A stretch of 64,000 bases of DNA. Origin: Chryseobacterium tructae (lineage in GTDB: Bacteria; Bacteroidota; Bacteroidia; Flavobacteriales; Weeksellaceae). Each line of letters begins with the position of its first letter. The stretch's first letter is position 1. The stretch covers positions 3,720,001-3,784,000 of the forward strand of contig NZ_JAUFQR010000001.1 in the NCBI RefSeq assembly GCF_030409875.1, read 5' to 3'. The notes under the pieces are model-generated. The model had not been told where the DNA came from, made no database searches, and saw only the letters and a program-made list of their open reading frames with translations. The translations under genes and the position numbers were made by a program. Of this stretch, positions 1 to 64,000 are shown piece after piece.

Positions 1-548
1 GGGAAGAACAATTGGCACAAATCAGCGAAGTTGCTTTAGATATTCAGGCTAAATTAAAAGCTAAAGGTATTTCTGTGAAATTTGATAATGATACTCAGAA
101 CAAACCAGGATGGAAATTCGCTGAATACGAATTGAAAGGTGTTCCGGTAAGAATTGCAATGGGACCAAGAGACCTTGAAAATAAGTCTGTTGAAATTGCA
201 AGAAGAGATAACCTAACCAAAGAAGTTCGTTCTATTGAAGGTTTAGATGTTTATATTGAAGAGTTATTGAAAACGATTCAACAGGATATCTATAATAAGG
301 CCGCTAACTTCAGAAAAGACAACATCACCAAAGTAGATACTTATGAAGAGTTCAAGAAAGTTCTTGAAGAAAAAGGAGGATTTATCTACGCGCACTGGGA
401 TGGTACAGCTGAAGAAGAAGAACAAATTAAGGATGAAACGAAAGCTACGATCAGATGTATTCCTTTAGATGATGACATTGAAGAAGGTATTTCATTGATT
501 TCAGGGAAACCATCTAAGAGACGTGTATTATTCGCAAAAGCGTATTAA
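1..548 (+). CDS. proS: Proline--tRNA ligase, C-terminal part (5' truncated by window edge)
   Basis: This is the C-terminal ~180 residues of prolyl-tRNA synthetase, which charges tRNA-Pro with proline in the cytoplasm. The reading frame is open from base 3, so the gene begins outside the window and the TTG at base 12 is not a start. The visible part contains the anticodon-binding domain (KGVPVRIAMGPRDLE, then EIARRDN) and the C-terminal domain of the archaeal/eukaryotic-like ProS type, ending in SKRRVLFAKAY. No terminator-like hairpin is obvious after the stop. Identification rests on recognising these family motifs; confidence is high. Confidence 0.93.
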   Translation, partial: EEQLAQISEVALDIQAKLKAKGISVKFDNDTQNKPGWKFAEYELKGVPVRIAMGPRDLENKSVEIARRDNLTKEVRSIEGLDVYIEELLKTIQQDIYNKAANFRKDNITKVDTYEEFKKVLEEKGGFIYAHWDGTAEEEEQIKDETKATIRCIPLDDDIEEGISLISGKPSKRRVLFAKAY

Positions 549-664
549 TAAATTTAACGATTTTAAAAAAAATCGTTAAATTTTAAAGAATTATTCAAAA
601 AAAAATGACATTTAGACGGATTTTTGTTTAAATTTATCTCAACATTAATCTAAAAAAATTTATT

Positions 665-1995
665 ATGTCTTTAAATGTCATTGATTTAATTAAAGGACAA
701 TTAGGTCCTGCTTTGGTTTCACAGGCTGCTTCACAGTTTGGAGAAAGCGAATCAGGAATTTCTAAAGCAATTGGTGGTTTATTACCTGCTGTAGTAGGTG
801 GATTAGCCAATAACGCAGACAACCCTGGCGTTGTGGATGCTATTACAAAGCCTCTTCAAGTGGTATTTTGGGAAATCTATTAGGTGGATCATCTAATAAC
901 CCTATCATCTCCACTTTATTATCTTCTCTTTTTGGAGATAAGGTGGGCGGATTAGTGAATTCCATTGCCAGTTTTTCAGGAATCAGCAACAATTCTGCAG
1001 GTTCTTTGTTAAACCTGGTGACCGGGGCTACAGTAGGCACAGTGGGAAAATATGCAGCAGACAATAATTTGGGTGCTTCAGGTATTTCCGGCTTACTGAA
1101 TGATCAGAAAGGCATTATTTCTTCTTTACTGCCTGCAGGTCTTTCTTTGGCTTCTTTTGGATTAGGAGCTGAAAATTGGTTTGGTCAGGCTAAGGAGACC
1201 GTTTCTTCAGTAACTTCTACTGCTAAGGATAACATCGCTGAAGGTGTTGCTACGGCAAGAGAAAATGTGAGCGAAGGAGCGAGAGAAATAAGAGAACAAT
1301 TTGAAAATAACAACAATAATAATCAAGGAGGAGGTTCAATCTGGAAATGGTTGCTTCCGCTTTTATTATTAATTGCTGCTGGATATTTCCTTTGGAAGCA
1401 GTGTGAGAAGAAGCAAACAACAACTACAATGACTTCTACCTCAGACTCAACAGGAACCCATACAGATACAACTTCTGCAACAACATCCACGCCAGCTACC
1501 ACCGCTACACCTGCTGCTAAAACCGATGAAAACATCGACCTTAACGGAGTAATGCTGAAAGGATATAAAGGTGGTATGGAAGATCAAATGATCACATTCC
1601 TTAAATCTGGAGGATACAAAAACGCAGCAGATGATGCAGCATTAAAAGACAAATGGTATGATTTTGACCATGTTAACTTCAAAATAGGAAAGTCTACAGA
1701 ACTAGAAACAGGTTCACAAGGACAATTGGATAACCTGGTAGCCATCCTTAAAGCTTTCCCAGAGTCTAAAATCAAAATCGGTGGCTATACTGATAAGACA
1801 GGGAACGAAGCTTCTAATGTAAAATTATCTCAGGAAAGAGCTGATTTCATTAAAGCTGCTTTAGCGAAAGCTGGAGTTGGAGCACAAGTAATCGGAGCGG
1901 AAGGTTACGGAAGTAAATTTGCTAAAGTAGATGCTAAAGCTTCTGATGCTGAAAGAGCTGCAGATAGAAAAATGTCTATAAGATTTGCTAAATAA
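665..1995 (+). CDS. DUF937 / OmpA-family protein (one apparent frameshift)
   Basis: A two-part envelope protein. The N-terminal ~170 residues are a DUF937-type domain (SLNVIDLIKGQLGP, repeated GGLLPAVVGGLANNA-like segments). A coiled, charged stretch follows, then one membrane segment (WKWLLPLLLLIAAGYFLW) and a Thr/Ser-rich linker. The C-terminal ~110 residues are an OmpA-like peptidoglycan-binding domain (VNFKIGKSTEL, IKIGGYTDKTGN, LSQERADFIKAAL). The frame breaks at the AAA of 847-849; one added A restores a continuous protein of about 443 residues reading TKASSSGILGNLLGG. This is probably a sequencing error. It likely anchors an inner-membrane protein to the cell wall; the exact role is unknown. 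Confidence 0.8.
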
Positions 1996-2017
1996 TCTTT
2001 AGAACCAATAAAAATTG

Positions 2018-2048
2018 AATCCCGGAAAGTTATTTTCGGGATTTTTTT
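2018..2048 (+). terminator. Intrinsic terminator after the DUF937/OmpA gene
   Basis: An AATCCCG...CGGGATT stem is followed by a run of seven T, 23 bases after the stop codon at 1995. Confidence 0.7.
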
Positions 2049-2059
2049 ATGCCATGATT

Positions 2060-2089
2060 TTTGTGTTTACATTTATTTAATTAAATTTG
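2060..2089 (+). promoter_or_regulatory. Bacteroidota-type promoter of the Nramp gene
   Basis: A TTTG at 2060-2063 and a TAAATTTG at 2082-2089 are separated by 18 bases. This matches the Bacteroidota housekeeping promoter (-33 TTTG, -7 TAnnTTTG). The ATG of the transporter follows 19 bases later. Confidence 0.7.
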
Positions 2090-2108
2090 TTAGTCATTTC
2101 TAACATTT

Positions 2109-3446
2109 ATGAATTTCAATTTAAAAAGCGCCTGGCGAAAAGATAAAACCTCACACTCTTTATCAGAAGTGTATTCTTCTATTAAAGTACCTAAAAAGGC
2201 TAGTTTCTGGAGAAAATACCTTGCTTTTGCAGGACCTGGTCTTATGATTGCGGTAGGGTACATGGATCCTGGAAACTGGGCTACGGATATTGCCGGAGGT
2301 GCTCAGTTTGGGTATACTCTACTTTCTGTTATTCTTATTTCCAATATTTTTGCAGTGGTTTTACAACATTTATCTGTAAAACTTGGAGTAGTTGCGGAAA
2401 GAGATTTAGCACAGGCTTGTAGGGATCATTTCAGTCCTACAACCAATTTTATTCTCTGGGTATTCTGTGAAATAGCCATTGCCGCCTGTGACCTTGCCGA
2501 GGTCATTGGTTCTGCCATTGCTTTAAACCTACTGTTTCATATTCCTTTAACATGGGGAATTGTCATTACAACGGTAGATGTACTGATCATTCTGTTACTG
2601 CAAGCCAAAGGATTCCGATGGATTGAGAGTATTGTAGGTGGGCTTATTTTTATTATCCTAGCCTGCTTTGCTTATGAAATTGTAATTTCAAAACCTGCTT
2701 TTAATGAAATTCTGGGTGGGCTAGTTCCGCAAAAAGAAATTATTCAAAATCCTGCCATGCTTTATATTGCCATTGGGATTTTAGGAGCTACTGTAATGCC
2801 ACACAATCTATACTTACATAGCAGTATTGTACAGACCAGAGATTACACCCGTGATACTGAAGGAAAGAAAGAGGCTATTAAATTTGCAACTTTAGATAGT
2901 ACAGTATCATTGATGTTGGCATTTTTTATCAATGCAGCCATTTTAATCCTGGCAGCAGCCACATTTCACACTACAGGAAACGAACATGTAGCTGATATTC
3001 ATGACGCTTACCAGATGCTAACCCCGATTTTAGGAGCATCAATGGCAAGTATTGCATTTGCGATTGCTCTATTGGCTTCTGGACAGAACTCCACGCTTAC
3101 CGGAACTTTAGCTGGCCAGATCGTCATGGAAGGCTTTTTAAATATTAAACTAAAACCATGGCTGCGAAGATTGATTACAAGACTTATTGCTGTGATTCCT
3201 GCATTGATTGTTGCTATCCTTTACGGAGAAAAAGGAACAACGGAATTATTAGTTTTAAGCCAGGTAATCCTGTCTATGCAATTAAGCTTTGCTGTAGTTC
3301 CTCTTGTCATGTTTACCAATGATAAGGCTAAAATGGGTGAATTTGTGAATAAACCATTCTTGAAGTTTTGTGTATGGATTATTACCATTATTATCATTGT
3401 TTTAAATCTATATCTGTTGTATCAAACGTTTACAGGAGAGCAATAA
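2109..3446 (+). CDS. mntH: Nramp-family divalent metal (Mn2+/Fe2+) transporter
   Basis: A 445-residue polytopic inner-membrane protein of the Nramp family, which imports Mn2+ or Fe2+ with protons. The metal-binding DPGN motif of TM1 is present (YMDPGNWATDIAGG), as is the MPH motif of TM6 (GATVMPHNLYLHSS). About eleven hydrophobic segments cover residues 35-440. The gene is monocistronic by its own promoter and the gap on both sides. I see no Fur- or MntR-type operator that I can defend. Length is close to that of E. coli MntH (412) with a ~30-residue cytoplasmic N-terminal extension. Confidence 0.92.
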   Translation: MNFNLKSAWRKDKTSHSLSEVYSSIKVPKKASFWRKYLAFAGPGLMIAVGYMDPGNWATDIAGGAQFGYTLLSVILISNIFAVVLQHLSVKLGVVAERDLAQACRDHFSPTTNFILWVFCEIAIAACDLAEVIGSAIALNLLFHIPLTWGIVITTVDVLIILLLQAKGFRWIESIVGGLIFIILACFAYEIVISKPAFNEILGGLVPQKEIIQNPAMLYIAIGILGATVMPHNLYLHSSIVQTRDYTRDTEGKKEAIKFATLDSTVSLMLAFFINAAILILAAATFHTTGNEHVADIHDAYQMLTPILGASMASIAFAIALLASGQNSTLTGTLAGQIVMEGFLNIKLKPWLRRLITRLIAVIPALIVAILYGEKGTTELLVLSQVILSMQLSFAVVPLVMFTNDKAKMGEFVNKPFLKFCVWIITIIIIVLNLYLLYQTFTGEQ

Positions 3447-3702
3447 TCTGATATAGAAATTTCCAATATCCGAGATATCAAAGTTCAAATTTCAGAGTTG
3501 AGAGTATTGTATATTCAATCGTCTTAAGTCTAAAACTTGAACTTTTATTTTTTTCACCTCCTTTCTTCCATCTATTCGACTCTTATCTCTGAGCCTCGTA
3601 CCGATATAGTCTTCCTTTTCTTGCTTATTTTTCTGCCTTAATGTCCTGTTTTTTCCTTTGGCAGAGTCTTTGCGAAACATTCATGTAAATAAATATTGAA
3701 TT

Positions 3703-4239
3703 ATGGAAAATCAGGATATTAACGAAGAAAGCATCAATAATCAGGAAGATAACAATGTTCAGAATGAGGCTACGGCTCAGGACAATGTGACAGTGGCTCC
3801 TTCTGCAGAAGAACTTTTGGCAGAAGAAAAAGACCGTTACATCAGATTATATGCTGAATTCGAAAACTATAAAAAAAGAACTTCTAAGGAGAAAATGGAA
3901 TTCTTCCAATATGCCAATCAGGATATGATGGTTTCTATGTTGGGCGTTTTAGATGATTTTGAAAGAGCATTAAAAGAGATCGCTAAAAACGGAAACCCGG
4001 CTGATCTTCAAGGAGTAGAACTTATCTATCAGAAATTTAAAAATAAACTTACTGAAAAAGGATTAAAAGCTATGGAAGTGAGCGCTGGTGACAGCTTCAA
4101 TGTAGATTTCCATGAGGCTATTACTCAAATTCCGGCTCCATCAGAAGAGTTGAAAGGGAAAATCGTAGATGTTATTGAAACAGGATATACTTTGGGTGAT
4201 AAGGTAATCCGTTTTGCAAAAGTAGTAACAGGAAACTAA
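3703..4239 (+). CDS. grpE: Nucleotide exchange factor GrpE
   Basis: GrpE, the DnaK nucleotide exchange factor, 178 residues. The acidic, Asn/Gln-rich N-terminus is followed by a long coiled coil (AEELLAEEKDRYIRLYAEFENYKKRT, roughly residues 30-70). The C-terminal beta domain carries the family signature FHEAITQIP...GKIVDVIETGYTLGDKVIRFAKV. It sits 101 bases upstream of dnaJ on the same strand. dnaK is not next to it. No CIRCE-type operator is visible upstream. Confidence 0.95.
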   Translation: MENQDINEESINNQEDNNVQNEATAQDNVTVAPSAEELLAEEKDRYIRLYAEFENYKKRTSKEKMEFFQYANQDMMVSMLGVLDDFERALKEIAKNGNPADLQGVELIYQKFKNKLTEKGLKAMEVSAGDSFNVDFHEAITQIPAPSEELKGKIVDVIETGYTLGDKVIRFAKVVTGN

Positions 4240-4261
4240 AATTCATAAATGATAGATGATG

Positions 4262-4335
4262 AGTGATAATTGATGAATGTTTCACTTATTAGCTTTACAA
4301 TATCTTTTATCATTTATCAGTAATCAATTATACAA
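4262..4335. repeat. TGATAAttGATGA-type intergenic repeat between grpE and dnaJ
   Basis: The spacer holds GAGTGATAATTGATGAATG and, about 40 bases on, an inverted version (TTTATCAGTAATCAATTATAC). A related string (AATGAGTGATAAATAATTGATGA) lies at 13732-13755 downstream of another gene. The two loci share no genes, so this looks like a low-grade dispersed repeat rather than a regulatory site. Confidence 0.4.
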
Positions 4336-4340
4336 TTGTC

Positions 4341-5459
4341 ATGTCAAAAAGAGATTATTACGAGGTTCTTGAGATCAGCAAATCTGCATCTGCCGACGAA
4401 ATAAAAAAAGCATACCGTAAAATGGCCATCAAATTCCACCCGGATAAAAATCCAGGGGATAAAGAGGCTGAAGAGAAATTTAAAGAAGCTGCTGAAGCTT
4501 ATGAAGTACTAAGCGACGATCAGAAACGTGCCAGATATGACCAATTCGGTCACGCCGGAATGGGTGGAAATGGAGGTTTCGGAGGCGGAGGCTTCGGAGG
4601 CGGAATGAACATGGAAGATATTTTCAGCCAGTTTGGAGATATTTTCGGTGGTGGTTTCGGAGGATTCGGCGGTGGCGGCGGTGGTCGTCAGCAGGTGAAA
4701 GGTTCTAATTTAAGAATCAGAATCAAGCTGAACCTTGAGGAAATGGTAAACGGAACTCACAAAACCATTAAAGTAAAGAAAATGAAGATGGCGGAAGGTG
4801 CCACTTCAAAAACATGTCCTACCTGTAACGGTTCGGGTGTTCAACTTAAGGTAATGAACACTATGTTTGGTCAAATGCAGACTCAAACGACTTGTGGAAC
4901 TTGTCAGGGTATCGGAAAGGTTGCAGATAAAATTCCTGCCGGGGCAAATGCTCAGGGTCTTGTAAAAGATGAAGAGGAAATCACAATCAATATTCCTGCT
5001 GGAGCAAGAGATGGAATTCAGCTTAATGTAAGAGGAAAAGGAAACGATGCTCCGTTTGGTGGTACTCCTGGTGATCTATTAGTGATCATTGAAGAGGAAG
5101 TTGATCAAACGATTAAGAGAGAAGGCGATAACCTTCACCAGGAATTGTATGTTTCATTTGCTGAAGCAGCTTTAGGAACGAAAAAAGAAATTCCTACAGT
5201 AGGTGGAAAAGTAAAAATTACCGTTGATCCAGGAACTCAATCTGGAAAAATCTTAAGATTAGCAGGAAAAGGTCTTCCAAGTATCGACAGTTATGGTAAA
5301 GGAGACATGTTTATTCACATCAACGTATGGACTCCGCAAAAGCTTAATAAGGAGCAAAAAGATTTCTTTGAAAAGCAAATGTCCAGTGGAGATATGGTTG
5401 CAGAGCCTTCCGGAAAGGAGAAAACTTTTTTTGATAAAGTAAAAGATTTATTCAATTAA
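4341..5459 (+). CDS. dnaJ: Chaperone DnaJ (with a two-motif zinc region)
   Basis: DnaJ (Hsp40), co-chaperone that stimulates DnaK ATPase, 372 residues. The J domain is at residues 1-70 with the HPD tripeptide (FHPDKNPGD). A long Gly/Phe region follows (residues 75-118). The zinc region has only two CxxCxGxG motifs (CPTCNGSG and CGTCQGIG) where E. coli DnaJ has four. The C-terminal substrate-binding domains run to the end. Full length and intact flanks argue against a local deletion; a reduced zinc region is, as I recall, usual in flavobacteria. It forms a likely operon with grpE. Confidence 0.95.
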
Positions 5460-5470
5460 TATAATATAGA

Positions 5471-5496
5471 AAGGATTCCTACGGGAATCCTTTTTT
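5471..5496 (+). terminator. Intrinsic terminator after dnaJ
   Basis: AAGGATTCC-tac-GGGAATCCTT stem followed by six T, 12 bases after the dnaJ stop. Confidence 0.8.
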
Positions 5497-5543
5497 CGTA
5501 TATATCACAAAGCTTTAATTTAGTTCTCAAATAAATTAAAGCC

Positions 5544-6002
5544 ATGAAAAAAGTATCAATTTGTCTTTTCATATTGTTAGTTACAATTACTTCTTGTAAA
5601 GATGAAAAATCACCACTCATTATTAAAGAAAATAAATCGGCGACTAAAAAGTATAATTTACCTAATGATGAATTTCGTGAAAAAATACTTTCTAAAATTA
5701 AACACGAAAACGACAAAAAGAAACTTGAAAAACTTTTACAAGATTTAGATAAAAAGAATTTAAGTTTTTGCAATTTTGTAAAAAATGAATTTAAAATAGA
5801 TGATTCTTGCTATAGCGCTGCATTAAAAAGATACCCTGCCCCAGAAATGCAGAAAGAATTTATGAAAGTTCATAATGATATATATGAGATTGCTCAAAAA
5901 AAATATTTACAACAAATAGGTATAACTGATAAAGACGCAAACTTTTTAACAGTAGTATACTCTTTTGATCAAAATGTTCAAAAACTATGTGGTAAATACT
6001 AA
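5544..6002 (+). CDS. Small predicted lipoprotein, unknown function
   Basis: A 152-residue protein beginning with a lipoprotein signal peptide (MKKVSICLFILLVTITSC; Cys19 is the predicted lipidated residue). The mature part is highly charged and helical (KKLEKLLQDLDKKNL), with further cysteines at SFCNF, DSCYS and KLCGKY. I do not recognise a family. It lies between two terminators and so is probably transcribed alone. AT content is higher than in the neighbours, consistent with a lineage-specific accessory gene. Confidence 0.65.
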   Translation: MKKVSICLFILLVTITSCKDEKSPLIIKENKSATKKYNLPNDEFREKILSKIKHENDKKKLEKLLQDLDKKNLSFCNFVKNEFKIDDSCYSAALKRYPAPEMQKEFMKVHNDIYEIAQKKYLQQIGITDKDANFLTVVYSFDQNVQKLCGKY

Positions 6003-6008
6003 TAAAAA

Positions 6009-6033
6009 AACCTGCATGTTTTTGATGCAGGTT
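6009..6033. terminator. Bidirectional terminator between convergent genes
   Basis: AACCTGCAT...ATGCAGGTT hairpin with an A-run on the left and a T-run on the right. It serves the plus-strand lipoprotein gene and the minus-strand DUF808 gene. Confidence 0.75.
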
Positions 6034-6056
6034 TTCTTCTATATGGTAGTGATAGT

Positions 6057-6941
6057 TTATTTTTTTGCAACTAAAGAATACATTCCTTTTCCTAAAGTGA
6101 AGACAGCAACCGCTGCCAATCCGCCAACAATTCCAAGCATAAGCTTTTTCAAAACATCCGGCCAAGTTGGAAGTAATCCATGAAAAAATTCTATTCTATG
6201 TAGAAAAATTTCACCAGCAACCATTACTAAGGCAATTGTTCCTACAACTCCTAATATTTTAATAACAATAGGCAAAGCCTTCACTAATATATGCCCAAGC
6301 TTTCCAAAAAAACCTTTATCGTTACTTTTCTTTATTAATTTAAACCCTGCATCATCCATTCTTACAATAAGAGCTACAATTCCATAAACTCCAACAGTCG
6401 CAATAAATGCAACCAAGCTCGTTACTAAAATCTGTGTAATGAAAGGATGGCTTTCTTCCAATACGGTTCCTAAAGCAATAATAACGATCTCGATTGATAA
6501 AATAAAATCCGTTGTAATTGCCGATTTTACTTTCTGTTTTTCTATTTCTTCTGAACTTTTTTCTTCTTCTACAATTTCCTCTATAACTTCATGCCCCTTT
6601 TTGTGACGATGAAAAAGAAATTCTATTATTTTTTCAACTCCTTCAAAGGCCAGATAGAATCCTCCAAGGATCAACACATAATTAATAGCCGGAGCATACA
6701 ACCAATTGAGTAAAAAAACGATAGGAAGAATAATGAGTTTATTGATAAACGAGCCTTTTGTGATCGCCCATAATACCGGAAGTTCTCTGGAAGAAAGAAA
6801 GCCTGTGGCTTTTTCTGCATTTACAGCCAGATCATCTCCCAAAATTCCTGCTGTTTTTTGTGTAGCTATTTTACTGGTAACCGCTACATCATCCATCAAT
6901 GCAGCAATATCATCTAAAATTGCAAAAAAGCCTGATGCCAT
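6057..6941 (-). CDS. DUF808 family inner-membrane protein (YedI-like)
   Basis: A 294-residue membrane protein of the DUF808 family (YedI in E. coli), function unknown. The family's N-terminal signature is present (SGFFAILDDIAALMDDVA, then AGILGDDLAVNAEKATGF). At least six hydrophobic segments follow, separated by a Glu/Lys-rich loop at about residues 115-140. It is convergent with the upstream lipoprotein gene and divergent from the next one, so it is monocistronic. Confidence 0.85.
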   Translation of the reverse strand: MASGFFAILDDIAALMDDVAVTSKIATQKTAGILGDDLAVNAEKATGFLSSRELPVLWAITKGSFINKLIILPIVFLLNWLYAPAINYVLILGGFYLAFEGVEKIIEFLFHRHKKGHEVIEEIVEEEKSSEEIEKQKVKSAITTDFILSIEIVIIALGTVLEESHPFITQILVTSLVAFIATVGVYGIVALIVRMDDAGFKLIKKSNDKGFFGKLGHILVKALPIVIKILGVVGTIALVMVAGEIFLHRIEFFHGLLPTWPDVLKKLMLGIVGGLAAVAVFTLGKGMYSLVAKK

Positions 6942-7092
6942 ATTTTAATATTTTTTTAATCTCTGTTAACTTTCGCAAAAATAAATATTTAATTCTATTT
7001 TCAAACGGTTTATTAAAACAATAATTTAAAGAATAAAATGGTGAGATCATTTTGTATCTTTCCAATCTAATGTAAGAAATTAAAACTAAGCC

Positions 7093-8106
7093 TTGAAAAA
7101 ATACCTGATCTTTTTATTATTCTCATTTTCAATCCTTCAGTCTCAAGGAATAGAGGATAAACAGATTTTTAAAAAATGTAAAAAAGAGTATTCAAAGAAA
7201 GTTTGCCTTTCTGATGAAGATCAGGATGGTATTCTCTTTTACCTTGACAAATGCCCGAAGCAAAGTGGCTCCATAGATAACGAAGGATGTGCATGGCCAG
7301 ATACTGATAATGACGGAGCCATAGATAAGGATGACGCATGTCCTGATGTAAAAGGGGATCCGGAAAACCAAGGATGCCCATGGCCCGATACGGATGGGGA
7401 CGGCATTTTGGATAAAGATGATCAATGTCCCACTATTCCTGGAATTGCTGACCTGGGCGGATGTCTCGATAACAATTGTGATGAGTATCTCAAAAAACAG
7501 AAAAAGACTCTTGAAGAGTTTAAGGTAAAAAACAATGCTGAAAAGGAAAAGTTTGCTCTGCTTAGAAACGTTATTTTTAACAATATTACCCCAAAATTTC
7601 TTTCCGGAAATAATATCATTGTAAGTATTCATGTAAATACCTTCATTAATGATAATATTAAAGACTGCGCTTCCAGATCATCTTTATGGCATGACAAACA
7701 ATTATTTCTCGACCAGCTTTTCTGGAGTGAAGAAACCTTCAAATATGCTGGCAAGAAATTGAAAAAAAATATCTTTCCCACCGCAGAATTCGGAAAATAT
7801 CCCATAGCAGACATTTTATTGAAAGCCTATAATGATGATGGATATTATAATTTTATGAAAAACTTTTCAAGAGCTCCCGGTATTCATGATTCTTCTGTTG
7901 ACTCCAAGATTTACTATTATCCCAGCAGTCCTCAAAAACCTGAATTCAGGCCGGACAATACCCGAATGAGAATTCTTTTTGACAAATACGAGACCCAAAA
8001 CCAAGCCACCGTTGAAATGGTAAAAAATAATGAATATCAATCTTTTACTTACGAATACAATAATGACAAATGGATTCTCATAAGCAAGGATTCTCATAAC
8101 CGTTGA
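7093..8106 (+). CDS. Secreted protein with thrombospondin type 3-like calcium-binding repeats
   Basis: A 337-residue exported protein. Translation most likely starts at a TTG, because the residues that follow form a typical signal peptide ([18 protein letters not shown]). Residues 40-130 contain three TSP3-like repeats with calcium-binding DxDxDG motifs ([40 protein letters not shown]). In Bacteroidota such repeats often link to an OmpA domain, but the C-terminal ~200 residues here do not look OmpA-like and I do not recognise them. Location is probably periplasm or outer membrane; the role is unknown. Confidence 0.75.
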
Positions 8107-8202
8107 AGCAGAAAAAATCTACTTCCTCAATCAGGATCATTCATCCCAGTAGAGCGTGTTTCTCATTGAAAATATGGTAAAGACTAATATCACACACTCT
8201 GA

Positions 8203-8210
8203 TAAATTTG
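8203..8210 (+). promoter_or_regulatory. -7 promoter box of the GLPGLI gene
   Basis: TAAATTTG at 8203-8210 matches the TAnnTTTG box. It overlaps the upstream TTG at 8208, so the ATG at 8244 is the more likely start of the gene that follows. Confidence 0.55.
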
Positions 8211-8243
8211 TATATTCGTAATACACCAAAAATATTCATCAAT

Positions 8244-9062
8244 ATGAGATTTTTTCCCATGCTTTTCATGCTTTTCTTAAGCAGTTTGTTTCAAAGTCAA
8301 AGCAAACAGTTTTTCTATGAATATCATTTTATTCCGGATTCTACTGAAAAGAAACAAAGTATAACTGAAATAATGGTATTGGATATTGACAAAAAAAGAT
8401 CTCTTTTTTTCGGGCAGGAAATGTACAGATCAGATTCCACTCTGCTCAGTGACTCCAAAAAAGGCATTTTTTCAATGCCTGCAGAAAAACCAATGATCGC
8501 TGATCAGGTCATTAAATATCCAAATTCTAATAAAATTGACTATATAAAATTAGTTTCATATGAAAAATATATTGTCAGCCAGGAAATAGAGCTTCTGTGG
8601 AAACTTACTTCTGAATTTAAAACCATATTAAATCACAAAGTTCAGAAAGCTACAGTATCGTATGGAGGAAGAAAATGGATGGCATGGTTTGCTCAGGATA
8701 TTCCTTTTCAGGATGGACCTTATAAGTTCTATGGCCTTCCGGGGCTCATTCTTGAATTGGAAGATGATACTAAAAGCCACCAGTATCTCATTAAAGGAAT
8801 TAAAGACAATCAGGAAGAATTTATATATCCTAAGTTAAACAATTATAAAATATCAAAAGTTTCATATCCGCAATTTATTAAAATATATAAAAATTATCGG
8901 ATCAGTCCTGTTGCCAATCTGGTGGGAAGAATTCCGGACTATGAGGATGAAAATGGTAATACAGTAAGTGGCCAACAGAAAGTAAGGGAAATAGAAAAGA
9001 TAAAACTTGATCAAATTAAAAAAGACAATAATATCATTGAGATAGATCTACTGAAAAAATAA
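8244..9062 (+). CDS. GLPGLI family protein
   Basis: An exported protein of about 272 residues in the GLPGLI family, named for a motif present here as FYGLPGLILELED. The family is widespread in Bacteroidota and its function is unknown. I chose the ATG at 8244, not the in-frame TTG at 8208. The TTG lies inside a TAAATTTG promoter box, and from the ATG the protein starts directly with a signal peptide (MRFFPMLFMLFLSSLFQSQS). The C-terminus is Lys-rich. No partner gene is adjacent. Confidence 0.82.
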   Translation: MRFFPMLFMLFLSSLFQSQSKQFFYEYHFIPDSTEKKQSITEIMVLDIDKKRSLFFGQEMYRSDSTLLSDSKKGIFSMPAEKPMIADQVIKYPNSNKIDYIKLVSYEKYIVSQEIELLWKLTSEFKTILNHKVQKATVSYGGRKWMAWFAQDIPFQDGPYKFYGLPGLILELEDDTKSHQYLIKGIKDNQEEFIYPKLNNYKISKVSYPQFIKIYKNYRISPVANLVGRIPDYEDENGNTVSGQQKVREIEKIKLDQIKKDNNIIEIDLLKK

Positions 9063-9189
9063 ATGAGCTCCGCTCTATACTTCCACAACAAAGACAAACA
9101 CCTCCAACCCCCTGAAAAGCAAAACAAAAGCCCATATAAATCATATATTTTCATTAGCTTTGCAGCCTCTTTTTTTCTAATTTTGATCT

Positions 9190-10059
9190 ATGAAAAAGCT
9201 CATTCTCAGGTACCATTTTTTCGTTATGGGGTGTATTAGTTTTCTAATGCAGTCCTGCAATACGAAATTCAGGGTTTGGGTAGGCCCGGGAGGCCAGCAG
9301 AAGATCTATAACTTAAAATATGGAGAACATAAAAGACAGAAAATGGATGTTTTCCTTCCTAAGGATTACGCTGAAGATTCTCCTGTCGTTCTTATTGTAC
9401 ATGGTGGAGGCTGGACGTTGGGAAAAAAGGAACATATGATCCAGATTCAGAAAATGCTTTTCAAAAATAAAATACCCAGCATCAACCTGAACTATCGACT
9501 TGTTTCTAAACAAAAGCAGATCACTTACAAACAACAACTTGAGGATATTGGTTCTGTGGTGGAAAAGTTTAACTCATTAGCCGAAAAAGCAGAGCTTCAG
9601 CCTAACAATTATATTATTCTTGGCGAAAGTGCCGGCGGACATCTTGCCTTATTGTATGGATATCAGCATCCGGATCAGATTAAAAAGATTATTTCTTTAA
9701 GCGGCCCCACTGATTTTTACAGTCATGAATATCTGAATTCCTTTTATTCTAAATATACTTCACCTACTATTCAAAAAATGGTGGGAGCTAAATTTGACCG
9801 TAAGAATTTTTCAGAAGCCTTTAAAGAAGCCAGCCCAATTGCCAATATTACCTCCGTTCCTACTCTATTGTTTCAGGGAAATCGTGATTTTTTAGTCAAT
9901 CAGCATCAGGGGATTGCCATGGATTCAGCACTTACTCAGATGAATATCCCACATAAATTTATATTTATGGAGAGAACAGGACATACTCCTAGGTTTTTCA
10001 GCAAGAAAAAAAGAGATAGTATTATCTACCCGAATATTCTGGATTGGATAAAAAAATAG
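9190..10059 (+). CDS. Alpha/beta hydrolase lipoprotein, carboxylesterase-like
   Basis: A 289-residue alpha/beta-hydrolase with a lipoprotein-type N-terminus (CISFLMQSCNTKF; Cys23 is a likely lipidation site). The oxyanion-hole HGGGW motif is at about residue 75. The nucleophile elbow GESAGG is at about residue 148, and the catalytic acid and His fall in GNRDFLVN and RTGHTPR. This pattern fits the hormone-sensitive-lipase/BD-FAE type of esterase; the substrate cannot be told. A TAGCTTTG box at 9155-9162 is a plausible promoter element. Confidence 0.82.
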   Translation: MKKLILRYHFFVMGCISFLMQSCNTKFRVWVGPGGQQKIYNLKYGEHKRQKMDVFLPKDYAEDSPVVLIVHGGGWTLGKKEHMIQIQKMLFKNKIPSINLNYRLVSKQKQITYKQQLEDIGSVVEKFNSLAEKAELQPNNYIILGESAGGHLALLYGYQHPDQIKKIISLSGPTDFYSHEYLNSFYSKYTSPTIQKMVGAKFDRKNFSEAFKEASPIANITSVPTLLFQGNRDFLVNQHQGIAMDSALTQMNIPHKFIFMERTGHTPRFFSKKKRDSIIYPNILDWIKK

Positions 10060-10150
10060 CTTCATTTAAGATATTCAATAATATTCCAAAGATTATCGTT
10101 CAGCATCATACAAATCTTTTTTTATGGGTGCACATTGGTTAAAATAAAAA

Positions 10151-10173
10151 AGACTGCCTTTGGGAGACAGTCT
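10151..10173. terminator. Bidirectional terminator between hydrolase and dedA
   Basis: AGACTG...CAGTCT-based hairpin (AGACTGCC/GGGAGACAGTCT) flanked by A-rich sequence on the left and TCTT on the right, lying between two convergent genes. Confidence 0.6.
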
Positions 10174-10197
10174 TCTATATTGTAATTGAATTGATTT

Positions 10198-10893
10198 TTA
10201 TTCAAAATCTTTATTTTCGTATTTAGAGAAATCTTCTTTTTTTCCAAACATGAACTTAATAATTATCGGAAGTGTTGTTACCAATACGATAACGATAATA
10301 ATGTACTCTAGTTTTTCCTTCAGATTGATTCCAAACTGTTCCATGAAAAGTTTATCTAGGTAGTGTCCTGCAAAGATCAAAATAAAAGACCATAGAACAG
10401 CTCCAATAACATTATCTCTCAAGAACTCTTTTTTGTCCATCTTTACAATTCCTGCAACAATCGGAGTAAAGGTTCTCACCACAGGTAAGAATCTCGCCAT
10501 AATGATGGCCAATGCCCCGTGTTTTTCAAAGAAATCATGAGCCTGATAAAGGTATTTCTTCTTGAAAAGCATTGAATCTGGTCTTTTGTATAACGCAGGT
10601 CCCGCTTTTCTTCCAAAGTAATATCCTACTTCGTTTCCTATAATGGCAGCAAGAGCTACTCCAGAGGCTAATATTGTTGTATCTAAGAAATCACTTCCTG
10701 TAGAACCAAATGTCTCTTTGATGATTTCAACGGCATAAATTCCCGAAACGAACAATAATGAATCTCCGGGTAGAAAAAATCCTACAAAAAGACCTGTTTC
10801 AGCAAAAACAATAAATAAAATAAGCCAAAACCCTCCCATTTTAATATAAAATTCGGGGTTTAATAAATCCTTCCAGCTATTGAAATCTTCCAT
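10198..10893 (-). CDS. DedA family membrane protein
   Basis: A 231-residue inner-membrane protein of the DedA/VTT family. Some members act as proton-dependent lipid scramblases that recycle undecaprenyl phosphate or phospholipids. The family signatures are clear: ETGLFVGFFLPGDSLLFVSG near residue 30, GNEVGYYFGRKAGP near 85, and FLPVVRTFTPIVAG near 135. The C-terminal tail is charged. It ends at a terminator and starts about 85 bases from the end of prfB on the same strand; co-transcription with prfB is possible. Confidence 0.88.
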   Translation of the reverse strand: MEDFNSWKDLLNPEFYIKMGGFWLILFIVFAETGLFVGFFLPGDSLLFVSGIYAVEIIKETFGSTGSDFLDTTILASGVALAAIIGNEVGYYFGRKAGPALYKRPDSMLFKKKYLYQAHDFFEKHGALAIIMARFLPVVRTFTPIVAGIVKMDKKEFLRDNVIGAVLWSFILIFAGHYLDKLFMEQFGINLKEKLEYIIIVIVLVTTLPIIIKFMFGKKEDFSKYENKDFE

Positions 10894-10978
10894 ATATATT
10901 GATGAACAACAAAAATAAGTCTAAAATATCTGAAACAAAAATTAATTATAAGATTTTAACTAAAATTTCACATGATAT

Positions 10979-12091
10979 TTATAGGTCTAGGTCATCATCA
11001 GAAACCGCCGTACCATCGGCCATTAAGAAAGCTTTAAGAAAAGGGGTAAGATTTCCATTCATTACAGCGTCCACATCTGAGGTCTCATGGCCTGAGCGTA
11101 CATCTTTTACCAATTTGTAAGGATGCATGACGTAGTTTCTAATCTGGCTTCCCCACTCGATCTTCATTTTATTAGCTTCAATCTCATTTCTTGCCTTCAT
11201 TCGCTCTTCCAATTCCATTTCATATAATCTGGAACGTAGGAGTTGCATTGCTTTTTCTTTATTTTGAAGCTGAGAACGGGATTCTGAGTTTTCAATGATA
11301 ATTCCAGTAGGTGCATGGCGAAGACGTACCGCTGTTTCTACTTTGTTTACGTTCTGACCTCCGGCTCCGGAAGACCTCATCGTTTCGAAAGAGATATCCG
11401 CAGGATTGATATTAATTTCAATGGTATCATCCACTAAAGGATAAACATATACGGAAACGAAACTGGTGTGACGTTTAGCATTAGAATCAAAAGGTGAAAT
11501 TCTTACCAAACGGTGAACTCCATTCTCTCCTCTTAAATACCCGAAAGCAAATTCACCTTCTATTTCAAGGGTAACGGTCTTTACTCCGGCTACATCCCCT
11601 GCCTGAAAGTTAAGTTCACGGATTTTATAGCCTTGCTTTTCTGACCACATGGTATACATTCTCATCAGCATGGATGCCCAGTCACAGCTTTCTGTTCCTC
11701 CGGCTCCGGCAGTGATCTGAAGAACCGCAGAAAGCTCATCACCTTCATTGGAAAGCATATTTTTGAATTCCAGATCCTCAATTTTTTCCACCAATTGTGG
11801 GAATGTTGCATCCAGCTCTTTTTCTGAATCAGGGTCTTCTTTAGCAAAATCGGCTAATACCTGAAGATCTTCAAATTGGGTATGAATCTCATCATAGCTT
11901 TCTACCCATTTTTTCTTGGAACGAAGCTGCTTCAGGAAAGCTTCTGCTGTTTTAGGACTATCCCAAAACTCAGGGGCTGCTGTTTTTTCATCATCATTGG
12001 CAATTTCGATCTTCTTTTTTTCAATCTGTAAATATTTGTATAATTCTTCAATTCTGGATTGAACTTCTTTTATCTGGTCGTTGTTAATCAC
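10979..12091 (-). CDS. prfB: Peptide chain release factor 2, without programmed frameshift
   Basis: RF2, about 370 residues, which terminates translation at UGA and UAA. The stop-codon recognition tripeptide SPF ([14 protein letters not shown]) and the catalytic GGQ ([15 protein letters not shown]) are both present. The gene reads through in one frame; the CTTTGA shift site that autoregulates prfB in many bacteria is absent (the region reads [10 protein letters not shown]). I prefer the GTG at 12091: the in-frame TTG at 12109 lies within a TATTTTTG promoter box (12107-12114), and the GTG gives the usual N-terminus [10 protein letters not shown]. Confidence 0.92.
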
Positions 12092-12273
12092 GATTCTTTC
12101 TTTTTGCAAAAATAAGGGATTTCTTTTAGAACTGAGAGTTTTTTAAGATGGGAGATGCAGGGATTCTCGTTTAAAGTCTAAGATTAGTATCCTCATGGTT
12201 ATTTCTTCTTCTTTATTTATTTGTAATCATTATTTTTCATCATATATTTACTTTTAAAACACATTGAAACAGT

Positions 12274-12552
12274 ATGGATGATTTTAATATTAGGCTTAAT
12301 GATTATAACAGAGACTTTATACAGCTTAAAAAACTAATTTATTCGATGAATTTAATTCCCGGCCTGTCAAAACACGGTTGGGATCATTTAACGCAAATAA
12401 TCCTTCAATAATTGGAAAAAGGAGTTGATTTTGAAAAGCTCGAAAGTATCATCGAATTTGAACTCGGTGCAAAGTATGGACTTTATATTGATGAATTCAA
12501 TTCTGAAGAAATCACCAGTGATATTATGAATTGGTGGAATTCATCTTCCTAA
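12274..12552 (+). pseudogene. Small unknown gene interrupted by an in-frame stop
   Basis: A 92-codon frame (MDDFNIRLNDYNRDFIQL ... ITSDIMNWWNSSS) is open from the ATG at 12274 to the TAA at 12552 except for one in-frame TAA at 12409-12411. Both halves look like normal coding sequence for this genome, with acidic, amphipathic composition typical of small Bacteroidota accessory or immunity-like proteins. No family is recognised. Unlike the other disruptions in this window, a single-base loss does not explain it; a C-to-T change (CAA to TAA) or a true nonsense mutation would. Confidence 0.5.
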
Positions 12553-12605
12553 TCTGAAAGTTCACAATTCTGCTTAAAATCAGTCTATTATTTTTTGTAA
12601 ATTAC

Positions 12606-13721
12606 TTACCGCAACCCCATCATTTTTCTCACAGTTTCACCTATCTTTGGAGCCAACGCTACTCCCATTCCGGAAAGCCTTACTGCACAAAATTGTCGGT
12701 CTGAAACCTGTTTTACAATCGGCGTTTTGTCTGAACCCATGGCCATAATTCCAGACCAACGCAAAGCAACTTTAAAGTCTTGATCCGGTAAGATTACTTC
12801 CCTTAAAAAGTTCTCTAAGTGATCTTGCAGAAACTCAGTAGTTTCAAAAGCAATAGTTTCCTCGGTTTTAAAATCCTGATTCCTGCCACCACCCAATAAG
12901 ACTCTGTTTCCTACATTTCTAAAGTAATAAAATCCTTCATCATAGTGAAAAGTTCCCTTTAGTTTTAAATTTTCTATAGGCTCAGTAAGCAGAATCTGCC
13001 CACGTGCAGGAACGATATCTTCTTTTTCCAAAAATTTTGAGCTGAATGCATTTGTACAATGAATTAATTGATCACCATTAACAAAAACTCCATCCGAAAA
13101 ATGAACACTCACTTCATTTCTTGTTTCCTGAATTTCTTTAACTTCTGTTCCAAACAAAAATTCAATCTTCAATTCATAGCATTTCTCTAAAAGTTTCTGC
13201 AGCAATTTCCCTGAATGTAAACCTCCCTCACAAGGATTTTCAACCAGAAATTGAGATTTACCCAATCCAAATTCTTTTATTTTATCCTGATTTAAAGAAT
13301 AAGTTTCTTCAAGTCCTGTAATTGACTTTAGTTTGTCATTGACTTCATTGATATATAATAATGGCTCGTCATTATTTAGAATTTCATATCCTCCATTGCC
13401 TTCAAAGTCTATTTCATCATTTTTGAAATATTGTCTGATCTTCTGAAGACCATCGAACCTCATTTTAACAAGATCCAATGTTTTTTCCCAACCCATTTTC
13501 CGAGAATCGGCAATCACTTCCGTAAGGCTTCCAAAACAGGCAAACCCTGCATTTCGGGTAGAGGCTCCTAATGGCACTCTGTTTCTTTCAATAATCAATA
13601 CAGATTTTTCAGGAAATTGCTCTTTAATGGAAATAGCCGTCCAGAGCCCGGAAAATCCGCCTCCAATAATGATAATATCTCTTTTACGGTAAAAAGTTTC
13701 CTGTTCCCAGATGCTGATCAT
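12606..13721 (-). CDS. FAD-dependent oxidoreductase of the DAO family
   Basis: A 371-residue flavoprotein of the D-amino-acid oxidase-like family. The N-terminal FAD-binding Rossmann motif is IIIIGGGFSGLWTA, followed by the acidic end of beta-2 (LIIERN) and the family's ASTRNAGFACFG motif. The C-terminal end carries the second FAD-contact segment (RLSGMGVALAPKIG). Such proteins oxidise secondary amines or amino acids; the substrate is unknown. It is cytoplasmic by lack of a signal peptide. No functional partner is adjacent. Confidence 0.82.
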   Translation of the reverse strand: MISIWEQETFYRKRDIIIIGGGFSGLWTAISIKEQFPEKSVLIIERNRVPLGASTRNAGFACFGSLTEVIADSRKMGWEKTLDLVKMRFDGLQKIRQYFKNDEIDFEGNGGYEILNNDEPLLYINEVNDKLKSITGLEETYSLNQDKIKEFGLGKSQFLVENPCEGGLHSGKLLQKLLEKCYELKIEFLFGTEVKEIQETRNEVSVHFSDGVFVNGDQLIHCTNAFSSKFLEKEDIVPARGQILLTEPIENLKLKGTFHYDEGFYYFRNVGNRVLLGGGRNQDFKTEETIAFETTEFLQDHLENFLREVILPDQDFKVALRWSGIMAMGSDKTPIVKQVSDRQFCAVRLSGMGVALAPKIGETVRKMMGLR

Positions 13722-13876
13722 AAGTAATGGGTAATGAGTGATAAATAATTGATGATAGTGGAAAGTTTGAGATGTAGAGAATAGACAAAGAAACTTGTTA
13801 CATCATTACCATTTTAGTAACTAATAGCCTACCCTTTCATATCTCTTACCCCAAAGCTCGTATCTCGCCCCACTTA

Positions 13877-15226
13877 CTAATTTTCTTTTTCCCCGTTATG
13901 ATGAAATCCAATAGCACGTCTTGGTTCTTCGACTATTTTATAGGTTTCAAGTTCGCTTTTTAATGCCTGAATTCTAAAATGAAATTCATCAAAGTTATTA
14001 ATGATCGCATCTGCTAAAAATCGGGCTACCTGATCAAGGTATTCTTCGGTGAGTTTTGCTGCAGCATCCCTTAACGCTCCATTGATAAGATTCTGATCAA
14101 TTTTAAGTTTCTCGTTGCGGGTTCTTTGATAAAGATTTTTGATTCTTTTCTTTAAACTTTGGGTAAAATCAATCAGCATGGTATTGCTAAAGGCTTTCAT
14201 CCTTGAGGCAGCATCATGCCAGAAAGGAATTTTATCTGCTTTATTATTTTTAAGAATTTTATAGAGTAAGGAATCTTCTTCAAGCCCTCTTGTCATCGCA
14301 TATAAGATAATTTCGGAACGTTCGGAAGCATTAGGTGGAAATATTGGAATCATTACATCAAATCTCCCCGGAGCTAGGATTTCTTCATCAATTTCGGATA
14401 CTGAATTGGCTGAACCTACCATTAAAACGCCTTCTTTCTCAAATTTTCCAATATAATGAAGGATCAATTCTTGTGCTTCAAGATTACAAGATGCAACATC
14501 CGTATCGGCTTTTCTTTGCATCATAATTTCATCAAAATCATCAAGGAAGAGCAACATTTTATTTTCTTTCAACATGGATAAAAGAAAGTCACTGAAATTG
14601 ATTTGATTTCCATCAATCAATGAAGTGCTCAGGTAATGTTTTTTCACTTCTTTGAACTGATAGCCTATGATTTCGGCAATTTTATTGGCCCAGAAAATCT
14701 TACCACTTCCGGGAGGGCCGTATAAAATAATGCCTGCCGGTTTATTGATGCCCCAATCCTTAATCTGCTGTGGATTCAAAAAGGGTTCAAGAATAACTGA
14801 TGTATAGAAAAATAAATCTCTGTATCCTATAAAATCTCTTTTCTGCAGGCTGGTTTTATGTCCAAAATAATTATATACAAATTGATAATTGCCACCTAAC
14901 TTATTATCAATCCCATAACTTGAAATGGATGATTTGAAAAAGCCATTGTCAAAAATATTAGGATTATTATCCTTGATTACTTTCTCTACTTTCTCTTTTG
15001 GCTGATTGATAACTTCAGCAATCTGTTCTAAGGTCTTATTCTTATCCAGATCTTTTTCGTACAGCCTTAAAAAATCAATATTCTCACGGGCAAATTTTTC
15101 AAAATCTTCCTTTACATCAAAGTTGGTACTGATACAATCTACCAGTTCCAGATCAAAATCCTGTATAAACTGTTTTATCGCTTCTGCAGAAACATTTAAT
15201 TCTTCTGCGAGTTCAATTAACTTCAT
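13877..15226 (-). CDS. AAA-family ATPase with an N-terminal helix-turn-helix (IF2-N-like) domain
   Basis: A 449-residue AAA+ protein. The N-terminal ~95 residues resemble IF2-N-type small helical domains, occurring twice (IELAEELNVSAEAIKQFI, LEQIAEVINQPKEKVEKVI). The AAA module follows with Walker A GPPGSGK at about residue 172, Walker B MLLFLDDFDEI, a sensor-1-like MVGSANS and an arginine finger-like ILAPGRFD. The residue after the Walker A lysine is Ile instead of the usual Thr/Ser. The C-terminal ~100 residues form a helical region. It is soluble; the role is unknown, and architecture suggests remodelling of a nucleoprotein or protein complex. Confidence 0.75.
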   Translation of the reverse strand: MKLIELAEELNVSAEAIKQFIQDFDLELVDCISTNFDVKEDFEKFARENIDFLRLYEKDLDKNKTLEQIAEVINQPKEKVEKVIKDNNPNIFDNGFFKSSISSYGIDNKLGGNYQFVYNYFGHKTSLQKRDFIGYRDLFFYTSVILEPFLNPQQIKDWGINKPAGIILYGPPGSGKIFWANKIAEIIGYQFKEVKKHYLSTSLIDGNQINFSDFLLSMLKENKMLLFLDDFDEIMMQRKADTDVASCNLEAQELILHYIGKFEKEGVLMVGSANSVSEIDEEILAPGRFDVMIPIFPPNASERSEIILYAMTRGLEEDSLLYKILKNNKADKIPFWHDAASRMKAFSNTMLIDFTQSLKKRIKNLYQRTRNEKLKIDQNLINGALRDAAAKLTEEYLDQVARFLADAIINNFDEFHFRIQALKSELETYKIVEEPRRAIGFHHNGEKEN

Positions 15227-15421
15227 AATTCCCTATTAGTTCTATCAAATTTAATATTTTAATCTTGAAAGTCTATGAAAGTATCAGAATTTAATATCAT
15301 TTTAATTCAAATATTATCAATATTCTTTTTTTTATTTCTCAGTTCTGTTAAATATTGAAGTTCTTTAATCATTTGCTTTTTCATTCTTACATTATTTTAT
15401 AATTTTATCGAAACGAAGGAA

Positions 15422-16066
15422 ATGAAAAAAATATACTATCGTCCGGGACTCATCAGCGCTTTAGTCATTCCCGTCTTATTTTGGCATTTCGGAAATAGAA
15501 AAATTCAAGAAATAACTACTTCAGTGATGGATATTGGCATTCCTCCTAAATTAGATAAAGATAAAAGCAATTCTAATGATGTTCTTGAACTATTTAGAAA
15601 CTGGAATCTCAAAAAAATAAAGGTTCCGGCGGGTAAAGCCAAAGAAAACTCAGATTTATATGTTTCAGAGGTGAACGCACTACAGAAACGAAATGAGAAG
15701 CATACCGGAATAGAATTTATTTTAGGGGAAGAAAACACCTATGGAGATTTTGCTTCTATTATCAATGATATGCATATTACCAAACACGCAGAATATGCGG
15801 TGGATCTAGAAAAAACAGGAAATCTACTTGTTCCTGTAACGATCACTTATCCAGACCCTCCCGCAGGACCTTGTGAACTTTTTGATGATCAGATAATTAC
15901 ATTCACAGATGACCCAGAACCCAGCCTTTTTGAAAAAACACAGGCATTTTTCTCTCACCTGACCAAAGAGGCTTATATTCTGATCGCAGGCTTCCTGATA
16001 CTATCTTATCTTTCTATATTAAGTTTTAAAGAAAGGTCTCTACTTTCCAGATACCCCTTAAAATAA
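15422..16066 (+). CDS. Unknown membrane protein with terminal membrane segments
   Basis: A 214-residue protein with a hydrophobic segment at the N-terminus (LISALVIPVLFWHFG) and one at the C-terminus (AYILIAGFLILSYLSILSF), leaving a ~150-residue hydrophilic domain between them, probably periplasmic. An AAGGAA just upstream of the ATG could act as a ribosome binding site. I recognise no domain. It lies divergent from the AAA ATPase gene (196 bases apart) and ends at its own terminator. Confidence 0.65.
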   Translation: MKKIYYRPGLISALVIPVLFWHFGNRKIQEITTSVMDIGIPPKLDKDKSNSNDVLELFRNWNLKKIKVPAGKAKENSDLYVSEVNALQKRNEKHTGIEFILGEENTYGDFASIINDMHITKHAEYAVDLEKTGNLLVPVTITYPDPPAGPCELFDDQIITFTDDPEPSLFEKTQAFFSHLTKEAYILIAGFLILSYLSILSFKERSLLSRYPLK

Positions 16067-16067
16067 A

Positions 16068-16090
16068 AGGCTGCCAATGGGCAGCCTCTT
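16068..16090. terminator. Terminator between convergent genes
   Basis: AGGCTGCC-aatg-GGCAGCCT perfect stem at 16068-16087 followed by CTTTCTTT, between the unknown membrane protein (+) and msrAB (-). Confidence 0.75.
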
Positions 16091-16099
16091 TCTTTCAAT

Positions 16100-17218
16100 T
16101 TACTTTTTATCTAACAACGGAAGATATTTTCCGTATCCTTTTGTTTCCATCTCCGCTTTGGGGATAAATTTCAGAGAAGCACTGTTGATGCAGTAACGAA
16201 GTCCGCCTTTATCCTTAGGTCCATCAGTAAAGACATGTCCCAAGTGAGCATCTCCGGTTTTGCTTCTTACCTCTACTCTTGTCATTCCGTGAGTACCATC
16301 CAGTTTTTCATCAATCAAACTTTTGGTAATCGGTTTTGAGAAGCTTGGCCAGCCACAACCTGATTCAAATTTATCTGTTGAAACAAATAATGGTTCCCCG
16401 GTAGTGATATCTACATAAATTCCTTCACGGGTTTCGTTCCAGTATTCATTTTGGAAAGGTCTTTCTGTACCATTTTCTTGCGTTACATTATATTGTTCAG
16501 CCGTTAGTTTTCCCTTTAAAGCTTTTTTGTCCTGTTTTTGATAAGCTGTTGTTTTCGGAAGTGGGTTTGCTTTTTTGGCCATTTCAAAAAGTCCTGGTTC
16601 AATATGGCAATATCCGCCTGGGTTTTTATCCAGATAATCCTGATGATAATCTTCCGCTTTATAGAAATTTTTCAAAGGAGTGGTTTCTACAACTACCGGT
16701 TTCGTATAGTTTTTTGCCAGCTTCTGCACTTCAGCTTTTACCAAAGTTTCATCTGTTTTATCTGTGTAATAAATTCCTGTTCTATATTGGTCTCCTCTAT
16801 CATTTCCCTGCTGGTTAAGACTTGTAGGATCAATGGTTTTAAAATACAAATCAATCAAGAGTTTCAGATCTACCTGTTCCGGATCGTATTTTACTTTCAC
16901 TGTTTCTGCAAACCCGGTTGTGTGACTTACTACTTCTTCATACGTAGGGTTTTGAGTTTTACCATTGGCATACCCTACATCTGTTCCTACAACACCACGA
17001 ATCTGCTGAAAGAAATGTTCTGTTCCCCAAAAACATCCACCTGCAAAATAAATCTCTCTTACATTTTTATTATCCATAATTTCTTGTTTTTCTTTTTTCA
17101 TGTCTGTTTCAACAGGCTTATTCTTTTTAAAAAGCCCGCTTTCTGTAGCAAAGACTGCAATACCCAGAACAATTCCGAGTACAATTAATATATTTTTCAT
17201 ATTTAGCTTTTTATTCAT
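16100..17218 (-). CDS. msrAB: Bifunctional methionine sulfoxide reductase MsrA-MsrB, membrane anchored
   Basis: A 372-residue fusion that repairs both epimers of oxidised methionine. An N-terminal hydrophobic helix ([16 protein letters not shown]) probably tethers it to the membrane, facing the periplasm. MsrA follows (residues ~55-210) with its catalytic [11 protein letters not shown]. MsrB occupies the C-terminal half, with [18 protein letters not shown] and the catalytic Cys in [11 protein letters not shown]. It is the last gene of a minus-strand cluster with an ECF sigma factor, an anti-sigma-like protein and a DUF417 protein; the DUF417 stop is 6 bases upstream. The context supports an oxidative-stress role. 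Confidence 0.93.
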
Positions 17219-17224
17219 TATTTC

Positions 17225-17671
17225 TTATTGTTTTTGTGTGATCATCAATCCAAATCCTAAAAGCATCAGATCCTTCACTATAAAAAAGTCCGTAACAGGA
17301 ACTCCATCTACTATTTTCCACATTCCCGGAGTCGTAAACAAATAACTTAATGTCACCAGAAAAGTGACGATCATCCCTATTCCGGCATACTTTTTAAGTA
17401 CAGCAAATTTCGCACTAAATATCAGTAATAAGGCAATGATAATTTCTATCGCTCCGATAAGGTTTGATACCATCTGAACGCTCATTATCTTATATACGAA
17501 AAAAGTTAAGAAATGGTTTTCCACCAAAGGTTTTATGGATGCTGCTTCGGTAGGTGTAAATTTGAAGATTCCAATCCAAAGCAAAATAAGTGCTGCTCCG
17601 AAAAGGGAAATGTAATATCCCAGATGATAGGTTAATTGATTTTTACCAGATGTATTTGTTGTTCCGACCAT
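17225..17671 (-). CDS. DUF417 (YkgB/RclC-like) membrane protein
   Basis: A 148-residue protein with four predicted membrane helices, of the DUF417/YkgB family. The pattern IGIFKFTPTEAASIKPLVENHF is characteristic of it. The E. coli relative RclC belongs to the reactive-chlorine resistance operon. Here it lies 6 bases before msrAB and downstream of the sigma/anti-sigma pair, which fits a hypochlorous-acid or related oxidant response. The molecular function of the family is not known. Confidence 0.82.
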   Translation of the reverse strand: MVGTTNTSGKNQLTYHLGYYISLFGAALILLWIGIFKFTPTEAASIKPLVENHFLTFFVYKIMSVQMVSNLIGAIEIIIALLLIFSAKFAVLKKYAGIGMIVTFLVTLSYLFTTPGMWKIVDGVPVTDFFIVKDLMLLGFGLMITQKQ

Positions 17672-17750
17672 TTTTTTAGATTTTGAATTAATACTTTTAT
17701 TATTTTCAAAAGTATAGTCGGTGTTATTTCAAAATCCTGACATAATTTTC

Positions 17751-18020
17751 TTAGAAATTTAATTTTTCAATTATTTTATTTTTAAAATCCTGAATTTCAG
17801 ATTCATTAATTTCAGTATTTTTTTCAGCAAGCGTTTTTCTAAAAATCTTATCCAACAGTTTCAGCTTTTCATTATAAGCTTTACACCATTTACATACAAA
17901 TATATGGATGCTCAATCTCCTGTTTTCTTTGGCAGAGATTGTTTTGGCATTACGTTTTTCCATGAGCAAAGTAGCTTCGATGCATGGTAAGAACAGAATA
18001 TGTAATATCTTTTTCAGCAT
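17751..18020 (-). CDS. Small anti-sigma factor-like zinc-binding protein
   Basis: An 89-residue protein directly behind an ECF sigma factor gene (7 bases between them). The segment CIEATLLMEKR followed by HIFVCKWCKAY gives a Cys...His-x3-Cys-x2-Cys arrangement like that of ZAS/zf-HC2 anti-sigma factors, which can sense thiol oxidation by losing zinc. There is no membrane segment, so a soluble cytoplasmic sensor is expected. Assignment is by motif and position; no alignment was possible. Confidence 0.72.
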   Translation of the reverse strand: MLKKILHILFLPCIEATLLMEKRNAKTISAKENRRLSIHIFVCKWCKAYNEKLKLLDKIFRKTLAEKNTEINESEIQDFKNKIIEKLNF

Positions 18021-18027
18021 TTTTTAA

Positions 18028-18579
18028 TTATAATCTTGAAAACCAGTTAAATTCCAGACATTCTCTAAGTTGCATCCGGCTTCTTTGAAGGATCTTCCAA
18101 AGGTTAGTCGTAGAAACATTCAATTCCTGACTCACATCGGGGGCTTTTTTTTCTTCAAGGTAATACATCTTCAGTAAAATTTTCCATCTGGAGGGTAATT
18201 CCTCGATACACTCTTCAAGCGTTTTATTAAAATCCTGATTGTCCAGAAGCTCAGATTCCGTTGAAACATTCCAATCATTTAAGACATCATTATTTTTCCA
18301 GGAGCCTGTTTCATCAAAAAAATGATCCAGCTTAATATTGGGTTCTGATTTATATTTTTTTCGGTAAAAATCTGCTACTTTTCTCTGAAGAATAGCCATA
18401 AGCCAAGTGAGTGGCTGACTTTTCTCTTCAAAGGAATCATAATTGGAAAAGGCAGCAATAAAAACATCCTGAACCACATCCTGAGCATCCTCTTTATTGG
18501 AAAGCATATATAAAGCTTTCTTCAAAAGCGGCCCGGAATACTGATCGATCCAGCTTTTCAGAATTTCGTTTTTCATCAT
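18028..18579 (-). CDS. ECF-type RNA polymerase sigma factor
   Basis: A 183-residue sigma-70 family factor of the ECF class. Region 2 holds the core-binding NKEDAQDVVQDVFIAAF and the -10-recognition helix (PLTWLMAILQRKVADFYRKK). Region 4 carries the helix-turn-helix (LPSRWKILLKMYYLEEKKAPDVSQELNVSTTNLWKIL). Its gene starts the cluster sigma, anti-sigma, DUF417, msrAB, so it probably directs its own transcription and the oxidant-defence genes. Other targets in the genome cannot be seen. Confidence 0.88.
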   Translation of the reverse strand: MMKNEILKSWIDQYSGPLLKKALYMLSNKEDAQDVVQDVFIAAFSNYDSFEEKSQPLTWLMAILQRKVADFYRKKYKSEPNIKLDHFFDETGSWKNNDVLNDWNVSTESELLDNQDFNKTLEECIEELPSRWKILLKMYYLEEKKAPDVSQELNVSTTNLWKILQRSRMQLRECLEFNWFSRL

Positions 18580-18659
18580 CGAGTTATGTTTTTTTATCTT
18601 ATTCAGATCTTAGCTAAGGTAATAAGTTAAATGGAATGAACAAAATATTCTTGGAATGA

Positions 18660-19033
18660 ATGTTTTTTGTTGGAAAACGCAAGGACGCAAGGATTTTAGA
18701 TAATGAGCCTGTTTTTAAGGCGCAAGGATTTTATCTGCGATAAAATTTTACACTGCTTTTAGAGTAGCCACGAATGCACGAATAATTTTAATGATGTATA
18801 CATTCTATGTGAAATCTATGTGGTTTAAATAATAATTTGATTTTTACAACATAGACACATAGAATAAGGTAATTCGTACATACGTGGCAAAAAATATTTA
18901 TATCTAGCCATTTGATAAAAAGCTAGAGCCTGTATAAGTATATATTCCTATTGGCAAGCAATTATTATGTCCGATATTTGATAAAACATCCTTGAAAATA
19001 TGAAATATTAGATATTAAATCACCTAAAAATCT
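18660..19033. repeat. Intergenic repeats, including a nested palindromic element (18767-18888)
   Basis: This 504-base gap between the sigma factor and alaS holds no gene. ACGCAAGGA-type repeats occur at 18677-18697 and again at 18720-18731. An element at 18767-18888 has outer arms GCCACGAATGCACGAAT and ATTCGTACATACGTGGC (inverted, three mismatches) and inner arms CTATGTGaaatCTATGTGGTT and AACATAGACACATAG. The same outer arms form a shorter palindrome at 33483-33522, so this is a dispersed family and not an alaS-specific site. Confidence 0.65.
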
Positions 19034-19041
19034 TAAATTTG
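19034..19041 (+). promoter_or_regulatory. -7 promoter box of alaS
   Basis: TAAATTTG at 19034-19041, 42 bases before the alaS ATG. No TTG lies at the expected -33 distance, so the call rests on the -7 box only. Confidence 0.45.
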
Positions 19042-19083
19042 CATCTTATCAAAATTTGATACTAAAAAAGCAAAAGCAATACT

Positions 19084-21686
19084 ATGACATCACAAGAGAT
19101 ACGTCAAAAATTTTTAGACTATTTTAAAAGTAAGGAACACCTTATCGTTCCTTCAGCTCCTATTGTGCTGAAAGACGACCCTACCCTTATGTTTTCCAAC
19201 TCAGGAATGACGCAGTTCAAGGATTTTTTCCTTGGCTACAAAACACCTACGGCCCCAAGAATCGCCGATACACAAAAGTGTTTGAGAGTTTCCGGGAAAC
19301 ACAACGATTTGGATGATGTAGGTAGAGATACTTACCACCACACCATGTTTGAAATGTTGGGGAACTGGTCTTTCGGGGATTACTTCAAAAAGAGGCTATT
19401 GCTTTTGCCTGGGAATTACTGACTGAAGTATACGGAATACCTAAAGAAAATTTATATGTAACGATTTTCGAAGGTGATCAATCTGAAAACCTTAACAGAG
19501 ATCAGGACGCTTATGATTTCTGGAAATCTCATATTTCAGAAGACAGAATCATCAACGGAAATAAAAAGGATAACTTCTGGGAAATGGGTGCCAGCGGGCC
19601 TTGTGGGCCTTGTTCTGAAATCCATATCGATTTAAGAACTCCGGAAGAAAAAGCTAAAGTTTCCGGTTTGGAACTGGTGAACAACGATCACCCTCAGGTG
19701 GTGGAAGTCTGGAATCTCGTTTTCATGGAATTTAACAGAAAAGCAGATGGTTCTCTGGAAAAATTACCTGCTCAACATGTAGATACAGGAATGGGCTTTG
19801 AGCGTCTTTGTATGGCGCTTCAAGGGAAATCTTCCAACTATGACACTGATGTTTTCACTCCGCTCATTGCAAAGGTTGAAGAACTTTCAGGAAAAAAATA
19901 TACCGGAATTTTAGAAGATGAAAAAGATATTGCAATTCGTGTAGTTGTTGATCACATCAGAGCGGTCTCTTTTGCAATTGCAGACGGACAATTGCCTTCA
20001 AACGGAGGAGCTGGTTACGTGATCAGAAGAATTTTGAGAAGAGGAATTTCTTATTCTTATCGATTCTTAGATATGAAAGAACCTTTCCTTTACAAATTGG
20101 TTGCTGTTCTTCAGGAACAAATGGGTGCATTCTTCCCTGAGCTGAAAAAGCAAGGAACTTTGGTAACAGAAGTTATCAAAAGTGAAGAAGATTCATTCTT
20201 AAAAACGATTGAAAATGGTCTGATCAGAGTTGATAAACTGATTCAACAGACTATTGCTGATAATCTGAAAGTATTACCTAGCGAAGAGGTTTTCGAATTG
20301 TATGATACTTACGGTTTCCCTGATGACTTAACGAGAATTATCGCTGAGGAAAAAGGGTTAACGATCGATGAAGAAGGATTCAAAGAAGAGATGAAAAAGC
20401 AGAAGCTTCGTTCAAAAGCGGATTCTGCTCAGAAAGTATATGACTGGGTTGTTTTAGAAGAAAAACCTGAATCATTCGTTGGATATGATCAGATTGAATC
20501 TGAAACCTATATTACAAGATACAGAAAAGTAGAAAATAAAGACGGAGAATTTTATCAGGTGGTATTAAGCAGCTCTCCATTCTACCCTGAAGGTGGTGGA
20601 CAAGTTGGAGACAAGGGTGTTCTTGAAAATGCTACTGAAAGCTTCGAAGTACTGGAAACTAAAAAAGAAAACGGTTTGATCATTTCTTTGATCAACGGTC
20701 TTCCTAAAGATGCAGGGGCTGTTTTCTATGCTAAAGTAAACGCCACTGACAGAAGGAATTCTCAGGCAAATCACTCTGTAACTCACCTTCTCCATGAAGC
20801 ATTAAGAGAAGTTCTGGGAACTCACGTAGAGCAAAAAGGTTCTTATGTAGGCCCTGATTATTTGCGTTTCGACTTCTCTCACTTTAATAAAATGACTGAA
20901 GAAGAGGTCGCTTTAATTGAAGAGAAAGTAAATCACAAGATTAAAGAAAGCATTGCATTACAGGAATTCAGAAGTATTCCGATTAAAGAGGCTTTGGAAA
21001 AAGGAGCAATGGCTTTATTTGGTGAAAAATATGGTGACAATGTGAGAATGATCCAGTTCGGAAGTTCTAAGGAACTTTGCGGAGGAACTCACGTAAAAAA
21101 CACCAGCGAAATCGGGCACTTCAAAATCACTTCTGAAGGATCTGCAGCTGCAGGAATCAGAAGAATTGAAGCGATTTCCGGAGATCAATCTGAAGAATAT
21201 TTCAAAGGGCTTGAAAAACAGATCATTGAGCTTTCTCAATTGCTAAAGTCTAAAGATGTTGTAAGATCTATCGAGAAATTAATCGAGGAAAATACATCAT
21301 TGAAGTCTGAAGTAGAAGCCTTTAAAAAAGAAAAGGCAAAAGGAGAAATTGGTGACTGGAAGAATGCTTACGAGCAAAAAGGCAACAAACAATTGTTAGT
21401 GAAAAAGACTTCTTTGGATGCTGGTTCTGTTAAAGATATTGTATTCCAGTTAAAAAGAGAGATCCCAACTTCGGTAACGATCATTCTTTCTGATGCTGAT
21501 GGTAAACCAATGATTACTGTAGGAGTTTCCGATGATCTGGCAGCAGATTATCAGGCAGGAGCTATTGTAAAAGATCTTGCTAAAGAAATCCAAGGTGGCG
21601 GTGGTGGAAACCCAGGTTTTGCTACTGCAGGTGGTAAAAACATCGATGGATTGGAAAATGCTTATCAGAAGGCCTTAAATCTTTAA
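19084..21686 (+). CDS. alaS: Alanine--tRNA ligase (one apparent frameshift)
   Basis: AlaRS, about 867 residues once the shift is repaired. The class II catalytic domain opens with [20 protein letters not shown] and includes [12 protein letters not shown]. The editing domain has the zinc ligands [11 protein letters not shown] and [16 protein letters not shown] coiled-coil and C-Ala domain end the protein ([16 protein letters not shown]). The frame breaks at the five A of 19387-19391; one more A gives [19 protein letters not shown], matching the family, with no stop up to the next segment. alaS is essential, so the shift is almost surely a sequence error. Confidence 0.95.
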
Positions 21687-21742
21687 AGATATCACCGCTT
21701 TGCGGTTTTGAAGGATTTCATTATCCTGATTTAATATAAACA

Positions 21743-21776
21743 ATGATCCCTTTCAGTTTTTGAAAGGGATCATTTG
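21743..21776. terminator. Strong terminator after alaS, usable from both sides
   Basis: Thirteen-base perfect stem ATGATCCCTTTCA / TGAAAGGGATCAT with a GTTTT loop, between convergent genes. Confidence 0.8.
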
Positions 21777-21788
21777 TATTTGATGAAT

Positions 21789-22835
21789 TTAGTTTGCTTT
21801 GATGTCATTATACAAGCTATCAACTACTTTTTCTAAAATTTCTCCTGTTTCATTAAAGCTGGTGTTTGTCAAAATCGATATTCCTATATTTTTTTTAGGA
21901 TAAACCACAAACCAATTCTGCATTCCATAGATACCTCCGTGATGTCTGTACATTAATCGATTATTATCTTCTATGATGTACCAATGATAGCCTTCCCAAA
22001 AATCAGAGCCTTCTTTATATAATTTTTTATGAGATTCGTTAACAACAAGATTCGACTTATCAAGTTGCAGCTTCATATATTTCACTAAATCCGGAACCGT
22101 AGAATGCAATCCTGAAATTCCACCCCATAAAGTTCTATTGAAATTAGGCATTAGCTCGTTTTTATCGTTATACCCTTTTACCAATCTTGTTCTGTCATTT
22201 TCATTGAGTGTAAACTTGGTTTGATTCATCTTATTGGGTTTTAAAACAAATTCGGATACCAATTCTTCAAAAGGTTTTTGATACACTTTTTCAAGTATAT
22301 AGGCTGTCACCTCCGGTGCTGTATTTGAATAGTAATATACATCTCCAGGTTTAGTTTCAATTTTGATGAGTTTTAATCCTTCAAAAAAAGCTTCTTTATT
22401 TTCACTTTTTATAGGGAGATTAGGAAATCCACCTGTATGGGTGATGAGATGTTTGATTCTTATAGGCTCACCTTTAAACTCTAAATTAGGATAAGGTTCA
22501 TTAAGATAGATTCTAATATCATCATCCAGATTTATTTTTTTATCAAGTACTGCTTTAGCAGCCATATATCCTGTAAAAGTTTTAGTGACGGAAGCTAATT
22601 CATACAGTGTAGAATCGTTGGGTTTGTTTCCTTTTCCAATCGTTAATTCTCCAAAATGTTTTATGGTGGATTCACCATCTTTCAACACTGCAATGGAAAC
22701 GGAATGAAATCTTTTATCCTCTAATAACTGAAGAGCATTTTTTGTAATTGCATTTTCAACATTTTGTTTATTGACTTGCTGAACACTTTTACACCCCAAT
22801 AAGGCCAAAAATAAAATAATGGTTAGATATTTCAT
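21789..22835 (-). CDS. Serine hydrolase lipoprotein, class C beta-lactamase fold
   Basis: A 348-residue lipoprotein (MKYLTIILFLALLGCKS) of the beta-lactamase/penicillin-binding family. The active-site SxxK is SVTK (ELASVTKTFTGYMAAK), the YxN-type motif is YSN (VYYYSNTAPE) and the C-terminal HxG-like motif is RHHGGIYG. Relatives include D-aminopeptidases, esterases and class C enzymes; these motifs alone do not show that it confers antibiotic resistance. It probably acts in the periplasm or on the cell surface. Monocistronic. Confidence 0.85.
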   Translation of the reverse strand: MKYLTIILFLALLGCKSVQQVNKQNVENAITKNALQLLEDKRFHSVSIAVLKDGESTIKHFGELTIGKGNKPNDSTLYELASVTKTFTGYMAAKAVLDKKINLDDDIRIYLNEPYPNLEFKGEPIRIKHLITHTGGFPNLPIKSENKEAFFEGLKLIKIETKPGDVYYYSNTAPEVTAYILEKVYQKPFEELVSEFVLKPNKMNQTKFTLNENDRTRLVKGYNDKNELMPNFNRTLWGGISGLHSTVPDLVKYMKLQLDKSNLVVNESHKKLYKEGSDFWEGYHWYIIEDNNRLMYRHHGGIYGMQNWFVVYPKKNIGISILTNTSFNETGEILEKVVDSLYNDIKAN

Positions 22836-23042
22836 GGTTATAGTTTAATTTTCTGATTAAATGGTTAAATAGCGCATACCATTTGGTTTGCATAATGTAT
22901 TAATCCAAATTATAATGTTGTTAAAAATAAATAATTATCGATTAAGAAAATAATTTTATTTCAATACGATATGTAAAAAATTATATTTTCATATAGTCTG
23001 TAACTTTCTTATCAATAGTTTCGTCTTATTTATAAAAAAACA

Positions 23043-25505
23043 ATGACAAGACTATTATTTCCTTTATTTTTTTTCTTCACTGTGCTTTTTTTTGGCCAAA
23101 CTCAAATGAGAGTGTTCAATAAAAGCAATAAACAGCCTATCCCAAACGCGGGTGTTTATTGTGATGACAATTTGTTAGGGAAAACCAGTCAGGAAGGAGT
23201 TTTATCTTTCAAAACAAAATGTAAAAAAGTAGAAATTCTTGCCAGTAATTTTGAAGATGTTTTAGTGGATGTGAAAGTATCCATGGAGATCCCAATGCAG
23301 CCGTTATCCGAAAAGAGAGAAAATATCGAGCGAATTATTATCACGGATAAGAGCGACCCCAGAGCGTTGAAAATTCTGGATGAAGTGAATAGAAAAGCAA
23401 AAGAAAACTCACCAAAGTCTTTAGATTCTTATAATTTCAAGTCGTATACCAAATTTTCAATTGATGTTGATAAAGATTCTATTGACACTTTTAAAAATTT
23501 CTTAGCGATAAGAAAGGATTCTCTTTCAAAAGTTGACAAAAGTGGTTTCAAACAGAAAGAAAGTGAAAAGAAGGATTCATTAATCAATGAAGACTTTCTG
23601 AATGCCTCACAGGAAAGCCAGATGTTTCTTTGGGAAAAAGCCTCTGAATACAAATTTTCTAAGAAATATGGTGAAAAGACCAATATCATCAATAACAGAA
23701 TGTCAGGGTTTAAAAGTCCTATCTATGAAGCTTTAGCGATCAATATTTCAAATCTGGATAAAACGCCAAGACAGCTGAGACCTGAAAACAGAAAACTGTT
23801 TCATTTCTACCTTTCTGATACGTTGCAGATTGAAGGCAGAAAAACATATGTCATCAAATTCAAAGAAATTACTGATAAGAAAAAGCAGAATCCCAGAAAA
23901 TTTAATGGAAAAATATATATTGACGCGGAAAGTTTTGCTTTGAAAAAGTTTGAAAGCGTTAATAAAAAACAAAACGAGGGAAATATTGTCTCTGTGTGGA
24001 AGCCTATCAATAATAAATGGTTTCTGGATTATGAAGACATCAAATTAAAAATGGGCGACCAAACCTTTAACACCTCTAAAAAAGACAGTTTAAAACCTGG
24101 AGAAAAAATAAAATACAACAAAAAAAGATTTGGAAACTATCTCTATGTCAAAAACAGATTCTTCGATTTTGAATTAAATGAAGCACAAAAAGCATCGGAA
24201 TTCAGAGGCTATTCTCTTGAAATGAAAAACCCGGATGGAAGTCTTATGCAAAAATATAGAACCGACAGTCTTACTTCCAGAGAAAGCTCAACGTATACCA
24301 AAATTGACAGCTTTGTAGAAAAACATGACTTCGAAAAGAAGCTGAACTTTTTAACCCAGTTAATGAGAGGGAATTTAAGATATAAAATGATTGATTTTGA
24401 TTTTACAAAATTCATCAGCTACGATCAATACCAAGGGATACGTTTGGGAGCGGGAATAAAACTTAATGAAAAATTCAGTAAGACATTTTCTCCTGATGGA
24501 TACTTCGGATATGGCTTTAAAGATCATCATTGGAAATATGGCCTAGGTTTAGATATGAAATTATCAGACAAAAGAACCTCTGTTTTCCGGATTGATTATG
24601 TAGATGATGTATTTGCTGCGGGGAGATTCAATAATAATATGTGGGATGCAATGATGAAATTTTCTGATATCAATCTTGATCTTCACAACGCTAGTTTCTA
24701 TAAAAATCAAAAATGGGGCGCGTCATTTCTTTATGACATTTCCAATTCATTAAGCATGAAAGTTGCGGTGAATAAAGAAAAGCAGGAAGCTCTTTTCGAT
24801 TATCAATATAAAAACTTAGGCCACCGTTTTGACAATACAAGCGCAACGTTGTCCCTTAAATTTGCTCCGAATGATAAAAACATCATGACTCCAAGCGGGA
24901 AATACACTTATGAAAAAGGATTTCCGCAAGTTTTCATGAATTACGAGCAGGGACTTAAAACATTAGGTGGAGATCTTGAGTATCAAAGACTGGATCTATT
25001 GCTTATTCATCAGTTCAGATCAAAGTTGGGATATACCAATGTCAAGCTTTTTGGAGGAATATCCTCCGGTACAGCCCCAATTTGGAAAAACTTTGAAATT
25101 GCAGGACAAACAGATAATAATGCCGATAAATGGTCTTCAAAAATAAGTACTCCTACCAATCTGGGATTTGCAACCATGCCTGCCGGAACTTTTTTTACGG
25201 ATAAATTTGTTGCTTTTCATGTTTCGCAATATCTGCCTTTCCGATTTAAAACTTTTGGTAACAGATATTCCAACATAGAAATTGAATATCAGTCTGCCAT
25301 TGGAGATTTTAAAAACAGAGGCGATCATCAGTTCAATTTTCAGGTTCTCGATCATTATTATCAGGAGGTTGGACTTATCTGGAATCGTTTTTTAGGAAGA
25401 AATTTTGGCGTTGGATTTTCTTATAGACTAGGATACTATCAGACTTCCCAGTTTAAAGACAATTTCGGAATTCAATTCAGACTCAATATATTGCAAAAAG
25501 ATTAA
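23043..25505 (+). CDS. DUF5686 family outer-membrane protein with carboxypeptidase-like domain (copy 1)
   Basis: An 820-residue exported protein. After the signal peptide (LLFPLFFFFTVLFFGQ), residues 20-95 form a carboxypeptidase-regulatory-like (CNA-B-type) domain (NKSNKQPIPNAGVYCDDNLLGKTSQEGVLSF). A linker with DKSDPRALKILDEVNRKAKENSPKSL is followed by a large beta-rich domain ending in an aromatic residue pattern typical of an outer-membrane barrel (FGIQFRLNILQKD). DUF5686 function is unknown. A close paralog lies at 29267-31662. Confidence 0.85.
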   Translation: MTRLLFPLFFFFTVLFFGQTQMRVFNKSNKQPIPNAGVYCDDNLLGKTSQEGVLSFKTKCKKVEILASNFEDVLVDVKVSMEIPMQPLSEKRENIERIIITDKSDPRALKILDEVNRKAKENSPKSLDSYNFKSYTKFSIDVDKDSIDTFKNFLAIRKDSLSKVDKSGFKQKESEKKDSLINEDFLNASQESQMFLWEKASEYKFSKKYGEKTNIINNRMSGFKSPIYEALAINISNLDKTPRQLRPENRKLFHFYLSDTLQIEGRKTYVIKFKEITDKKKQNPRKFNGKIYIDAESFALKKFESVNKKQNEGNIVSVWKPINNKWFLDYEDIKLKMGDQTFNTSKKDSLKPGEKIKYNKKRFGNYLYVKNRFFDFELNEAQKASEFRGYSLEMKNPDGSLMQKYRTDSLTSRESSTYTKIDSFVEKHDFEKKLNFLTQLMRGNLRYKMIDFDFTKFISYDQYQGIRLGAGIKLNEKFSKTFSPDGYFGYGFKDHHWKYGLGLDMKLSDKRTSVFRIDYVDDVFAAGRFNNNMWDAMMKFSDINLDLHNASFYKNQKWGASFLYDISNSLSMKVAVNKEKQEALFDYQYKNLGHRFDNTSATLSLKFAPNDKNIMTPSGKYTYEKGFPQVFMNYEQGLKTLGGDLEYQRLDLLLIHQFRSKLGYTNVKLFGGISSGTAPIWKNFEIAGQTDNNADKWSSKISTPTNLGFATMPAGTFFTDKFVAFHVSQYLPFRFKTFGNRYSNIEIEYQSAIGDFKNRGDHQFNFQVLDHYYQEVGLIWNRFLGRNFGVGFSYRLGYYQTSQFKDNFGIQFRLNILQKD

Positions 25506-25530
25506 AAATAGTAAACCTGTTTTTATTACA

Positions 25531-25557
25531 AACTCCTGAAAATTTCAGGAGTTTTTT
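25531..25557 (+). terminator. Terminator after DUF5686 copy 1
   Basis: AACTCCTGAA-aat-TTCAGGAGTT stem followed by TTTT. A near-identical stem closes the peroxidase gene at 29072-29106. Confidence 0.8.
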
Positions 25558-25657
25558 ATTTATATCCATTCTAATTATTGACCTTCGCTTAACAAATCTT
25601 TACCTAATCTTAAACTATTTGTTTTCTCCCCGTAAAGTCTAATTAACACTAAGCCTT

Positions 25658-25665
25658 TAGTTTTG
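25658..25665 (+). promoter_or_regulatory. -7 promoter box of the PhoX-like gene
   Basis: TAGTTTTG at 25658-25665, 28 bases before the ATG; no clear -33 element is seen. Confidence 0.4.
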
Positions 25666-25693
25666 CTGTAATCGAAATTCAAAAAAAGTAATT

Positions 25694-27175
25694 ATGAAAA
25701 TTAACAAAACTATTGGAGCTTTACTCTTTGGAGCCCTTCTTTTCCAGAGCTGTAGTGAAGACAATAACGGAAGTGATAACAACACTCCTTCCAACGACAA
25801 AATCAAAATTGAAAACTTTTCTAAAGAACCGGCCTTCGTTTATGGAATGACTGGTTTTGAAAACCTAAATATTACGACATTAATTTCCAGTTCCGATGTT
25901 CTTTCTGGATCTCCCGATTTCGTTTTCGGAGGACAACCGGATGGAATGGGAATTATGAAAGATCCTAACTCTGATGGTTACCTGATGATTACTAACCACG
26001 AGATCAAACAATCTGTTTCAAGAGTATATCTGGATAAAACATTCAGACCTGTAAAAGGAGAATATATTTTAAATGGAACCGGAGGAATGACCAGATTATG
26101 TTCTGCTACATTGGCAACACCAGAAGTTCATGGCTTCAGTGCATTCCTTACTGCCGGAGAATCTGGTGAAGAAAGTATGGTGCATGCTCTAGATCCTTTG
26201 GCACCAGCATCTCAGGCATCTGATAAAACCAGAGTAAAACCTGCGTTAGGAAAAGCGTCTATGGAAAACGCTGTTCCACTTCCTAAGGATGTTTCTAATG
26301 GAAAGTCTTATATCATCATTGGAGAAGACCAGTCTTATTCTTCGTCTCATCAATCTGCCGGACAATTGATCATGTACGTTGCTGATACCCAAGGAGACTT
26401 GAATAATGGTAAATTATATGCTCTAAAAAGAACAAACAACAATTATACTGAAACGGATATGACGAAAGGAAGTGCCTATGACGTAGAGTTTGTTGAAATT
26501 CCTGGCGCTAAAAACCTTACCGGAGCTCAAATCAACCAGAAAAACATTGATAACAATGCAATCCGTTTTTCAAGAGTTGAAGATGTAGATTACAGAAAAG
26601 GAGCAGGAAAAGGAAGAGAGATCTACTTTACAGCTACCGGAGAATCTTCTGATGGGGTGAATCCAAAACCGGGATTAACAATGTGGGGAAGAGTTTACAA
26701 ACTTGTTCTAAACTCCAGCAATATGTTGACAGGAAAACTAGAAGTAGTTGCAGAGGGAGATTCTAATCCTAGTAATAACCTGATTAACCCTGATAACTTA
26801 TGTGTAACAGAAAACTTTGTTTACATCCAGGAAGATGGAGACTCCTATTACAAAGCAGCGAATCATGATTCTTATATCTGGCAGCTGAATATCGCTACAA
26901 AACAATATAAACCATGGTTGAATATGAAACACAACAGAAACAATTCAGCATGGCAGACGGCCTACAACCAATCCGGAGATCTTCTTAAATTCGGTTCATG
27001 GGAATTTGGAGCAATGGTAGATATTTCCGATATCATTGGAGTTCCTAATACATTTGCCGTTAATATCCACTCTCATACATGGCAGTTGGATAAATTTAAA
27101 AATCCTGACGGTTCCGGAGTAAACACCAATAAAGAAGGTGGGCAAATTGTGATCATCAGAAACGTAGAAAAATAG
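25694..27175 (+). CDS. PhoX-like (DUF839) surface lipoprotein
   Basis: A 493-residue lipoprotein (ALLFGALLFQSCSEDNN) of the PhoX/DUF839 beta-propeller family. Family-type segments include NHEIKQS, RVEDVDYRKGAGKGREIYFTATG, TMWGRVYKLVLNS and NPDNLCVTENFVYIQEDG. True PhoX is a Ca/Fe-dependent alkaline phosphatase; whether this member keeps the metal ligands cannot be decided by eye. A Ser/Asp/Asn-rich tether after the lipidated Cys suggests surface exposure. The peroxidase gene follows 64 bases later with no terminator between, so the two are probably co-transcribed. Confidence 0.72.
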   Translation: MKINKTIGALLFGALLFQSCSEDNNGSDNNTPSNDKIKIENFSKEPAFVYGMTGFENLNITTLISSSDVLSGSPDFVFGGQPDGMGIMKDPNSDGYLMITNHEIKQSVSRVYLDKTFRPVKGEYILNGTGGMTRLCSATLATPEVHGFSAFLTAGESGEESMVHALDPLAPASQASDKTRVKPALGKASMENAVPLPKDVSNGKSYIIIGEDQSYSSSHQSAGQLIMYVADTQGDLNNGKLYALKRTNNNYTETDMTKGSAYDVEFVEIPGAKNLTGAQINQKNIDNNAIRFSRVEDVDYRKGAGKGREIYFTATGESSDGVNPKPGLTMWGRVYKLVLNSSNMLTGKLEVVAEGDSNPSNNLINPDNLCVTENFVYIQEDGDSYYKAANHDSYIWQLNIATKQYKPWLNMKHNRNNSAWQTAYNQSGDLLKFGSWEFGAMVDISDIIGVPNTFAVNIHSHTWQLDKFKNPDGSGVNTNKEGGQIVIIRNVEK

Positions 27176-27239
27176 TTTTAGTTATTCCATATCAATCAAA
27201 GTATCAACAGTAAACTCCTGTTGGTACTTTTTCGTACTT

Positions 27240-29054
27240 ATGAAGAAAATTTCAAAATACCCGATACTTCTTTTTTTATATTCCGCATTGGCTCTTTTTA
27301 CGCTTTCATATTGTAAAAATGAGAAACAGCAACCGGTATATGAAGACCTTGGCTCTGTAAAAAACAGAATCATCAAAAACAATTCTGATTTTGCTAAGCA
27401 AATCAATGAATTGAAAATGCTGGTTTCCAAAAATGCTGATGAAAAACTTCTTCAGAACCAGTTTGAAACTATCAGAAAGACCTACAAAAAAATGGAATGG
27501 GCCATAGAATACTTTCTACCCTACTCTGCAAGATTCATCAATGGTCCTGCCCTTCCAGAAATAGAAATGGATGAACATACAGAAATAGAGCCTGAAGGAT
27601 TACAGGTCTTGGAAGAAATGTTTTATCCTTATCAACAGGAAAATAAAGATGAGGTGATCAGGATGCTCAATAAACTCGTGAGCAAAAGCAACGGTATAGA
27701 TACCAATTTCCAGGTTATCACAATCAGTAAGGATCAGGTATTTGATGCTTTAAGACAGGAGGCATTCAGAATTTCCAGTCTTGGAATTTCAGGTTTTGAC
27801 ACGCCTATTTCCGGAGTTTTTTTACAGGAAATCCCATCCTCATTAGCAGGTATTAAAGAAACCTTGGAGCAAATATCTACAGGTAAGTCAAAAGATAAGG
27901 CTTTAAAAAATATCGTAGCTGAAATTAATGCTGCAACTGAAGTTCTGAAAAAAAATACAGATAAGAATACCTTTGATTATGTCAATTTCATCCCTGATCA
28001 TCTCAATAAGATCACTGCTTTGATGCTTGATTTTAAAAACCAGGAAAAAATCCCTGATGTAGAAGTGACCACTGCCTTAAATAAAAATGCAGCTACATTC
28101 TTTTCTAAAAACGCGTTCAATCCTAATGCATTCACTCCCGGAAAAGAGTATGCATTTTCTGAAAATAAAGCAGCTCTTGGACATCAGCTTTTTAATGACA
28201 ACATTCTATCCAATAGTAACAATCGCAACTGTGCTACCTGTCATATCCCTGAAAGAGCATTTACAGATGGATTGCCAAGATCTATGTCTCTTGAACATTC
28301 AGAACTTGCGCGTAATGCGCCTTCTCTCAACTATGCAGGGTTTCAGCATGGCCAGTTTTGGGATATGAGAAAGGATGATCTGGAAGGTCAAAGTGCAGAT
28401 GTGATTTCCAATAAAGAAGAAATGCATGGTGATTTGAATCTTATTATTGCTAAGATCAATCAGGATAAAAGTTATCAAACAGCTTTTAAAAAGATCTATC
28501 ATTCACAAAGGGTTGAGGTTTGGCAACTTCAGAATGTACTGGCTAGTTACATCCGATCTTTGGCAAAATTCAATTCTAATTTTGATGAATATATGCAGGG
28601 AAACAAGTCGGCCATGACTGAGAGTCAAAAACGCGGATTTAATCTTTTTGTCGGAAAAGCGCAATGTGCAATCTGCCATTTTTTGCCTTTATTTAATGGA
28701 ACAGTCCCTCCTACTTTCAAAAAAACAGAACAGGAAGTATTGGGAGTGGCTGTGAATGGAGAAAATAAGAAATTTGACAATGACCTGGGAAGAGGGAAAT
28801 TTCATGAGACCGTTGCAACATTGCAGCATTCTTTCAAAACACCTACTCTCAGAAATATTGACAAAACGGTTCCTTATATGCATAATGGCGGCTATAAAAC
28901 ATTGAAAGAAGTTATGAATTTTTATAATAAAGGAGGTGGAAAAGGCTTTGGATTTAAAGTAGATAACCAAACACTTTCTGATGCTCCTTTACATCTAACT
29001 GGGCAGGAAATAGATGATATTATAGAATTTATGAAAGCTTTAAATGATCGATAA
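27240..29054 (+). CDS. Di-haem cytochrome c peroxidase (MauG-like) with N-terminal imelysin-like helical region
   Basis: A 604-residue lipoprotein (LALFTLSYCKNEKQ). The first ~270 mature residues are helical and recall imelysin-type domains (INGPALPEIEMDEHTEIEPEGLQVLEEMF) without a clean GxHxxE motif. The C-terminal ~320 residues are a bacterial cytochrome c peroxidase/MauG domain with two haem c sites, CATCH (about residue 335) and CAICH (about residue 479), plus the KTPTLRNIDKTVPYMHNG signature. It likely acts in the periplasm or on the outer membrane, reducing peroxide or modifying a partner protein. Confidence 0.82.
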   Translation: MKKISKYPILLFLYSALALFTLSYCKNEKQQPVYEDLGSVKNRIIKNNSDFAKQINELKMLVSKNADEKLLQNQFETIRKTYKKMEWAIEYFLPYSARFINGPALPEIEMDEHTEIEPEGLQVLEEMFYPYQQENKDEVIRMLNKLVSKSNGIDTNFQVITISKDQVFDALRQEAFRISSLGISGFDTPISGVFLQEIPSSLAGIKETLEQISTGKSKDKALKNIVAEINAATEVLKKNTDKNTFDYVNFIPDHLNKITALMLDFKNQEKIPDVEVTTALNKNAATFFSKNAFNPNAFTPGKEYAFSENKAALGHQLFNDNILSNSNNRNCATCHIPERAFTDGLPRSMSLEHSELARNAPSLNYAGFQHGQFWDMRKDDLEGQSADVISNKEEMHGDLNLIIAKINQDKSYQTAFKKIYHSQRVEVWQLQNVLASYIRSLAKFNSNFDEYMQGNKSAMTESQKRGFNLFVGKAQCAICHFLPLFNGTVPPTFKKTEQEVLGVAVNGENKKFDNDLGRGKFHETVATLQHSFKTPTLRNIDKTVPYMHNGGYKTLKEVMNFYNKGGGKGFGFKVDNQTLSDAPLHLTGQEIDDIIEFMKALNDR

Positions 29055-29071
29055 GTGCTCTGAAAATATAA

Positions 29072-29106
29072 AAACTCCTGAATTGAATTTATTCAGGAGT
29101 TTTTTA
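29072..29106 (+). terminator. Terminator after the peroxidase gene
   Basis: AAACTCCTGAA...TTCAGGAGTTT stem followed by TTTT. Confidence 0.8.
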
Positions 29107-29266
29107 TTGAAAAAGTTCAGGAATTCGGAAAAGTTCACCTATCTTCAAAATTAAAAGGTGTTTTTTAGGAAAGCCCTATGCCTATGTTGGATTAAATCAA
29201 TGTTATACTCTGTTAAAAACTTTTCTACCACAATAAATATTATTAATTTTGACCTAGTTTTTTTAC

Positions 29267-31662
29267 ATGAAAAGGGGTTTACAATTATTACTTTTTTTAA
29301 TATGCTTTTTAGGGTATTCACAGCTTAAAATTAAAGTTGTAGATGGCTCTACTCAAAAGCCTATCTCCAATGCCAAGGTTTTCTGTGGCAATACGATTCT
29401 TGGTTATACTAATCCTCAGGGAGTCCTGGAGTTTAAAACCACCTGCCCGAATATTGAAGTGGAAGCGGAGACTTATCAAAAAGAAACAACTACTGTAGAA
29501 AGCAGTATGGAGGTTTCTCTGACCAAAAAATCTTCAAAAACCACCAATATTGAAACCGTAATAATTGAAGATAAAAGTGACCCGAGGGCTCTGGAAATCC
29601 TTAAAAAGGTCAATAAACTATTCAATGAAAACTCCCCAAAAAGTTTGGGTTCTTACTCTTATAAATCGTACGAAAAAATTTCACTGGATATTGACGAAGA
29701 CAGCCTTTCTCAATTCAATCAATATTTTAATGATTTAAGCTTCTTCAAAAAAAAGAGGGAAAAAGATTCACTGAACAACATCAGTGCAAGAAAGATATTT
29801 GCTAAAAGTAAACTCTTCCTTTGGGAAAGAGCACAGGAGTTTTTATACTCTAAAAAGTATGGCGAAAAGATCAATATTCTTGACAATAGGATTTCGGGAC
29901 TGAAACAGCCGGTTTACGAAATGATCGCTCTTCAGCAAAGTAACAGAGATGTTGTTCCTGAGCAGGTAAAACCAGAAAACAGAGGTCTTTACAGATATTT
30001 CCTTTCAGATACCATAGAACTTGACGGCAGAAAAAACTTTGTCATTCGTTTTCGTGAGGTTAATTATAAAAATCCGGATAAAAAAAGAAAGTACACCGGT
30101 GCCATTTATGTAGATACTGAAACCTACGGGATTAAAAAAATTGAAAATTTCAGTAAAAACAAAAACGACGGAATTATTACCAGTACCTGGATTTTTTACA
30201 ATAATAAATGGTTCCTTGCCCATGAAAAGACCAAACTTAAAATGGGTAAAATGGCGATGGGTGACAAGGAACATACAGACAAAAAGGATAAAAAAAGCTT
30301 TGGAACCTATGCATTCCTTACCTCAAAATATTTTGATTTTGAATCCCCCATTGAAGAAAAGGCTAAGGATTTCAAAGGATATACTTTTGATGTGAAAAGC
30401 ATCGATGGCCATTCTCTTGATCAATACAGAACAGAACCCCTTACTGAAAGGGAACAGAATACCTATAAAACCATTGACAGCTTAGGTAAAAAATATAAAA
30501 TTGACAGCAAAGCACAGATCATTTCCGGATTACTTAACGGACAGATCAGAGTGGGTGTTGTAGATTTGCAGTGGATGAAATTGCCAACTACAACTCATAT
30601 GAAGGATTCAGACTTGGGTTAAAGGTGAAGATCAACGAAAATTTCAATCCTTACTTCTCTCCCGATTATTATTTTGCATACGGAGTAAAAGACAGACGAT
30701 GGAAATACGGAATGGGGATTGACATCAAAACCACATTAGAAAAAAACTCTTTCTTCAGATTTGATTTTTATGATGATGTAACGGCTTCAGGTGAATTTTA
30801 CAGAAGACTCTGGAATTTCAAAATGAGAATGATGAATTTCGGAAATAACCTTAATAATGATAAGTATTTCCATTTCAAAGGAGCGTCTTTATCTTATTTG
30901 AATGATGTTACAAACGGCCTTACTCTGGCACTTGCTGTAAGAAGAAATGTAGAAGAAGCTCAATTTGCTTACGACTTTAGAGGTGAAGGGGCTTCATTCA
31001 AGAATTTCAATACATTATTTACTTTAAAGTACTCTCCAAATTCTACGAATATTATGACTCCACAGGGTAAATCCCTGATCGATCAGAAATATCCGGAATT
31101 GTATTTCAACTATGAACAAAGTTATAAAATGGCAGGGGGAAGTTTTAATTATTCCCGTTTTGATGCTCTTTTTGTACATAACTTTAAAACGGCAATCGGA
31201 ACAACAGGTTTCAGACTATATGGCGGAGTTGTTTTAGGAGAAGCACCAATCTGGAAGAACTTTACCATGAACGGACTTGCCTCTCCGGGCAAAGATTTTA
31301 ATTTTAATCTTACTTCTTTCCTTGGATTTGCTACGCTGGAAGGAGGAAAATATTACAATGATAAATTTGTAGCCTATTATTTCACTCACAAATTGCCTTT
31401 ATACTTTAAAAGTTTCGGACATAATGTTTCCAGTTTTGATTTTGTTCTTCGTGGAACGATTGGAGATATGAAACATCCGGAATACCACCAGTTCAGATTT
31501 AAAAAGCTGGATCACCTGTATCAGGAAGTGGGATTGGAGTGGAACAACTTCCTTTCCAGCTATTTCAATCTGGGATTATTCTACAGGGTTGGTTATTATG
31601 CGACCCCTCAATTCAAACAGAATTTCGCCATTCAGTTTAAATTAAAATTCCTTGAGTTTTAA
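29267..31662 (+). CDS. DUF5686 family outer-membrane protein (copy 2, one apparent frameshift)
   Basis: Paralog of the gene at 23043-25505, about 798 residues once repaired. It has the same order: signal peptide (LQLLLFLICFLGYSQ), carboxypeptidase-like domain (STQKPISNAKVFCGNTILGYTN), the EDKSDPRALEILKKVNKLFNENSPKSL linker and the barrel-like C-terminus (FAIQFKLKFLEF). The frame breaks at the TTT of 30565-30567. One more T gives VVDFAVDEIANYNSYEGFRLG, which aligns with IDFDFTKFISYDQYQGIRLG in copy 1. A TAATTTTG box lies at 29244-29251. Confidence 0.85.
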
Positions 31663-31707
31663 TAGTTTATTATTACTCAAACCTATATTTATTATACATA
31701 CAAGAAC

Positions 31708-31944
31708 ATGCAAAGAATAGAAATAAAAGCGGAAGACTTTTTTGAATTATTAAAATTAAAAGATACTTCCATGTGGGCTATTTTCTCACAGATGATTGAT
31801 GGGAACGAAAAAGAAATTATATTTTTAGATAACGAGAATAAGATTCTTTTCAATTATATTTTACCAGCTGATGCCGAGAAACTGGAAGAAGATAGAAAAG
31901 AATTCTCTAAGCAGTTTGCTGATAAACTTGGTAGTCTAAATTAA
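31708..31944 (+). CDS. Small unknown protein
   Basis: A 78-residue soluble, acidic protein (MQRIEIKAEDFFELLKLKD ... EFSKQFADKLGSLN) with predicted beta strands followed by a charged helix. It lies 45 bases after DUF5686 copy 2 and 6 bases before the M28 peptidase gene, so it is probably translated from a shared transcript with the latter. No family recognised. Confidence 0.6.
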   Translation: MQRIEIKAEDFFELLKLKDTSMWAIFSQMIDGNEKEIIFLDNENKILFNYILPADAEKLEEDRKEFSKQFADKLGSLN

Positions 31945-31950
31945 AAACTA

Positions 31951-33420
31951 ATGAATAAGAATTATATTTTTTCTTTACTGGGTCTTCTTTTATTCAGTAT
32001 CGGAAATGCCCAAAGCTATAAAAAACCACTGGTATCAGCCATTAAAGAAACTGATCTTAGAAAAGACATGTATGAATTGGCTGCAGACCAATTCTGGGGT
32101 CGCGAAGCAGGAACTTTAGATGAATTAAAAGTATCAATGTGGCTGGCTGATAAAGCAAAAGAAGCAGGAATGAAAGCTGCAGGAGACAATGGTACTTTTT
32201 TCCAATTTTTTGAGATGTACAGACATCAGGTGACTCCACAAAGCAGCCTGAAAATTGGTGATACGAATCTAAAGTTATGGAAAGACTTCCTTGTCGCTGA
32301 GCCTGTAAATGCTTCTGTAGATGCAGAAATTGTGTATGCAGGAAATACTGAACCTGAAGATCTCTCTAAACTGAACCTTAAAGGAAAAGTACTGGCAGTA
32401 AATGCTTCTGACAAGAACATCGATAAAGACATGACTCTTTTTGTAAGAAGATATCCCGGATTTGTAAGAACAAAGTACTACAATAAAGCGAATGAACTGG
32501 GGGCAAAAGCCATCATTTTTATCACTGATGATATTTCAGAAAAAAGTTGGGTGGAAGTACTTCCTCAAATGACCAGAGGCGGCTATGGTGTAGAAGGTTT
32601 AAGAGAAAAAATCACCAACAATATTCCTGTTCTTTGGATTAAAAGGGAAAATGCAAATTGGGTAAAAAGTAATCCTAAACTTTCTCTTAATCTAATGACT
32701 GAAACATACAAATATCCTTCTGTAAATATCATTGGAAAAATAGAAGGTACGGATCCTGTTCTTAAAAAAGAATATGTTCTGTTGAGCGGACATCAGGATC
32801 ACGACGGCATCAGACATCCTGTAAAAAATGATACCATCTATAATGGTGCTGATGACAATGCAAGTACCTGTGTTGCAATGCTGGCCATGGCAAGAGCATA
32901 CAAAAAACAACCAGGAAAGAGAAGTATCTTATTTGTATTCCATGGTGCAGAAGAAAGAGGACTGCTTGGTTCAAGATGGCATGCTGCTCATCCTGTTGTT
33001 CCAAAAGAGAATATTGTAGCAGTCCTGAATGGGGATATGATCGGAAGAAACGATAATAATGAAGCGGCTTTATTAGGAGGAAATGCTCCTCATAAAAACT
33101 CTGAAGAACTTGTAAAAATGGCTGAAGAGGCCAATAATGAAAGTACAAAATTCAAGTATTTAAAAGATTGGGATTCCCCCAATCATGCTGAGTATTTTTA
33201 TTTCAGAAGTGATCATCTTCCTTATGCTAAAATCGGAATTCCGGCTGTATTTTTCACCAGTGTACTGCATGATCAATACCACACTCCACAAGATGAATCT
33301 GAAAACATCAACTACAAGAAGTTATATAAAATGACAGAATGGATGTACAGAACATCCTGGAAAGTAGCCAATGAGGCAGAACGTCCGAAAGTGATTTCAA
33401 ATTTTACTCTTGAAAGATAA
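31951..33420 (+). CDS. M28 family zinc metallopeptidase, exported
   Basis: A 489-residue exported peptidase (signal peptide NYIFSLLGLLLFSIGNAQ). A PA-domain-like insert precedes the M28 catalytic domain. Co-catalytic zinc ligands are visible: the HQDHDG motif, NGADDNASTC, the catalytic GAEERGLLGS, the Asp in NGDMIGRN and the His in DQYHTPQDES. It resembles aminopeptidases of the M28 family that trim peptides in the periplasm or outside the cell. Length is normal. It is followed by a strong terminator. Confidence 0.88.
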   Translation: MNKNYIFSLLGLLLFSIGNAQSYKKPLVSAIKETDLRKDMYELAADQFWGREAGTLDELKVSMWLADKAKEAGMKAAGDNGTFFQFFEMYRHQVTPQSSLKIGDTNLKLWKDFLVAEPVNASVDAEIVYAGNTEPEDLSKLNLKGKVLAVNASDKNIDKDMTLFVRRYPGFVRTKYYNKANELGAKAIIFITDDISEKSWVEVLPQMTRGGYGVEGLREKITNNIPVLWIKRENANWVKSNPKLSLNLMTETYKYPSVNIIGKIEGTDPVLKKEYVLLSGHQDHDGIRHPVKNDTIYNGADDNASTCVAMLAMARAYKKQPGKRSILFVFHGAEERGLLGSRWHAAHPVVPKENIVAVLNGDMIGRNDNNEAALLGGNAPHKNSEELVKMAEEANNESTKFKYLKDWDSPNHAEYFYFRSDHLPYAKIGIPAVFFTSVLHDQYHTPQDESENINYKKLYKMTEWMYRTSWKVANEAERPKVISNFTLER

Positions 33421-33426
33421 ATGACC

Positions 33427-33460
33427 AACTCCGGCTCCCTGAAGGGAGCCGGAGTTTTCT
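33427..33460 (+). terminator. Strong terminator after the M28 peptidase
   Basis: AACTCCGGCTCCCT-gaa-GGGAGCCGGAGTT stem followed by TTCTTG. Confidence 0.8.
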
Positions 33461-33482
33461 TGTGATAATCTGATAAAATAAT

Positions 33483-33522
33483 GCCACGAATGCACGAATG
33501 ATTTTATTCGTGCACCCGTGGC
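33483..33522. repeat. GCCACGAATGCACGAAT palindrome
   Basis: GCCACGAATGCACGAAT at 33483-33499 and ATTCGTGCACCCGTGGC at 33506-33522 form an inverted pair around six bases. The left arm is identical to the outer left arm of the element at 18767-18888. Confidence 0.7.
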
Positions 33523-33563
33523 TAATAAAAATATAACGGAATTTTAACACCATCTTAGATCTG

Positions 33564-34826
33564 TTAAATCAGCAGATTCATTAAAGACGGATCATTATTG
33601 AGATAATTCACAAAGAAATCCTGCTTTTTCATATTATCCATTAGTGGAGTGAAATCTTCTTTTTGTTTCAGTGCAATTCCTACTACTGCGATCCCCTTTT
33701 CTTTTGAATTCTTCTGGGTATATTCAAAAAAGGTAATATCATCAGTAGGTCCGAGCACATCCATCACAAAGGTTTTCAAAGCTCCGGGGCGTTGTGGAAA
33801 CCTCACCAGAAAATAATGCTTTAAGTTAGCATGCAGTAAAGCTTTTTCTTTGATCTCTTCCATTCGTGTGATATCATTATTGCTTCCACTGATGATACAG
33901 ACTACATTTTTTCCCTGTATCTGATCTTTGTATTTTTCCAATGCAGCTACTGAAAGAGCTCCTGCCGGTTCTACCACAATAGCATCTTTATTATATAATG
34001 AAAGTATCGTTTCACACACAAGCCCTTCTTCTACTGTAGCCATATCATAGAGCGTGTCTTTACAAAGTTGAAACGTAAGATTTCCTACTTGCTGTACAGC
34101 GGCACCATCTACAAAGCGGCTAATCTTTTCAATATGTACAGGCTGTCCTTCTTCCAGCGCTTTTTTCATACTTGCTGCAGCCGAAGGTTCTACTCCAATG
34201 ATTTTTGTTTGAGGAGATAATTCCTTAAAGACAGAACAAATCCCGGCTGCCAGTCCTCCACCGCCAATCGGTACAAAGAGATAATCAATAGGTTCGTCAC
34301 TCTGTTCAAGGATTTCCAATGCCGTTGTGGCCTGACCTTCAATAATCGCAGGATCATCAAAGGGGTGAATGAATATTCCTTCGTGCTCATTGCAAAACCT
34401 CATCGCTGCCTCTTTTGCCTCATCGAAGGTATCACCCCATAAAGCAACATCAATATAATCACCACCAAACATTTTTACCTGCTCCAGCTTTTGTCCCGGT
34501 GTTGGTAAAGGCATAAAAATAGTTCCTTTCACTTTCATCCTGTTACAGGCAAAAGCAACTCCCTGGGCATGATTTCCTGCGCTGGCACAAACAATTCCTT
34601 TGGACAATTCTTCATTAGACATTGTTGCCATTTTATTGTATGCCCCTCTGATTTTGTAAGACCTTACTCGTTGAAGATCTTCTCTTTTAAAGTGTATTTT
34701 CGCATGATAAACCCTAGACAAGTTGTTATTAACAGCTAAAGGGGTTCTGACGCATACACTTTCAAGTCTTTCTGCCGCTTTGTAAACGTTATCCAACATG
34801 GATAAGTAGGTTTCTCCCGTCCTCAT
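33564..34826 (-). CDS. ilvA: Threonine ammonia-lyase (threonine deaminase)
   Basis: PLP enzyme, 420 residues, converting threonine to 2-oxobutanoate, the first committed step to isoleucine. The PLP lysine is in RSYKIRGAYNKM, the glycine-rich phosphate loop is PIGGGGLAAG. A single C-terminal ACT-like domain (HYFLVRFPQRPGALKTFVMDVLG) probably binds isoleucine for feedback control. It is the last gene of the ilvEDBNCA operon; the ilvC stop is 12 bases upstream. Confidence 0.93.
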   Translation of the reverse strand: MRTGETYLSMLDNVYKAAERLESVCVRTPLAVNNNLSRVYHAKIHFKREDLQRVRSYKIRGAYNKMATMSNEELSKGIVCASAGNHAQGVAFACNRMKVKGTIFMPLPTPGQKLEQVKMFGGDYIDVALWGDTFDEAKEAAMRFCNEHEGIFIHPFDDPAIIEGQATTALEILEQSDEPIDYLFVPIGGGGLAAGICSVFKELSPQTKIIGVEPSAAASMKKALEEGQPVHIEKISRFVDGAAVQQVGNLTFQLCKDTLYDMATVEEGLVCETILSLYNKDAIVVEPAGALSVAALEKYKDQIQGKNVVCIISGSNNDITRMEEIKEKALLHANLKHYFLVRFPQRPGALKTFVMDVLGPTDDITFFEYTQKNSKEKGIAVVGIALKQKEDFTPLMDNMKKQDFFVNYLNNDPSLMNLLI

Positions 34827-34838
34827 TTTTTGTTTGTA

Positions 34839-35884
34839 TTAATTATTCTCAGGTCTCAGGCTGCGTACAGTTTTTCCTGCTTGCCACATTTCGCTTTCTC
34901 TTAACTCTGTTAACTCTACTTCTAATTTTTCTCTGTAATCAGGCTTACTGTTGCTGTCAATAGATCTTTGCGCTTCATTTCCTGCTGCAACATTATCATA
35001 CAATTCTTCAAATAAAGGAGAAGTTGCATCTCTAAAACGTTTCCACCAGTCCAATGCACCTCTTTGAGCCGTGGTACTACAATTAGCATACATCCAATCC
35101 ATTCCGTTTTCTGCAACCAATGGCATCAATGATTGGGTAAGTTCTTCTACCGTTTCATTAAATGCTTCAGAAGGGCTGTGTCCATTTTTCCTTAATACAT
35201 CGTATTGTGCAGCAAATATTCCCTGTACAGCACCCATTAATGTCCCTCTCTCCCCTGCAAGGTCACTGTATACTTCTTTTTAAAGTCTGTCTCGAATAAA
35301 TATCCACTTCCTATCGCAATACCAAGAGCAGCTACTCTATCTCTCGCTTTTCCTGTTGCATCCTGATAAACGGCAAAGCTGCTATTTAATCCTCTATCCT
35401 GAAGGAACATTCTTCTCAACGAAGTTCCTGATCCTTTAGGAGCTACCAAAAAAACATCTACATCTGTCGGAGGAACAATTCCTGTACGTTCATTAAAGGT
35501 AATCCCGAATCCATGAGAAAAATACAATGCTTTTCCTGGTGTAAGATGTTGTTTTACCTTTGGCCAATATTCAATTTGTGCAGCATCACTCAGAAGGTAA
35601 CAGATAATAGTACCTTTTTCTAAGGCTTCCTCTATTTCAAATAAAGTTTCTCCTGGTACAAATCCGTCAGCAACTGCCTTATCCCAGGATTTAGAATTCT
35701 TTCTCTGCCCTACAATTACATTAATTCCGTTGTCTCTCTGGTTAAGTGCCTGCCCAGGCCCCTGTACTCCATAGCCGATTACAGCTACTACTTCATCCTT
35801 TAATACTTCCTGTGCCTTTTGTAATGGAAATTCTTCTCTTGTTACTACGTTTTCCTCTACTCCTCCGAAATTTAATTTTGCCAT
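34839..35884 (-). CDS. ilvC: Ketol-acid reductoisomerase (one apparent frameshift)
   Basis: IlvC, about 348 residues after repair, makes dihydroxy-acids from acetolactate or acetohydroxybutyrate with NAD(P)H. The Rossmann motif is VAVIGYGVQGPGQALN; catalytic-domain motifs include GAVQGIFAAQYDVLRKNGHSPSEAF. The frame breaks at the five T of 35277-35281 (five A in the coding strand). One extra A gives FKKEVYSDLAGERGTLMGAVQG, the expected family sequence. The short length fits class I enzymes. The 259-base gap upstream, between ilvN and ilvC, is unusually long for this operon. Confidence 0.93.
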
Positions 35885-35889
35885 TTTCT

Positions 35890-36140
35890 GTAATTTAATT
35901 TTGTTATTTATGATATTGATTAATAAAAACTGATTTCTCTTATGCTAAAATCAAAAAAGATTGTATTGTAACATTTAAGTTCACTTTAGTAAGTTCAGAT
36001 AATGCCAATAAAAAAGTTCACATAAGATGAAAATCAAAGATCTTCAAAGAACTTTAGTGTACTTGATATGCATCAGATCTGTCACTTAAAAATATCTTAA
36101 GTGTTATTTTCACCGTTTCATATAACGTCTTGTATTGTTA
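35890..36140. other. Non-coding gap between ilvN and ilvC with imperfect repeats
   Basis: No gene is visible. Related strings occur twice: CACTTTAGTAAGTTCAGA near 35992 and AACTTTAGTGTACTTGAT near 36050, together with TTCACATAAGATGAAAAT. They resemble the ACTAAAGTTC/CTATGTG strings at 62725-62755, so a decayed copy of a dispersed intergenic repeat is likely. A small stem CACTTAAgatattTTTAAGTG (coding-strand sense) is also present. I see no leader peptide here. Confidence 0.4.
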
Positions 36141-36143
36141 TAT

Positions 36144-36425
36144 TCAGCTAGCATATTCTATTGCCGTGAAATATGGGTTTTTGTGATAATGAACCTCCAA
36201 TATATCCACTTGTTTTTCCATTTGTCTGGTGATTTTTTGTACAGATTCTTCTGTTTCTCTAATGGTAATCACAAACTTTCTGATATTTTCCATCTCAGCG
36301 GGTCCCATATTAAAATTGACCATGGAAATTCTTCTTCTCGAAAAAATAGCATTGATCCTGCTGATCAATCCTAAACAGTCTTCTGTATAAGCTGTTATCG
36401 TATATTCTTTATGTTCTTTTTTCAT
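36144..36425 (-). CDS. ilvN: Acetolactate synthase small subunit, short ACT-only form
   Basis: A 93-residue regulatory subunit consisting of one ACT domain (EYTITAYTEDCLGLISRINAIFSRRRISMVNF). This is about the length of E. coli IlvM and lacks the C-terminal domain of the ~160-residue IlvN/IlvH type. The other frames downstream of the stop show no continuation, so it does not seem to be cut by a frameshift. It follows ilvB by 15 bases. It should associate with IlvB and affect valine feedback. Confidence 0.85.
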   Translation of the reverse strand: MKKEHKEYTITAYTEDCLGLISRINAIFSRRRISMVNFNMGPAEMENIRKFVITIRETEESVQKITRQMEKQVDILEVHYHKNPYFTAIEYAS

Positions 36426-36440
36426 ATTTTTATATTTAAT

Positions 36441-38159
36441 TTATTGTTGATTCAATACAATCTCTGAAACACTTTTCCCTTGTGGAATCATTGGAAATAC
36501 ATTATGTTTTTTCCCAGTCATTACCTCCAGCAAAAAGGCTCCTTGATGGGTAAGCATTTCATCAATAGCTTCTTTAATATCTTCTCTTTGGGTTATTTTT
36601 CTTCCGGGAATATGATATCCTTTTGCTACCTGTACAAATTCCGGACTCTGAATATCTACAGAAGAATAACGTTCCTCATGAAACAATTCCTGCCACTGTC
36701 TTACCATTCCCAGATAGCTATTATTCAGAATTAAAATTTTAACTTCAGGATGATATTGCATGATGGTACCTAGCTCCTGAATATTCATTTGAGCCCCTCC
36801 ATCTCCCATCACTGCTATAATTGGAAACCCAGTTTCTCCATATGCTGCTCCTATTGCTGCAGGAAGGCAAAACCCCATGGTACCCAATCCACCACTGGTA
36901 ATATTGGTTCGAGGATGTTTAAATTTTGAATATCGGCAGGTTATCATCTGATGTTGTCCCACATCTGTTACAATAACAGCTTTCCCCATAGTTCTTTCAT
37001 TAAGATGTCTGATCACTTCTCCCATAGTGATTTCTCCTTCCTCCGGATATAATTCCTCATTAATAAGATTAATATTTTCTGTCTCCAGGCAATCTTTGAA
37101 TCTTTGATGCCATTCCGAATGTTCTTTATTGTTAATCTGTTTTGTAAGAATTGGTAAAGTTTCCTTACAGTTTCCCAGAACCGGAACATCTACTTTTACA
37201 TTTTTATTGATTTCTGCTTTGTCAATATCCAGATGAATGATCTTTGCCTGTTTGGCATATTGATCCAGTCTTCCGGTCACACGGTCATCGAAGCGCATGC
37301 CTATTGCAATCAGAGTATCACATTGGTTGGTAAGGATATTGGGGCCATAATTTCCGTGCATTCCTACCATTCCTACTGCTTGTGGATGATCTGTAGGAAG
37401 TGCTCCCATTCCAAGAGCAGTCCATGCTACCGGAATTCCTGATTTCTGCAAATTCTATAAATTCCACTTCTGCTTTCCCCAACATGATTCCCTGTCCAGC
37501 AATAATGAAGGGGCGTTCTGCATTATTGATCAATTCTGCAGCTCTCTCCATAGCTTCCATAGAGGGAACAGGATCAGGTCTATAACTTCTCAGAGAATGA
37601 CAAGGTGTATACCCTTCATATGATACTTTTTGCAGTTGCGCATTTTTCGTAATATCAATAAGAACCGGCCCCGGACGTCCTGATTTAGCAATATAAAATG
37701 CTTTGGCTAACACTTCGGGAAGTTCATTGGCATCTGTTACCTGATAATTCCATTTGGTAACCGGACTCGTAATATTCATCACATCAATTTCCTGAAAAGC
37801 GTCTGTTCCCAGAAGGTGTTCAAATACCTGCCCTGTGATGCATACAATTGGCGTATTATCTAACAATGCATCTGCTAGTCCTGTCACCAGATTAGTTGCT
37901 CCGGGACCACTGGTTGCCATCACTACACCTACTTCACCGGATACTCTTGCCAATCCTTGTGCTGCATGTACAGCAGCCTGCTCATGACGGACCAGGATAT
38001 GCTCCAACTGTTCTTTATAATCATAAAGCGCATCATAAATAGGGATAATAGCACCTCCGGGATACCCGAAACCGTTTTCACACCCTCCTGAAGAAATGCT
38101 TCAAGGATAATCCGGCTTCCGCTCAGTTCTTTTTCTGTTGAAAGATTTAAATTCTTCAT
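36441..38159 (-). CDS. ilvB: Acetolactate synthase large subunit (two apparent frameshifts)
   Basis: ThDP-dependent enzyme, about 573 residues, joining pyruvate with pyruvate or 2-oxobutanoate. Motifs: the ThDP-activating Glu region (HEQAAVHAAQGLARVSGEVG), VMATSGPGATN and the ThDP-binding GDGGAQMNIQELGT...ILNNSYLGM. The first break is at 38069-38071: one more T in the coding strand gives [20 protein letters not shown]. The second is at 37443-37445 and needs either two extra A (FAEKSGIPVAWT) or one fewer. Essential-pathway motifs are intact on both sides, so errors are more likely than decay. Confidence 0.92.
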
Positions 38160-38171
38160 GATGTTTTGATT

Positions 38172-39859
38172 TTAAATTTCATCCGTTACACAGCCTTCAG
38201 CAGCAGATGATACCGTTAATGCATATTTATAAAGCAACCCTTTTTTAACTTTTAGAGCAGGTTTCTGCCAACCTTCTTTTCTTTTTTTGATTTCTTCCTC
38301 TGAGACCTTAAGCTGTATGGTATTATTTACCGCATCTATTTCGATAAGGTCATCATTTTCTACAAAGGCAATCAGACCACCTTCATGAGCTTCGGGAGTA
38401 ATATGTCCCACCACAAAGCCATGAGTTCCGCCACTGAACCTTCCATCTGTAATCAAAGCGACACTATTTCCTAATCCGGCTCCGATTAAAGCACTGGTAG
38501 GTTTCAGCATTTCCGGCATTCCGGGAGCTCCTTTTGGTCCTTCATTCCGAATCACAATCACATCTCCATGCTGTACGGTTCCATCTTCAATACCTTTGAT
38601 GAGGTTCTTTTCGCCATCGAATACACGGGCTTTTCCTACAAATCTTTCTCCTTCTTTTCCCGTTATTTTGGCTACACTTCCTTTTTCTGCAAGATTTCCA
38701 TAAAGAATTCTCAAATGACCGGTAGGTTTCACCGGGTTCGATAATGGTCTAATAACTTTCTGAGCATCAAAATCCAAGCTTAGTACCTTTTCAAGGTTTT
38801 CGGCTAATGTTTTTCCCGTAACCGTCAAACAATTTCCATGTAGCAAGCCTTCTTCCAGTAAGTATTTCATTACAGCAGGTGTCCCTCCGTGCTCATGTAA
38901 GTCCTGCATCAGGTATTTCCGCTTGGTTTGAGATCTGCTAAAACGGGAGTACAGTCACTCATTTTTTGGAAATCATCCTGAGTAAGAGGCACCCCTACAC
39001 TTTTAGCCATGGCTATAAAATGAAGAACAGCATTGGTACTTCCTCCTAAAACCACAATGAGACGAAGTGCGTTTTCAAAAGCATGTCTTGTCATGATATC
39101 TGAAGGTTTTATATCTCTTTCCAGAAGAATCTTCAGGTATTGGCCTGCTTCCAGGCATTCATTCTGTTTTTCTTTACTTAAAGCCGGATTGGATGCTGAG
39201 TAAGGAAGGCTCATCCCTAGCGCTTCTATTGCAGAAGCCATTGTATTTGCGGTATACATTCCACCACATGCACCAGCACCAGGACAGGAATTTTTAACAA
39301 CTCCATCAAAATCTTCCTCTGAGATCTCACCTGCTATTTTCTTTCCCAACGCTTCAAAGGCAGAGACGATATTCAGGGTTTCCCCTTTATAACATCCCGG
39401 AGCAATCGTTCCTCCATATACCATCAGCGAAGGTCTATTTAATCTTCCCATTGCGATGATCGTTCCCGGCATGTTTTTATCACAACCTGGTAAAGCAATA
39501 AGTCCGTCGTAATATTGAGCTCCACAAATGGCTTCAATGCTGTCTGCAATCACATCCCGGCTGACCAGTGAATAACGCATTCCGTCTGTACCGTTACTCA
39601 TCCCATCACTTACTCCAATTGTGTTAAAGATCAATCCTGCCAATCCATGATCCCAGGTTCCCTTTTTAACGACTTTAGCCAAATCATTCAGGTGCATGTT
39701 ACAGGTATTTCCATCATATCCCATACTTGCAATTCCGATTTGTGCCTTGTGCATATCATCTTCTGTAAAACCTATTCCATATAGCATTGCTTTTGCTGCT
39801 GGCTGTTCGCTGTTCTGTGTGAATGTTTTTGAATATTTATTTAACATATTATCCCGCAT
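38172..39859 (-). CDS. ilvD: Dihydroxy-acid dehydratase (one apparent frameshift)
   Basis: IlvD, about 562 residues after repair, an iron-sulfur dehydratase producing the 2-oxo acids of isoleucine and valine. Cluster-ligand regions are visible: [18 protein letters not shown] and [17 protein letters not shown]. The C-terminal half has [20 protein letters not shown]. The frame breaks at the TTT of 38916-38918 (AAA in the coding strand); one more A gives [17 protein letters not shown], the usual sequence. It is the second gene of the operon, about 165 bases after ilvE. Confidence 0.93.
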
Positions 39860-40025
39860 TTACTATTCTTTCTGTCTCTTTAAAAGACTATTTTTTACTT
39901 AATTTTGATCCAAAACTACAGCTTGTAATATTTTTTCATTTTCAACTTTTCTGAAAACTACAATACTCAACTATTTGGAATTCATTTTTAAACCACTGAT
40001 TATCAATAAAATAAACACCTGTAAT

Positions 40026-40898
40026 TTACAATGACAAAACTCTCACCAATTTCAAATAAGCCTGTTGAACCTTCTCACTGGCGGTGTCTTCCCATTTTTT
40101 TGTGAAAGGAACATCATCCAAAGAATCCAAGGCTACAATTTCAGCTGCTGTACCACAGAAAAATCCGGCATCTGCCCCTCTCATTTCTTCTGGTTTAAAA
40201 AGGGTTTCTTTAACAGGAATATTCAGTTCATTGCATATTTCAAAAACCGTCTGCCTTGTGATACCGGGAAGAATGCTTCCTTTTGCAGGAGTAAATAATG
40301 TCCCGTCTTTTTCATAAAAAACATTAGCGCCTGAACTTTCTGCCACATGTCCATTCTCATCCAATACCAGAGCTTCATCATATCCTTTGTCTTTTGCATC
40401 CTGACAAGCTAAAATAGAGTTCACATAGTGGCCGCCTACTTTTGCTTCGACCTTAAAAGCTTTCGGATTAGGACGCTGAAATTCCGAAGTCATGATCTTC
40501 ATTTTATCTGCCAGATAGCCATTGCTCCATTCCCAGGCTAATAAAGACAGGTAAGATTCTTTACCTTTTGAAAGCGACATATTGGGCGAGCAGGTTACCA
40601 AAGGCCTGATATACGCATCAGTAAAACCGTTAAGCTCCAAAAGTTCATAGGTAAGTTCCGTAAGCTGATCTGCTGAATAATCAAAAGGGATATGCATCAG
40701 TTCTGCGGATCTTTGTAATCTTTCATAATGCTCTTTCGCTTTAAAGATTCTGGTACCATGGGCAGTACTGTAGGATTTGATACCTTCAAAAACTGAATAT
40801 CCATAGTGAAGCGATTGCCCGTAAAGATTGGTTCCGGCTTCTTTGGCCTTCATAAAATTTCCATTAAAATAGATGATCGTGTCGTCGTTGTAATACAT
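40026..40898 (-). CDS. ilvE: Branched-chain amino acid aminotransferase
   Basis: Fold-type IV PLP aminotransferase, 290 residues, last step of Ile/Val/Leu synthesis. The N-terminal YGQSLHYGYSVFEGIKSY, the PLP-lysine region (AKVGGHYVNSILACQDAK) and the family signature (EALVLDENGHVAESSGANVF ... GSILPGITRQTV) are present. It is the first structural gene after the double attenuator leader, so the whole ilv operon is expected to respond to charged tRNA-Ile/Val. Placing the aminotransferase first makes the operon able to run the pathway from start to end. Confidence 0.93.
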   Translation of the reverse strand: MYYNDDTIIYFNGNFMKAKEAGTNLYGQSLHYGYSVFEGIKSYSTAHGTRIFKAKEHYERLQRSAELMHIPFDYSADQLTELTYELLELNGFTDAYIRPLVTCSPNMSLSKGKESYLSLLAWEWSNGYLADKMKIMTSEFQRPNPKAFKVEAKVGGHYVNSILACQDAKDKGYDEALVLDENGHVAESSGANVFYEKDGTLFTPAKGSILPGITRQTVFEICNELNIPVKETLFKPEEMRGADAGFFCGTAAEIVALDSLDDVPFTKKWEDTASEKVQQAYLKLVRVLSL

Positions 40899-40931
40899 GT
40901 TATAGGGGGTTAAAATTTAACAAATGGGAAT

Positions 40932-40962
40932 AAAAAAAGCCCTCTCACAGTGTGAGAGGGCT
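40932..40962 (-). terminator. Attenuator terminator 2 of the ilv leader
   Basis: Read on the minus strand: AGCCCTCTCACA and TGTGAGAGGGCT form a perfect 12-base complementary pair, followed by a run of seven U. Its 5' arm contains UCUCACAC, which can instead pair with GUGUGAGA at the end of leader peptide 2 (40991-40998), giving a mutually exclusive antiterminator. It lies 34 bases before ilvE. Confidence 0.88.
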
Positions 40963-40992
40963 CAATATATGTACAGTCATACATCTTCCGTC

Positions 40993-41049
40993 TCACACAC
41001 GTAAGGGAATAATAATGACGATAATAATTACTGCGAATAATGGATACAT
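40993..41049 (-). CDS. Leader peptide 2 of the ilv operon attenuator
   Basis: An 18-residue open frame, MYPLFAVIIIVIIIPLRV, with six Ile and three Val codons, eight of them in one unbroken block. It is too short for ordinary gene finding, but its composition is exactly that of an Ile/Val attenuation leader. The stop codon overlaps the antiterminator arm (GUGUGAGA, 40991-40998). A ribosome that finishes translation would mask that arm and allow terminator 2 to form; a ribosome stalled on the Ile/Val block would leave it free. Confidence 0.85.
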   Translation of the reverse strand: MYPLFAVIIIVIIIPLRV

Positions 41050-41072
41050 ACTTGTACTTTAAAAATTAAAAC

Positions 41073-41100
41073 AAAAAAAGCCGCTTCAAAATGAAACGGC
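41073..41100 (-). terminator. Attenuator terminator 1 of the ilv leader
   Basis: Minus-strand GCCGUUUC-auuuu-GAAGCGGC followed by seven U. The 5' arm GCCGUUUC is exactly complementary to GAAACGGC at 41136-41143, inside the last codons of leader peptide 1, so the terminator and an antiterminator are mutually exclusive. It lies 24 bases before the start of leader peptide 2. Confidence 0.85.
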
Positions 41101-41128
41101 TTATATATAATTTAAATTAAAATCTATT

Positions 41129-41212
41129 TTAAAATGCCGTTTCCTGACTGTTGTAAATGACAACAGTTGCAATAGAAATGACAATAATATTTTTCTGATT
41201 CGTAAAATTCAT
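41129..41212 (-). CDS. Leader peptide 1 of the ilv operon attenuator
   Basis: A 27-residue open frame beginning MNFTNQKN and continuing IIVISIATVVI, then YNSQETAF. Eight of eleven residues in the middle block are Ile or Val. The antiterminator arm GAAACGGC (41136-41143) covers codons 24-26, just before the stop. The ATG is four bases after a strong promoter -7 box, so translation may begin at or very near the first base of the mRNA. Confidence 0.85.
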   Translation of the reverse strand: MNFTNQKNIIVISIATVVIYNSQETAF

Positions 41213-41216
41213 AATG

Positions 41217-41246
41217 CAAATGTATAAACTTTTTAAAATCCCACAA
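41217..41246 (-). promoter_or_regulatory. Promoter of the ilv operon
   Basis: On the minus strand, TTG (41244-41246) and TACATTTG (41217-41224) are separated by 19 bases, matching the Bacteroidota -33/-7 consensus. It sits in the 50-base gap after the folP stop. The expected transcription start is about 41210-41213, at the ATG of leader peptide 1. Confidence 0.8.
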
Positions 41247-41262
41247 GTTTTTTTAACACTTT

Positions 41263-42128
41263 TTATTTTTTTCGTAAAAAATGCTTGACGGTTTCCTTTG
41301 CTTCAGCTACATCGTGAACTCTCAAAATTTTAGCACCTTGTTCCAATACTTTCATGTGCAATTTCTGCGTTTCCTCATTGATATCCAGAGGTGATTTCCC
41401 CAACGGTTTATAAATAAATGACTTCCTGGAAATACCGATCAGTAAAGGAAATTTCCAAATCCAAGATATTCAACCTCATTGATCATTTTCATCTGATCTT
41501 CTACGGCTTTCCCAAAGCCAAAACCAGGATCTAAAATGATATCTTTTACCCCTTTTTGCAACAATTCATTAGCCTTTTCAGAAAAGTATCGATTCACTTC
41601 TAATGTGATGTCTTCGAATTTAATTTTATCATGCATGGTTTCATACGAAGGATTGACATGCATCAAAATGTATGGAAGTCTGGTTTCTGCTGCTGTATCA
41701 AACATTTTTTCATCATATTGACCTCCCGAAATATCATTAATGATGTCTACTCCTTCATTGAATCCAAATCTTACCGTTTCAGCGTAGAATGTATCCAATG
41801 AAATAAGTACTTCAGGAAACTCTTTTTTGATCAGAGAAATGCTGTTCCCAAGTCTCATAATTTCCTCTGCACTGCTCAAAAACTCAGCATTGGGGCGTGT
41901 AGATTGTGGCCCGATATCAATAATTTCGGCTCCCTCTTTCAGCAACTTCTCGGTATGCTCTAATGCCAGTTTCTCATCATTAAATTTTCCACCATCTGAA
42001 AACGAATCCGGAGTAAGGTTCAGGATTCCCATGATCTTTGGAGTATCCAGCTGCACCAGTCTGCCATTACAGTTGATAGAATGGGTTTGAGGGTAGGAGA
42101 GTTTTAGAGTTTTAGAGTTTGAAAGCAT
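41263..42128 (-). CDS. folP: Dihydropteroate synthase (one apparent frameshift; start region within a repeat)
   Basis: FolP, about 288 residues after repair, condenses p-aminobenzoate with the pterin in folate synthesis and is the sulfonamide target. Motifs: IMGILNLTPDSFSDGGKF, IIDIGPQSTRPNA, ISLDTFYAE, DIINDISGG, ILDPGFGFGKA and, after the shift, LLIGISRKSFIY. The break lies in the AAATTT at 41449-41454; one added base continues the frame to a TAA at 41263. The first ~14 codons (SKTLKLSYPQTH) are encoded by a CTCTAAAACTCT-type repeat also found in the gap upstream, so the N-terminus may be repeat-derived. Confidence 0.9.
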
Positions 42129-42235
42129 AGGAGTTTATAAATGATGAATGATTTTATCTCCTGCAAAATTAGTGATTTGTGCTTGGAATGGGAAGCTAAT
42201 GCCCGGAAATTAGATCTCTTTTTACCTATTTTCAC

Positions 42236-42412
42236 TTGACACTCTCACGCTCGCTTACACTCCTACTCTAAAACCTACAACTCTCAAACATGATTCCTAG
42301 AAATTAGTTCTACTTAATTACTTGCTTCCACTCGATACCCTCACACTCTCTTACACTCCTACTCTCAAACCCTAAAACTCTCCTACCCTAAAACCTTCAA
42401 ACATGATTCCCC
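42236..42412. repeat. C-rich imperfect tandem repeat upstream of folP and DUF1599
   Basis: Two copies of about 85-100 bases share TTACACTCCTACTCTmAAACC and TCAAACATGATTCC (copy 1 at about 42236-42299, copy 2 at about 42331-42412). The plus strand is almost free of G in these blocks. The same CTCTAAAACTCT string, in reverse complement, covers the first codons of folP at 42095-42120. I see no gene in this 341-base gap. Confidence 0.6.
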
Positions 42413-42444
42413 TCAGACTCGTTTCATAAACAAAACCGAATTCG

Positions 42445-42452
42445 TATATTTG
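42445..42452 (+). promoter_or_regulatory. -7 promoter box of the DUF1599 gene
   Basis: TATATTTG at 42445-42452, 17 bases before the ATG at 42470. Confidence 0.45.
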
Positions 42453-42469
42453 GAAGATTAAGAAATTTT

Positions 42470-43036
42470 ATGTCAAAAACATCAGTACAGTTCGAGAAAG
42501 TTATCAGTCAGTGTCGTGATCTTTTCAGTAAAAAATTACAAGACTACGGGCCAGCATGGAGGGTTTTAAGACCTAGCTCCATTACAGATCAGATTTATAT
42601 CAAAGTGAACAGAATCCGTACGTTGCAAATGACTGATGTAAAAATGGTGGATGAAAGTGAAGAGGATGAATTTATCGCCATTGTGAACTACTCTATCATT
42701 GGACTTATTCAGCTTGAAAAGGGGCTTTCCAATGATTTTAACGAAAATAAGGAAGAAATTTTAAGTCTGTATGATAAATATTCCCATGAAGCGCAGGCTT
42801 TAATGGAAAGAAAAAACCATGATTATGGAGAAGCATGGAGAGATATGAGAATCTCTTCTATTACAGATCTTATTTATCAAAAAGTATTAAGAACCAAACA
42901 GATTGAAGACAATCAGGGAAAGACCATCGTATCAGAAGGCCTTGATGCTAACTATTTCGACATGCTGAATTATGCTGTTTTCTGTCTTATTAAATTCTCT
43001 GAACAAAAAAACCAATTCGAACCCAAAACTATTTAA
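42470..43036 (+). CDS. DUF1599 protein with internal duplication
   Basis: A 188-residue soluble protein of the DUF1599 family. Two similar halves are easy to see: KKLQDYGPAWRVLRPSSITDQIYIKVNRIRTLQ and RKNHDYGEAWRDMRISSITDLIYQKVLRTKQIE. The family is common in Bacteroidota. I recall a proposed relation to nucleotide-processing MazG-like folds but cannot verify it from the sequence. The next gene starts one base after the stop, so they are co-transcribed. Confidence 0.82.
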   Translation: MSKTSVQFEKVISQCRDLFSKKLQDYGPAWRVLRPSSITDQIYIKVNRIRTLQMTDVKMVDESEEDEFIAIVNYSIIGLIQLEKGLSNDFNENKEEILSLYDKYSHEAQALMERKNHDYGEAWRDMRISSITDLIYQKVLRTKQIEDNQGKTIVSEGLDANYFDMLNYAVFCLIKFSEQKNQFEPKTI

Positions 43037-43037
43037 C

Positions 43038-44146
43038 ATGATCAAAGGTTTATTACGCTTTATTATCGCTGTCATCTTTATCCTTTCCGGCTTTGTAAAA
43101 GCTGTGGATCTCGTAGGATTCTCCTTCAAAATGGAGGAATATTTCTCTCCTGCTGTTTTCAATATGCCGTTTTTTGAAAAATTTGCCCTGCTGTTTTCAA
43201 TTATCGTAGTTGTACTGGAGCTTTTCCTTGGATTTATGCTGCTGCTGAAAATGAAGCTTAAATTTACCTTATCAGCCTTAATAGCTGTTTGTATATTCTT
43301 TGGATTCCTTACTTTCTATTCTGCGTATTTCAACGTAGTTACAGATTGTGGATGTTTGGAGACGCTATTAAATTTACCCCTTGGCAGAGTTTCTTTAAAG
43401 ATGTTGCTCTTCTTGTAGGCCTTATCATTCTGTTTGTATTGTATAAAAAAGATTTCCGTAAAACGGATGAATATGGCAGCAGCAGAAAAGAATCTACGGG
43501 TAAGTTCAAATATTATATTTTCGCTGCTTTTTCTCTAGTGATGATCTACATTATGGCTCAAGGAATTATGCATGAACCGATCATCGATTTCCGTGATTAT
43601 AAAATTGGAACAGACATTAAAGGAGAGAAAGAAAAAATCAATAAAAATCCTTCTGAATATAAGACTTTCTACTCCCTGAAAAATCAAAAAACAGGTGAAG
43701 CTGTAAAGGTGAATCAGGACGATTACATTAAAGAAACAAAATACTGGGCAGAAGGTTCACCATGGAAAATTGAAGAAGGAAAAAATGAATCTGTATTGAT
43801 TAAAGAAGGCTATAAATCTGAAATTGTAAAATTTAAGATCGAAGATCCTTCAGGAATGGAACTTACCGATGAAATCATCAAAGCTCCAAAAGCAATTCTG
43901 GTATTTTCTTATCATCCGAAAGAGGTTTCGGCAGAGCTTATTCAAAAAGTAGAAGCTAAAGTAAATGCTCAGAAAGGAGCACTTATCTATGGCGTTTCAA
44001 CGGATCAAAATACTTTTAAAACGATTAAAAATGCAATGATGGACGGCACTGCTATCAAAACCATTGCCAGAAGTAATCCATTTGTATTGATCCTTCAAAA
44101 TGGAAAAATAGTTGACAAGCAGCCTGCAAAGGATTATGTTAATTAG
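43038..44146 (+). CDS. DoxX-like (BT_3928 family) membrane protein with C-terminal periplasmic domain (one apparent frameshift)
   Basis: About 369 residues after repair. The N-terminal half has four membrane helices of the DoxX type (GLLRFIIAVIFILSGFVKAVDLVG). It includes a CGCFGD segment, and a fifth helix follows (YYIFAAFSLVMIYIMAQG). The C-terminal ~200 residues look like a degenerate thioredoxin-like domain (PKAILVFSYHPKEVSAELIQKVEAKV, FVLILQNGKIVDKQPA) without a CxxC. The frame breaks at the TTT of 43355-43357; one extra T gives TDCGCFGDAIKFTPWQSF. It starts one base after the DUF1599 stop. Confidence 0.8.
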
Positions 44147-44232
44147 AAGATAACAACAGAAGAGATGTTGAGACAAGAGACTTTAAATATTCTTATCAAC
44201 AACCTTAAACACTAAACTTAATTTTAAAACGT

Positions 44233-44583
44233 ATGCAAAAATCAAATAAATCTATCGCTGGTTACCACTTATTAATGATCCTTTCTTCTGTAGACGGAGA
44301 ATTTGCTCCTGAAGAAGGAATGTTGGTACAACAATATCTGGCAGATGAATTTCCCTTCAGAATGAACCTTGATAATGAGTTGGAAACCCTTGCTCTTTTA
44401 CAGCCTGAAGAATGGAAAGACCACTTTGAATTCCATGCAAGATGTTTTCACGATGATTCTACAGAAGATGAGCGTGTAAAATTTGCTCAGTTTGCTAAAT
44501 CTCTGATCAAAGCAGATCATAAGGTAACTGAAGAAGAACATACTTTCTATATTCTTCTGAAAAACCTTTGGGGATTGGCATAA
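44233..44583 (+). CDS. TerB-like protein
   Basis: A 116-residue acidic protein resembling the TerB fold (IAGYHLLMILSSVDGEFAPEEG ... LIKADHKVTEEEHTFYILLKNLWGL), with paired Asp/Glu motifs (SVDGEF and KADHKVTEEE) that in TerB bind metal. No other tellurite-resistance genes are nearby, so a ter function should not be assumed. It lies 22 bases before the peptidase gene that follows. Confidence 0.7.
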   Translation: MQKSNKSIAGYHLLMILSSVDGEFAPEEGMLVQQYLADEFPFRMNLDNELETLALLQPEEWKDHFEFHARCFHDDSTEDERVKFAQFAKSLIKADHKVTEEEHTFYILLKNLWGLA

Positions 44584-44605
44584 GCTTCTTTCCAAAATAA
44601 AAATC

Positions 44606-46732
44606 ATGAAAAAAATTTATCTAGGATTATTAGTAATGAGTGCATCTACATTTCAATCGCAGAAATTTCCGGATCTAAAAGCGCCTGTTGCAGAAAAACA
44701 GGAACACATCAGAGAAATCCATGGTGATAAGGTCAATGATCCTTATTACTGGATGATTGATTATTTTAAAAAAGGAAAAGATTCTAGCAAAGTCGTTGAT
44801 TATTTAAAAGCTGAAAACACTTATTGGGCAGGCATGATGAAAGATACAGAACCTTTCAGAGAAAAGCTTTTCCAGGAAATGAAAGCCAGAATCAAGGAAA
44901 AAGATGAGTCTGTACCGGTTTTCAAAAACGGATATTTTTATTATACCCGTACAGAAGCGGGGAAACAATATTTTAAATATTGCAGAAAAAAAGACAGCCT
45001 TACCGCTCCCGAAGAACTTCTTCTGGATGTAGATAAACAGGCTGAAGGTCATTCGTACTATTCTGCTTCAGGATTCAGTATCAGTCCTGATAACACGAAA
45101 ATGATTTTCGGAGTGGATAATGTTTCCAGAAGACAGTATTCTTTATTTTTAAAAGATCTCAATACAGGAAAGATTACCGATCTGGGGATAAAAAATACAG
45201 CCGGATCATCAGAATGGGCCAACGACAATAAAACGATTTTTTACACAGAAAATAACCCGGAAACTCTTTTATCCGAAAAAATAAAAAAACATATTCTGGG
45301 TACAGATGCTTCTAAAGACATCGCTGTGTATGAAGAAAAAGACAAAACCAATTACATTTCTGTATACAAATCTAAGAATGAGAAATTTATTCTGATCTAT
45401 TCAGGAGCCACTACTTCTTCCGAAACAAGATATCTGGATGCAGACCGCCCAGACGGAGATTTCAAGATTTTCCAGCTAAGAATGAAGAACATTCTGTATA
45501 CTGTGACTCCTCTAGAAGATAAATTCCTGATCAAAACCAATAAAGACGCTCTTAATTTTAAGGTTGTAGAAACGCCTTTAGACAAAACAGGTGTTGAGAA
45601 TTGGAAAGATTTTGTTCCGCACAGAACAGAGGTGTTATTGGAAAGTATAACAGCCTTCAAAAACTATCTGATTTTTAGTGAAAGACAAAATGGACTTACC
45701 CAATTGGTCATCTATGACCGAAAAACTGGTAAACAGGAGTTTTTAAAGTTTGATGAGCCTGCTTACACTGTTTTTTCATTAGGAAATCCTGAGTATAATA
45801 CAGATAATTTCCGTTTTGGATATACGTCTATGATTACTCCAAGTTCTCAGTATGAACAGGATTTAAAAACCGGAAAAAGAACTCTTCTAAAACAGCAGGA
45901 AGTTTTAGGTGGTTATAATAAAGAAAACTATACTACGGAGAGACTTTTCGCTACGGCAAAAGACGGAACCAAGATTCCAATTTCAATAGTATACAAAAAA
46001 GGATTCAAAAAAGATGGAAACAGTCCGTTATTACTGTATGCTTATGGTTCTTACGGAAGTTCTATGGATGCTACCTTTGGCACCAACAGACTTAGCCTTT
46101 TAGACAGAGGTTTTGCTTATGCTATTGCTCACATCCGTGGAGGTCAGGAAATGGGAAGACAGTGGTATGAAGACGGGAAAATGATGAAAAAGAAAAACAC
46201 GTTTACCGATTTCATCGATTCTGGAGAATATCTCGTGAAAGAAAAATATACCTCTCCTAAACATTTATATGCTCAGGGAGGAAGTGCCGGAGGTCTTTTA
46301 ATGGGAGCTATCGTTAATATGAATCCTAATCTTTGGAATGGTGTTATTTCTCAGGTACCTTTCGTAGATGTTGTCAATACGATGCTTGATACGAGTATTC
46401 CTTTGACGACTAATGAGTATGATGAATGGGGTAATCCTAACAATAAGGAGGCTTATTTCTATATGAAATCTTATTCACCATATGAAAATATCGAAAAGAA
46501 AAACTATCCTAATCTATTGGTAACAACGGGTCTTCATGATTCTCAGGTACAGTATTTTGAACCTGCTAAATGGGTAGCCAAACTGAGAGAGATGAAAACG
46601 GATAAAAACGTTTTACTATTAAAAACAGACATGGAATATGGTCATGGTGGGGCTTCCGGCAGATTTGATTATCTGAAGGATCTTGCTTTGGTGTATGCTT
46701 TCATGTTTAAATTGGAAGGAATTAATAAATAA
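44606..46732 (+). CDS. Prolyl oligopeptidase-family (S9A) peptidase, oligopeptidase B-like
   Basis: A 708-residue exported serine peptidase of family S9. The N-terminal beta-propeller (DKVNDPYYWMIDYFKKG ... ) precedes the hydrolase domain. The catalytic Ser is in QGGSAGGLLMGA, and a catalytic His lies in EYGHGGASGRFDYLKD near the C-terminus. The HIRGGQEMGRQWYEDGK motif is typical of oligopeptidase B, which cuts after Arg/Lys in short peptides. An N-terminal signal peptide (IYLGLLVMSASTFQSQ) suggests periplasmic location. Confidence 0.87.
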   Translation: MKKIYLGLLVMSASTFQSQKFPDLKAPVAEKQEHIREIHGDKVNDPYYWMIDYFKKGKDSSKVVDYLKAENTYWAGMMKDTEPFREKLFQEMKARIKEKDESVPVFKNGYFYYTRTEAGKQYFKYCRKKDSLTAPEELLLDVDKQAEGHSYYSASGFSISPDNTKMIFGVDNVSRRQYSLFLKDLNTGKITDLGIKNTAGSSEWANDNKTIFYTENNPETLLSEKIKKHILGTDASKDIAVYEEKDKTNYISVYKSKNEKFILIYSGATTSSETRYLDADRPDGDFKIFQLRMKNILYTVTPLEDKFLIKTNKDALNFKVVETPLDKTGVENWKDFVPHRTEVLLESITAFKNYLIFSERQNGLTQLVIYDRKTGKQEFLKFDEPAYTVFSLGNPEYNTDNFRFGYTSMITPSSQYEQDLKTGKRTLLKQQEVLGGYNKENYTTERLFATAKDGTKIPISIVYKKGFKKDGNSPLLLYAYGSYGSSMDATFGTNRLSLLDRGFAYAIAHIRGGQEMGRQWYEDGKMMKKKNTFTDFIDSGEYLVKEKYTSPKHLYAQGGSAGGLLMGAIVNMNPNLWNGVISQVPFVDVVNTMLDTSIPLTTNEYDEWGNPNNKEAYFYMKSYSPYENIEKKNYPNLLVTTGLHDSQVQYFEPAKWVAKLREMKTDKNVLLLKTDMEYGHGGASGRFDYLKDLALVYAFMFKLEGINK

Positions 46733-46734
46733 GG

Positions 46735-47243
46735 CTCTCGCAGATTTGCAGATAACGCAGATTCATATTTGATGACAGAAAATGAAATTTCATATATTGT
46801 ACGAAAGAGTGTTTTCAATGTTTATAACCAGCTAGGCCCTGGTTTACTTGAATCTGTATATCAAAAAATTCTAATCTATGAATTAGAACAAAATGGAGTG
46901 AGTGTTAAATCCGAAGTGATACTTCCTGTTTATTATGACAATAAAAAATTTGATATCAATTTTAAAATTGACATTCTAGTGGAAGATAAAGTTATTTTAG
47001 AACTGAAATCTGTAAAAGAGCTTGATAATGTTTATTACAAACAATTATATACTTATTTGAGATTGTCGGACAAGAAATTGGGACTATTAATTAACTTTAA
47101 TACAACCAATATTTTAGATAATATAAAAAGAGTGGTCAATAATCTGTAAAGATCTATTACGGCTACATTAATCTGCGAAATCAAACTAATCTGCGAGAGA
47201 AAAAATAATGCACGCAGATTTTGCAGATAACGCAGATTCACAG
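46735..47243. repeat. CGCAGATT repeat cassette around the GxxExxY gene
   Basis: Left: CTCTCGCAGATTTGCAGATAACGCAGATTCA at 46735-46764. Right: TTAATCTGCGaaaTCaaacTAATCTGCGAGAG at 47168-47199, inverted relative to the left copy, and a further direct copy (GCACGCAGATTTTGCAGATAACGCAGATTCAC) at 47210-47241. The GxxExxY gene fills the interval, giving the look of a mobile or formerly mobile cassette inserted between the S9 peptidase and tpiA. No transposase is present. Confidence 0.65.
46772..47149 (+). CDS. GxxExxY protein (PD-(D/E)XK-like fold)
   Basis: A 125-residue protein of the GxxExxY family. The name-giving motif is GLLESVY. A PD-(D/E)XK-type nuclease core is suggested by FKIDILVEDKVILELKSV (Asp ... 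Glu-x-Lys). I start at the ATG (46772) and not the TTG three bases before it. Members of this family are often embedded in intergenic repeats; here CGCAGATT repeats flank it on both sides. Function is unknown; no nuclease activity is established for the family as far as I know. Confidence 0.82.
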   Translation: MTENEISYIVRKSVFNVYNQLGPGLLESVYQKILIYELEQNGVSVKSEVILPVYYDNKKFDINFKIDILVEDKVILELKSVKELDNVYYKQLYTYLRLSDKKLGLLINFNTTNILDNIKRVVNNL

Positions 47244-47287
47244 TATGAATTTAATTAAAAAGTAAAATAAATCAATATATAAATCTT

Positions 47288-48046
47288 ATGAGAAGAAAAA
47301 TAGTTGCAGGCAACTGGAAAATGAACAAAAATGTAATTGATGCACAACAATTAATGATTCAATTGCTAAGCTATAAAAACAATAATGCTACCAACTGTGA
47401 GGTTTGGATCGCTCCCCCATCTTTGTATCTAATGATGGCTAAAGACATCTTTGAAAAGGATGAGATCGGTGTATTTTCGCAGGACATGAGTGAGCACGAA
47501 AGCGGAGCATACACAGGAGAAATTTCTGCTGATATGTTGGAATCTATCGACGCTACAGGTTCTTTGATCGGACACTCTGAAAGAAGACAGTACCATGGTG
47601 AAACAGATTCTCACTGTAACAGAAAAGTAAAATTAGCATTGGATAAAGGTCTTACTCCCATCTATTGCAATGGAGAAACTCTTGAACAAAGAAAAGCAGG
47701 ACAACACCTTGAGGTGGTTAAAAACCAAACTGAAGTAGCTCTTTTCACACTTTCTGCTGAAGAGATCAAAAAAGTGGTTATCGCTTACGAACCGGTTTGG
47801 GCTATCGGAACAGGAGAAACTGCTAGTCCGGAACAGGCTCAGGAAATTCATGCTCATATCAGAAATACAATTGCCACTAAGTACGGGCAAGAAGTAGCTG
47901 ATGAGGTTTCTATCCTTTATGGAGGTTCTGTGAAACCAGACAATGCTAAGGAAATTTTCTCTCAACCGGATATTGACGGTGGTTTGATTGGAGGTGCTGC
48001 TTTAAAATTAGAGGATTTCTCTAAAATTATTGAGGCTTTCAACTAA
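47288..48046 (+). CDS. tpiA: Triosephosphate isomerase
   Basis: TIM, 252 residues, glycolysis/gluconeogenesis, cytoplasmic. The substrate-binding GNWKMNK is at the N-terminus, the catalytic His is in IGHSERR and the catalytic Glu in AYEPVWAIGTGETASPEQ. The phosphate-binding loops (YGGSVKPDNA, GGLIGGAALK) close the barrel. Length and motifs are normal. The upstream region is filled with CGCAGATT repeats, so its promoter must lie within about 45 bases of the ATG or inside the repeat. Confidence 0.96.
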   Translation: MRRKIVAGNWKMNKNVIDAQQLMIQLLSYKNNNATNCEVWIAPPSLYLMMAKDIFEKDEIGVFSQDMSEHESGAYTGEISADMLESIDATGSLIGHSERRQYHGETDSHCNRKVKLALDKGLTPIYCNGETLEQRKAGQHLEVVKNQTEVALFTLSAEEIKKVVIAYEPVWAIGTGETASPEQAQEIHAHIRNTIATKYGQEVADEVSILYGGSVKPDNAKEIFSQPDIDGGLIGGAALKLEDFSKIIEAFN

Positions 48047-48073
48047 TATTGAAAAGAACAATATACATACAAA

Positions 48074-48105
48074 AATCCCCTGAAGGTCATTTTCAGGGGA
48101 TTTTA
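48074..48105 (+). terminator. Terminator after tpiA
   Basis: AATCCCCTGAA...TTCAGGGGATT stem followed by TTATT. Confidence 0.8.
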
Positions 48106-48112
48106 TTATAGG

Positions 48113-48285
48113 TTTTGGCTAAAGCCAATGGAAGATATTTTTATTTTTTTAAACGGGCTAAAGCCCGTTTCTATTGAATAGGTTCTTTAAGCATTCACTT
48201 TAGAGCAAAAGACATACAGTTTGTCATTGACTACGTCGAATCTTCGATTTCTGACGAAGGAAGAATCTCTACACAACTTTTCTTA
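48113..48285. repeat. GGCTAAAGCC palindromes and GACGAAGGAAGAATC intergenic repeat
   Basis: TTGGCTAAAGCCAA at 48114-48127 and AAACGGGCTAAAGCCCGTTT at 48151-48170 share a GGCTAAAGCC core and form an array of two palindromes. Further on, CTGACGAAGGAAGAATCTC (about 48257-48275) matches a string I have seen to be highly repeated in flavobacterial genomes. No gene is visible in the 382-base gap. Confidence 0.6.
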
Positions 48286-48382
48286 CCATTTTACAGCTTA
48301 GATTTCTCAAGAATTCCACTGTTTCCGTTTTAAGTTTTGGAGTAAAATACTTCTATTGAACCATTTAAATGATATCCAATAA

Positions 48383-48410
48383 AAAACGGCGGAATAAATC
48401 CCGCCGTTTT
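48383..48410. terminator. Terminator of the phytase-like gene
   Basis: AACGGCGG-aataaat-CCGCCGTT stem with A-run on the left and T-run on the right, 18 bases beyond the minus-strand stop. Confidence 0.75.
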
Positions 48411-48428
48411 CCTTTAAAAAAAATCTAA

Positions 48429-49696
48429 TTATTGAATATCGACTACGTACATAGTTCCTTTATCTACCTTCCCGGTTTTAGGAAGTATTTTTGCTTTAGG
48501 ATTTCCGTTCCCATCATCTACTACTCCAAAGTCATCATCATTGAAAACAGCCAGTTTATTATTTCCTAAATAAACAATTCCCTCGAATTTATCATGTTCA
48601 TATCCCAGTTTAGCCACCAGGTCTACTGCTAATTTTTTAGAAACAGGTTTAATCCCTGCCTTGGTAAGCTCATCCCATGTACATTGTTCCAGAGCTTTTC
48701 CATTGACCAGCATTCCGTCTGCAGCTGCAAGATCAGTTCCGTTTACATCTGTGGCTTCAGCTAGATTAATTCTGTACACTTTTTTAATTCCACTTTGTGT
48801 TCCAAAATTACCGTCTCTCTCAATAACAAGAAATTCATTATTACCTAATGCTGTAATATCACAAACTGAGTCGGAAGCTCCGCCATCCTGTTTATAAAGA
48901 TATTGCTTTGTTTTTCCGGTGGTGATATCGAAAGTAACGATCCTCGTTAAGGTTGTATTGGTTGCCAAAGCTTTTGAAGGAACAAACATCATAGATTGTA
49001 TGGTTCCTACTAATGTTTTTCCATCCGGAGTTATACAAAGTCCTTCCATCCCTCTATTGGCTCTTCTTTTCGCCAAAACGGCAGGTAATTTTCTATTTCC
49101 TGTATTTACACCAATCGGGCTTATTCTTTCAAGCTCTACTCCATCGGCATTGTAATGAACAATATGCGGACCGTATTCATCGGATACCCAGAATGTCCCA
49201 TCTGCTGCTGCCACAATACTTTCACTGTCTAAACCATAATTATCTGTGCCCAAACATTTCCTGCTGCATCATATGCTACTTCACCTGTACTGCCCATTCC
49301 CACAGGATTTGGAAGCCCTGTAATGGGTTTTCCTGCTGGATTTTTAAGCTTAATATACTTGATAACCTCTATTTTTCCGTCTGCATTAATTTTAAAATGC
49401 ATAATGGTAGGAGTAAAATCAGGGGTTAAAAACTTTTTCCCTTTCAGATAATCTGTATTCGGACCACGGTCTGTAATGACATAAAACTCTCCTTTTCTCG
49501 TAGGATGAGCTGCTGCTCCGGAACCGAATCCGCCATTAATTACATCCACACCATTTATCGTTGCCAATTTCGTAAATGGAAACTCCTGTGGAAGTTTAGA
49601 ATAATTAATGTCTTGGTTATTTACATTGGTGTCATCGTCTTTGCTGCATGACCATAATGCAGTCATCATCAAAGCAGATAATAGTAGTTTTTTCAT
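48429..49696 (-). CDS. Phytase-like esterase domain lipoprotein (one apparent frameshift)
   Basis: About 422 residues after repair, with a lipoprotein signal (MKKLLLSALMMTALWSCSKD). The domain is the beta-propeller called esterase-like activity of phytase: GEFYVITDRGPNTDYLKG, WVSDEYGPHIVHYNADG, RGMEGLCITPDGKTLVG, FEGIVYLGNNKLAVFNDDDF. The frame breaks at the AAA of 49252-49254 (TTT in the coding strand); one extra T gives GNVLGTDNYGLDSES. I start at the ATG (49696), which gives a clean lipobox, not the longer upstream frame. Such proteins may hydrolyse phosphoesters on the cell surface; the substrate is unknown. Confidence 0.8.
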
Positions 49697-49951
49697 ATTA
49701 ACTTTTATGGCGCGAAAGTATAAATTGATTATAAACTGATCTTGAATATAATGATAATTGTATTTTAACAATAGAATCTAAAGATGAATTCAATATAAAC
49801 AACAAAAACACTATTTTAACTTAAAAAAGTAAATATTTATACCCAATATCCTATCAATCAATAAAATTCATTTTTAAATAATACAATTAATTTTCAAAAA
49901 GACTAGAAACAAATCTATAATTCACAAAACAGATATCAAAAATTTATGTGA

Positions 49952-49959
49952 TATATTTG
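49952..49959 (+). promoter_or_regulatory. -7 promoter box upstream of the cobalamin riboswitch
   Basis: TATATTTG at 49952-49959, directly before the riboswitch; the -33 element is not clear. Confidence 0.5.
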
Positions 49960-49965
49960 TCCTCT

Positions 49966-50128
49966 TTAAGGTTGAACACTGTTCATAATAGGGAATCAAG
50001 TGAGAATATTATCCAAATCTTGAGCTGTACCCGCAACTGTAAGCTGTTTATTCCTATAGTTTCATTATACCACTGGGCTTTGCCTGGGAAGGTTAGCTAT
50101 AGGATGCGAGCCAGGAGACCTACCTTAA
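49966..50128 (+). ncRNA. Cobalamin riboswitch
   Basis: Closed by a 7-bp P1 (TTAAGGT 49966-49972 with ACCTTAA 50122-50128). Inside are the conserved boxes in order: GGGAATC...GTGAGAAT, AGCTGTACCCGCAACTGTAA, CACTGGGC...GCCTGGGAAGG and the B12 box GATGCGAGCCAGGAGACC. A GACATA-tcg-TATGTC hairpin and a TAGGA...TCCTA pair at 50144-50180 are possible parts of the expression platform. It controls the T9SS-exported protein gene whose ATG is 91 bases further on. Confidence 0.93.
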
Positions 50129-50218
50129 ATAGACATTTAGTTTTAGGATATGGACATATCGTATGTCTTCATTTCCTATCAATAAGTTTCGGGAATAAAA
50201 CTTTAATTTAATTATATT

Positions 50219-51334
50219 ATGAGAAAAATCTATTTTTTTTTCTTACTGCTTTGTACGCAGTTTTTCTTTGCCCAATTCACAGAAAACGACATTAAGTTTT
50301 GGGTAGGAACCGGTTCTAAAAAAGCCTATTTCATTGCCGATTTTAATGACAACAATACTCCTACCTCTTATGCCTGGGGCTACCGTTTTGATGATGATAA
50401 TTTAAAGGCAGAAGACATGATCAATGCTATCATTTCGGCAGAACCTAAAATGGAAGCTGATATTCTTTCAGGGTATATGTACAGTTTTGCCTACAACCAC
50501 CATACACCAAGCACCGATGATTATTGGATTCCGTGGTTTGGGCCAAATGCAGAAAATATGTCTAATAACAATAATGGCCCAGGATCTGTTAATTTAACAG
50601 ACGGGCTATGGTTTGGTATTTCCTATGGTATTGATGAAATAGATACTCCTCCATCAACTCCGGTACCTGCCTACAGTTCTCAATGGTACACCTCATCTCA
50701 AATTACCAACTGGATTGGAACTGGAACTCATAAAAGTCTTGTTGTTGTAGATTTTGGAACCCATAATGCTAATGGCAATGCCAATTCTTTTGTTTTTGGA
50801 ATTCAATATAATGGCAGCATAACAGCGGAGCAAGCTCTGCAACTGATTCAGTCAAACGCTTCCTATTTCAATTTTACCTCCAATAATAACCAGGTTTCAA
50901 GTTTATCATTAAATAGCTTCTCAGGAAATAGCTCAGGAGCTGGAAACTGGAAATTATATACAGGAAAAGACCTTTCAAGCTGGCAGAAAAAAACTAATCT
51001 TAGTCAAATTCAACTGAACAACAATACGTGGTTGGGATTAAGCTTCGGTGAAAGAAGACCATTCACTCCTACTGAGGCAAGCAATGCTACATTATCTGTG
51101 GCTTCAGTCAATAAAAAAGCTTCCTTCAGCATTTACCCAAATCCAACAAGTGATTTTATTCAGATTGAAACATCTGAAAGCATCCAAGAAGTGAATATCT
51201 ATTCTTCTTTAGGACAGAAAGTGATGACTTCCCCAACAACGAAGATTAATGTTAAATCTTTAAATACTGGAGTATACTGGGTTGAGGTTAAGACTAAGAA
51301 TGGTTCTACCGTTCATAAGATTGTAAAGAAGTAG
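50219..51334 (+). CDS. T9SS-exported protein with two related modules, under cobalamin riboswitch control
   Basis: A 371-residue exported protein. Signal peptide: MRKIYFFFLLLCTQFFFAQ. Two related modules follow: residues ~26-140 (FWVGTGSKKAYFIADFND ... SYAWGYRFDD ... AEDMINAI) and ~160-285 (NWIGTGTHKSLVVVDFGT ... SFVFGIQYNG ... AEQALQLI). Each ends in a WFGISYG/WLGLSFG-like strand. The C-terminal ~65 residues are a type A T9SS sorting domain (FSIYPNPTSDFIQIE ... VHKIVKK), so the protein is secreted or anchored to the cell surface. I do not recognise the modules. Riboswitch control suggests a role in cobamide capture, but this is inference. Confidence 0.8.
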   Translation: MRKIYFFFLLLCTQFFFAQFTENDIKFWVGTGSKKAYFIADFNDNNTPTSYAWGYRFDDDNLKAEDMINAIISAEPKMEADILSGYMYSFAYNHHTPSTDDYWIPWFGPNAENMSNNNNGPGSVNLTDGLWFGISYGIDEIDTPPSTPVPAYSSQWYTSSQITNWIGTGTHKSLVVVDFGTHNANGNANSFVFGIQYNGSITAEQALQLIQSNASYFNFTSNNNQVSSLSLNSFSGNSSGAGNWKLYTGKDLSSWQKKTNLSQIQLNNNTWLGLSFGERRPFTPTEASNATLSVASVNKKASFSIYPNPTSDFIQIETSESIQEVNIYSSLGQKVMTSPTTKINVKSLNTGVYWVEVKTKNGSTVHKIVKK

Positions 51335-51414
51335 AGAGGGGATTATCACGTCTTCAATTGTGGTTTAATTCCTCATATTTATTTTGCTCAAGATATATAT
51401 TCGTGACTAAAACA

Positions 51415-51444
51415 AAAAACGCATCCCAATTGGGATGCGTTTTT
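51415..51444. terminator. Perfect palindromic terminator between convergent genes
   Basis: AAAAACGCATCCCAATT and its exact complement form a 30-base palindrome with A and T runs on the two sides, serving the T9SS gene (+) and clpP (-). Confidence 0.85.
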
Positions 51445-51464
51445 CGATATGATCATACAATCAA

Positions 51465-52146
51465 TTATTTTTTCTCTGCTCTTTGAAGAACCTCATCTAC
51501 CATTCCGTAGCTCTTAGCTTCTTCAGAAGTCATCCAGTAATCTCTGTCGGAAGATTCTCTACCCATTCATAAGTTTGTCCTGAATGGTGAGCGATGATGT
51601 CATAAAGCTCCTGCTTTAATTTCAGCATTTCTCTTAAGTTGATTTCCATATCAGAAGCTACTCCCTGAGCACCTCCTGAAGGCTGGTGAATCATTACTCT
51701 TGAATGCTTAAGCGCAGAACGTTTTCCTTTTTCTCCAGCAACCAATAATACAGCTCCCATTGATGCAGCCATTCCTGTACAAATTGTCGCAACATCCGGC
51801 TTAATGATCTGCATTGTGTCATAAATACCTAATCCTGCGTATACGCTACCACCAGGAGAGTTGATATAGATTTGAATATCTTTAGAAGGATCTGCACTTT
51901 CCAAGAATAAAAGCTGAGCTGTAACGATGTTCGCTACTTGATCATCAATTCCTGTTCCAAGGAAGATAATTCTGTCCATCATCAAACGAGAGAAACGTCC
52001 ATCTGAGCAACGTTTAATCTTCTTTCCTCCATGATGTACGGAGTTAAGTTCGTTGGGCCATACATTCCCATATACTGATCGGTAGCTAAACCGTTGTTTC
52101 CTAAATGTTTTACAGAGAAATCTCTGAATTCTTTTTTAATGTCCAT
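51465..52146 (-). CDS. clpP: ATP-dependent Clp protease proteolytic subunit (two apparent frameshifts)
   Basis: ClpP, about 227 residues after repair, the proteolytic core that works with ClpX/ClpA. Active-site Ser is in [11 protein letters not shown], His in [13 protein letters not shown] and Asp in [12 protein letters not shown] (after the second shift). Break 1 is at 51993-51995: one more T in the coding strand gives [18 protein letters not shown]. Break 2 is at 51555-51556: one more A gives WVEKSSDRDYW and carries the frame to a TAA at 51465. Two losses in one gene with an otherwise perfect family match point to sequence error. Confidence 0.93.
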
Positions 52147-52257
52147 ATTGATATTATGTATTATTTTAAAATATTTTCAAAGTTTAAATTACAATATTTA
52201 TTCCTAAAATTTTATAGGACTTTTTGTCACAGAATCCGGAATCCTTTTGTCTTTAAA

Positions 52258-54243
52258 CTATCTTTTTCTACCTGCATAGATTCCCTTGATTGGGGAATAT
52301 TCGATAATATTACTGAGTCTGATAGAAGCTTGTTTCAATAAAGTAATCTTTTTAATCAGCTCATAATACTTTACATCATCCGTACTGCTGTATTGATCAA
52401 GTTCTTTCGCTGTTTCTGTAATCAGATAATCAATATATCTGTATTTATGTAGCAAAACATCACCCTGGATCTGATCTGCAACTTTATCACCATAATTAGG
52501 CGGATAAATATTTCTGGAAGCCCAGTTTTCCAGTTCATCCAGCGGCATCAAAGCATCTACAACCTTTGTAGTAATCTCTTCATCCATAAAAGATACAAAA
52601 AAGTTTCCACTTCTCAGCTCGTCTTTCTGAATCCCTTCCCTTACCTGATTGATAATGATTTCATTTTCTTTAACTAAAAATATATATTGTTCTTCCTCAA
52701 AATGATGAAGAATTTCTTCAATGACCGTAATCTGATACTCTTCATTATTCTCACTTTTTCTTTTAAGAACGATATCTCCAAACATCAGCATATGATCTAC
52801 CAATTTATTCTCCATAAACAGGACATCAAATAAGAAAGGATCTTCTTTTTCCTTATCTAAAGGAACAATCTCCAACTTTGGAGCTGCTTTTTCCTTTTGT
52901 TGCTGCTGAACATGATGCGTCTGATTCTGGGTAATCTGCTTCTGAACATCTAATTCATTGAAAAGACTCTGCTCAGACAGTCCGAATTTATTGGAAACTT
53001 CCTTCAGATAAACTTCTCTTTTCAGTGCATTCTGCACAAAGGAAACCGATTTCACGATATCACGGATGGCCTCCGCTTTTTTGATAGGATCATTTCCAAC
53101 ATCCCGCAACAGAATTTCCGCTTTAAAGTCGATGAAATCCATCGCTTCATTTTCAATGTATTTTTCTACATATTCCTGCGGGTGTTTTCTGGCAAATGAA
53201 TCGGGATCATCACCATCAGGGAACAGTAAAACACGGATGTTCATTCCCTCTGTCAGCAACATGTCTATGCTTCGGAAGCTGGCTTTAATACCGGCATTAT
53301 CTCCATCAAAAAGAATCGTTACGTTTTCAGTAAGTCTCTTAATTAATTTAATTTGCTCAGTGGTAAGGGAAGTTCCGGAACTCGCTACAACGTTTTCAAT
53401 TCCGGACATATGAAGTGAAATCACATCCATATACCCTTCCACCAAAAGACAGCCGTTCTTTCTGGAAATGGCCTGTTTACTCTGGTTTAATCCATAAAGT
53501 ACATTGGATTTATGATAGATCTCCGTTTCCGGTGAATTGAGATACTTTGCTGTTTTTACGTTATTCTTAAGGATTCTTGCTCCAAAACCTAAAACCCTTC
53601 CTGAGAAACTATGAATCGGAAAGATTACCCTTTCGCGGAATCTGTCAACTCCGGCAGGAGTATTTTCAGGGAAAATGGAAAGTCCGGATCTTTCAAGAAT
53701 TTCTTTAGTATATCCTTTCTCCAGTGCATAAGTTGTAAAAGCATTTTTCTTTTCGGGAGAATATCCTAGTTGGAATTTTTTGATGATATCATCCTTAAGC
53801 TCTCTTTCTTTAAAATAGGCAAGTCCTATACTTCTTCCCTCTTCATCATCCCAAAGGATCTCCTGAAAGTAAGTATTGGCCACTTCATGAATCTTATACA
53901 AGAGATCTTTTTCTGTCTGGGCATGTTTTGCTTCTTCAGAAATTTCACGCAGATCTTCCTCAATTTCAATTCCATATTTTTTGGCAGCGTGACGAAGAGC
54001 TTCAGGATAAGTGAAGTTTTCGATTTCCATCAGGAAAGAAATCGCAGTCCCACCTTTTCCGGTAGAGAAATCTTTCCAGATCTGCTTGCTTGGCGAAACA
54101 ACAAAACTCGGAGACTTTTCCTCATGAAATGGGCTGAGTCCCTTAAAATTAGACCCTGCTCTTTTCAACTGAACGTACTCTCCTACTATCTCTTCTACCC
54201 GTATCGTTGAGAAAATTTTGTCTATTGTCTGCTTCGAAATCAT
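52258..54243 (-). CDS. dnaG: DNA primase, zinc-ribbon cysteines missing
   Basis: DnaG primase, 661 residues, makes RNA primers for replication. The N-terminal zinc-ribbon region is recognisable (KGLSPFHEEKSPSFVVSPSKQIWKDFSTGKGGTAISF in two adjoining parts), but the CHC2 cysteines are replaced: SPFH for CPFH and DFSTGKGG for CFGCGKGG. The catalytic TOPRIM domain is intact (LVEGYMDVISLH, ILFDGDNAGIKA). The C-terminal ~200 residues bind helicase. A TAATTTTG box at 54248-54255 ends four bases before the ATG, suggesting a leaderless mRNA. Confidence 0.93.
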   Translation of the reverse strand: MISKQTIDKIFSTIRVEEIVGEYVQLKRAGSNFKGLSPFHEEKSPSFVVSPSKQIWKDFSTGKGGTAISFLMEIENFTYPEALRHAAKKYGIEIEEDLREISEEAKHAQTEKDLLYKIHEVANTYFQEILWDDEEGRSIGLAYFKERELKDDIIKKFQLGYSPEKKNAFTTYALEKGYTKEILERSGLSIFPENTPAGVDRFRERVIFPIHSFSGRVLGFGARILKNNVKTAKYLNSPETEIYHKSNVLYGLNQSKQAISRKNGCLLVEGYMDVISLHMSGIENVVASSGTSLTTEQIKLIKRLTENVTILFDGDNAGIKASFRSIDMLLTEGMNIRVLLFPDGDDPDSFARKHPQEYVEKYIENEAMDFIDFKAEILLRDVGNDPIKKAEAIRDIVKSVSFVQNALKREVYLKEVSNKFGLSEQSLFNELDVQKQITQNQTHHVQQQQKEKAAPKLEIVPLDKEKEDPFLFDVLFMENKLVDHMLMFGDIVLKRKSENNEEYQITVIEEILHHFEEEQYIFLVKENEIIINQVREGIQKDELRSGNFFVSFMDEEITTKVVDALMPLDELENWASRNIYPPNYGDKVADQIQGDVLLHKYRYIDYLITETAKELDQYSSTDDVKYYELIKKITLLKQASIRLSNIIEYSPIKGIYAGRKR

Positions 54244-54392
54244 ACTACAAAATTAGGTATTTTTATGCAAAAGGTAACGAACTTTGAGCCAGAGAATTTG
54301 AGATAAATAGAGTTAAAAAACACAAAACAGCTCAATTAAACTTAATAATTAACCAATGTTTCATGATTTATTTTAAATAATAATATTCATAA

Positions 54393-54417
54393 AAAAATCT
54401 CCAAAAAGGAGATTTTT
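54393..54417. terminator. Terminator of the T9SS protein gene
   Basis: AAAAATCTCC-aaaaa-GGAGATTTTT stem; usable by the minus-strand gene that ends at 54450. Confidence 0.65.
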
Positions 54418-54449
54418 AATCGTAAGCTGTTTAATAAAAGAAATGATTT

Positions 54450-55190
54450 TTATTTCTTAATAAATATTTTTGTAGAAGTATTTCCTGACCTATCCGTAAA
54501 CTCCACTATATAATTACCTGTACTAAGATGATCTACGGAAATCGAATTATTACTCACCTTTGAAGTTTCCAGTTTTTTTCCTTCCATTGTGTAGACTGTC
54601 GCAGAAATAATCTCCTTCTCTGATTTAAAATATAAATCTTTACCGGCAGGATTTGGATAAACTCCAGTCTGTTTTTTCTTCACCTCAATATCATTTACAG
54701 AAAGCGTGAGAGATGTTACGTTAAGAGTATAAGGAACCGTTTGCGGATCAGCCCACGAAGATATCAATATATAATAGGTATTGCCTGCAGTTACTGCAAA
54801 ATTATCGACTGTTAAATCGTCTCCATCTGACACAATTCCTTCACATGCAGCATAATTCAATCCGATATCATCACAACTATTATAAACAAACAAACCAGTC
54901 CAACCTGTTCCATTTGGAATTTCTATTTTTATAGTTCCCGTAAATGCTGCTGTATAAGAATAAATCACATCATTACCTTTGTGATAATAATTTCCATACC
55001 CATCCGCCGAGCCACTGCAATCAGGACTATCTAAAGGATTAGGATCATAGTTATCTGCATAATTGGCAGTATCATCCGTTGTTGTATACGGTAAAGCGGT
55101 AATTACAATAGGATCAGTGCAGATTGTGCCCACCTGTGCACCTGCTATTCCAAAAAAAGAAATAAATAAAGCTAAGTAAATGTTTTTCAT
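54450..55190 (-). CDS. T9SS-sorted secreted protein, unknown function
   Basis: A ~246-residue exported protein. I start at the ATG of MKNIYLALFISFFGIAGAQ, which gives a clean signal peptide, not at the ATG seven codons upstream. The central ~150 residues form a beta-sandwich-like domain (VIYSYTAAFTGTIKIEIPNGTGWTGLFVYNSC), with paired cysteines, resembling pre-peptidase C-terminal-type domains. The C-terminal ~70 residues are a type A T9SS sorting domain (TGVYPNPAGKDLYFKS ... TSTKIFIKK). No enzyme motif is seen. Confidence 0.8.
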   Translation of the reverse strand: MKNIYLALFISFFGIAGAQVGTICTDPIVITALPYTTTDDTANYADNYDPNPLDSPDCSGSADGYGNYYHKGNDVIYSYTAAFTGTIKIEIPNGTGWTGLFVYNSCDDIGLNYAACEGIVSDGDDLTVDNFAVTAGNTYYILISSWADPQTVPYTLNVTSLTLSVNDIEVKKKQTGVYPNPAGKDLYFKSEKEIISATVYTMEGKKLETSKVSNNSISVDHLSTGNYIVEFTDRSGNTSTKIFIKK

Positions 55191-55337
55191 GGATAAATAT
55201 TTAGTATTCAACCAAATTTAAATATTTATTAATATAAAAACAATAAATACCATTTAAAATAAACATAATAACACATAAACCTTTATATCCTATCATTATT
55301 ATCAATCTAAATTATTATAAAAAACATAATTTAGATT

Positions 55338-55345
55338 TAAATTTG
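55338..55345 (+). promoter_or_regulatory. -7 promoter box of tsaE, four bases before the ATG
   Basis: TAAATTTG at 55338-55345, followed by ACAA and the ATG at 55350. Confidence 0.55.
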
Positions 55346-55349
55346 ACAA

Positions 55350-55751
55350 ATGAAAATAAAATCTTTACAAGAATGGCAGGAAGTTGTTGACAGCATTCTT
55401 CCTCATTTAAAACATAATATTCTTTTGCTTAAAGGAAATTTAGGAGCAGGAAAAACTACTTTCACTCAGTTCTTACTAAAAAATCTGGGAAGCGAAGATG
55501 AAGTAAACTCTCCTACCTATTCTATCGTTAATGAATACAATACCTCAAAAGGGAAAGTATTCCATTTTGATCTTTACCGCTTAAAAAACATTGAGGAAGT
55601 ATATGATATTGGGATTGAAGAATATCTTGATAACTCTTTCCTATGCATTATTGAGTGGCCGGAAGTGTATGAAGAAGAGCTTTACGGGCTCAACTATCAC
55701 ACAATGAGTATTGTGAACACGGGTGAAAACAGAGAAGTTTCATTCGAGTAA
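55350..55751 (+). CDS. tsaE: tRNA threonylcarbamoyladenosine biosynthesis ATPase TsaE
   Basis: A 133-residue P-loop ATPase that supports TsaB/TsaD in making t6A37 of tRNAs reading ANN codons. Walker A is GNLGAGKTTF at residue ~29; SPTYSIVNEYNT and FHFDLYRLKNIEE are family signatures; the C-terminal IEWPEVYEEEL is also typical. Normal length for the family. A TAAATTTG box four bases before the ATG suggests a leaderless transcript. Confidence 0.92.
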   Translation: MKIKSLQEWQEVVDSILPHLKHNILLLKGNLGAGKTTFTQFLLKNLGSEDEVNSPTYSIVNEYNTSKGKVFHFDLYRLKNIEEVYDIGIEEYLDNSFLCIIEWPEVYEEELYGLNYHTMSIVNTGENREVSFE

Positions 55752-55759
55752 ATATTATG

Positions 55760-55767
55760 TATCTTTG
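55760..55767 (+). promoter_or_regulatory. -7 promoter box of ald
   Basis: TATCTTTG at 55760-55767, just after the tsaE stop and 53 bases before the ald ATG. Confidence 0.45.
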
Positions 55768-55820
55768 CTTATTAATTCAGTATTAAAATAACAATCTGTA
55801 AGACATAATTTAATTTAAGG

Positions 55821-57011
55821 ATGAGCACAAATATTTTTACTCCTTTCACAGAAGAAGAATTGATGCCGAAAGAGGAAAAATTGGAGGTTATAAAGAAGGG
55901 AAAACAGTTCAGTATTGGAATTCCTAAGGAAACCTGTCTCAACGAAAGGAGAACCTGCATTACTCCTGACGCCGTACAGGTGCTGGTAGAACATGGCCAT
56001 GAGATCATTGTAGAATCAGGAGCCGGACAAGGTTCATTTTTTACAGATTTACAATATTCCGAATCCGGGGCAAAGATTACCAATGATCCGAAAGAAGCAT
56101 TCGGTCAGGATCTGATCCTGAAAATCAATCCTCCTACTCTGGATGAAATTGACTTTATGAAACCTAATACGTATATGGTTTCAGCACTTCAGATCAACCT
56201 TAGAGATAAGGAGTATTTCCTTAAGCTTGCAGAGAAAAAAATAAATGCCATTGCCTTTGAATTTATCGTAGATGAATACAAACAGCTTGCATTGGTAAGA
56301 TTAATCGGTGAAATTGCAGGAACCGTTTCTATTTTATACGCGTCAGAATTATTAGCCTTATCCAATGGTCTAATGCTTGGAGGAATTACAGGGGTAAGAC
56401 CTGCCGAAGTAGTGATCCTGGGTGCCGGAATTGTTGGAGAATTTGCTACAAAAGCAGCTATTGGATTAGGAGCAAGTGTAAAAGTTTTCGATAACTCATT
56501 ATCAAAATTAAGAAGGCTTCACACCATGGTAGACAGCCGTGTACCGACTTCCATTATTGATCCTAAAGAACTCAGCAAAAGCTTAAGACGTGCTGATGTA
56601 GTTATTGGAGCCCTTCCAAGATTAAATATGACGCCTATTGTGACTGAAGATATGGTCATGAAAATGAAAAAAGGCAGTGTCATCATCGATATTACCATAG
56701 ACAACGGTAAGGTAATAGAAACCTCCGAGTTAACGACTATGGATGATCCTTACATCATCAAACATGGAGTGATCCACTGCGGACTTCCGAATCTTACTTC
56801 AAGAATGCCGAGAACCACTACCAAGGCTATCTCGAATTTCTTCCTTTCCTATATTTTAAATTATGACGAAGAGGGCGGCTTTGAAAACATGCTGATCCGA
56901 AAAAATGAAATGAAGCAGAGCTTATATATGTATAAGGGAAGACATACCAAAAAGATCATCTGTGACCGTTTCGGACTTACGTACCACGATATCAATCTTT
57001 TAATTTTCTAA
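55821..57011 (+). CDS. ald: Alanine dehydrogenase
   Basis: A 396-residue NAD-dependent dehydrogenase of the alanine dehydrogenase/PNT N-terminal family, interconverting alanine and pyruvate plus ammonia. Substrate-site region: FSIGIPKETCLNERRTCITPDAVQ. The NAD-binding fold is VVILGAGIVGEFATKAAIGLGASVKVFD. It runs directly into the next gene (stop and ATG adjacent). Relatives named alanine dehydrogenase and PNT alpha-like proteins share these motifs; the first is more likely by length and single-chain form. Confidence 0.85.
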   Translation: MSTNIFTPFTEEELMPKEEKLEVIKKGKQFSIGIPKETCLNERRTCITPDAVQVLVEHGHEIIVESGAGQGSFFTDLQYSESGAKITNDPKEAFGQDLILKINPPTLDEIDFMKPNTYMVSALQINLRDKEYFLKLAEKKINAIAFEFIVDEYKQLALVRLIGEIAGTVSILYASELLALSNGLMLGGITGVRPAEVVILGAGIVGEFATKAAIGLGASVKVFDNSLSKLRRLHTMVDSRVPTSIIDPKELSKSLRRADVVIGALPRLNMTPIVTEDMVMKMKKGSVIIDITIDNGKVIETSELTTMDDPYIIKHGVIHCGLPNLTSRMPRTTTKAISNFFLSYILNYDEEGGFENMLIRKNEMKQSLYMYKGRHTKKIICDRFGLTYHDINLLIF

Positions 57012-57383
57012 ATGAAAAAACTTAAATTTTATGCAATAGGCTTCCTTCCGGGGCTAGTTATCGTATTTTTTATCTTAAACAAAAAAGGCGCAAGCTGCAG
57101 TGGCTACTTACCAAACAGCCGTGTAATTGCCGAAACACTTTCTAAAGAATTTCAATATTCAGAAGAATTTCATAATGAAATGATTTTAAATAATATTGAT
57201 GAAAAGTTTTTAAAAGACAGCATCATTACTAACGGAAAAGTAGATTTTGATCGCAGCCATGCACAAAAGAAACCTTGCCCGGATTATCTTATCACCTATC
57301 CTGAAAAAAATCCGAGGTTCGAAATTCATTTCGATAAATGTGAAGATCACGCAGGTTTTATTAGTTTAAAAAAACTTAAATAG
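57012..57383 (+). CDS. Small membrane-anchored protein, unknown function
   Basis: A 123-residue protein with an N-terminal membrane helix (FYAIGFLPGLVIVFFILNK) and a mostly hydrophilic outer part with several cysteines (GASCSGYLP, KKPCPDYL, DKCEDHAG). Its ATG touches the ald stop codon, so the two are translationally coupled. I do not recognise a family with confidence. The LytS-like kinase gene starts 17 bases downstream. Confidence 0.65.
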   Translation: MKKLKFYAIGFLPGLVIVFFILNKKGASCSGYLPNSRVIAETLSKEFQYSEEFHNEMILNNIDEKFLKDSIITNGKVDFDRSHAQKKPCPDYLITYPEKNPRFEIHFDKCEDHAGFISLKKLK

Positions 57384-57399
57384 TTTTCAAAAACAAGCT

Positions 57400-58172
57400 A
57401 TGGAAGGCAATTACTACATGATTCATGATTATCTGATATTCATCGGAGTTTTTGCCATTTTCCTTTTGCTTGCGACAGGTATATATCTCTTTAGCAAAAA
57501 CCAAAGGCTGAAACAGAACAATACCAAGCTTTTAGAAACTAATACAATCATTGAACAGCGGCTTAATGAGGTTCGTCTGGAACATATCGGAACAAAGCTG
57601 AATCCACATCTGTTTAAAAACATTCTGAATTCTGTTCAGTCTCACGCTTACCAGACCTATATGTCTCTGGATAAGCTGGCTAATGTACTGGATTATATTT
57701 ATACGAAAGCAACAATAAATATGTAAGTCCAAAAGAAGAATTAAACTTCGCTTTAAGCCTTATTGAGATCAATAAAATTAAAGTGAATCCTCTCTTCGAC
57801 TTTAGAATAAAATTCAAGATCAATAAATCGGATTCTCTATATGAGGAGAAGGTTTTTGCCCCTCTTATCTCCGTTGATCTTATCGAAAACGCTTTTAAAC
57901 ATACCGATTTCCTAGCTCAGGATTCTTTTATTTCTATTTTCATGGAACTTGAAAACCGGATATTCACCATGAAAGTAAGCAATAAAGCTTCTTTAAAGAA
58001 TAGTCTGGAAAAGGAAAAAAGTGGTTTTGGAAGCCAATCTTTGGATCAGCGATTAAAAATGATCTACAATACCCATTACCAACTGGAAAAAAGTTCAAAA
58101 AACGGTATCTTCACGGCAGAATTAAAAATCAATTTAGGAGAGTTCTATGATAAAATGCGTTATACTAGATGA
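57400..58172 (+). CDS. LytS/YehU-type sensor histidine kinase (one apparent frameshift)
   Basis: About 257 residues after repair. One N-terminal membrane helix (LIFIGVFAIFLLLATGIYLF) and a short coiled coil lead to the His_kinase domain with the phospho-acceptor motif LNPHLFKNILNSVQSHAYQ. The ATPase domain has the N box (LIENAFKH) and a G box (SGFGSQSLDQRL). There is no periplasmic sensing domain. The frame breaks at the AAA of 57706-57708; one more A gives YTKSNNKYVSPKEELNF, the family's usual join. It overlaps the response regulator gene by 26 bases. Confidence 0.85.
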
Positions 58173-58857
58173 TGAATTATTAGCCATCAGCTATTTAAAA
58201 CTTCTATGCGAGCAGATTGATGACGTAGAAGTCATAAAGGCATTTAATAATCCTAAACTCTTTCTGAATGAAATTGATTCTCTTGATTGTAACCTATGCA
58301 TTCTCGATATTGAAATGCCCGGAATGACAGGTCTTCAGGTCGCAGAAATCATCTCCGGTTCTAAAAAGATCATTTTCACCACCGCTTACAAAGAATATGC
58401 TGCGGAAGCCTTTGATCTTAACGTTGTGGATTATGTAAGAAAGCCTATCAAAAAAGAACGTTTGGTTCAGGCTTTTGAAAAGGCAAAAGAGCAAATCAGC
58501 ACCATTCAGAAGAAAACCTTTATCGAATGGAATAGCAATATCGGTAAAACCGTTATTCTTACAGAGCAGATTTCTTATATCAAAACATCGGAAATCGACA
58601 GTCGTGATAAGGATATTATTCTTAATGACGGAACGACCATTGTTTTAAAGAACCTTAATTTTAAAAACCTTCTGGAAATGCTTCCTTCTAAGGATTTTGC
58701 GCAAGTCAATAAAAAGGAGATCATTGCCCTTTCTTCTATCAAAGTCTTAGGAACCAACGAAATTATCACGACCATTCCTTCAGAGGATGGCCATTTTCTT
58801 AAGCTTCAGATTGGGGATGCATACAAAAATTCATTAATGGAATTGTTTACAAAATAA
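58147..58857 (+). CDS. LytTR-type response regulator
   Basis: A 236-residue regulator. The receiver domain (residues 1-120) has the acidic pocket DDE (LDDELLA), the phospho-acceptor Asp in CILDIEMPGMTG, the Thr of FTTAYKEYA and the Lys of RKPIKKE. The C-terminal half is a LytTR DNA-binding domain (DIILNDGTTIVLKNLNFKNLLEMLP, FAQVNKKEIIAL). It forms an operon with the overlapping kinase gene. Targets are unknown. Confidence 0.9.
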   Translation: MIKCVILDDELLAISYLKLLCEQIDDVEVIKAFNNPKLFLNEIDSLDCNLCILDIEMPGMTGLQVAEIISGSKKIIFTTAYKEYAAEAFDLNVVDYVRKPIKKERLVQAFEKAKEQISTIQKKTFIEWNSNIGKTVILTEQISYIKTSEIDSRDKDIILNDGTTIVLKNLNFKNLLEMLPSKDFAQVNKKEIIALSSIKVLGTNEIITTIPSEDGHFLKLQIGDAYKNSLMELFTK

Positions 58858-58904
58858 AATCCCTAACGAATAATATTCGTACAATTGCTTTTAAAATGAT
58901 CTAG

Positions 58905-59100
58905 GAAACTGGAGCGTTAAAAAAATGAATTCTGTGAACGTTAAGAAAACTCTATTGTCTGAGTGCGGGGTCATAATTGATAATAAAAATACAGTGCTAC
59001 CGCACGAGTTTAGAGTTTTTAGAGAACAGATTTCATTTTTAGCAGAAGTTTCCAAGTCTTGAATTTTTGGTTCTTTTGTTTCAAGACAAAAGAACATTCA
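58905..59100. repeat. Intergenic element with GTTCTTTTGT hairpin
   Basis: The 363-base gap between the regulator and the antiporter contains no convincing gene. It ends with a hairpin, GTTCTTTTGT at 59070-59079 and ACAAAAGAAC at 59086-59095, preceded by text (GAATTCTGTGAACGTTAAGA, GCAGAAGTTTCCAAGTCTTG) that resembles a repeat common in Chryseobacterium intergenic regions. The resemblance is from memory and unverified. Confidence 0.45.
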
Positions 59101-59220
59101 AAAGCTTTACTTCAACACGAGGATTTTTATTACATTTTTTACCCGATTCATTACATTTTAAAAACAAGCTATTTTACTGTAAACATATTCTCACCAACTT
59201 TGCATCAAAATAAAGGAATC

Positions 59221-61501
59221 ATGAATTTGGGGAAATACAGAAATTTAATTTTCTACATCACTACTATAGCAGTCTTTTCCTGTCTGATGTACTTCTTCAT
59301 TATAGAGGGGCAAACATTAGAGGTGAAGGAAAATATCGTTGCTAAAACAAGCAGCGGATCTACCTGGGATAATTTTCAGGAATCATTTAAAACAAATCTT
59401 CATCATCCTTTAGCATTATTATTAGCACAAATTGTTACGATCATCCTTACGGCAAGGCTTTTTGGATGGATCTGTATGAAGATTAAGCAACCTTCCGTAA
59501 TTGGAGAAATGATTGCAGGTATTGTCTTAGGTCCTTCACTTCTAGGGATGTACTTCCCAGAATTTTCAGCATTCCTTTTTCCCAAAGAGTCACTGGGTAA
59601 CTTACAATTTTTGAGTCAGATAGGGCTTATCCTATTTATGTATATAGTAGGAATGGAGCTGGATCTGAGTGTCTTAAGAAAGAAAGCCCATGATGCTGTA
59701 GTCATCAGCCACGCCAGTATTATTATTCCTTTTGCTCTTGGGATAGGCTTATCTTATTTTATTTACCAGGAATTTTCACCTGCTGGTGTCCAATTTACTT
59801 CTTTTGCCTTATTTATTGCCATTTCCATGAGTATCACTGCCTTTCCAGTATTGGCAAGAATTGTACAGGAAAGAAATCTCCAAAAACCAAACTGGGAACC
59901 ATTGTGATTACCTGTGCGGCAGCAGATGATATTACGGCCTGGTGTATTCTTGCTGCTGTCATTGCCATTGTAAAGGCAGGTTCTTTTACAAGTTCCATCT
60001 ATGTAATTATCATGGCTATTGCCTATGTGTTTCTGATGATTAAAATTGTAAGACCATTCCTAAAAAGAATCGGAGATCTTCAGGCTGGAAAAAACACCAT
60101 TAATAAGCCAATGGTTGCAATTTTCTTCCTTACTTTGATCTTATCATCATACGTCACTGAAGTTATTGGAATTCATGCTTTATTCGGAGCATTTATGGCA
60201 GGTGCTATTATGCCTGAAAACGCAAAGTTCCGTACGTTATTTATCGACAAAGTAGAAGATGTTGCATTGGTACTTCTTCTTCCATTATTCTTTGTGTTCA
60301 CAGGGCTTCGTACTCAAATCGGATTATTGAATGACAGCCATCTTTGGATGACTGCCGGATTTATTATTCTGACGGCTGTTATTGGAAATTTGCAGGAAGT
60401 GCACTAACAGCTAAGTTTGTGGGCATCAACTGGAAAGAAAGCTTAACCATTGGAGCCTTGATGAATACCAGAGGGCTTATGGAGCTTATTGTTCTTAATA
60501 TTGGTTATGATCTGGGAGTATTAGGGCCTGAAATTTTTGCCATGCTTGTTATTATGGCTTTGTTTACGACTTTTATGACCGGCCCTGCTTTAGACTTTAT
60601 TAATTTTATTTTTAAATCAAAAAAAGATGAAGACGATCCCGTTGATACTGCCAACGATTCAAAATACCGGGTATTATTGTCTTTTGATAAGCCTGAATCC
60701 GGAAGTACTTTATTGAAATTAGCTCACGATTTCACCCATAAAATGAATGGCAACAAAAGCATCACAGCCATGAATATTGCTCCTGTTGATGAGATGCATG
60801 CCTATGATATTAACGAATACGAAGAATCTCAATTCCAGAATGTCATTGAGAAATCACACGAACTGAATCTGGAAGTGACAACCCTTTTTAAAGCCTCTAC
60901 TGATATAGAAAACGACCTGACCAGTATTACCAATAAAGGACATTACGATCTTTTGCTTATTATGCTTGGAAAATCTATGTATGAAGGAAGTTTATTAGGC
61001 AGATTACTAGGCTTTACCACTAAAATCATTAATCCCGAAAAACTTTTAAATACAGTAAAAGGTAAAGGAAATATCTTCAACAACTCTCCTTTTGACGACT
61101 TTACGCTACAGATTCTTGATAAAACCAATATTCCTGTGGGCGTTTTGGTAGAAAAAGACTTTAGCGCAGCAGATAAGGTATTTGTTCCGATCTTTAACCT
61201 CAGTGATTTTTATCTTCTTGAATATGCGAAAAGACTGATTAATAACAATAATTCTCAGATCATCATTCTGGACGCTGCAGGCCAGATCCGTAACAATATT
61301 GAAGTGAGAGAACTGATTCGAAGCATTGAACAGGTGGCTCCTAATCATATTACATTATATAACGAGAAAAAAATTGAAAAAGAGTTCCTGAATTCTCAGG
61401 ATCTGATGCTCATCAGCAGCAAAAGCTGGAAAAGCCTGATCGATACAAAGAGTCTTTGGCTCTCTGACATTCCTTCAACATTAATTATATCAAATCCGTA
61501 A
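59221..61501 (+). CDS. CPA2-family cation/proton antiporter with C-terminal cytoplasmic domain (two apparent frameshifts)
   Basis: About 760 residues after repair. Roughly thirteen membrane helices cover residues 12-460. Family motifs include IGEMIAGIVLGPSLLG, ITAFPVLARIVQE, the AADDITAWC carboxylates in TM5 and IHALFGAFMAGAIMPE. The C-terminal ~290 residues are cytoplasmic and contain segments like universal stress proteins (YRVLLSFDKPESGSTLLKLAHDFT). It probably exchanges Na+ or K+ for protons. Breaks: five A at 59882-59886 (repair gives LQKTKLGTIVITCAAADD) and AAATTT at 60386-60391 (repair gives VIGKFAGSALTAKFVG). Confidence 0.86.
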
Positions 61502-61595
61502 CACCGATATTTTCTATTTCTACTAGAAGCTGTAAATATTATTCGTTGTCTGTAAAGAAAAAACGGGTATATTTATAGCTTCAATTTTTTTGAAT

Positions 61596-62072
61596 ATGCT
61601 GATTAATAATGAAAATGGCACCCTGGAATTGAATAATTTCGGTACTCAAATAAGTAGGAAAATGTCACTGGATCAGCTAAAACAGACTGATTTTTATAAG
61701 GAAAAATATCAGAATATGTGGGATGTGAAAACCGGATATTTTTGGTATTATTTTAAGGCTATAGAAGTTGAAAGTCATCAAATTTCTTTCAGCCTCTGTT
61801 TTTGGGGAGATCAGCTGCATAGTATTCAAATGAATACATGGGAAAGCTCTGACGCCAAAGATTGGAATGAATGGACAGAAGAAAAGGAAATGCAGGTATT
61901 TCACCGGAATAATAAATTTTTGACCCTGATTTTGGGAATACCACCCACCCGGAAAAAGAAAACACCTTATCCAAGCTGTACGTTTAATTTTCCATGGGGA
62001 AATATATGGTCAGTCTATGATCCGCGAAGTGCTAGCAGTTTTATGGGAATCAACTATGAAGAGAAAAAATAA
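61596..62072 (+). CDS. Unknown soluble protein
   Basis: A ~158-residue cytoplasmic-looking protein, rich in Trp and Phe (WDVKTGYFWYYFKAIE, SFSLCFWGDQLHSI, FNFPWGNIWSVYDPR). I start at the ATG (61596); an in-frame TTG lies six bases upstream. No family recognised. It lies 30 bases before the next unknown gene on the same strand, so the two probably form a unit. Confidence 0.6.
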   Translation: MLINNENGTLELNNFGTQISRKMSLDQLKQTDFYKEKYQNMWDVKTGYFWYYFKAIEVESHQISFSLCFWGDQLHSIQMNTWESSDAKDWNEWTEEKEMQVFHRNNKFLTLILGIPPTRKKKTPYPSCTFNFPWGNIWSVYDPRSASSFMGINYEEKK

Positions 62073-62102
62073 TTAATAACTATAAAAAACAAAAGATTAA
62101 CT

Positions 62103-62639
62103 ATGTGTCGATATGCCATGATGGTTTATAAATGTCATTATGCCTGTTTCAACTGTCAGAAAACGTTCAAACGTCGTGTTTTAAAAGATGTAGACAGAGA
62201 TGCTCAGAAATCCGTGGAAGCCAAGTGTCCCGAATGTGGGAATCTTATGGCGAATATGGGTCTTGACTTTGAATCGCCGGCAAAAAATGATCATAAACAA
62301 TGGGCACATATCCGCAATCTATATACAGTAGGAATTACCTTTCACTCTTGTGGATGTTCCGGACCCGGATATATTCCGCAGGATCGTAAAGCCATTATCT
62401 CTTATTTTGAAAAAATCCGTGCAGAATATATGCATTCCCTGGTGTATTGGAGATACCGTATAGAACCGGAAACAAAGAGGGAACGTGAAATTGAATATCA
62501 ACAAAATCGTTCCAAGCTCTGGGCGGTGAGCAAAAATGCATTCAAGCAAACAGTAAGCAATCAGGAGGGAATCAATTACTGGATCAGTAAGATCAAAGAG
62601 GTTGAGGAACGTCTTAGCCTTATAAAAGATACAAAATAG
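62103..62639 (+). CDS. Unknown protein with a zinc-ribbon-like N-terminus
   Basis: A 178-residue protein. The N-terminal ~55 residues carry YKCHYACFNCQKTF and, 35 residues on, AKCPECGNLM. This Cys-x2-Cys ... Cys-x2-Cys pattern probably binds zinc. A later HSCGCSGPGYIP segment adds more cysteines. The C-terminal third is a charged coiled coil. Function unknown; nucleic-acid or protein binding is possible by fold. It follows the previous unknown gene closely and the IS110 element begins downstream. Confidence 0.65.
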   Translation: MCRYAMMVYKCHYACFNCQKTFKRRVLKDVDRDAQKSVEAKCPECGNLMANMGLDFESPAKNDHKQWAHIRNLYTVGITFHSCGCSGPGYIPQDRKAIISYFEKIRAEYMHSLVYWRYRIEPETKREREIEYQQNRSKLWAVSKNAFKQTVSNQEGINYWISKIKEVEERLSLIKDTK

Positions 62640-62644
62640 CCTAT

Positions 62645-62780
62645 TTTTTTAACCACAAAAGTCACAAAAGAGTTATAAATACTTACATTTTTTAAGTGTA
62701 AAGCTTCATGCATAAAAGAACACTAAAGTTCTAAAAGTGAATATTCTATGTGCCCTTTAGTTTGTAAAAAGAAATTAAGT
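62645..62780. repeat. CACAAAAG-type intergenic repeat next to the IS110 element
   Basis: AACCACAAAAGTCACAAAAGAG at about 62650-62671, then AACACTAAAGTTCTAAAAG and CTATGTGCCCTTTAG. Similar fragments are present at 35990-36060. No gene is visible in this part. Confidence 0.45.
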
Positions 62781-62794
62781 TTACAAAATAAAAG

Positions 62795-62960
62795 CATTCA
62801 CAAGAAACAGGGTGAACCATTATGTGTCCAAGGATTCGAGGCCTATACATAGATTATGAACCCTGTTTCTTTGAGAATAAGGTCATTATAGAAATTTAGG
62901 TTCGAGACCTATTATCAAGGGCTTAGACACGATTCTCAATGTGAATGATAACCTCAAAAA
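62795..62960 (+). ncRNA. Candidate IS110 bridge RNA region (two stem-loops)
   Basis: Stem-loop 1: AAGAAACAGGGT (62802-62813) pairs perfectly with ACCCTGTTTCTT (62860-62871) around a 46-base loop. Stem-loop 2: AGGTCATTAT (62880-62889) pairs with ATGATAACCT (62945-62954), one mismatch and one G-U, around a 55-base loop. Both loops contain a related string, GATTCGAGGCCTAT and GTTCGAGACCTAT. The position directly upstream of the transposase and the two large internal loops match the layout of bridge RNAs of the IS110 group; this is inference from structure. Confidence 0.5.
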
Positions 62961-62965
62961 AAGTT

Positions 62966-64000
62966 ATGAGACAAAAAGTACGTTATCGGCATTGATATTT
63001 CCAAATCAAAATTAGATTGTGCTATAATGGATTCTGAGTATAAGATCCAATGTGAGCAGATCATTCCCAACACAGAGAAAGGAATATCTTCATTTTTGAA
63101 AGGTATTTTAAAGCTTCTGAAAATAACCAAAGAAGACCTTTTGATTTGCTGCGAAAATACTGGAATTTATAACCGACCATTAGAGAAGTTTTGTTCAAAA
63201 TCAGAGTATCTGCTTTGGGTGGAACATCCTGTTAAAATCAAAAAAGCAGCCAGTGATTTAAGAGGAAAAGATGATCGAAAAGATGCCAGAAGAATTGCAG
63301 AATACGCTGTTCGCTATCACGATAAAATAATGCCTTATGAGGAATCAGAGGAAGTTATACAACGAATGAACGTGCTGGCTAAATCCCGTGATACTTTACT
63401 ATTGCAAAAAACGGCTTTGGAAAATCAATTAAGGGAAGCCAAAAGTCACGATGTGTATGTGTTTAAGCTATTGACCCAAGCCTTTTCAAAAACGCTGAAA
63501 ACTCTTACCACATCTATAAAAACAATAGAAAATCAGCTTTCAGAACTTATGGAAATCCAAGATGAGATTAAGAAAAACAAAGAACTTTTGATTTCCATTC
63601 CTGGAATCGGAACTCAATGTGCTCTTAATTTGATCATCATTACCAATAACTTCAAATCGTTTGATAATGCTAAACACCTTGCTTGTTATGCAGGAGTTGT
63701 TCCGTTCAAAAATCAATCAGGAACCATCGTAAAAAAAGAACGTGTATCGAAAATGGCGAATCAAAAACTGAAAAAGCTGCTTCATTTATCTGCCATGGCA
63801 AGTATACGAGCAGACAAGGAATTAAAGACCTATTTTCTGAGAAAAGTAGAAGAGGGTAAAAATAAAATGAGTGTTCTTAATGCTATAAGAAACAAATTAG
63901 TACATCGAATAATGGCCGTAATCAAACGAAAACAGCCATTTTTTCCAAAAGAAGAATTTTTATCAATAAAAAACACTTATAATACTTGCTTATTAACATA
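62966..64000 (+). mobile_element. IS110-family transposase (right end at the window edge; one apparent frameshift)
   Basis: The frame from about 62979 is open to the window end (about 340 codons) and encodes an IS110-family recombinase. The N-terminal RuvC-like DEDD domain shows VIGIDISKSKLDC, the Glu of CCENTGIYNRPLE and RGKDDRKDARRIAEYA. A coiled coil follows. The C-terminal Tnp domain has SIPGIGTQCALNLIIITNNF and CYAGVVPFKNQSGT with the candidate catalytic Ser. The ATG at 62966 is out of frame; one extra A in the five A of 62973-62977 joins it (MRQKKYVIGID). A TA at the last two bases may begin the stop codon. Confidence 0.88.

Follow-up and report, generated by a model that had tools for sequence, protein, structure and literature searches.

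Two putative Ile/Val transcription attenuators in series ahead of the ilv operon of Chryseobacterium tructae, with similar tandems elsewhere in Bacteroidota

The 64,000-nucleotide stretch of Chryseobacterium tructae DNA analysed here (hereafter the window) carries on its minus strand an operon for isoleucine and valine biosynthesis, with the gene order, as assigned by NCBIfam, ilvE, ilvD, ilvB, a small subunit gene (ilvN), ilvC and ilvA. The first gene, ilvE (40026..40898), encodes a branched-chain aminotransferase and scores above the cut-off of TIGR01122; the remaining genes occupy 33564..39859, and TIGR02079 (threonine ammonia-lyase) was also matched above its cut-off in the operon. Between 33564 and 42128 ilvD, ilvB, ilvC and folP are each spread over two or more frames. 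The split ilv genes gave piecewise NCBIfam matches, each below cut-off, the match of the small subunit was weak, and no ilvD was found at E 1e-150 in the window's own assembly. The leuA gene of the same genome contains two in-frame stops. The split frames and the leuA stops are likely to be read errors of the assembly, or else signs of real decay; both leaders described below are intact. The folP pieces lie directly upstream of the ilv promoter and have the same direction. No terminator-like site was found between them and the promoter (41101-41450), thus folP transcripts would enter both attenuators.

For comparison we used 80 named loci obtained in an IlvE scan of GTDB contigs. The window and 51 of these loci (L036-L058, L060-L084, L086, L089 and L093) form a clade of 52 leaders, to which the percentages of paired alignment cells given below refer. 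L059 was left out of this set; its contig ends after 113 nt of upstream sequence, the visible part does not resemble unit B, and it may be an exception. Loci L006-L035 were excluded from the counts.

The operon is preceded by a promoter of the Bacteroidota type. The sigma-A -7 box TACATTTG (TAnnTTTG; 41217..41224, minus strand) is located 19 nt downstream of a TTG upstream element (41244..41246, minus strand). The box has the form TAnnTTTG in 50 of the 52 leaders and TAnnTTTA in the other two (L077, L084); the 19-nt spacer is kept in 50, is 18 nt in L089, and the TTG element is absent from L084. The distance between the box and the ATG of the first leader ORF is exactly 4 nt in all 52 leaders. 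Because of this constant distance leader 1 is probably leaderless. The sigma-A box of Flavobacterium psychrophilum occupies -12 to -5, and 5.5% of the mRNAs examined in this species are leaderless (PMC9723704); in F. johnsoniae probable promoters were defined by 4-5 nt between box and start, and 87% of the predicted transcripts have leaders longer than 10 nt (PMC6847099). Taken together with these data, the 4-nt gap predicts that the 5' end is the A of the AUG or its neighbour. The leaderless-type spacing seems particular to the window's clade: judged by eye, the box-to-ATG distance is approximately 18-22 nt in Aequorivita (L097) and in an MYNS-type leader (L148), and approximately 7 nt in L102 and L107. 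We also looked for a second promoter between the two units. A loose TAnnTT[TG]N pattern precedes leader 2 in only 31/52 leaders, always as TAATTTTT, TAACTTTT or TAATTTTA and in none as TAnnTTTG, thus a conserved internal promoter was rejected.

Unit A begins with leader peptide 1, MNFTNQKNIIVISIATVVIYNSQETAF (41129..41212, minus strand), 27 amino acids long, in which codons 9-19 are the control codons. Codons 11 (GTC) and 12 (ATT) are invariant in the clade. The last Val/Ile codons can fold into a 7-bp hairpin, CUGUUGU/ACAACAG (P1, 41148..41166), which the original prediction does not mention; it is paired in 96.7% of the cells, and three of its seven pairs show changes on both sides. P1 might be a pause hairpin. 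The 5' arm of the antiterminator, GAAACGGC (41136..41143), pairs with GCCGUUUC (41100-41093) in 95.9% of the cells, the last pair being broken in 13/52 leaders. The terminator hairpin, GCCGTTTCA.TTT.TGAAGCGGC, extends from 41100 to 41080 and its T-run reaches 41073; it is paired in 99.8% of the cells, and at its base a G-C pair is replaced by A-U in 13/52 leaders, so that both partners have changed. Leader 1 ends in a different and shorter tail in L077 and L084 (21 and 20 aa); the Ile/Val block and a pairing 7-letter arm remain.

Unit B follows the same plan. Leader peptide 2, MYPLFAVIIIVIIIPLRV (40993..41049, minus strand; 18 aa), is present in 52/52 leaders and contains the run ATT ATT ATC GTC ATT ATT ATT CCC, of which the last three ATT codons and CCC are invariant. 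The antiterminator 5' arm GTGTGAGA (40991..40998) overlaps the TGA stop codon and is paired in 90.4% of the cells; six of its eight pairs are invariant and the two outer ones are broken in 27/52 and 13/52 leaders. Between the arms there is a small hairpin, UGUAUG-ACUGUA-CAUAUA (40966..40983; 98.0% of cells paired). The terminator hairpin (40961-40939), with a T-run to 40932, has nine invariant pairs out of ten and is paired in 99.6% of the cells.

The original prediction, two complete attenuator units behind one promoter, was borne out by a detector that requires a BCAA-rich ORF, a terminator and an antiterminator together: it finds both units. The proposed exact complementarity of the arms to the terminator 5' arms was also seen, over 8 nt in each unit of the window. 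The features of a leader-peptide attenuator (control-codon ORF, terminator, antiterminator pairing exclusive with it) are present in each unit, and the two regulatory ORFs lie ahead of one operon, as in a tandem leader. Retention of the Ile/Val runs in homologous leaders had been named beforehand as a test, and they are kept in 52/52; both arm pairs were detected in 50/52, the exceptions being L070 and L073, where one mismatch in arm A made the detector miss unit A. Terminators A and B are the only terminator-like sites on either strand between 40850 and 41450 (mean of 50 shuffles, 0.2). The folding of the 281-nt leader RNA has a z value of -5.5, and none of 200 shuffled sequences was as stable. 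With relaxed settings the detector reported a single unit in 1 of 905 dinucleotide shuffles and in 3 of 181 reverse complements, and nothing in the other 904 and 178; an earlier control had given a single false unit in 4/100 reverse complements and a double in none. It must be noted that the detector is imperfect: a unit that can be seen by eye in L165 was not detected.

Within the clade the mean pairwise identity is 0.88 and 0.91 for leader ORFs 1 and 2, and 0.85 and 0.95 for terminators A and B, compared with 0.57 for the spacer between the units, 0.73 for the segment before ilvE, 0.80 for ilvE as a whole and 0.49 for its fourfold sites. Leaders and terminators are thus far less variable than the spacer and the fourfold sites of ilvE, which argues that both units are under selection at the nucleotide level. 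In the clade alignment the terminators together with P1 and the unit B hairpin are paired in 98.7% of the cells, against 34-55% when the pairing scheme is slid along the alignment; for the antiterminators with the same two hairpins the values are 95.0% and 25-52%. Five pairs in the terminator set and six in the antiterminator set have changed on both sides, numbers that are reached by 2/500 and 11/500 shuffles, respectively, and the number of pair types is equalled by 36/500 shuffles in both sets. Of the co-variation expected across Chryseobacterium leaders, the preserved pairing was found and the covariation within the clade proved only modest; it is silent for much of the pairing, as there is little variation in the arm cores. 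Between lineages the arms differ in sequence and the complementarity between arm and terminator stays, a complementarity that the detector itself demands.

The comparison of terminator and antiterminator energies that had been suggested gave -11.7 and -11.2 kcal/mol for unit A, and -17.9 and -20.4 kcal/mol for unit B. We then modelled the growing transcript as RNA that is hidden up to the front edge of the ribosome and ends past the 5' arm and loop of the terminator. In such partial folds of the window, the antiterminator of unit A had a probability of 1.00 with the A-site at codon 19 (last Ile) or earlier, and 0.00 from codon 22; the antiterminator of unit B stood at 0.99-1.00 to codon 13, 0.75 at codon 14 (last Ile) and 0.00 from codon 16. 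The same calculation was done for the 50 clade leaders with both units detected. With a ribosome at the last Ile/Val codon and assumed footprints of 11 or 13 nt, antitermination (at least 0.5) was predicted in 50/50 A units and 50/50 B units; with a ribosome at the stop codon it was predicted in a single A unit (at 11 nt) and in no B unit. The outcome depends on the footprint: with 15 nt and the ribosome at the last Ile codon, antitermination persisted in only 26/50 B units. The calculation was extended to ten further tandem loci, where 9/10 first and 7/9 second units were antiterminating at the last Ile/Val codon with the 11- and 13-nt footprints, and 4/10 and 6/9, respectively, with 15 nt.

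Full-length equilibrium folds, on the other hand, preferred the terminators at every ribosome position tried (0.95-0.96 for A, 0.77-1.00 for B). If the units work as attenuators, antitermination must therefore be kinetic, with the antiterminator forming first. A switch in which the ribosome at the stop codon covers the arm and the ribosome at the control codons leaves it free appears in the predicted folds of growing RNA only. A ribosome at the stop codon would cover the start of the arm in 187/187 units, a placement favoured by the search range of the detector; this set omits the spurious units of L122 and L127 (one each) and the sole units of L178 and L208, and counts L100/L118 and L085/L139 double. 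In folds without a ribosome the antiterminator exceeded 0.5 in 50/50 A units and 51/52 B units, and no protector (1:2) stem was predicted in either unit of the clade leaders, thus an untranslated leader would be ON. In E. coli attenuators a protector stem enforces termination when the leader is not translated, a feature that is not universal.

We think it highly probable, and the best explanation of these observations, that two ribosome-mediated transcription attenuators in series read one signal and act as a double lock. When charged Ile- and Val-tRNAs are plentiful, a ribosome would reach the stop codon of leader 1 and cover the unit A arm, terminator A would form, and most transcripts would end near 41073; those that pass would be tested again in the same way at leader 2 and terminator B, where termination would give ends near 40932. 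Under shortage of Ile (or Val) the ribosome would be held on the Ile/Val codons and each arm would stay free, so that it could pair with the terminator's 5' strand while the 3' strand has yet to be transcribed; RNA polymerase would then pass. Pausing at P1 may let the first ribosome catch up. We infer that read-through into the operon would approximate the product of the read-throughs of the two units, giving a deep OFF state and a steep response, with full opening only when both units read shortage. What points to such a lock is the conservation of both units, the pair counts, the partial folds, the Ile/Val operon downstream and the recurrence of tandems in the phylum. The equilibrium folds, the predicted ON state of an untranslated leader, the modest covariation and a clade of congeners with a single unit (see below) count against it.

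The original prediction had left open whether two units multiply repression or read the supply of Ile and Val separately. In the latter arrangement the units would sense different amino acids, Ile in B, and also Val and Leu in A, and form an AND gate. Leaders of Aequorivita and of a Flavobacterium MAG fit such a division, their type-B peptides containing almost only Ile and their type-A peptides also Val and Leu; in the window's clade, however, Ile is the main residue and Val occurs too in both units (summed over the 52 leaders, 286 Ile and 158 Val codons in A, 315 and 110 in B, the latter counted to the Pro codon). Multiplied repression fits these Ile-dominated leaders better, and separate sensing appears unlikely.

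Less probable still is that only one unit regulates, presumably B with its strong terminator adjoining ilvE, and that unit A is a relic or the terminator of folP. The folP pieces directly precede unit A and have no terminator of their own before the ilv promoter, the region 40850-41450 offers no terminator-like site besides A and B, and relatives with a single unit exist. A plain terminator, however, would need neither leader codons nor an arm, and unit A has kept its Ile/Val codons in 52/52 leaders, and the pairing of P1, arm and terminator, nearly as strictly as unit B. Control of the operon by a riboswitch or T-box, with short ORFs that are there by coincidence, is very improbable: the leader RNA is structured, as noted, but no leader, riboswitch or T-box family of Rfam 15 reached its gathering score in the ilv leader, and conservation tracks the codons and the arms. 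The sole match at that level in the window lies elsewhere, a cobalamin riboswitch (RF00174, 107 bits) at 49952-50141 on the plus strand. Chance can practically be dismissed: ATT repeats arise easily in AT-rich intergenic DNA and single false units did occur in reverse complements, but no shuffle or reverse complement gave a double, and an accidental pair of ATT runs and terminators would not account for the conservation.

Returning to the double lock, tandem leaders are not confined to the window. Among 181 leaders (two contigs occur twice) the relaxed detector assigned two units to 72, a single unit to 55 and three units to 2; the other 52 had none. Two-unit leaders comprise 50/52 of the window's clade and L141, which belongs to the same GTDB genus. 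Besides these, 23 loci have two or more units, and 20 contigs are left after removal of L126 and L127, which look spurious by eye, and after counting L100 and L118 as one contig. These 20 are Aequorivita (L097, three units), a Flavobacteria MAG (L105, three), a Flavobacterium MAG (L118), Gelidibacter (L110, L111), Pontibacter (L107), the MAGs L102, L122, L128 and L129, and ten loci of the window's family (L145-L151, L153-L155). In L105 the first and third antiterminators are weak (5 bp) and the third unit lacks the usual stop; in L118/L100 a third unit, with a TTG start, was seen by eye only. Together with the window, the tandem contigs fall into nine GTDB genus groups (g1, g11, g12, g21, g26, g28, g35, g54 and g171), which may or may not include the named Aequorivita, Gelidibacter and Pontibacter. 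Inspection by eye suggests two types of unit outside the clade: type A units often share a hairpin at the end of the control-codon block (e.g. TGTGATTATCACA) and the terminator GCCTCCCGA..TCAGGAGGC, and in type B units the stop codon often lies within the arm. In each of L097, L105 and L118 the final pair of units consists of near copies. By eye, part of the Ile block seems to be gone from the type-B leader of the relative L152 (MNLYTNNIIINSPP); both terminators remain.

Single units were found in L085 (Cloacibacterium rupense, same contig as L139), L087 (C. takakiae), L088, L136-L138, L140 and L142-L144; eight of these loci (L087, L088, L136, L138, L140, L142-L144) form a second ilvE clade in the window's GTDB genus, with one unit only. 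The IlvE search matched 22/296 genomes at the phylum level and 34/296 at the order level; because of the few phylum matches ilvD, which matched at least 211/296 genomes, was used at the phylum level. Of 60 ilvD-anchored upstream stretches over the phylum, 15 had one unit (those of L178 and L208 look spurious), 45 had none and none had two, thus the tandem is, as far as seen, tied to ilvE-led operons. In the window's genome the Ile-Val-Ile block pattern occurs in the ilv leader and in one unit-less place only. We also considered tandem attenuation at hisG and leuA of this genome and rejected it: hisG (L216) has a single His attenuator with the leader MKPIFLALHHYYHHLC, its terminator (CCGTCTG.AGTAAG.TAGACGG) found by the scan and its arm by eye, and the 5.3 kb upstream of leuA contain no unit or terminator.

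The codons of the leaders are biased. In the clade GTC accounts for 143/268 Val codons, against 50/648 in 28 long ORFs of the window. Outside the clade (92 leaders of 70 loci, with L100, L139, L126, L127, L178 and L208 left out) it accounts for 76/179 in leaders against 153/1973 in genes of the same loci (Fisher p 7e-32, uncorrected for kinship); GTA makes up 18/179 and 726/1973 of the Val codons, and ATT 486/617 and 1012/2216 of the Ile codons, respectively. Among the tRNA genes of the window's genome (at least 99 RF00005 hits, with 150 of 464 first-look candidates scored), ARAGORN recognised three tRNA-Val genes with the anticodon TAC and four tRNA-Pro genes with TGG; no tRNA-Val GAC or tRNA-Pro GGG was found in the 33 stretches around RF00005 hits, which take in all listed places apart from twelve more hits of the Ile/Ala pair of rRNA operons. 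Two RF00005 hits gave no gene and two an odd anticodon. In L277 (96-248) ARAGORN reported two tRNA-like genes with the four-letter anticodons cttc and cttt. As no GAC or GGG tRNA was found, GTC and the CCC of unit B would be read by wobble only. Two observations speak against the rule being strict: the clade's B units use GTA as often as GTC (54 and 53 of 110), and outside the clade the Pro codon CCC is not enriched (8/73 vs. 195/1244). We regard the wobble-codon bias as a lead; constraints from hairpins or base composition could also bias the codons.

It is tempting to combine these observations into a wider scheme, which we consider possible but slightly on the doubtful side. Serial attenuators, A-B or, by copying of B, A-B-B', would be an old and recurrently expanded device of BCAA control in Bacteroidota; the order of type A (hairpin in the last control codons) and type B (stop codon inside the arm) would have been kept, wobble-read codons (Val GTC, Ile ATT) would sharpen stalling, and in Chryseobacterium the leaderless leader 1 would start ribosome and polymerase in step.

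In E. coli-type attenuators the antiterminator arm is covered by the ribosome at the stop codon, and a terminator precedes the first gene. The units described here resemble E. coli amino-acid attenuators in their ORF rich in control codons, in an arm that would be covered at the stop and in a terminator before the first gene; they differ in that two or three units stand in series, no protector stem is predicted and leader 1 is probably leaderless. Ribosome-mediated attenuators of amino-acid operons include those of E. coli ilvGMEDA, ilvBN, leu, his and trp, and the control codons, codon choice and synchronised start have been treated theoretically (PMC1183508). The mgtCBR leader of Salmonella is similar in having two short ORFs (mgtM, mgtP) coupled to alternative RNA structures, but these read different signals, ATP and proline, whereas here Ile/Val codons are found in both ORFs, each followed by a terminator of its own; the same source contrasts mgtCBR with the metE leader, which has two terminators, and calls the two-signal tandem singular, a single attenuator being the norm for nutrient-biosynthesis genes (PMC3641672). 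The msrD macrolide-resistance leaders, with two leader peptides for one signal (erythromycin), have been called a 'double-lock system', although they stall by antibiotic sensing and not by amino-acid supply (PMC10314930). A second tandem terminator occurs before rimP in several Gammaproteobacteria (PMC2965389). In Bacteroidota, leader-peptide attenuation has been suggested before amino-acid operons of F. psychrophilum, as here (PMC9723704), and short ORFs in long 5' UTRs suggested attenuation in Bacteroides thetaiotaomicron (PMC7366714); the relevant passages of both papers mention no tandem, nor do the corresponding parts of PMC4833913 and PMC8632094 mention tandem amino-acid attenuators. Among the titles listed from the open-access PMC literature, none reports attenuators in tandem before an amino-acid operon of Bacteroidota. 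The comparative study by Lopatovskaya (2010) reportedly deals with attenuation of bacterial amino-acid operons and may bear on tandem leaders.

The ilv leaders would thus represent serial attenuators with the same kind of control codons, set against the single-attenuator norm (PMC3641672). They make it possible to test for what reason a cell needs a multiplied OFF state and whether it replaces a repressor, and how attenuation works without Shine-Dalgarno starts. The bias for a wobble-read Val codon would allow a direct test of the role of codon choice in attenuation, for which theory exists (PMC1183508). Finally, the tandem leader may offer parts for low-leak control of gene expression in Bacteroidota.
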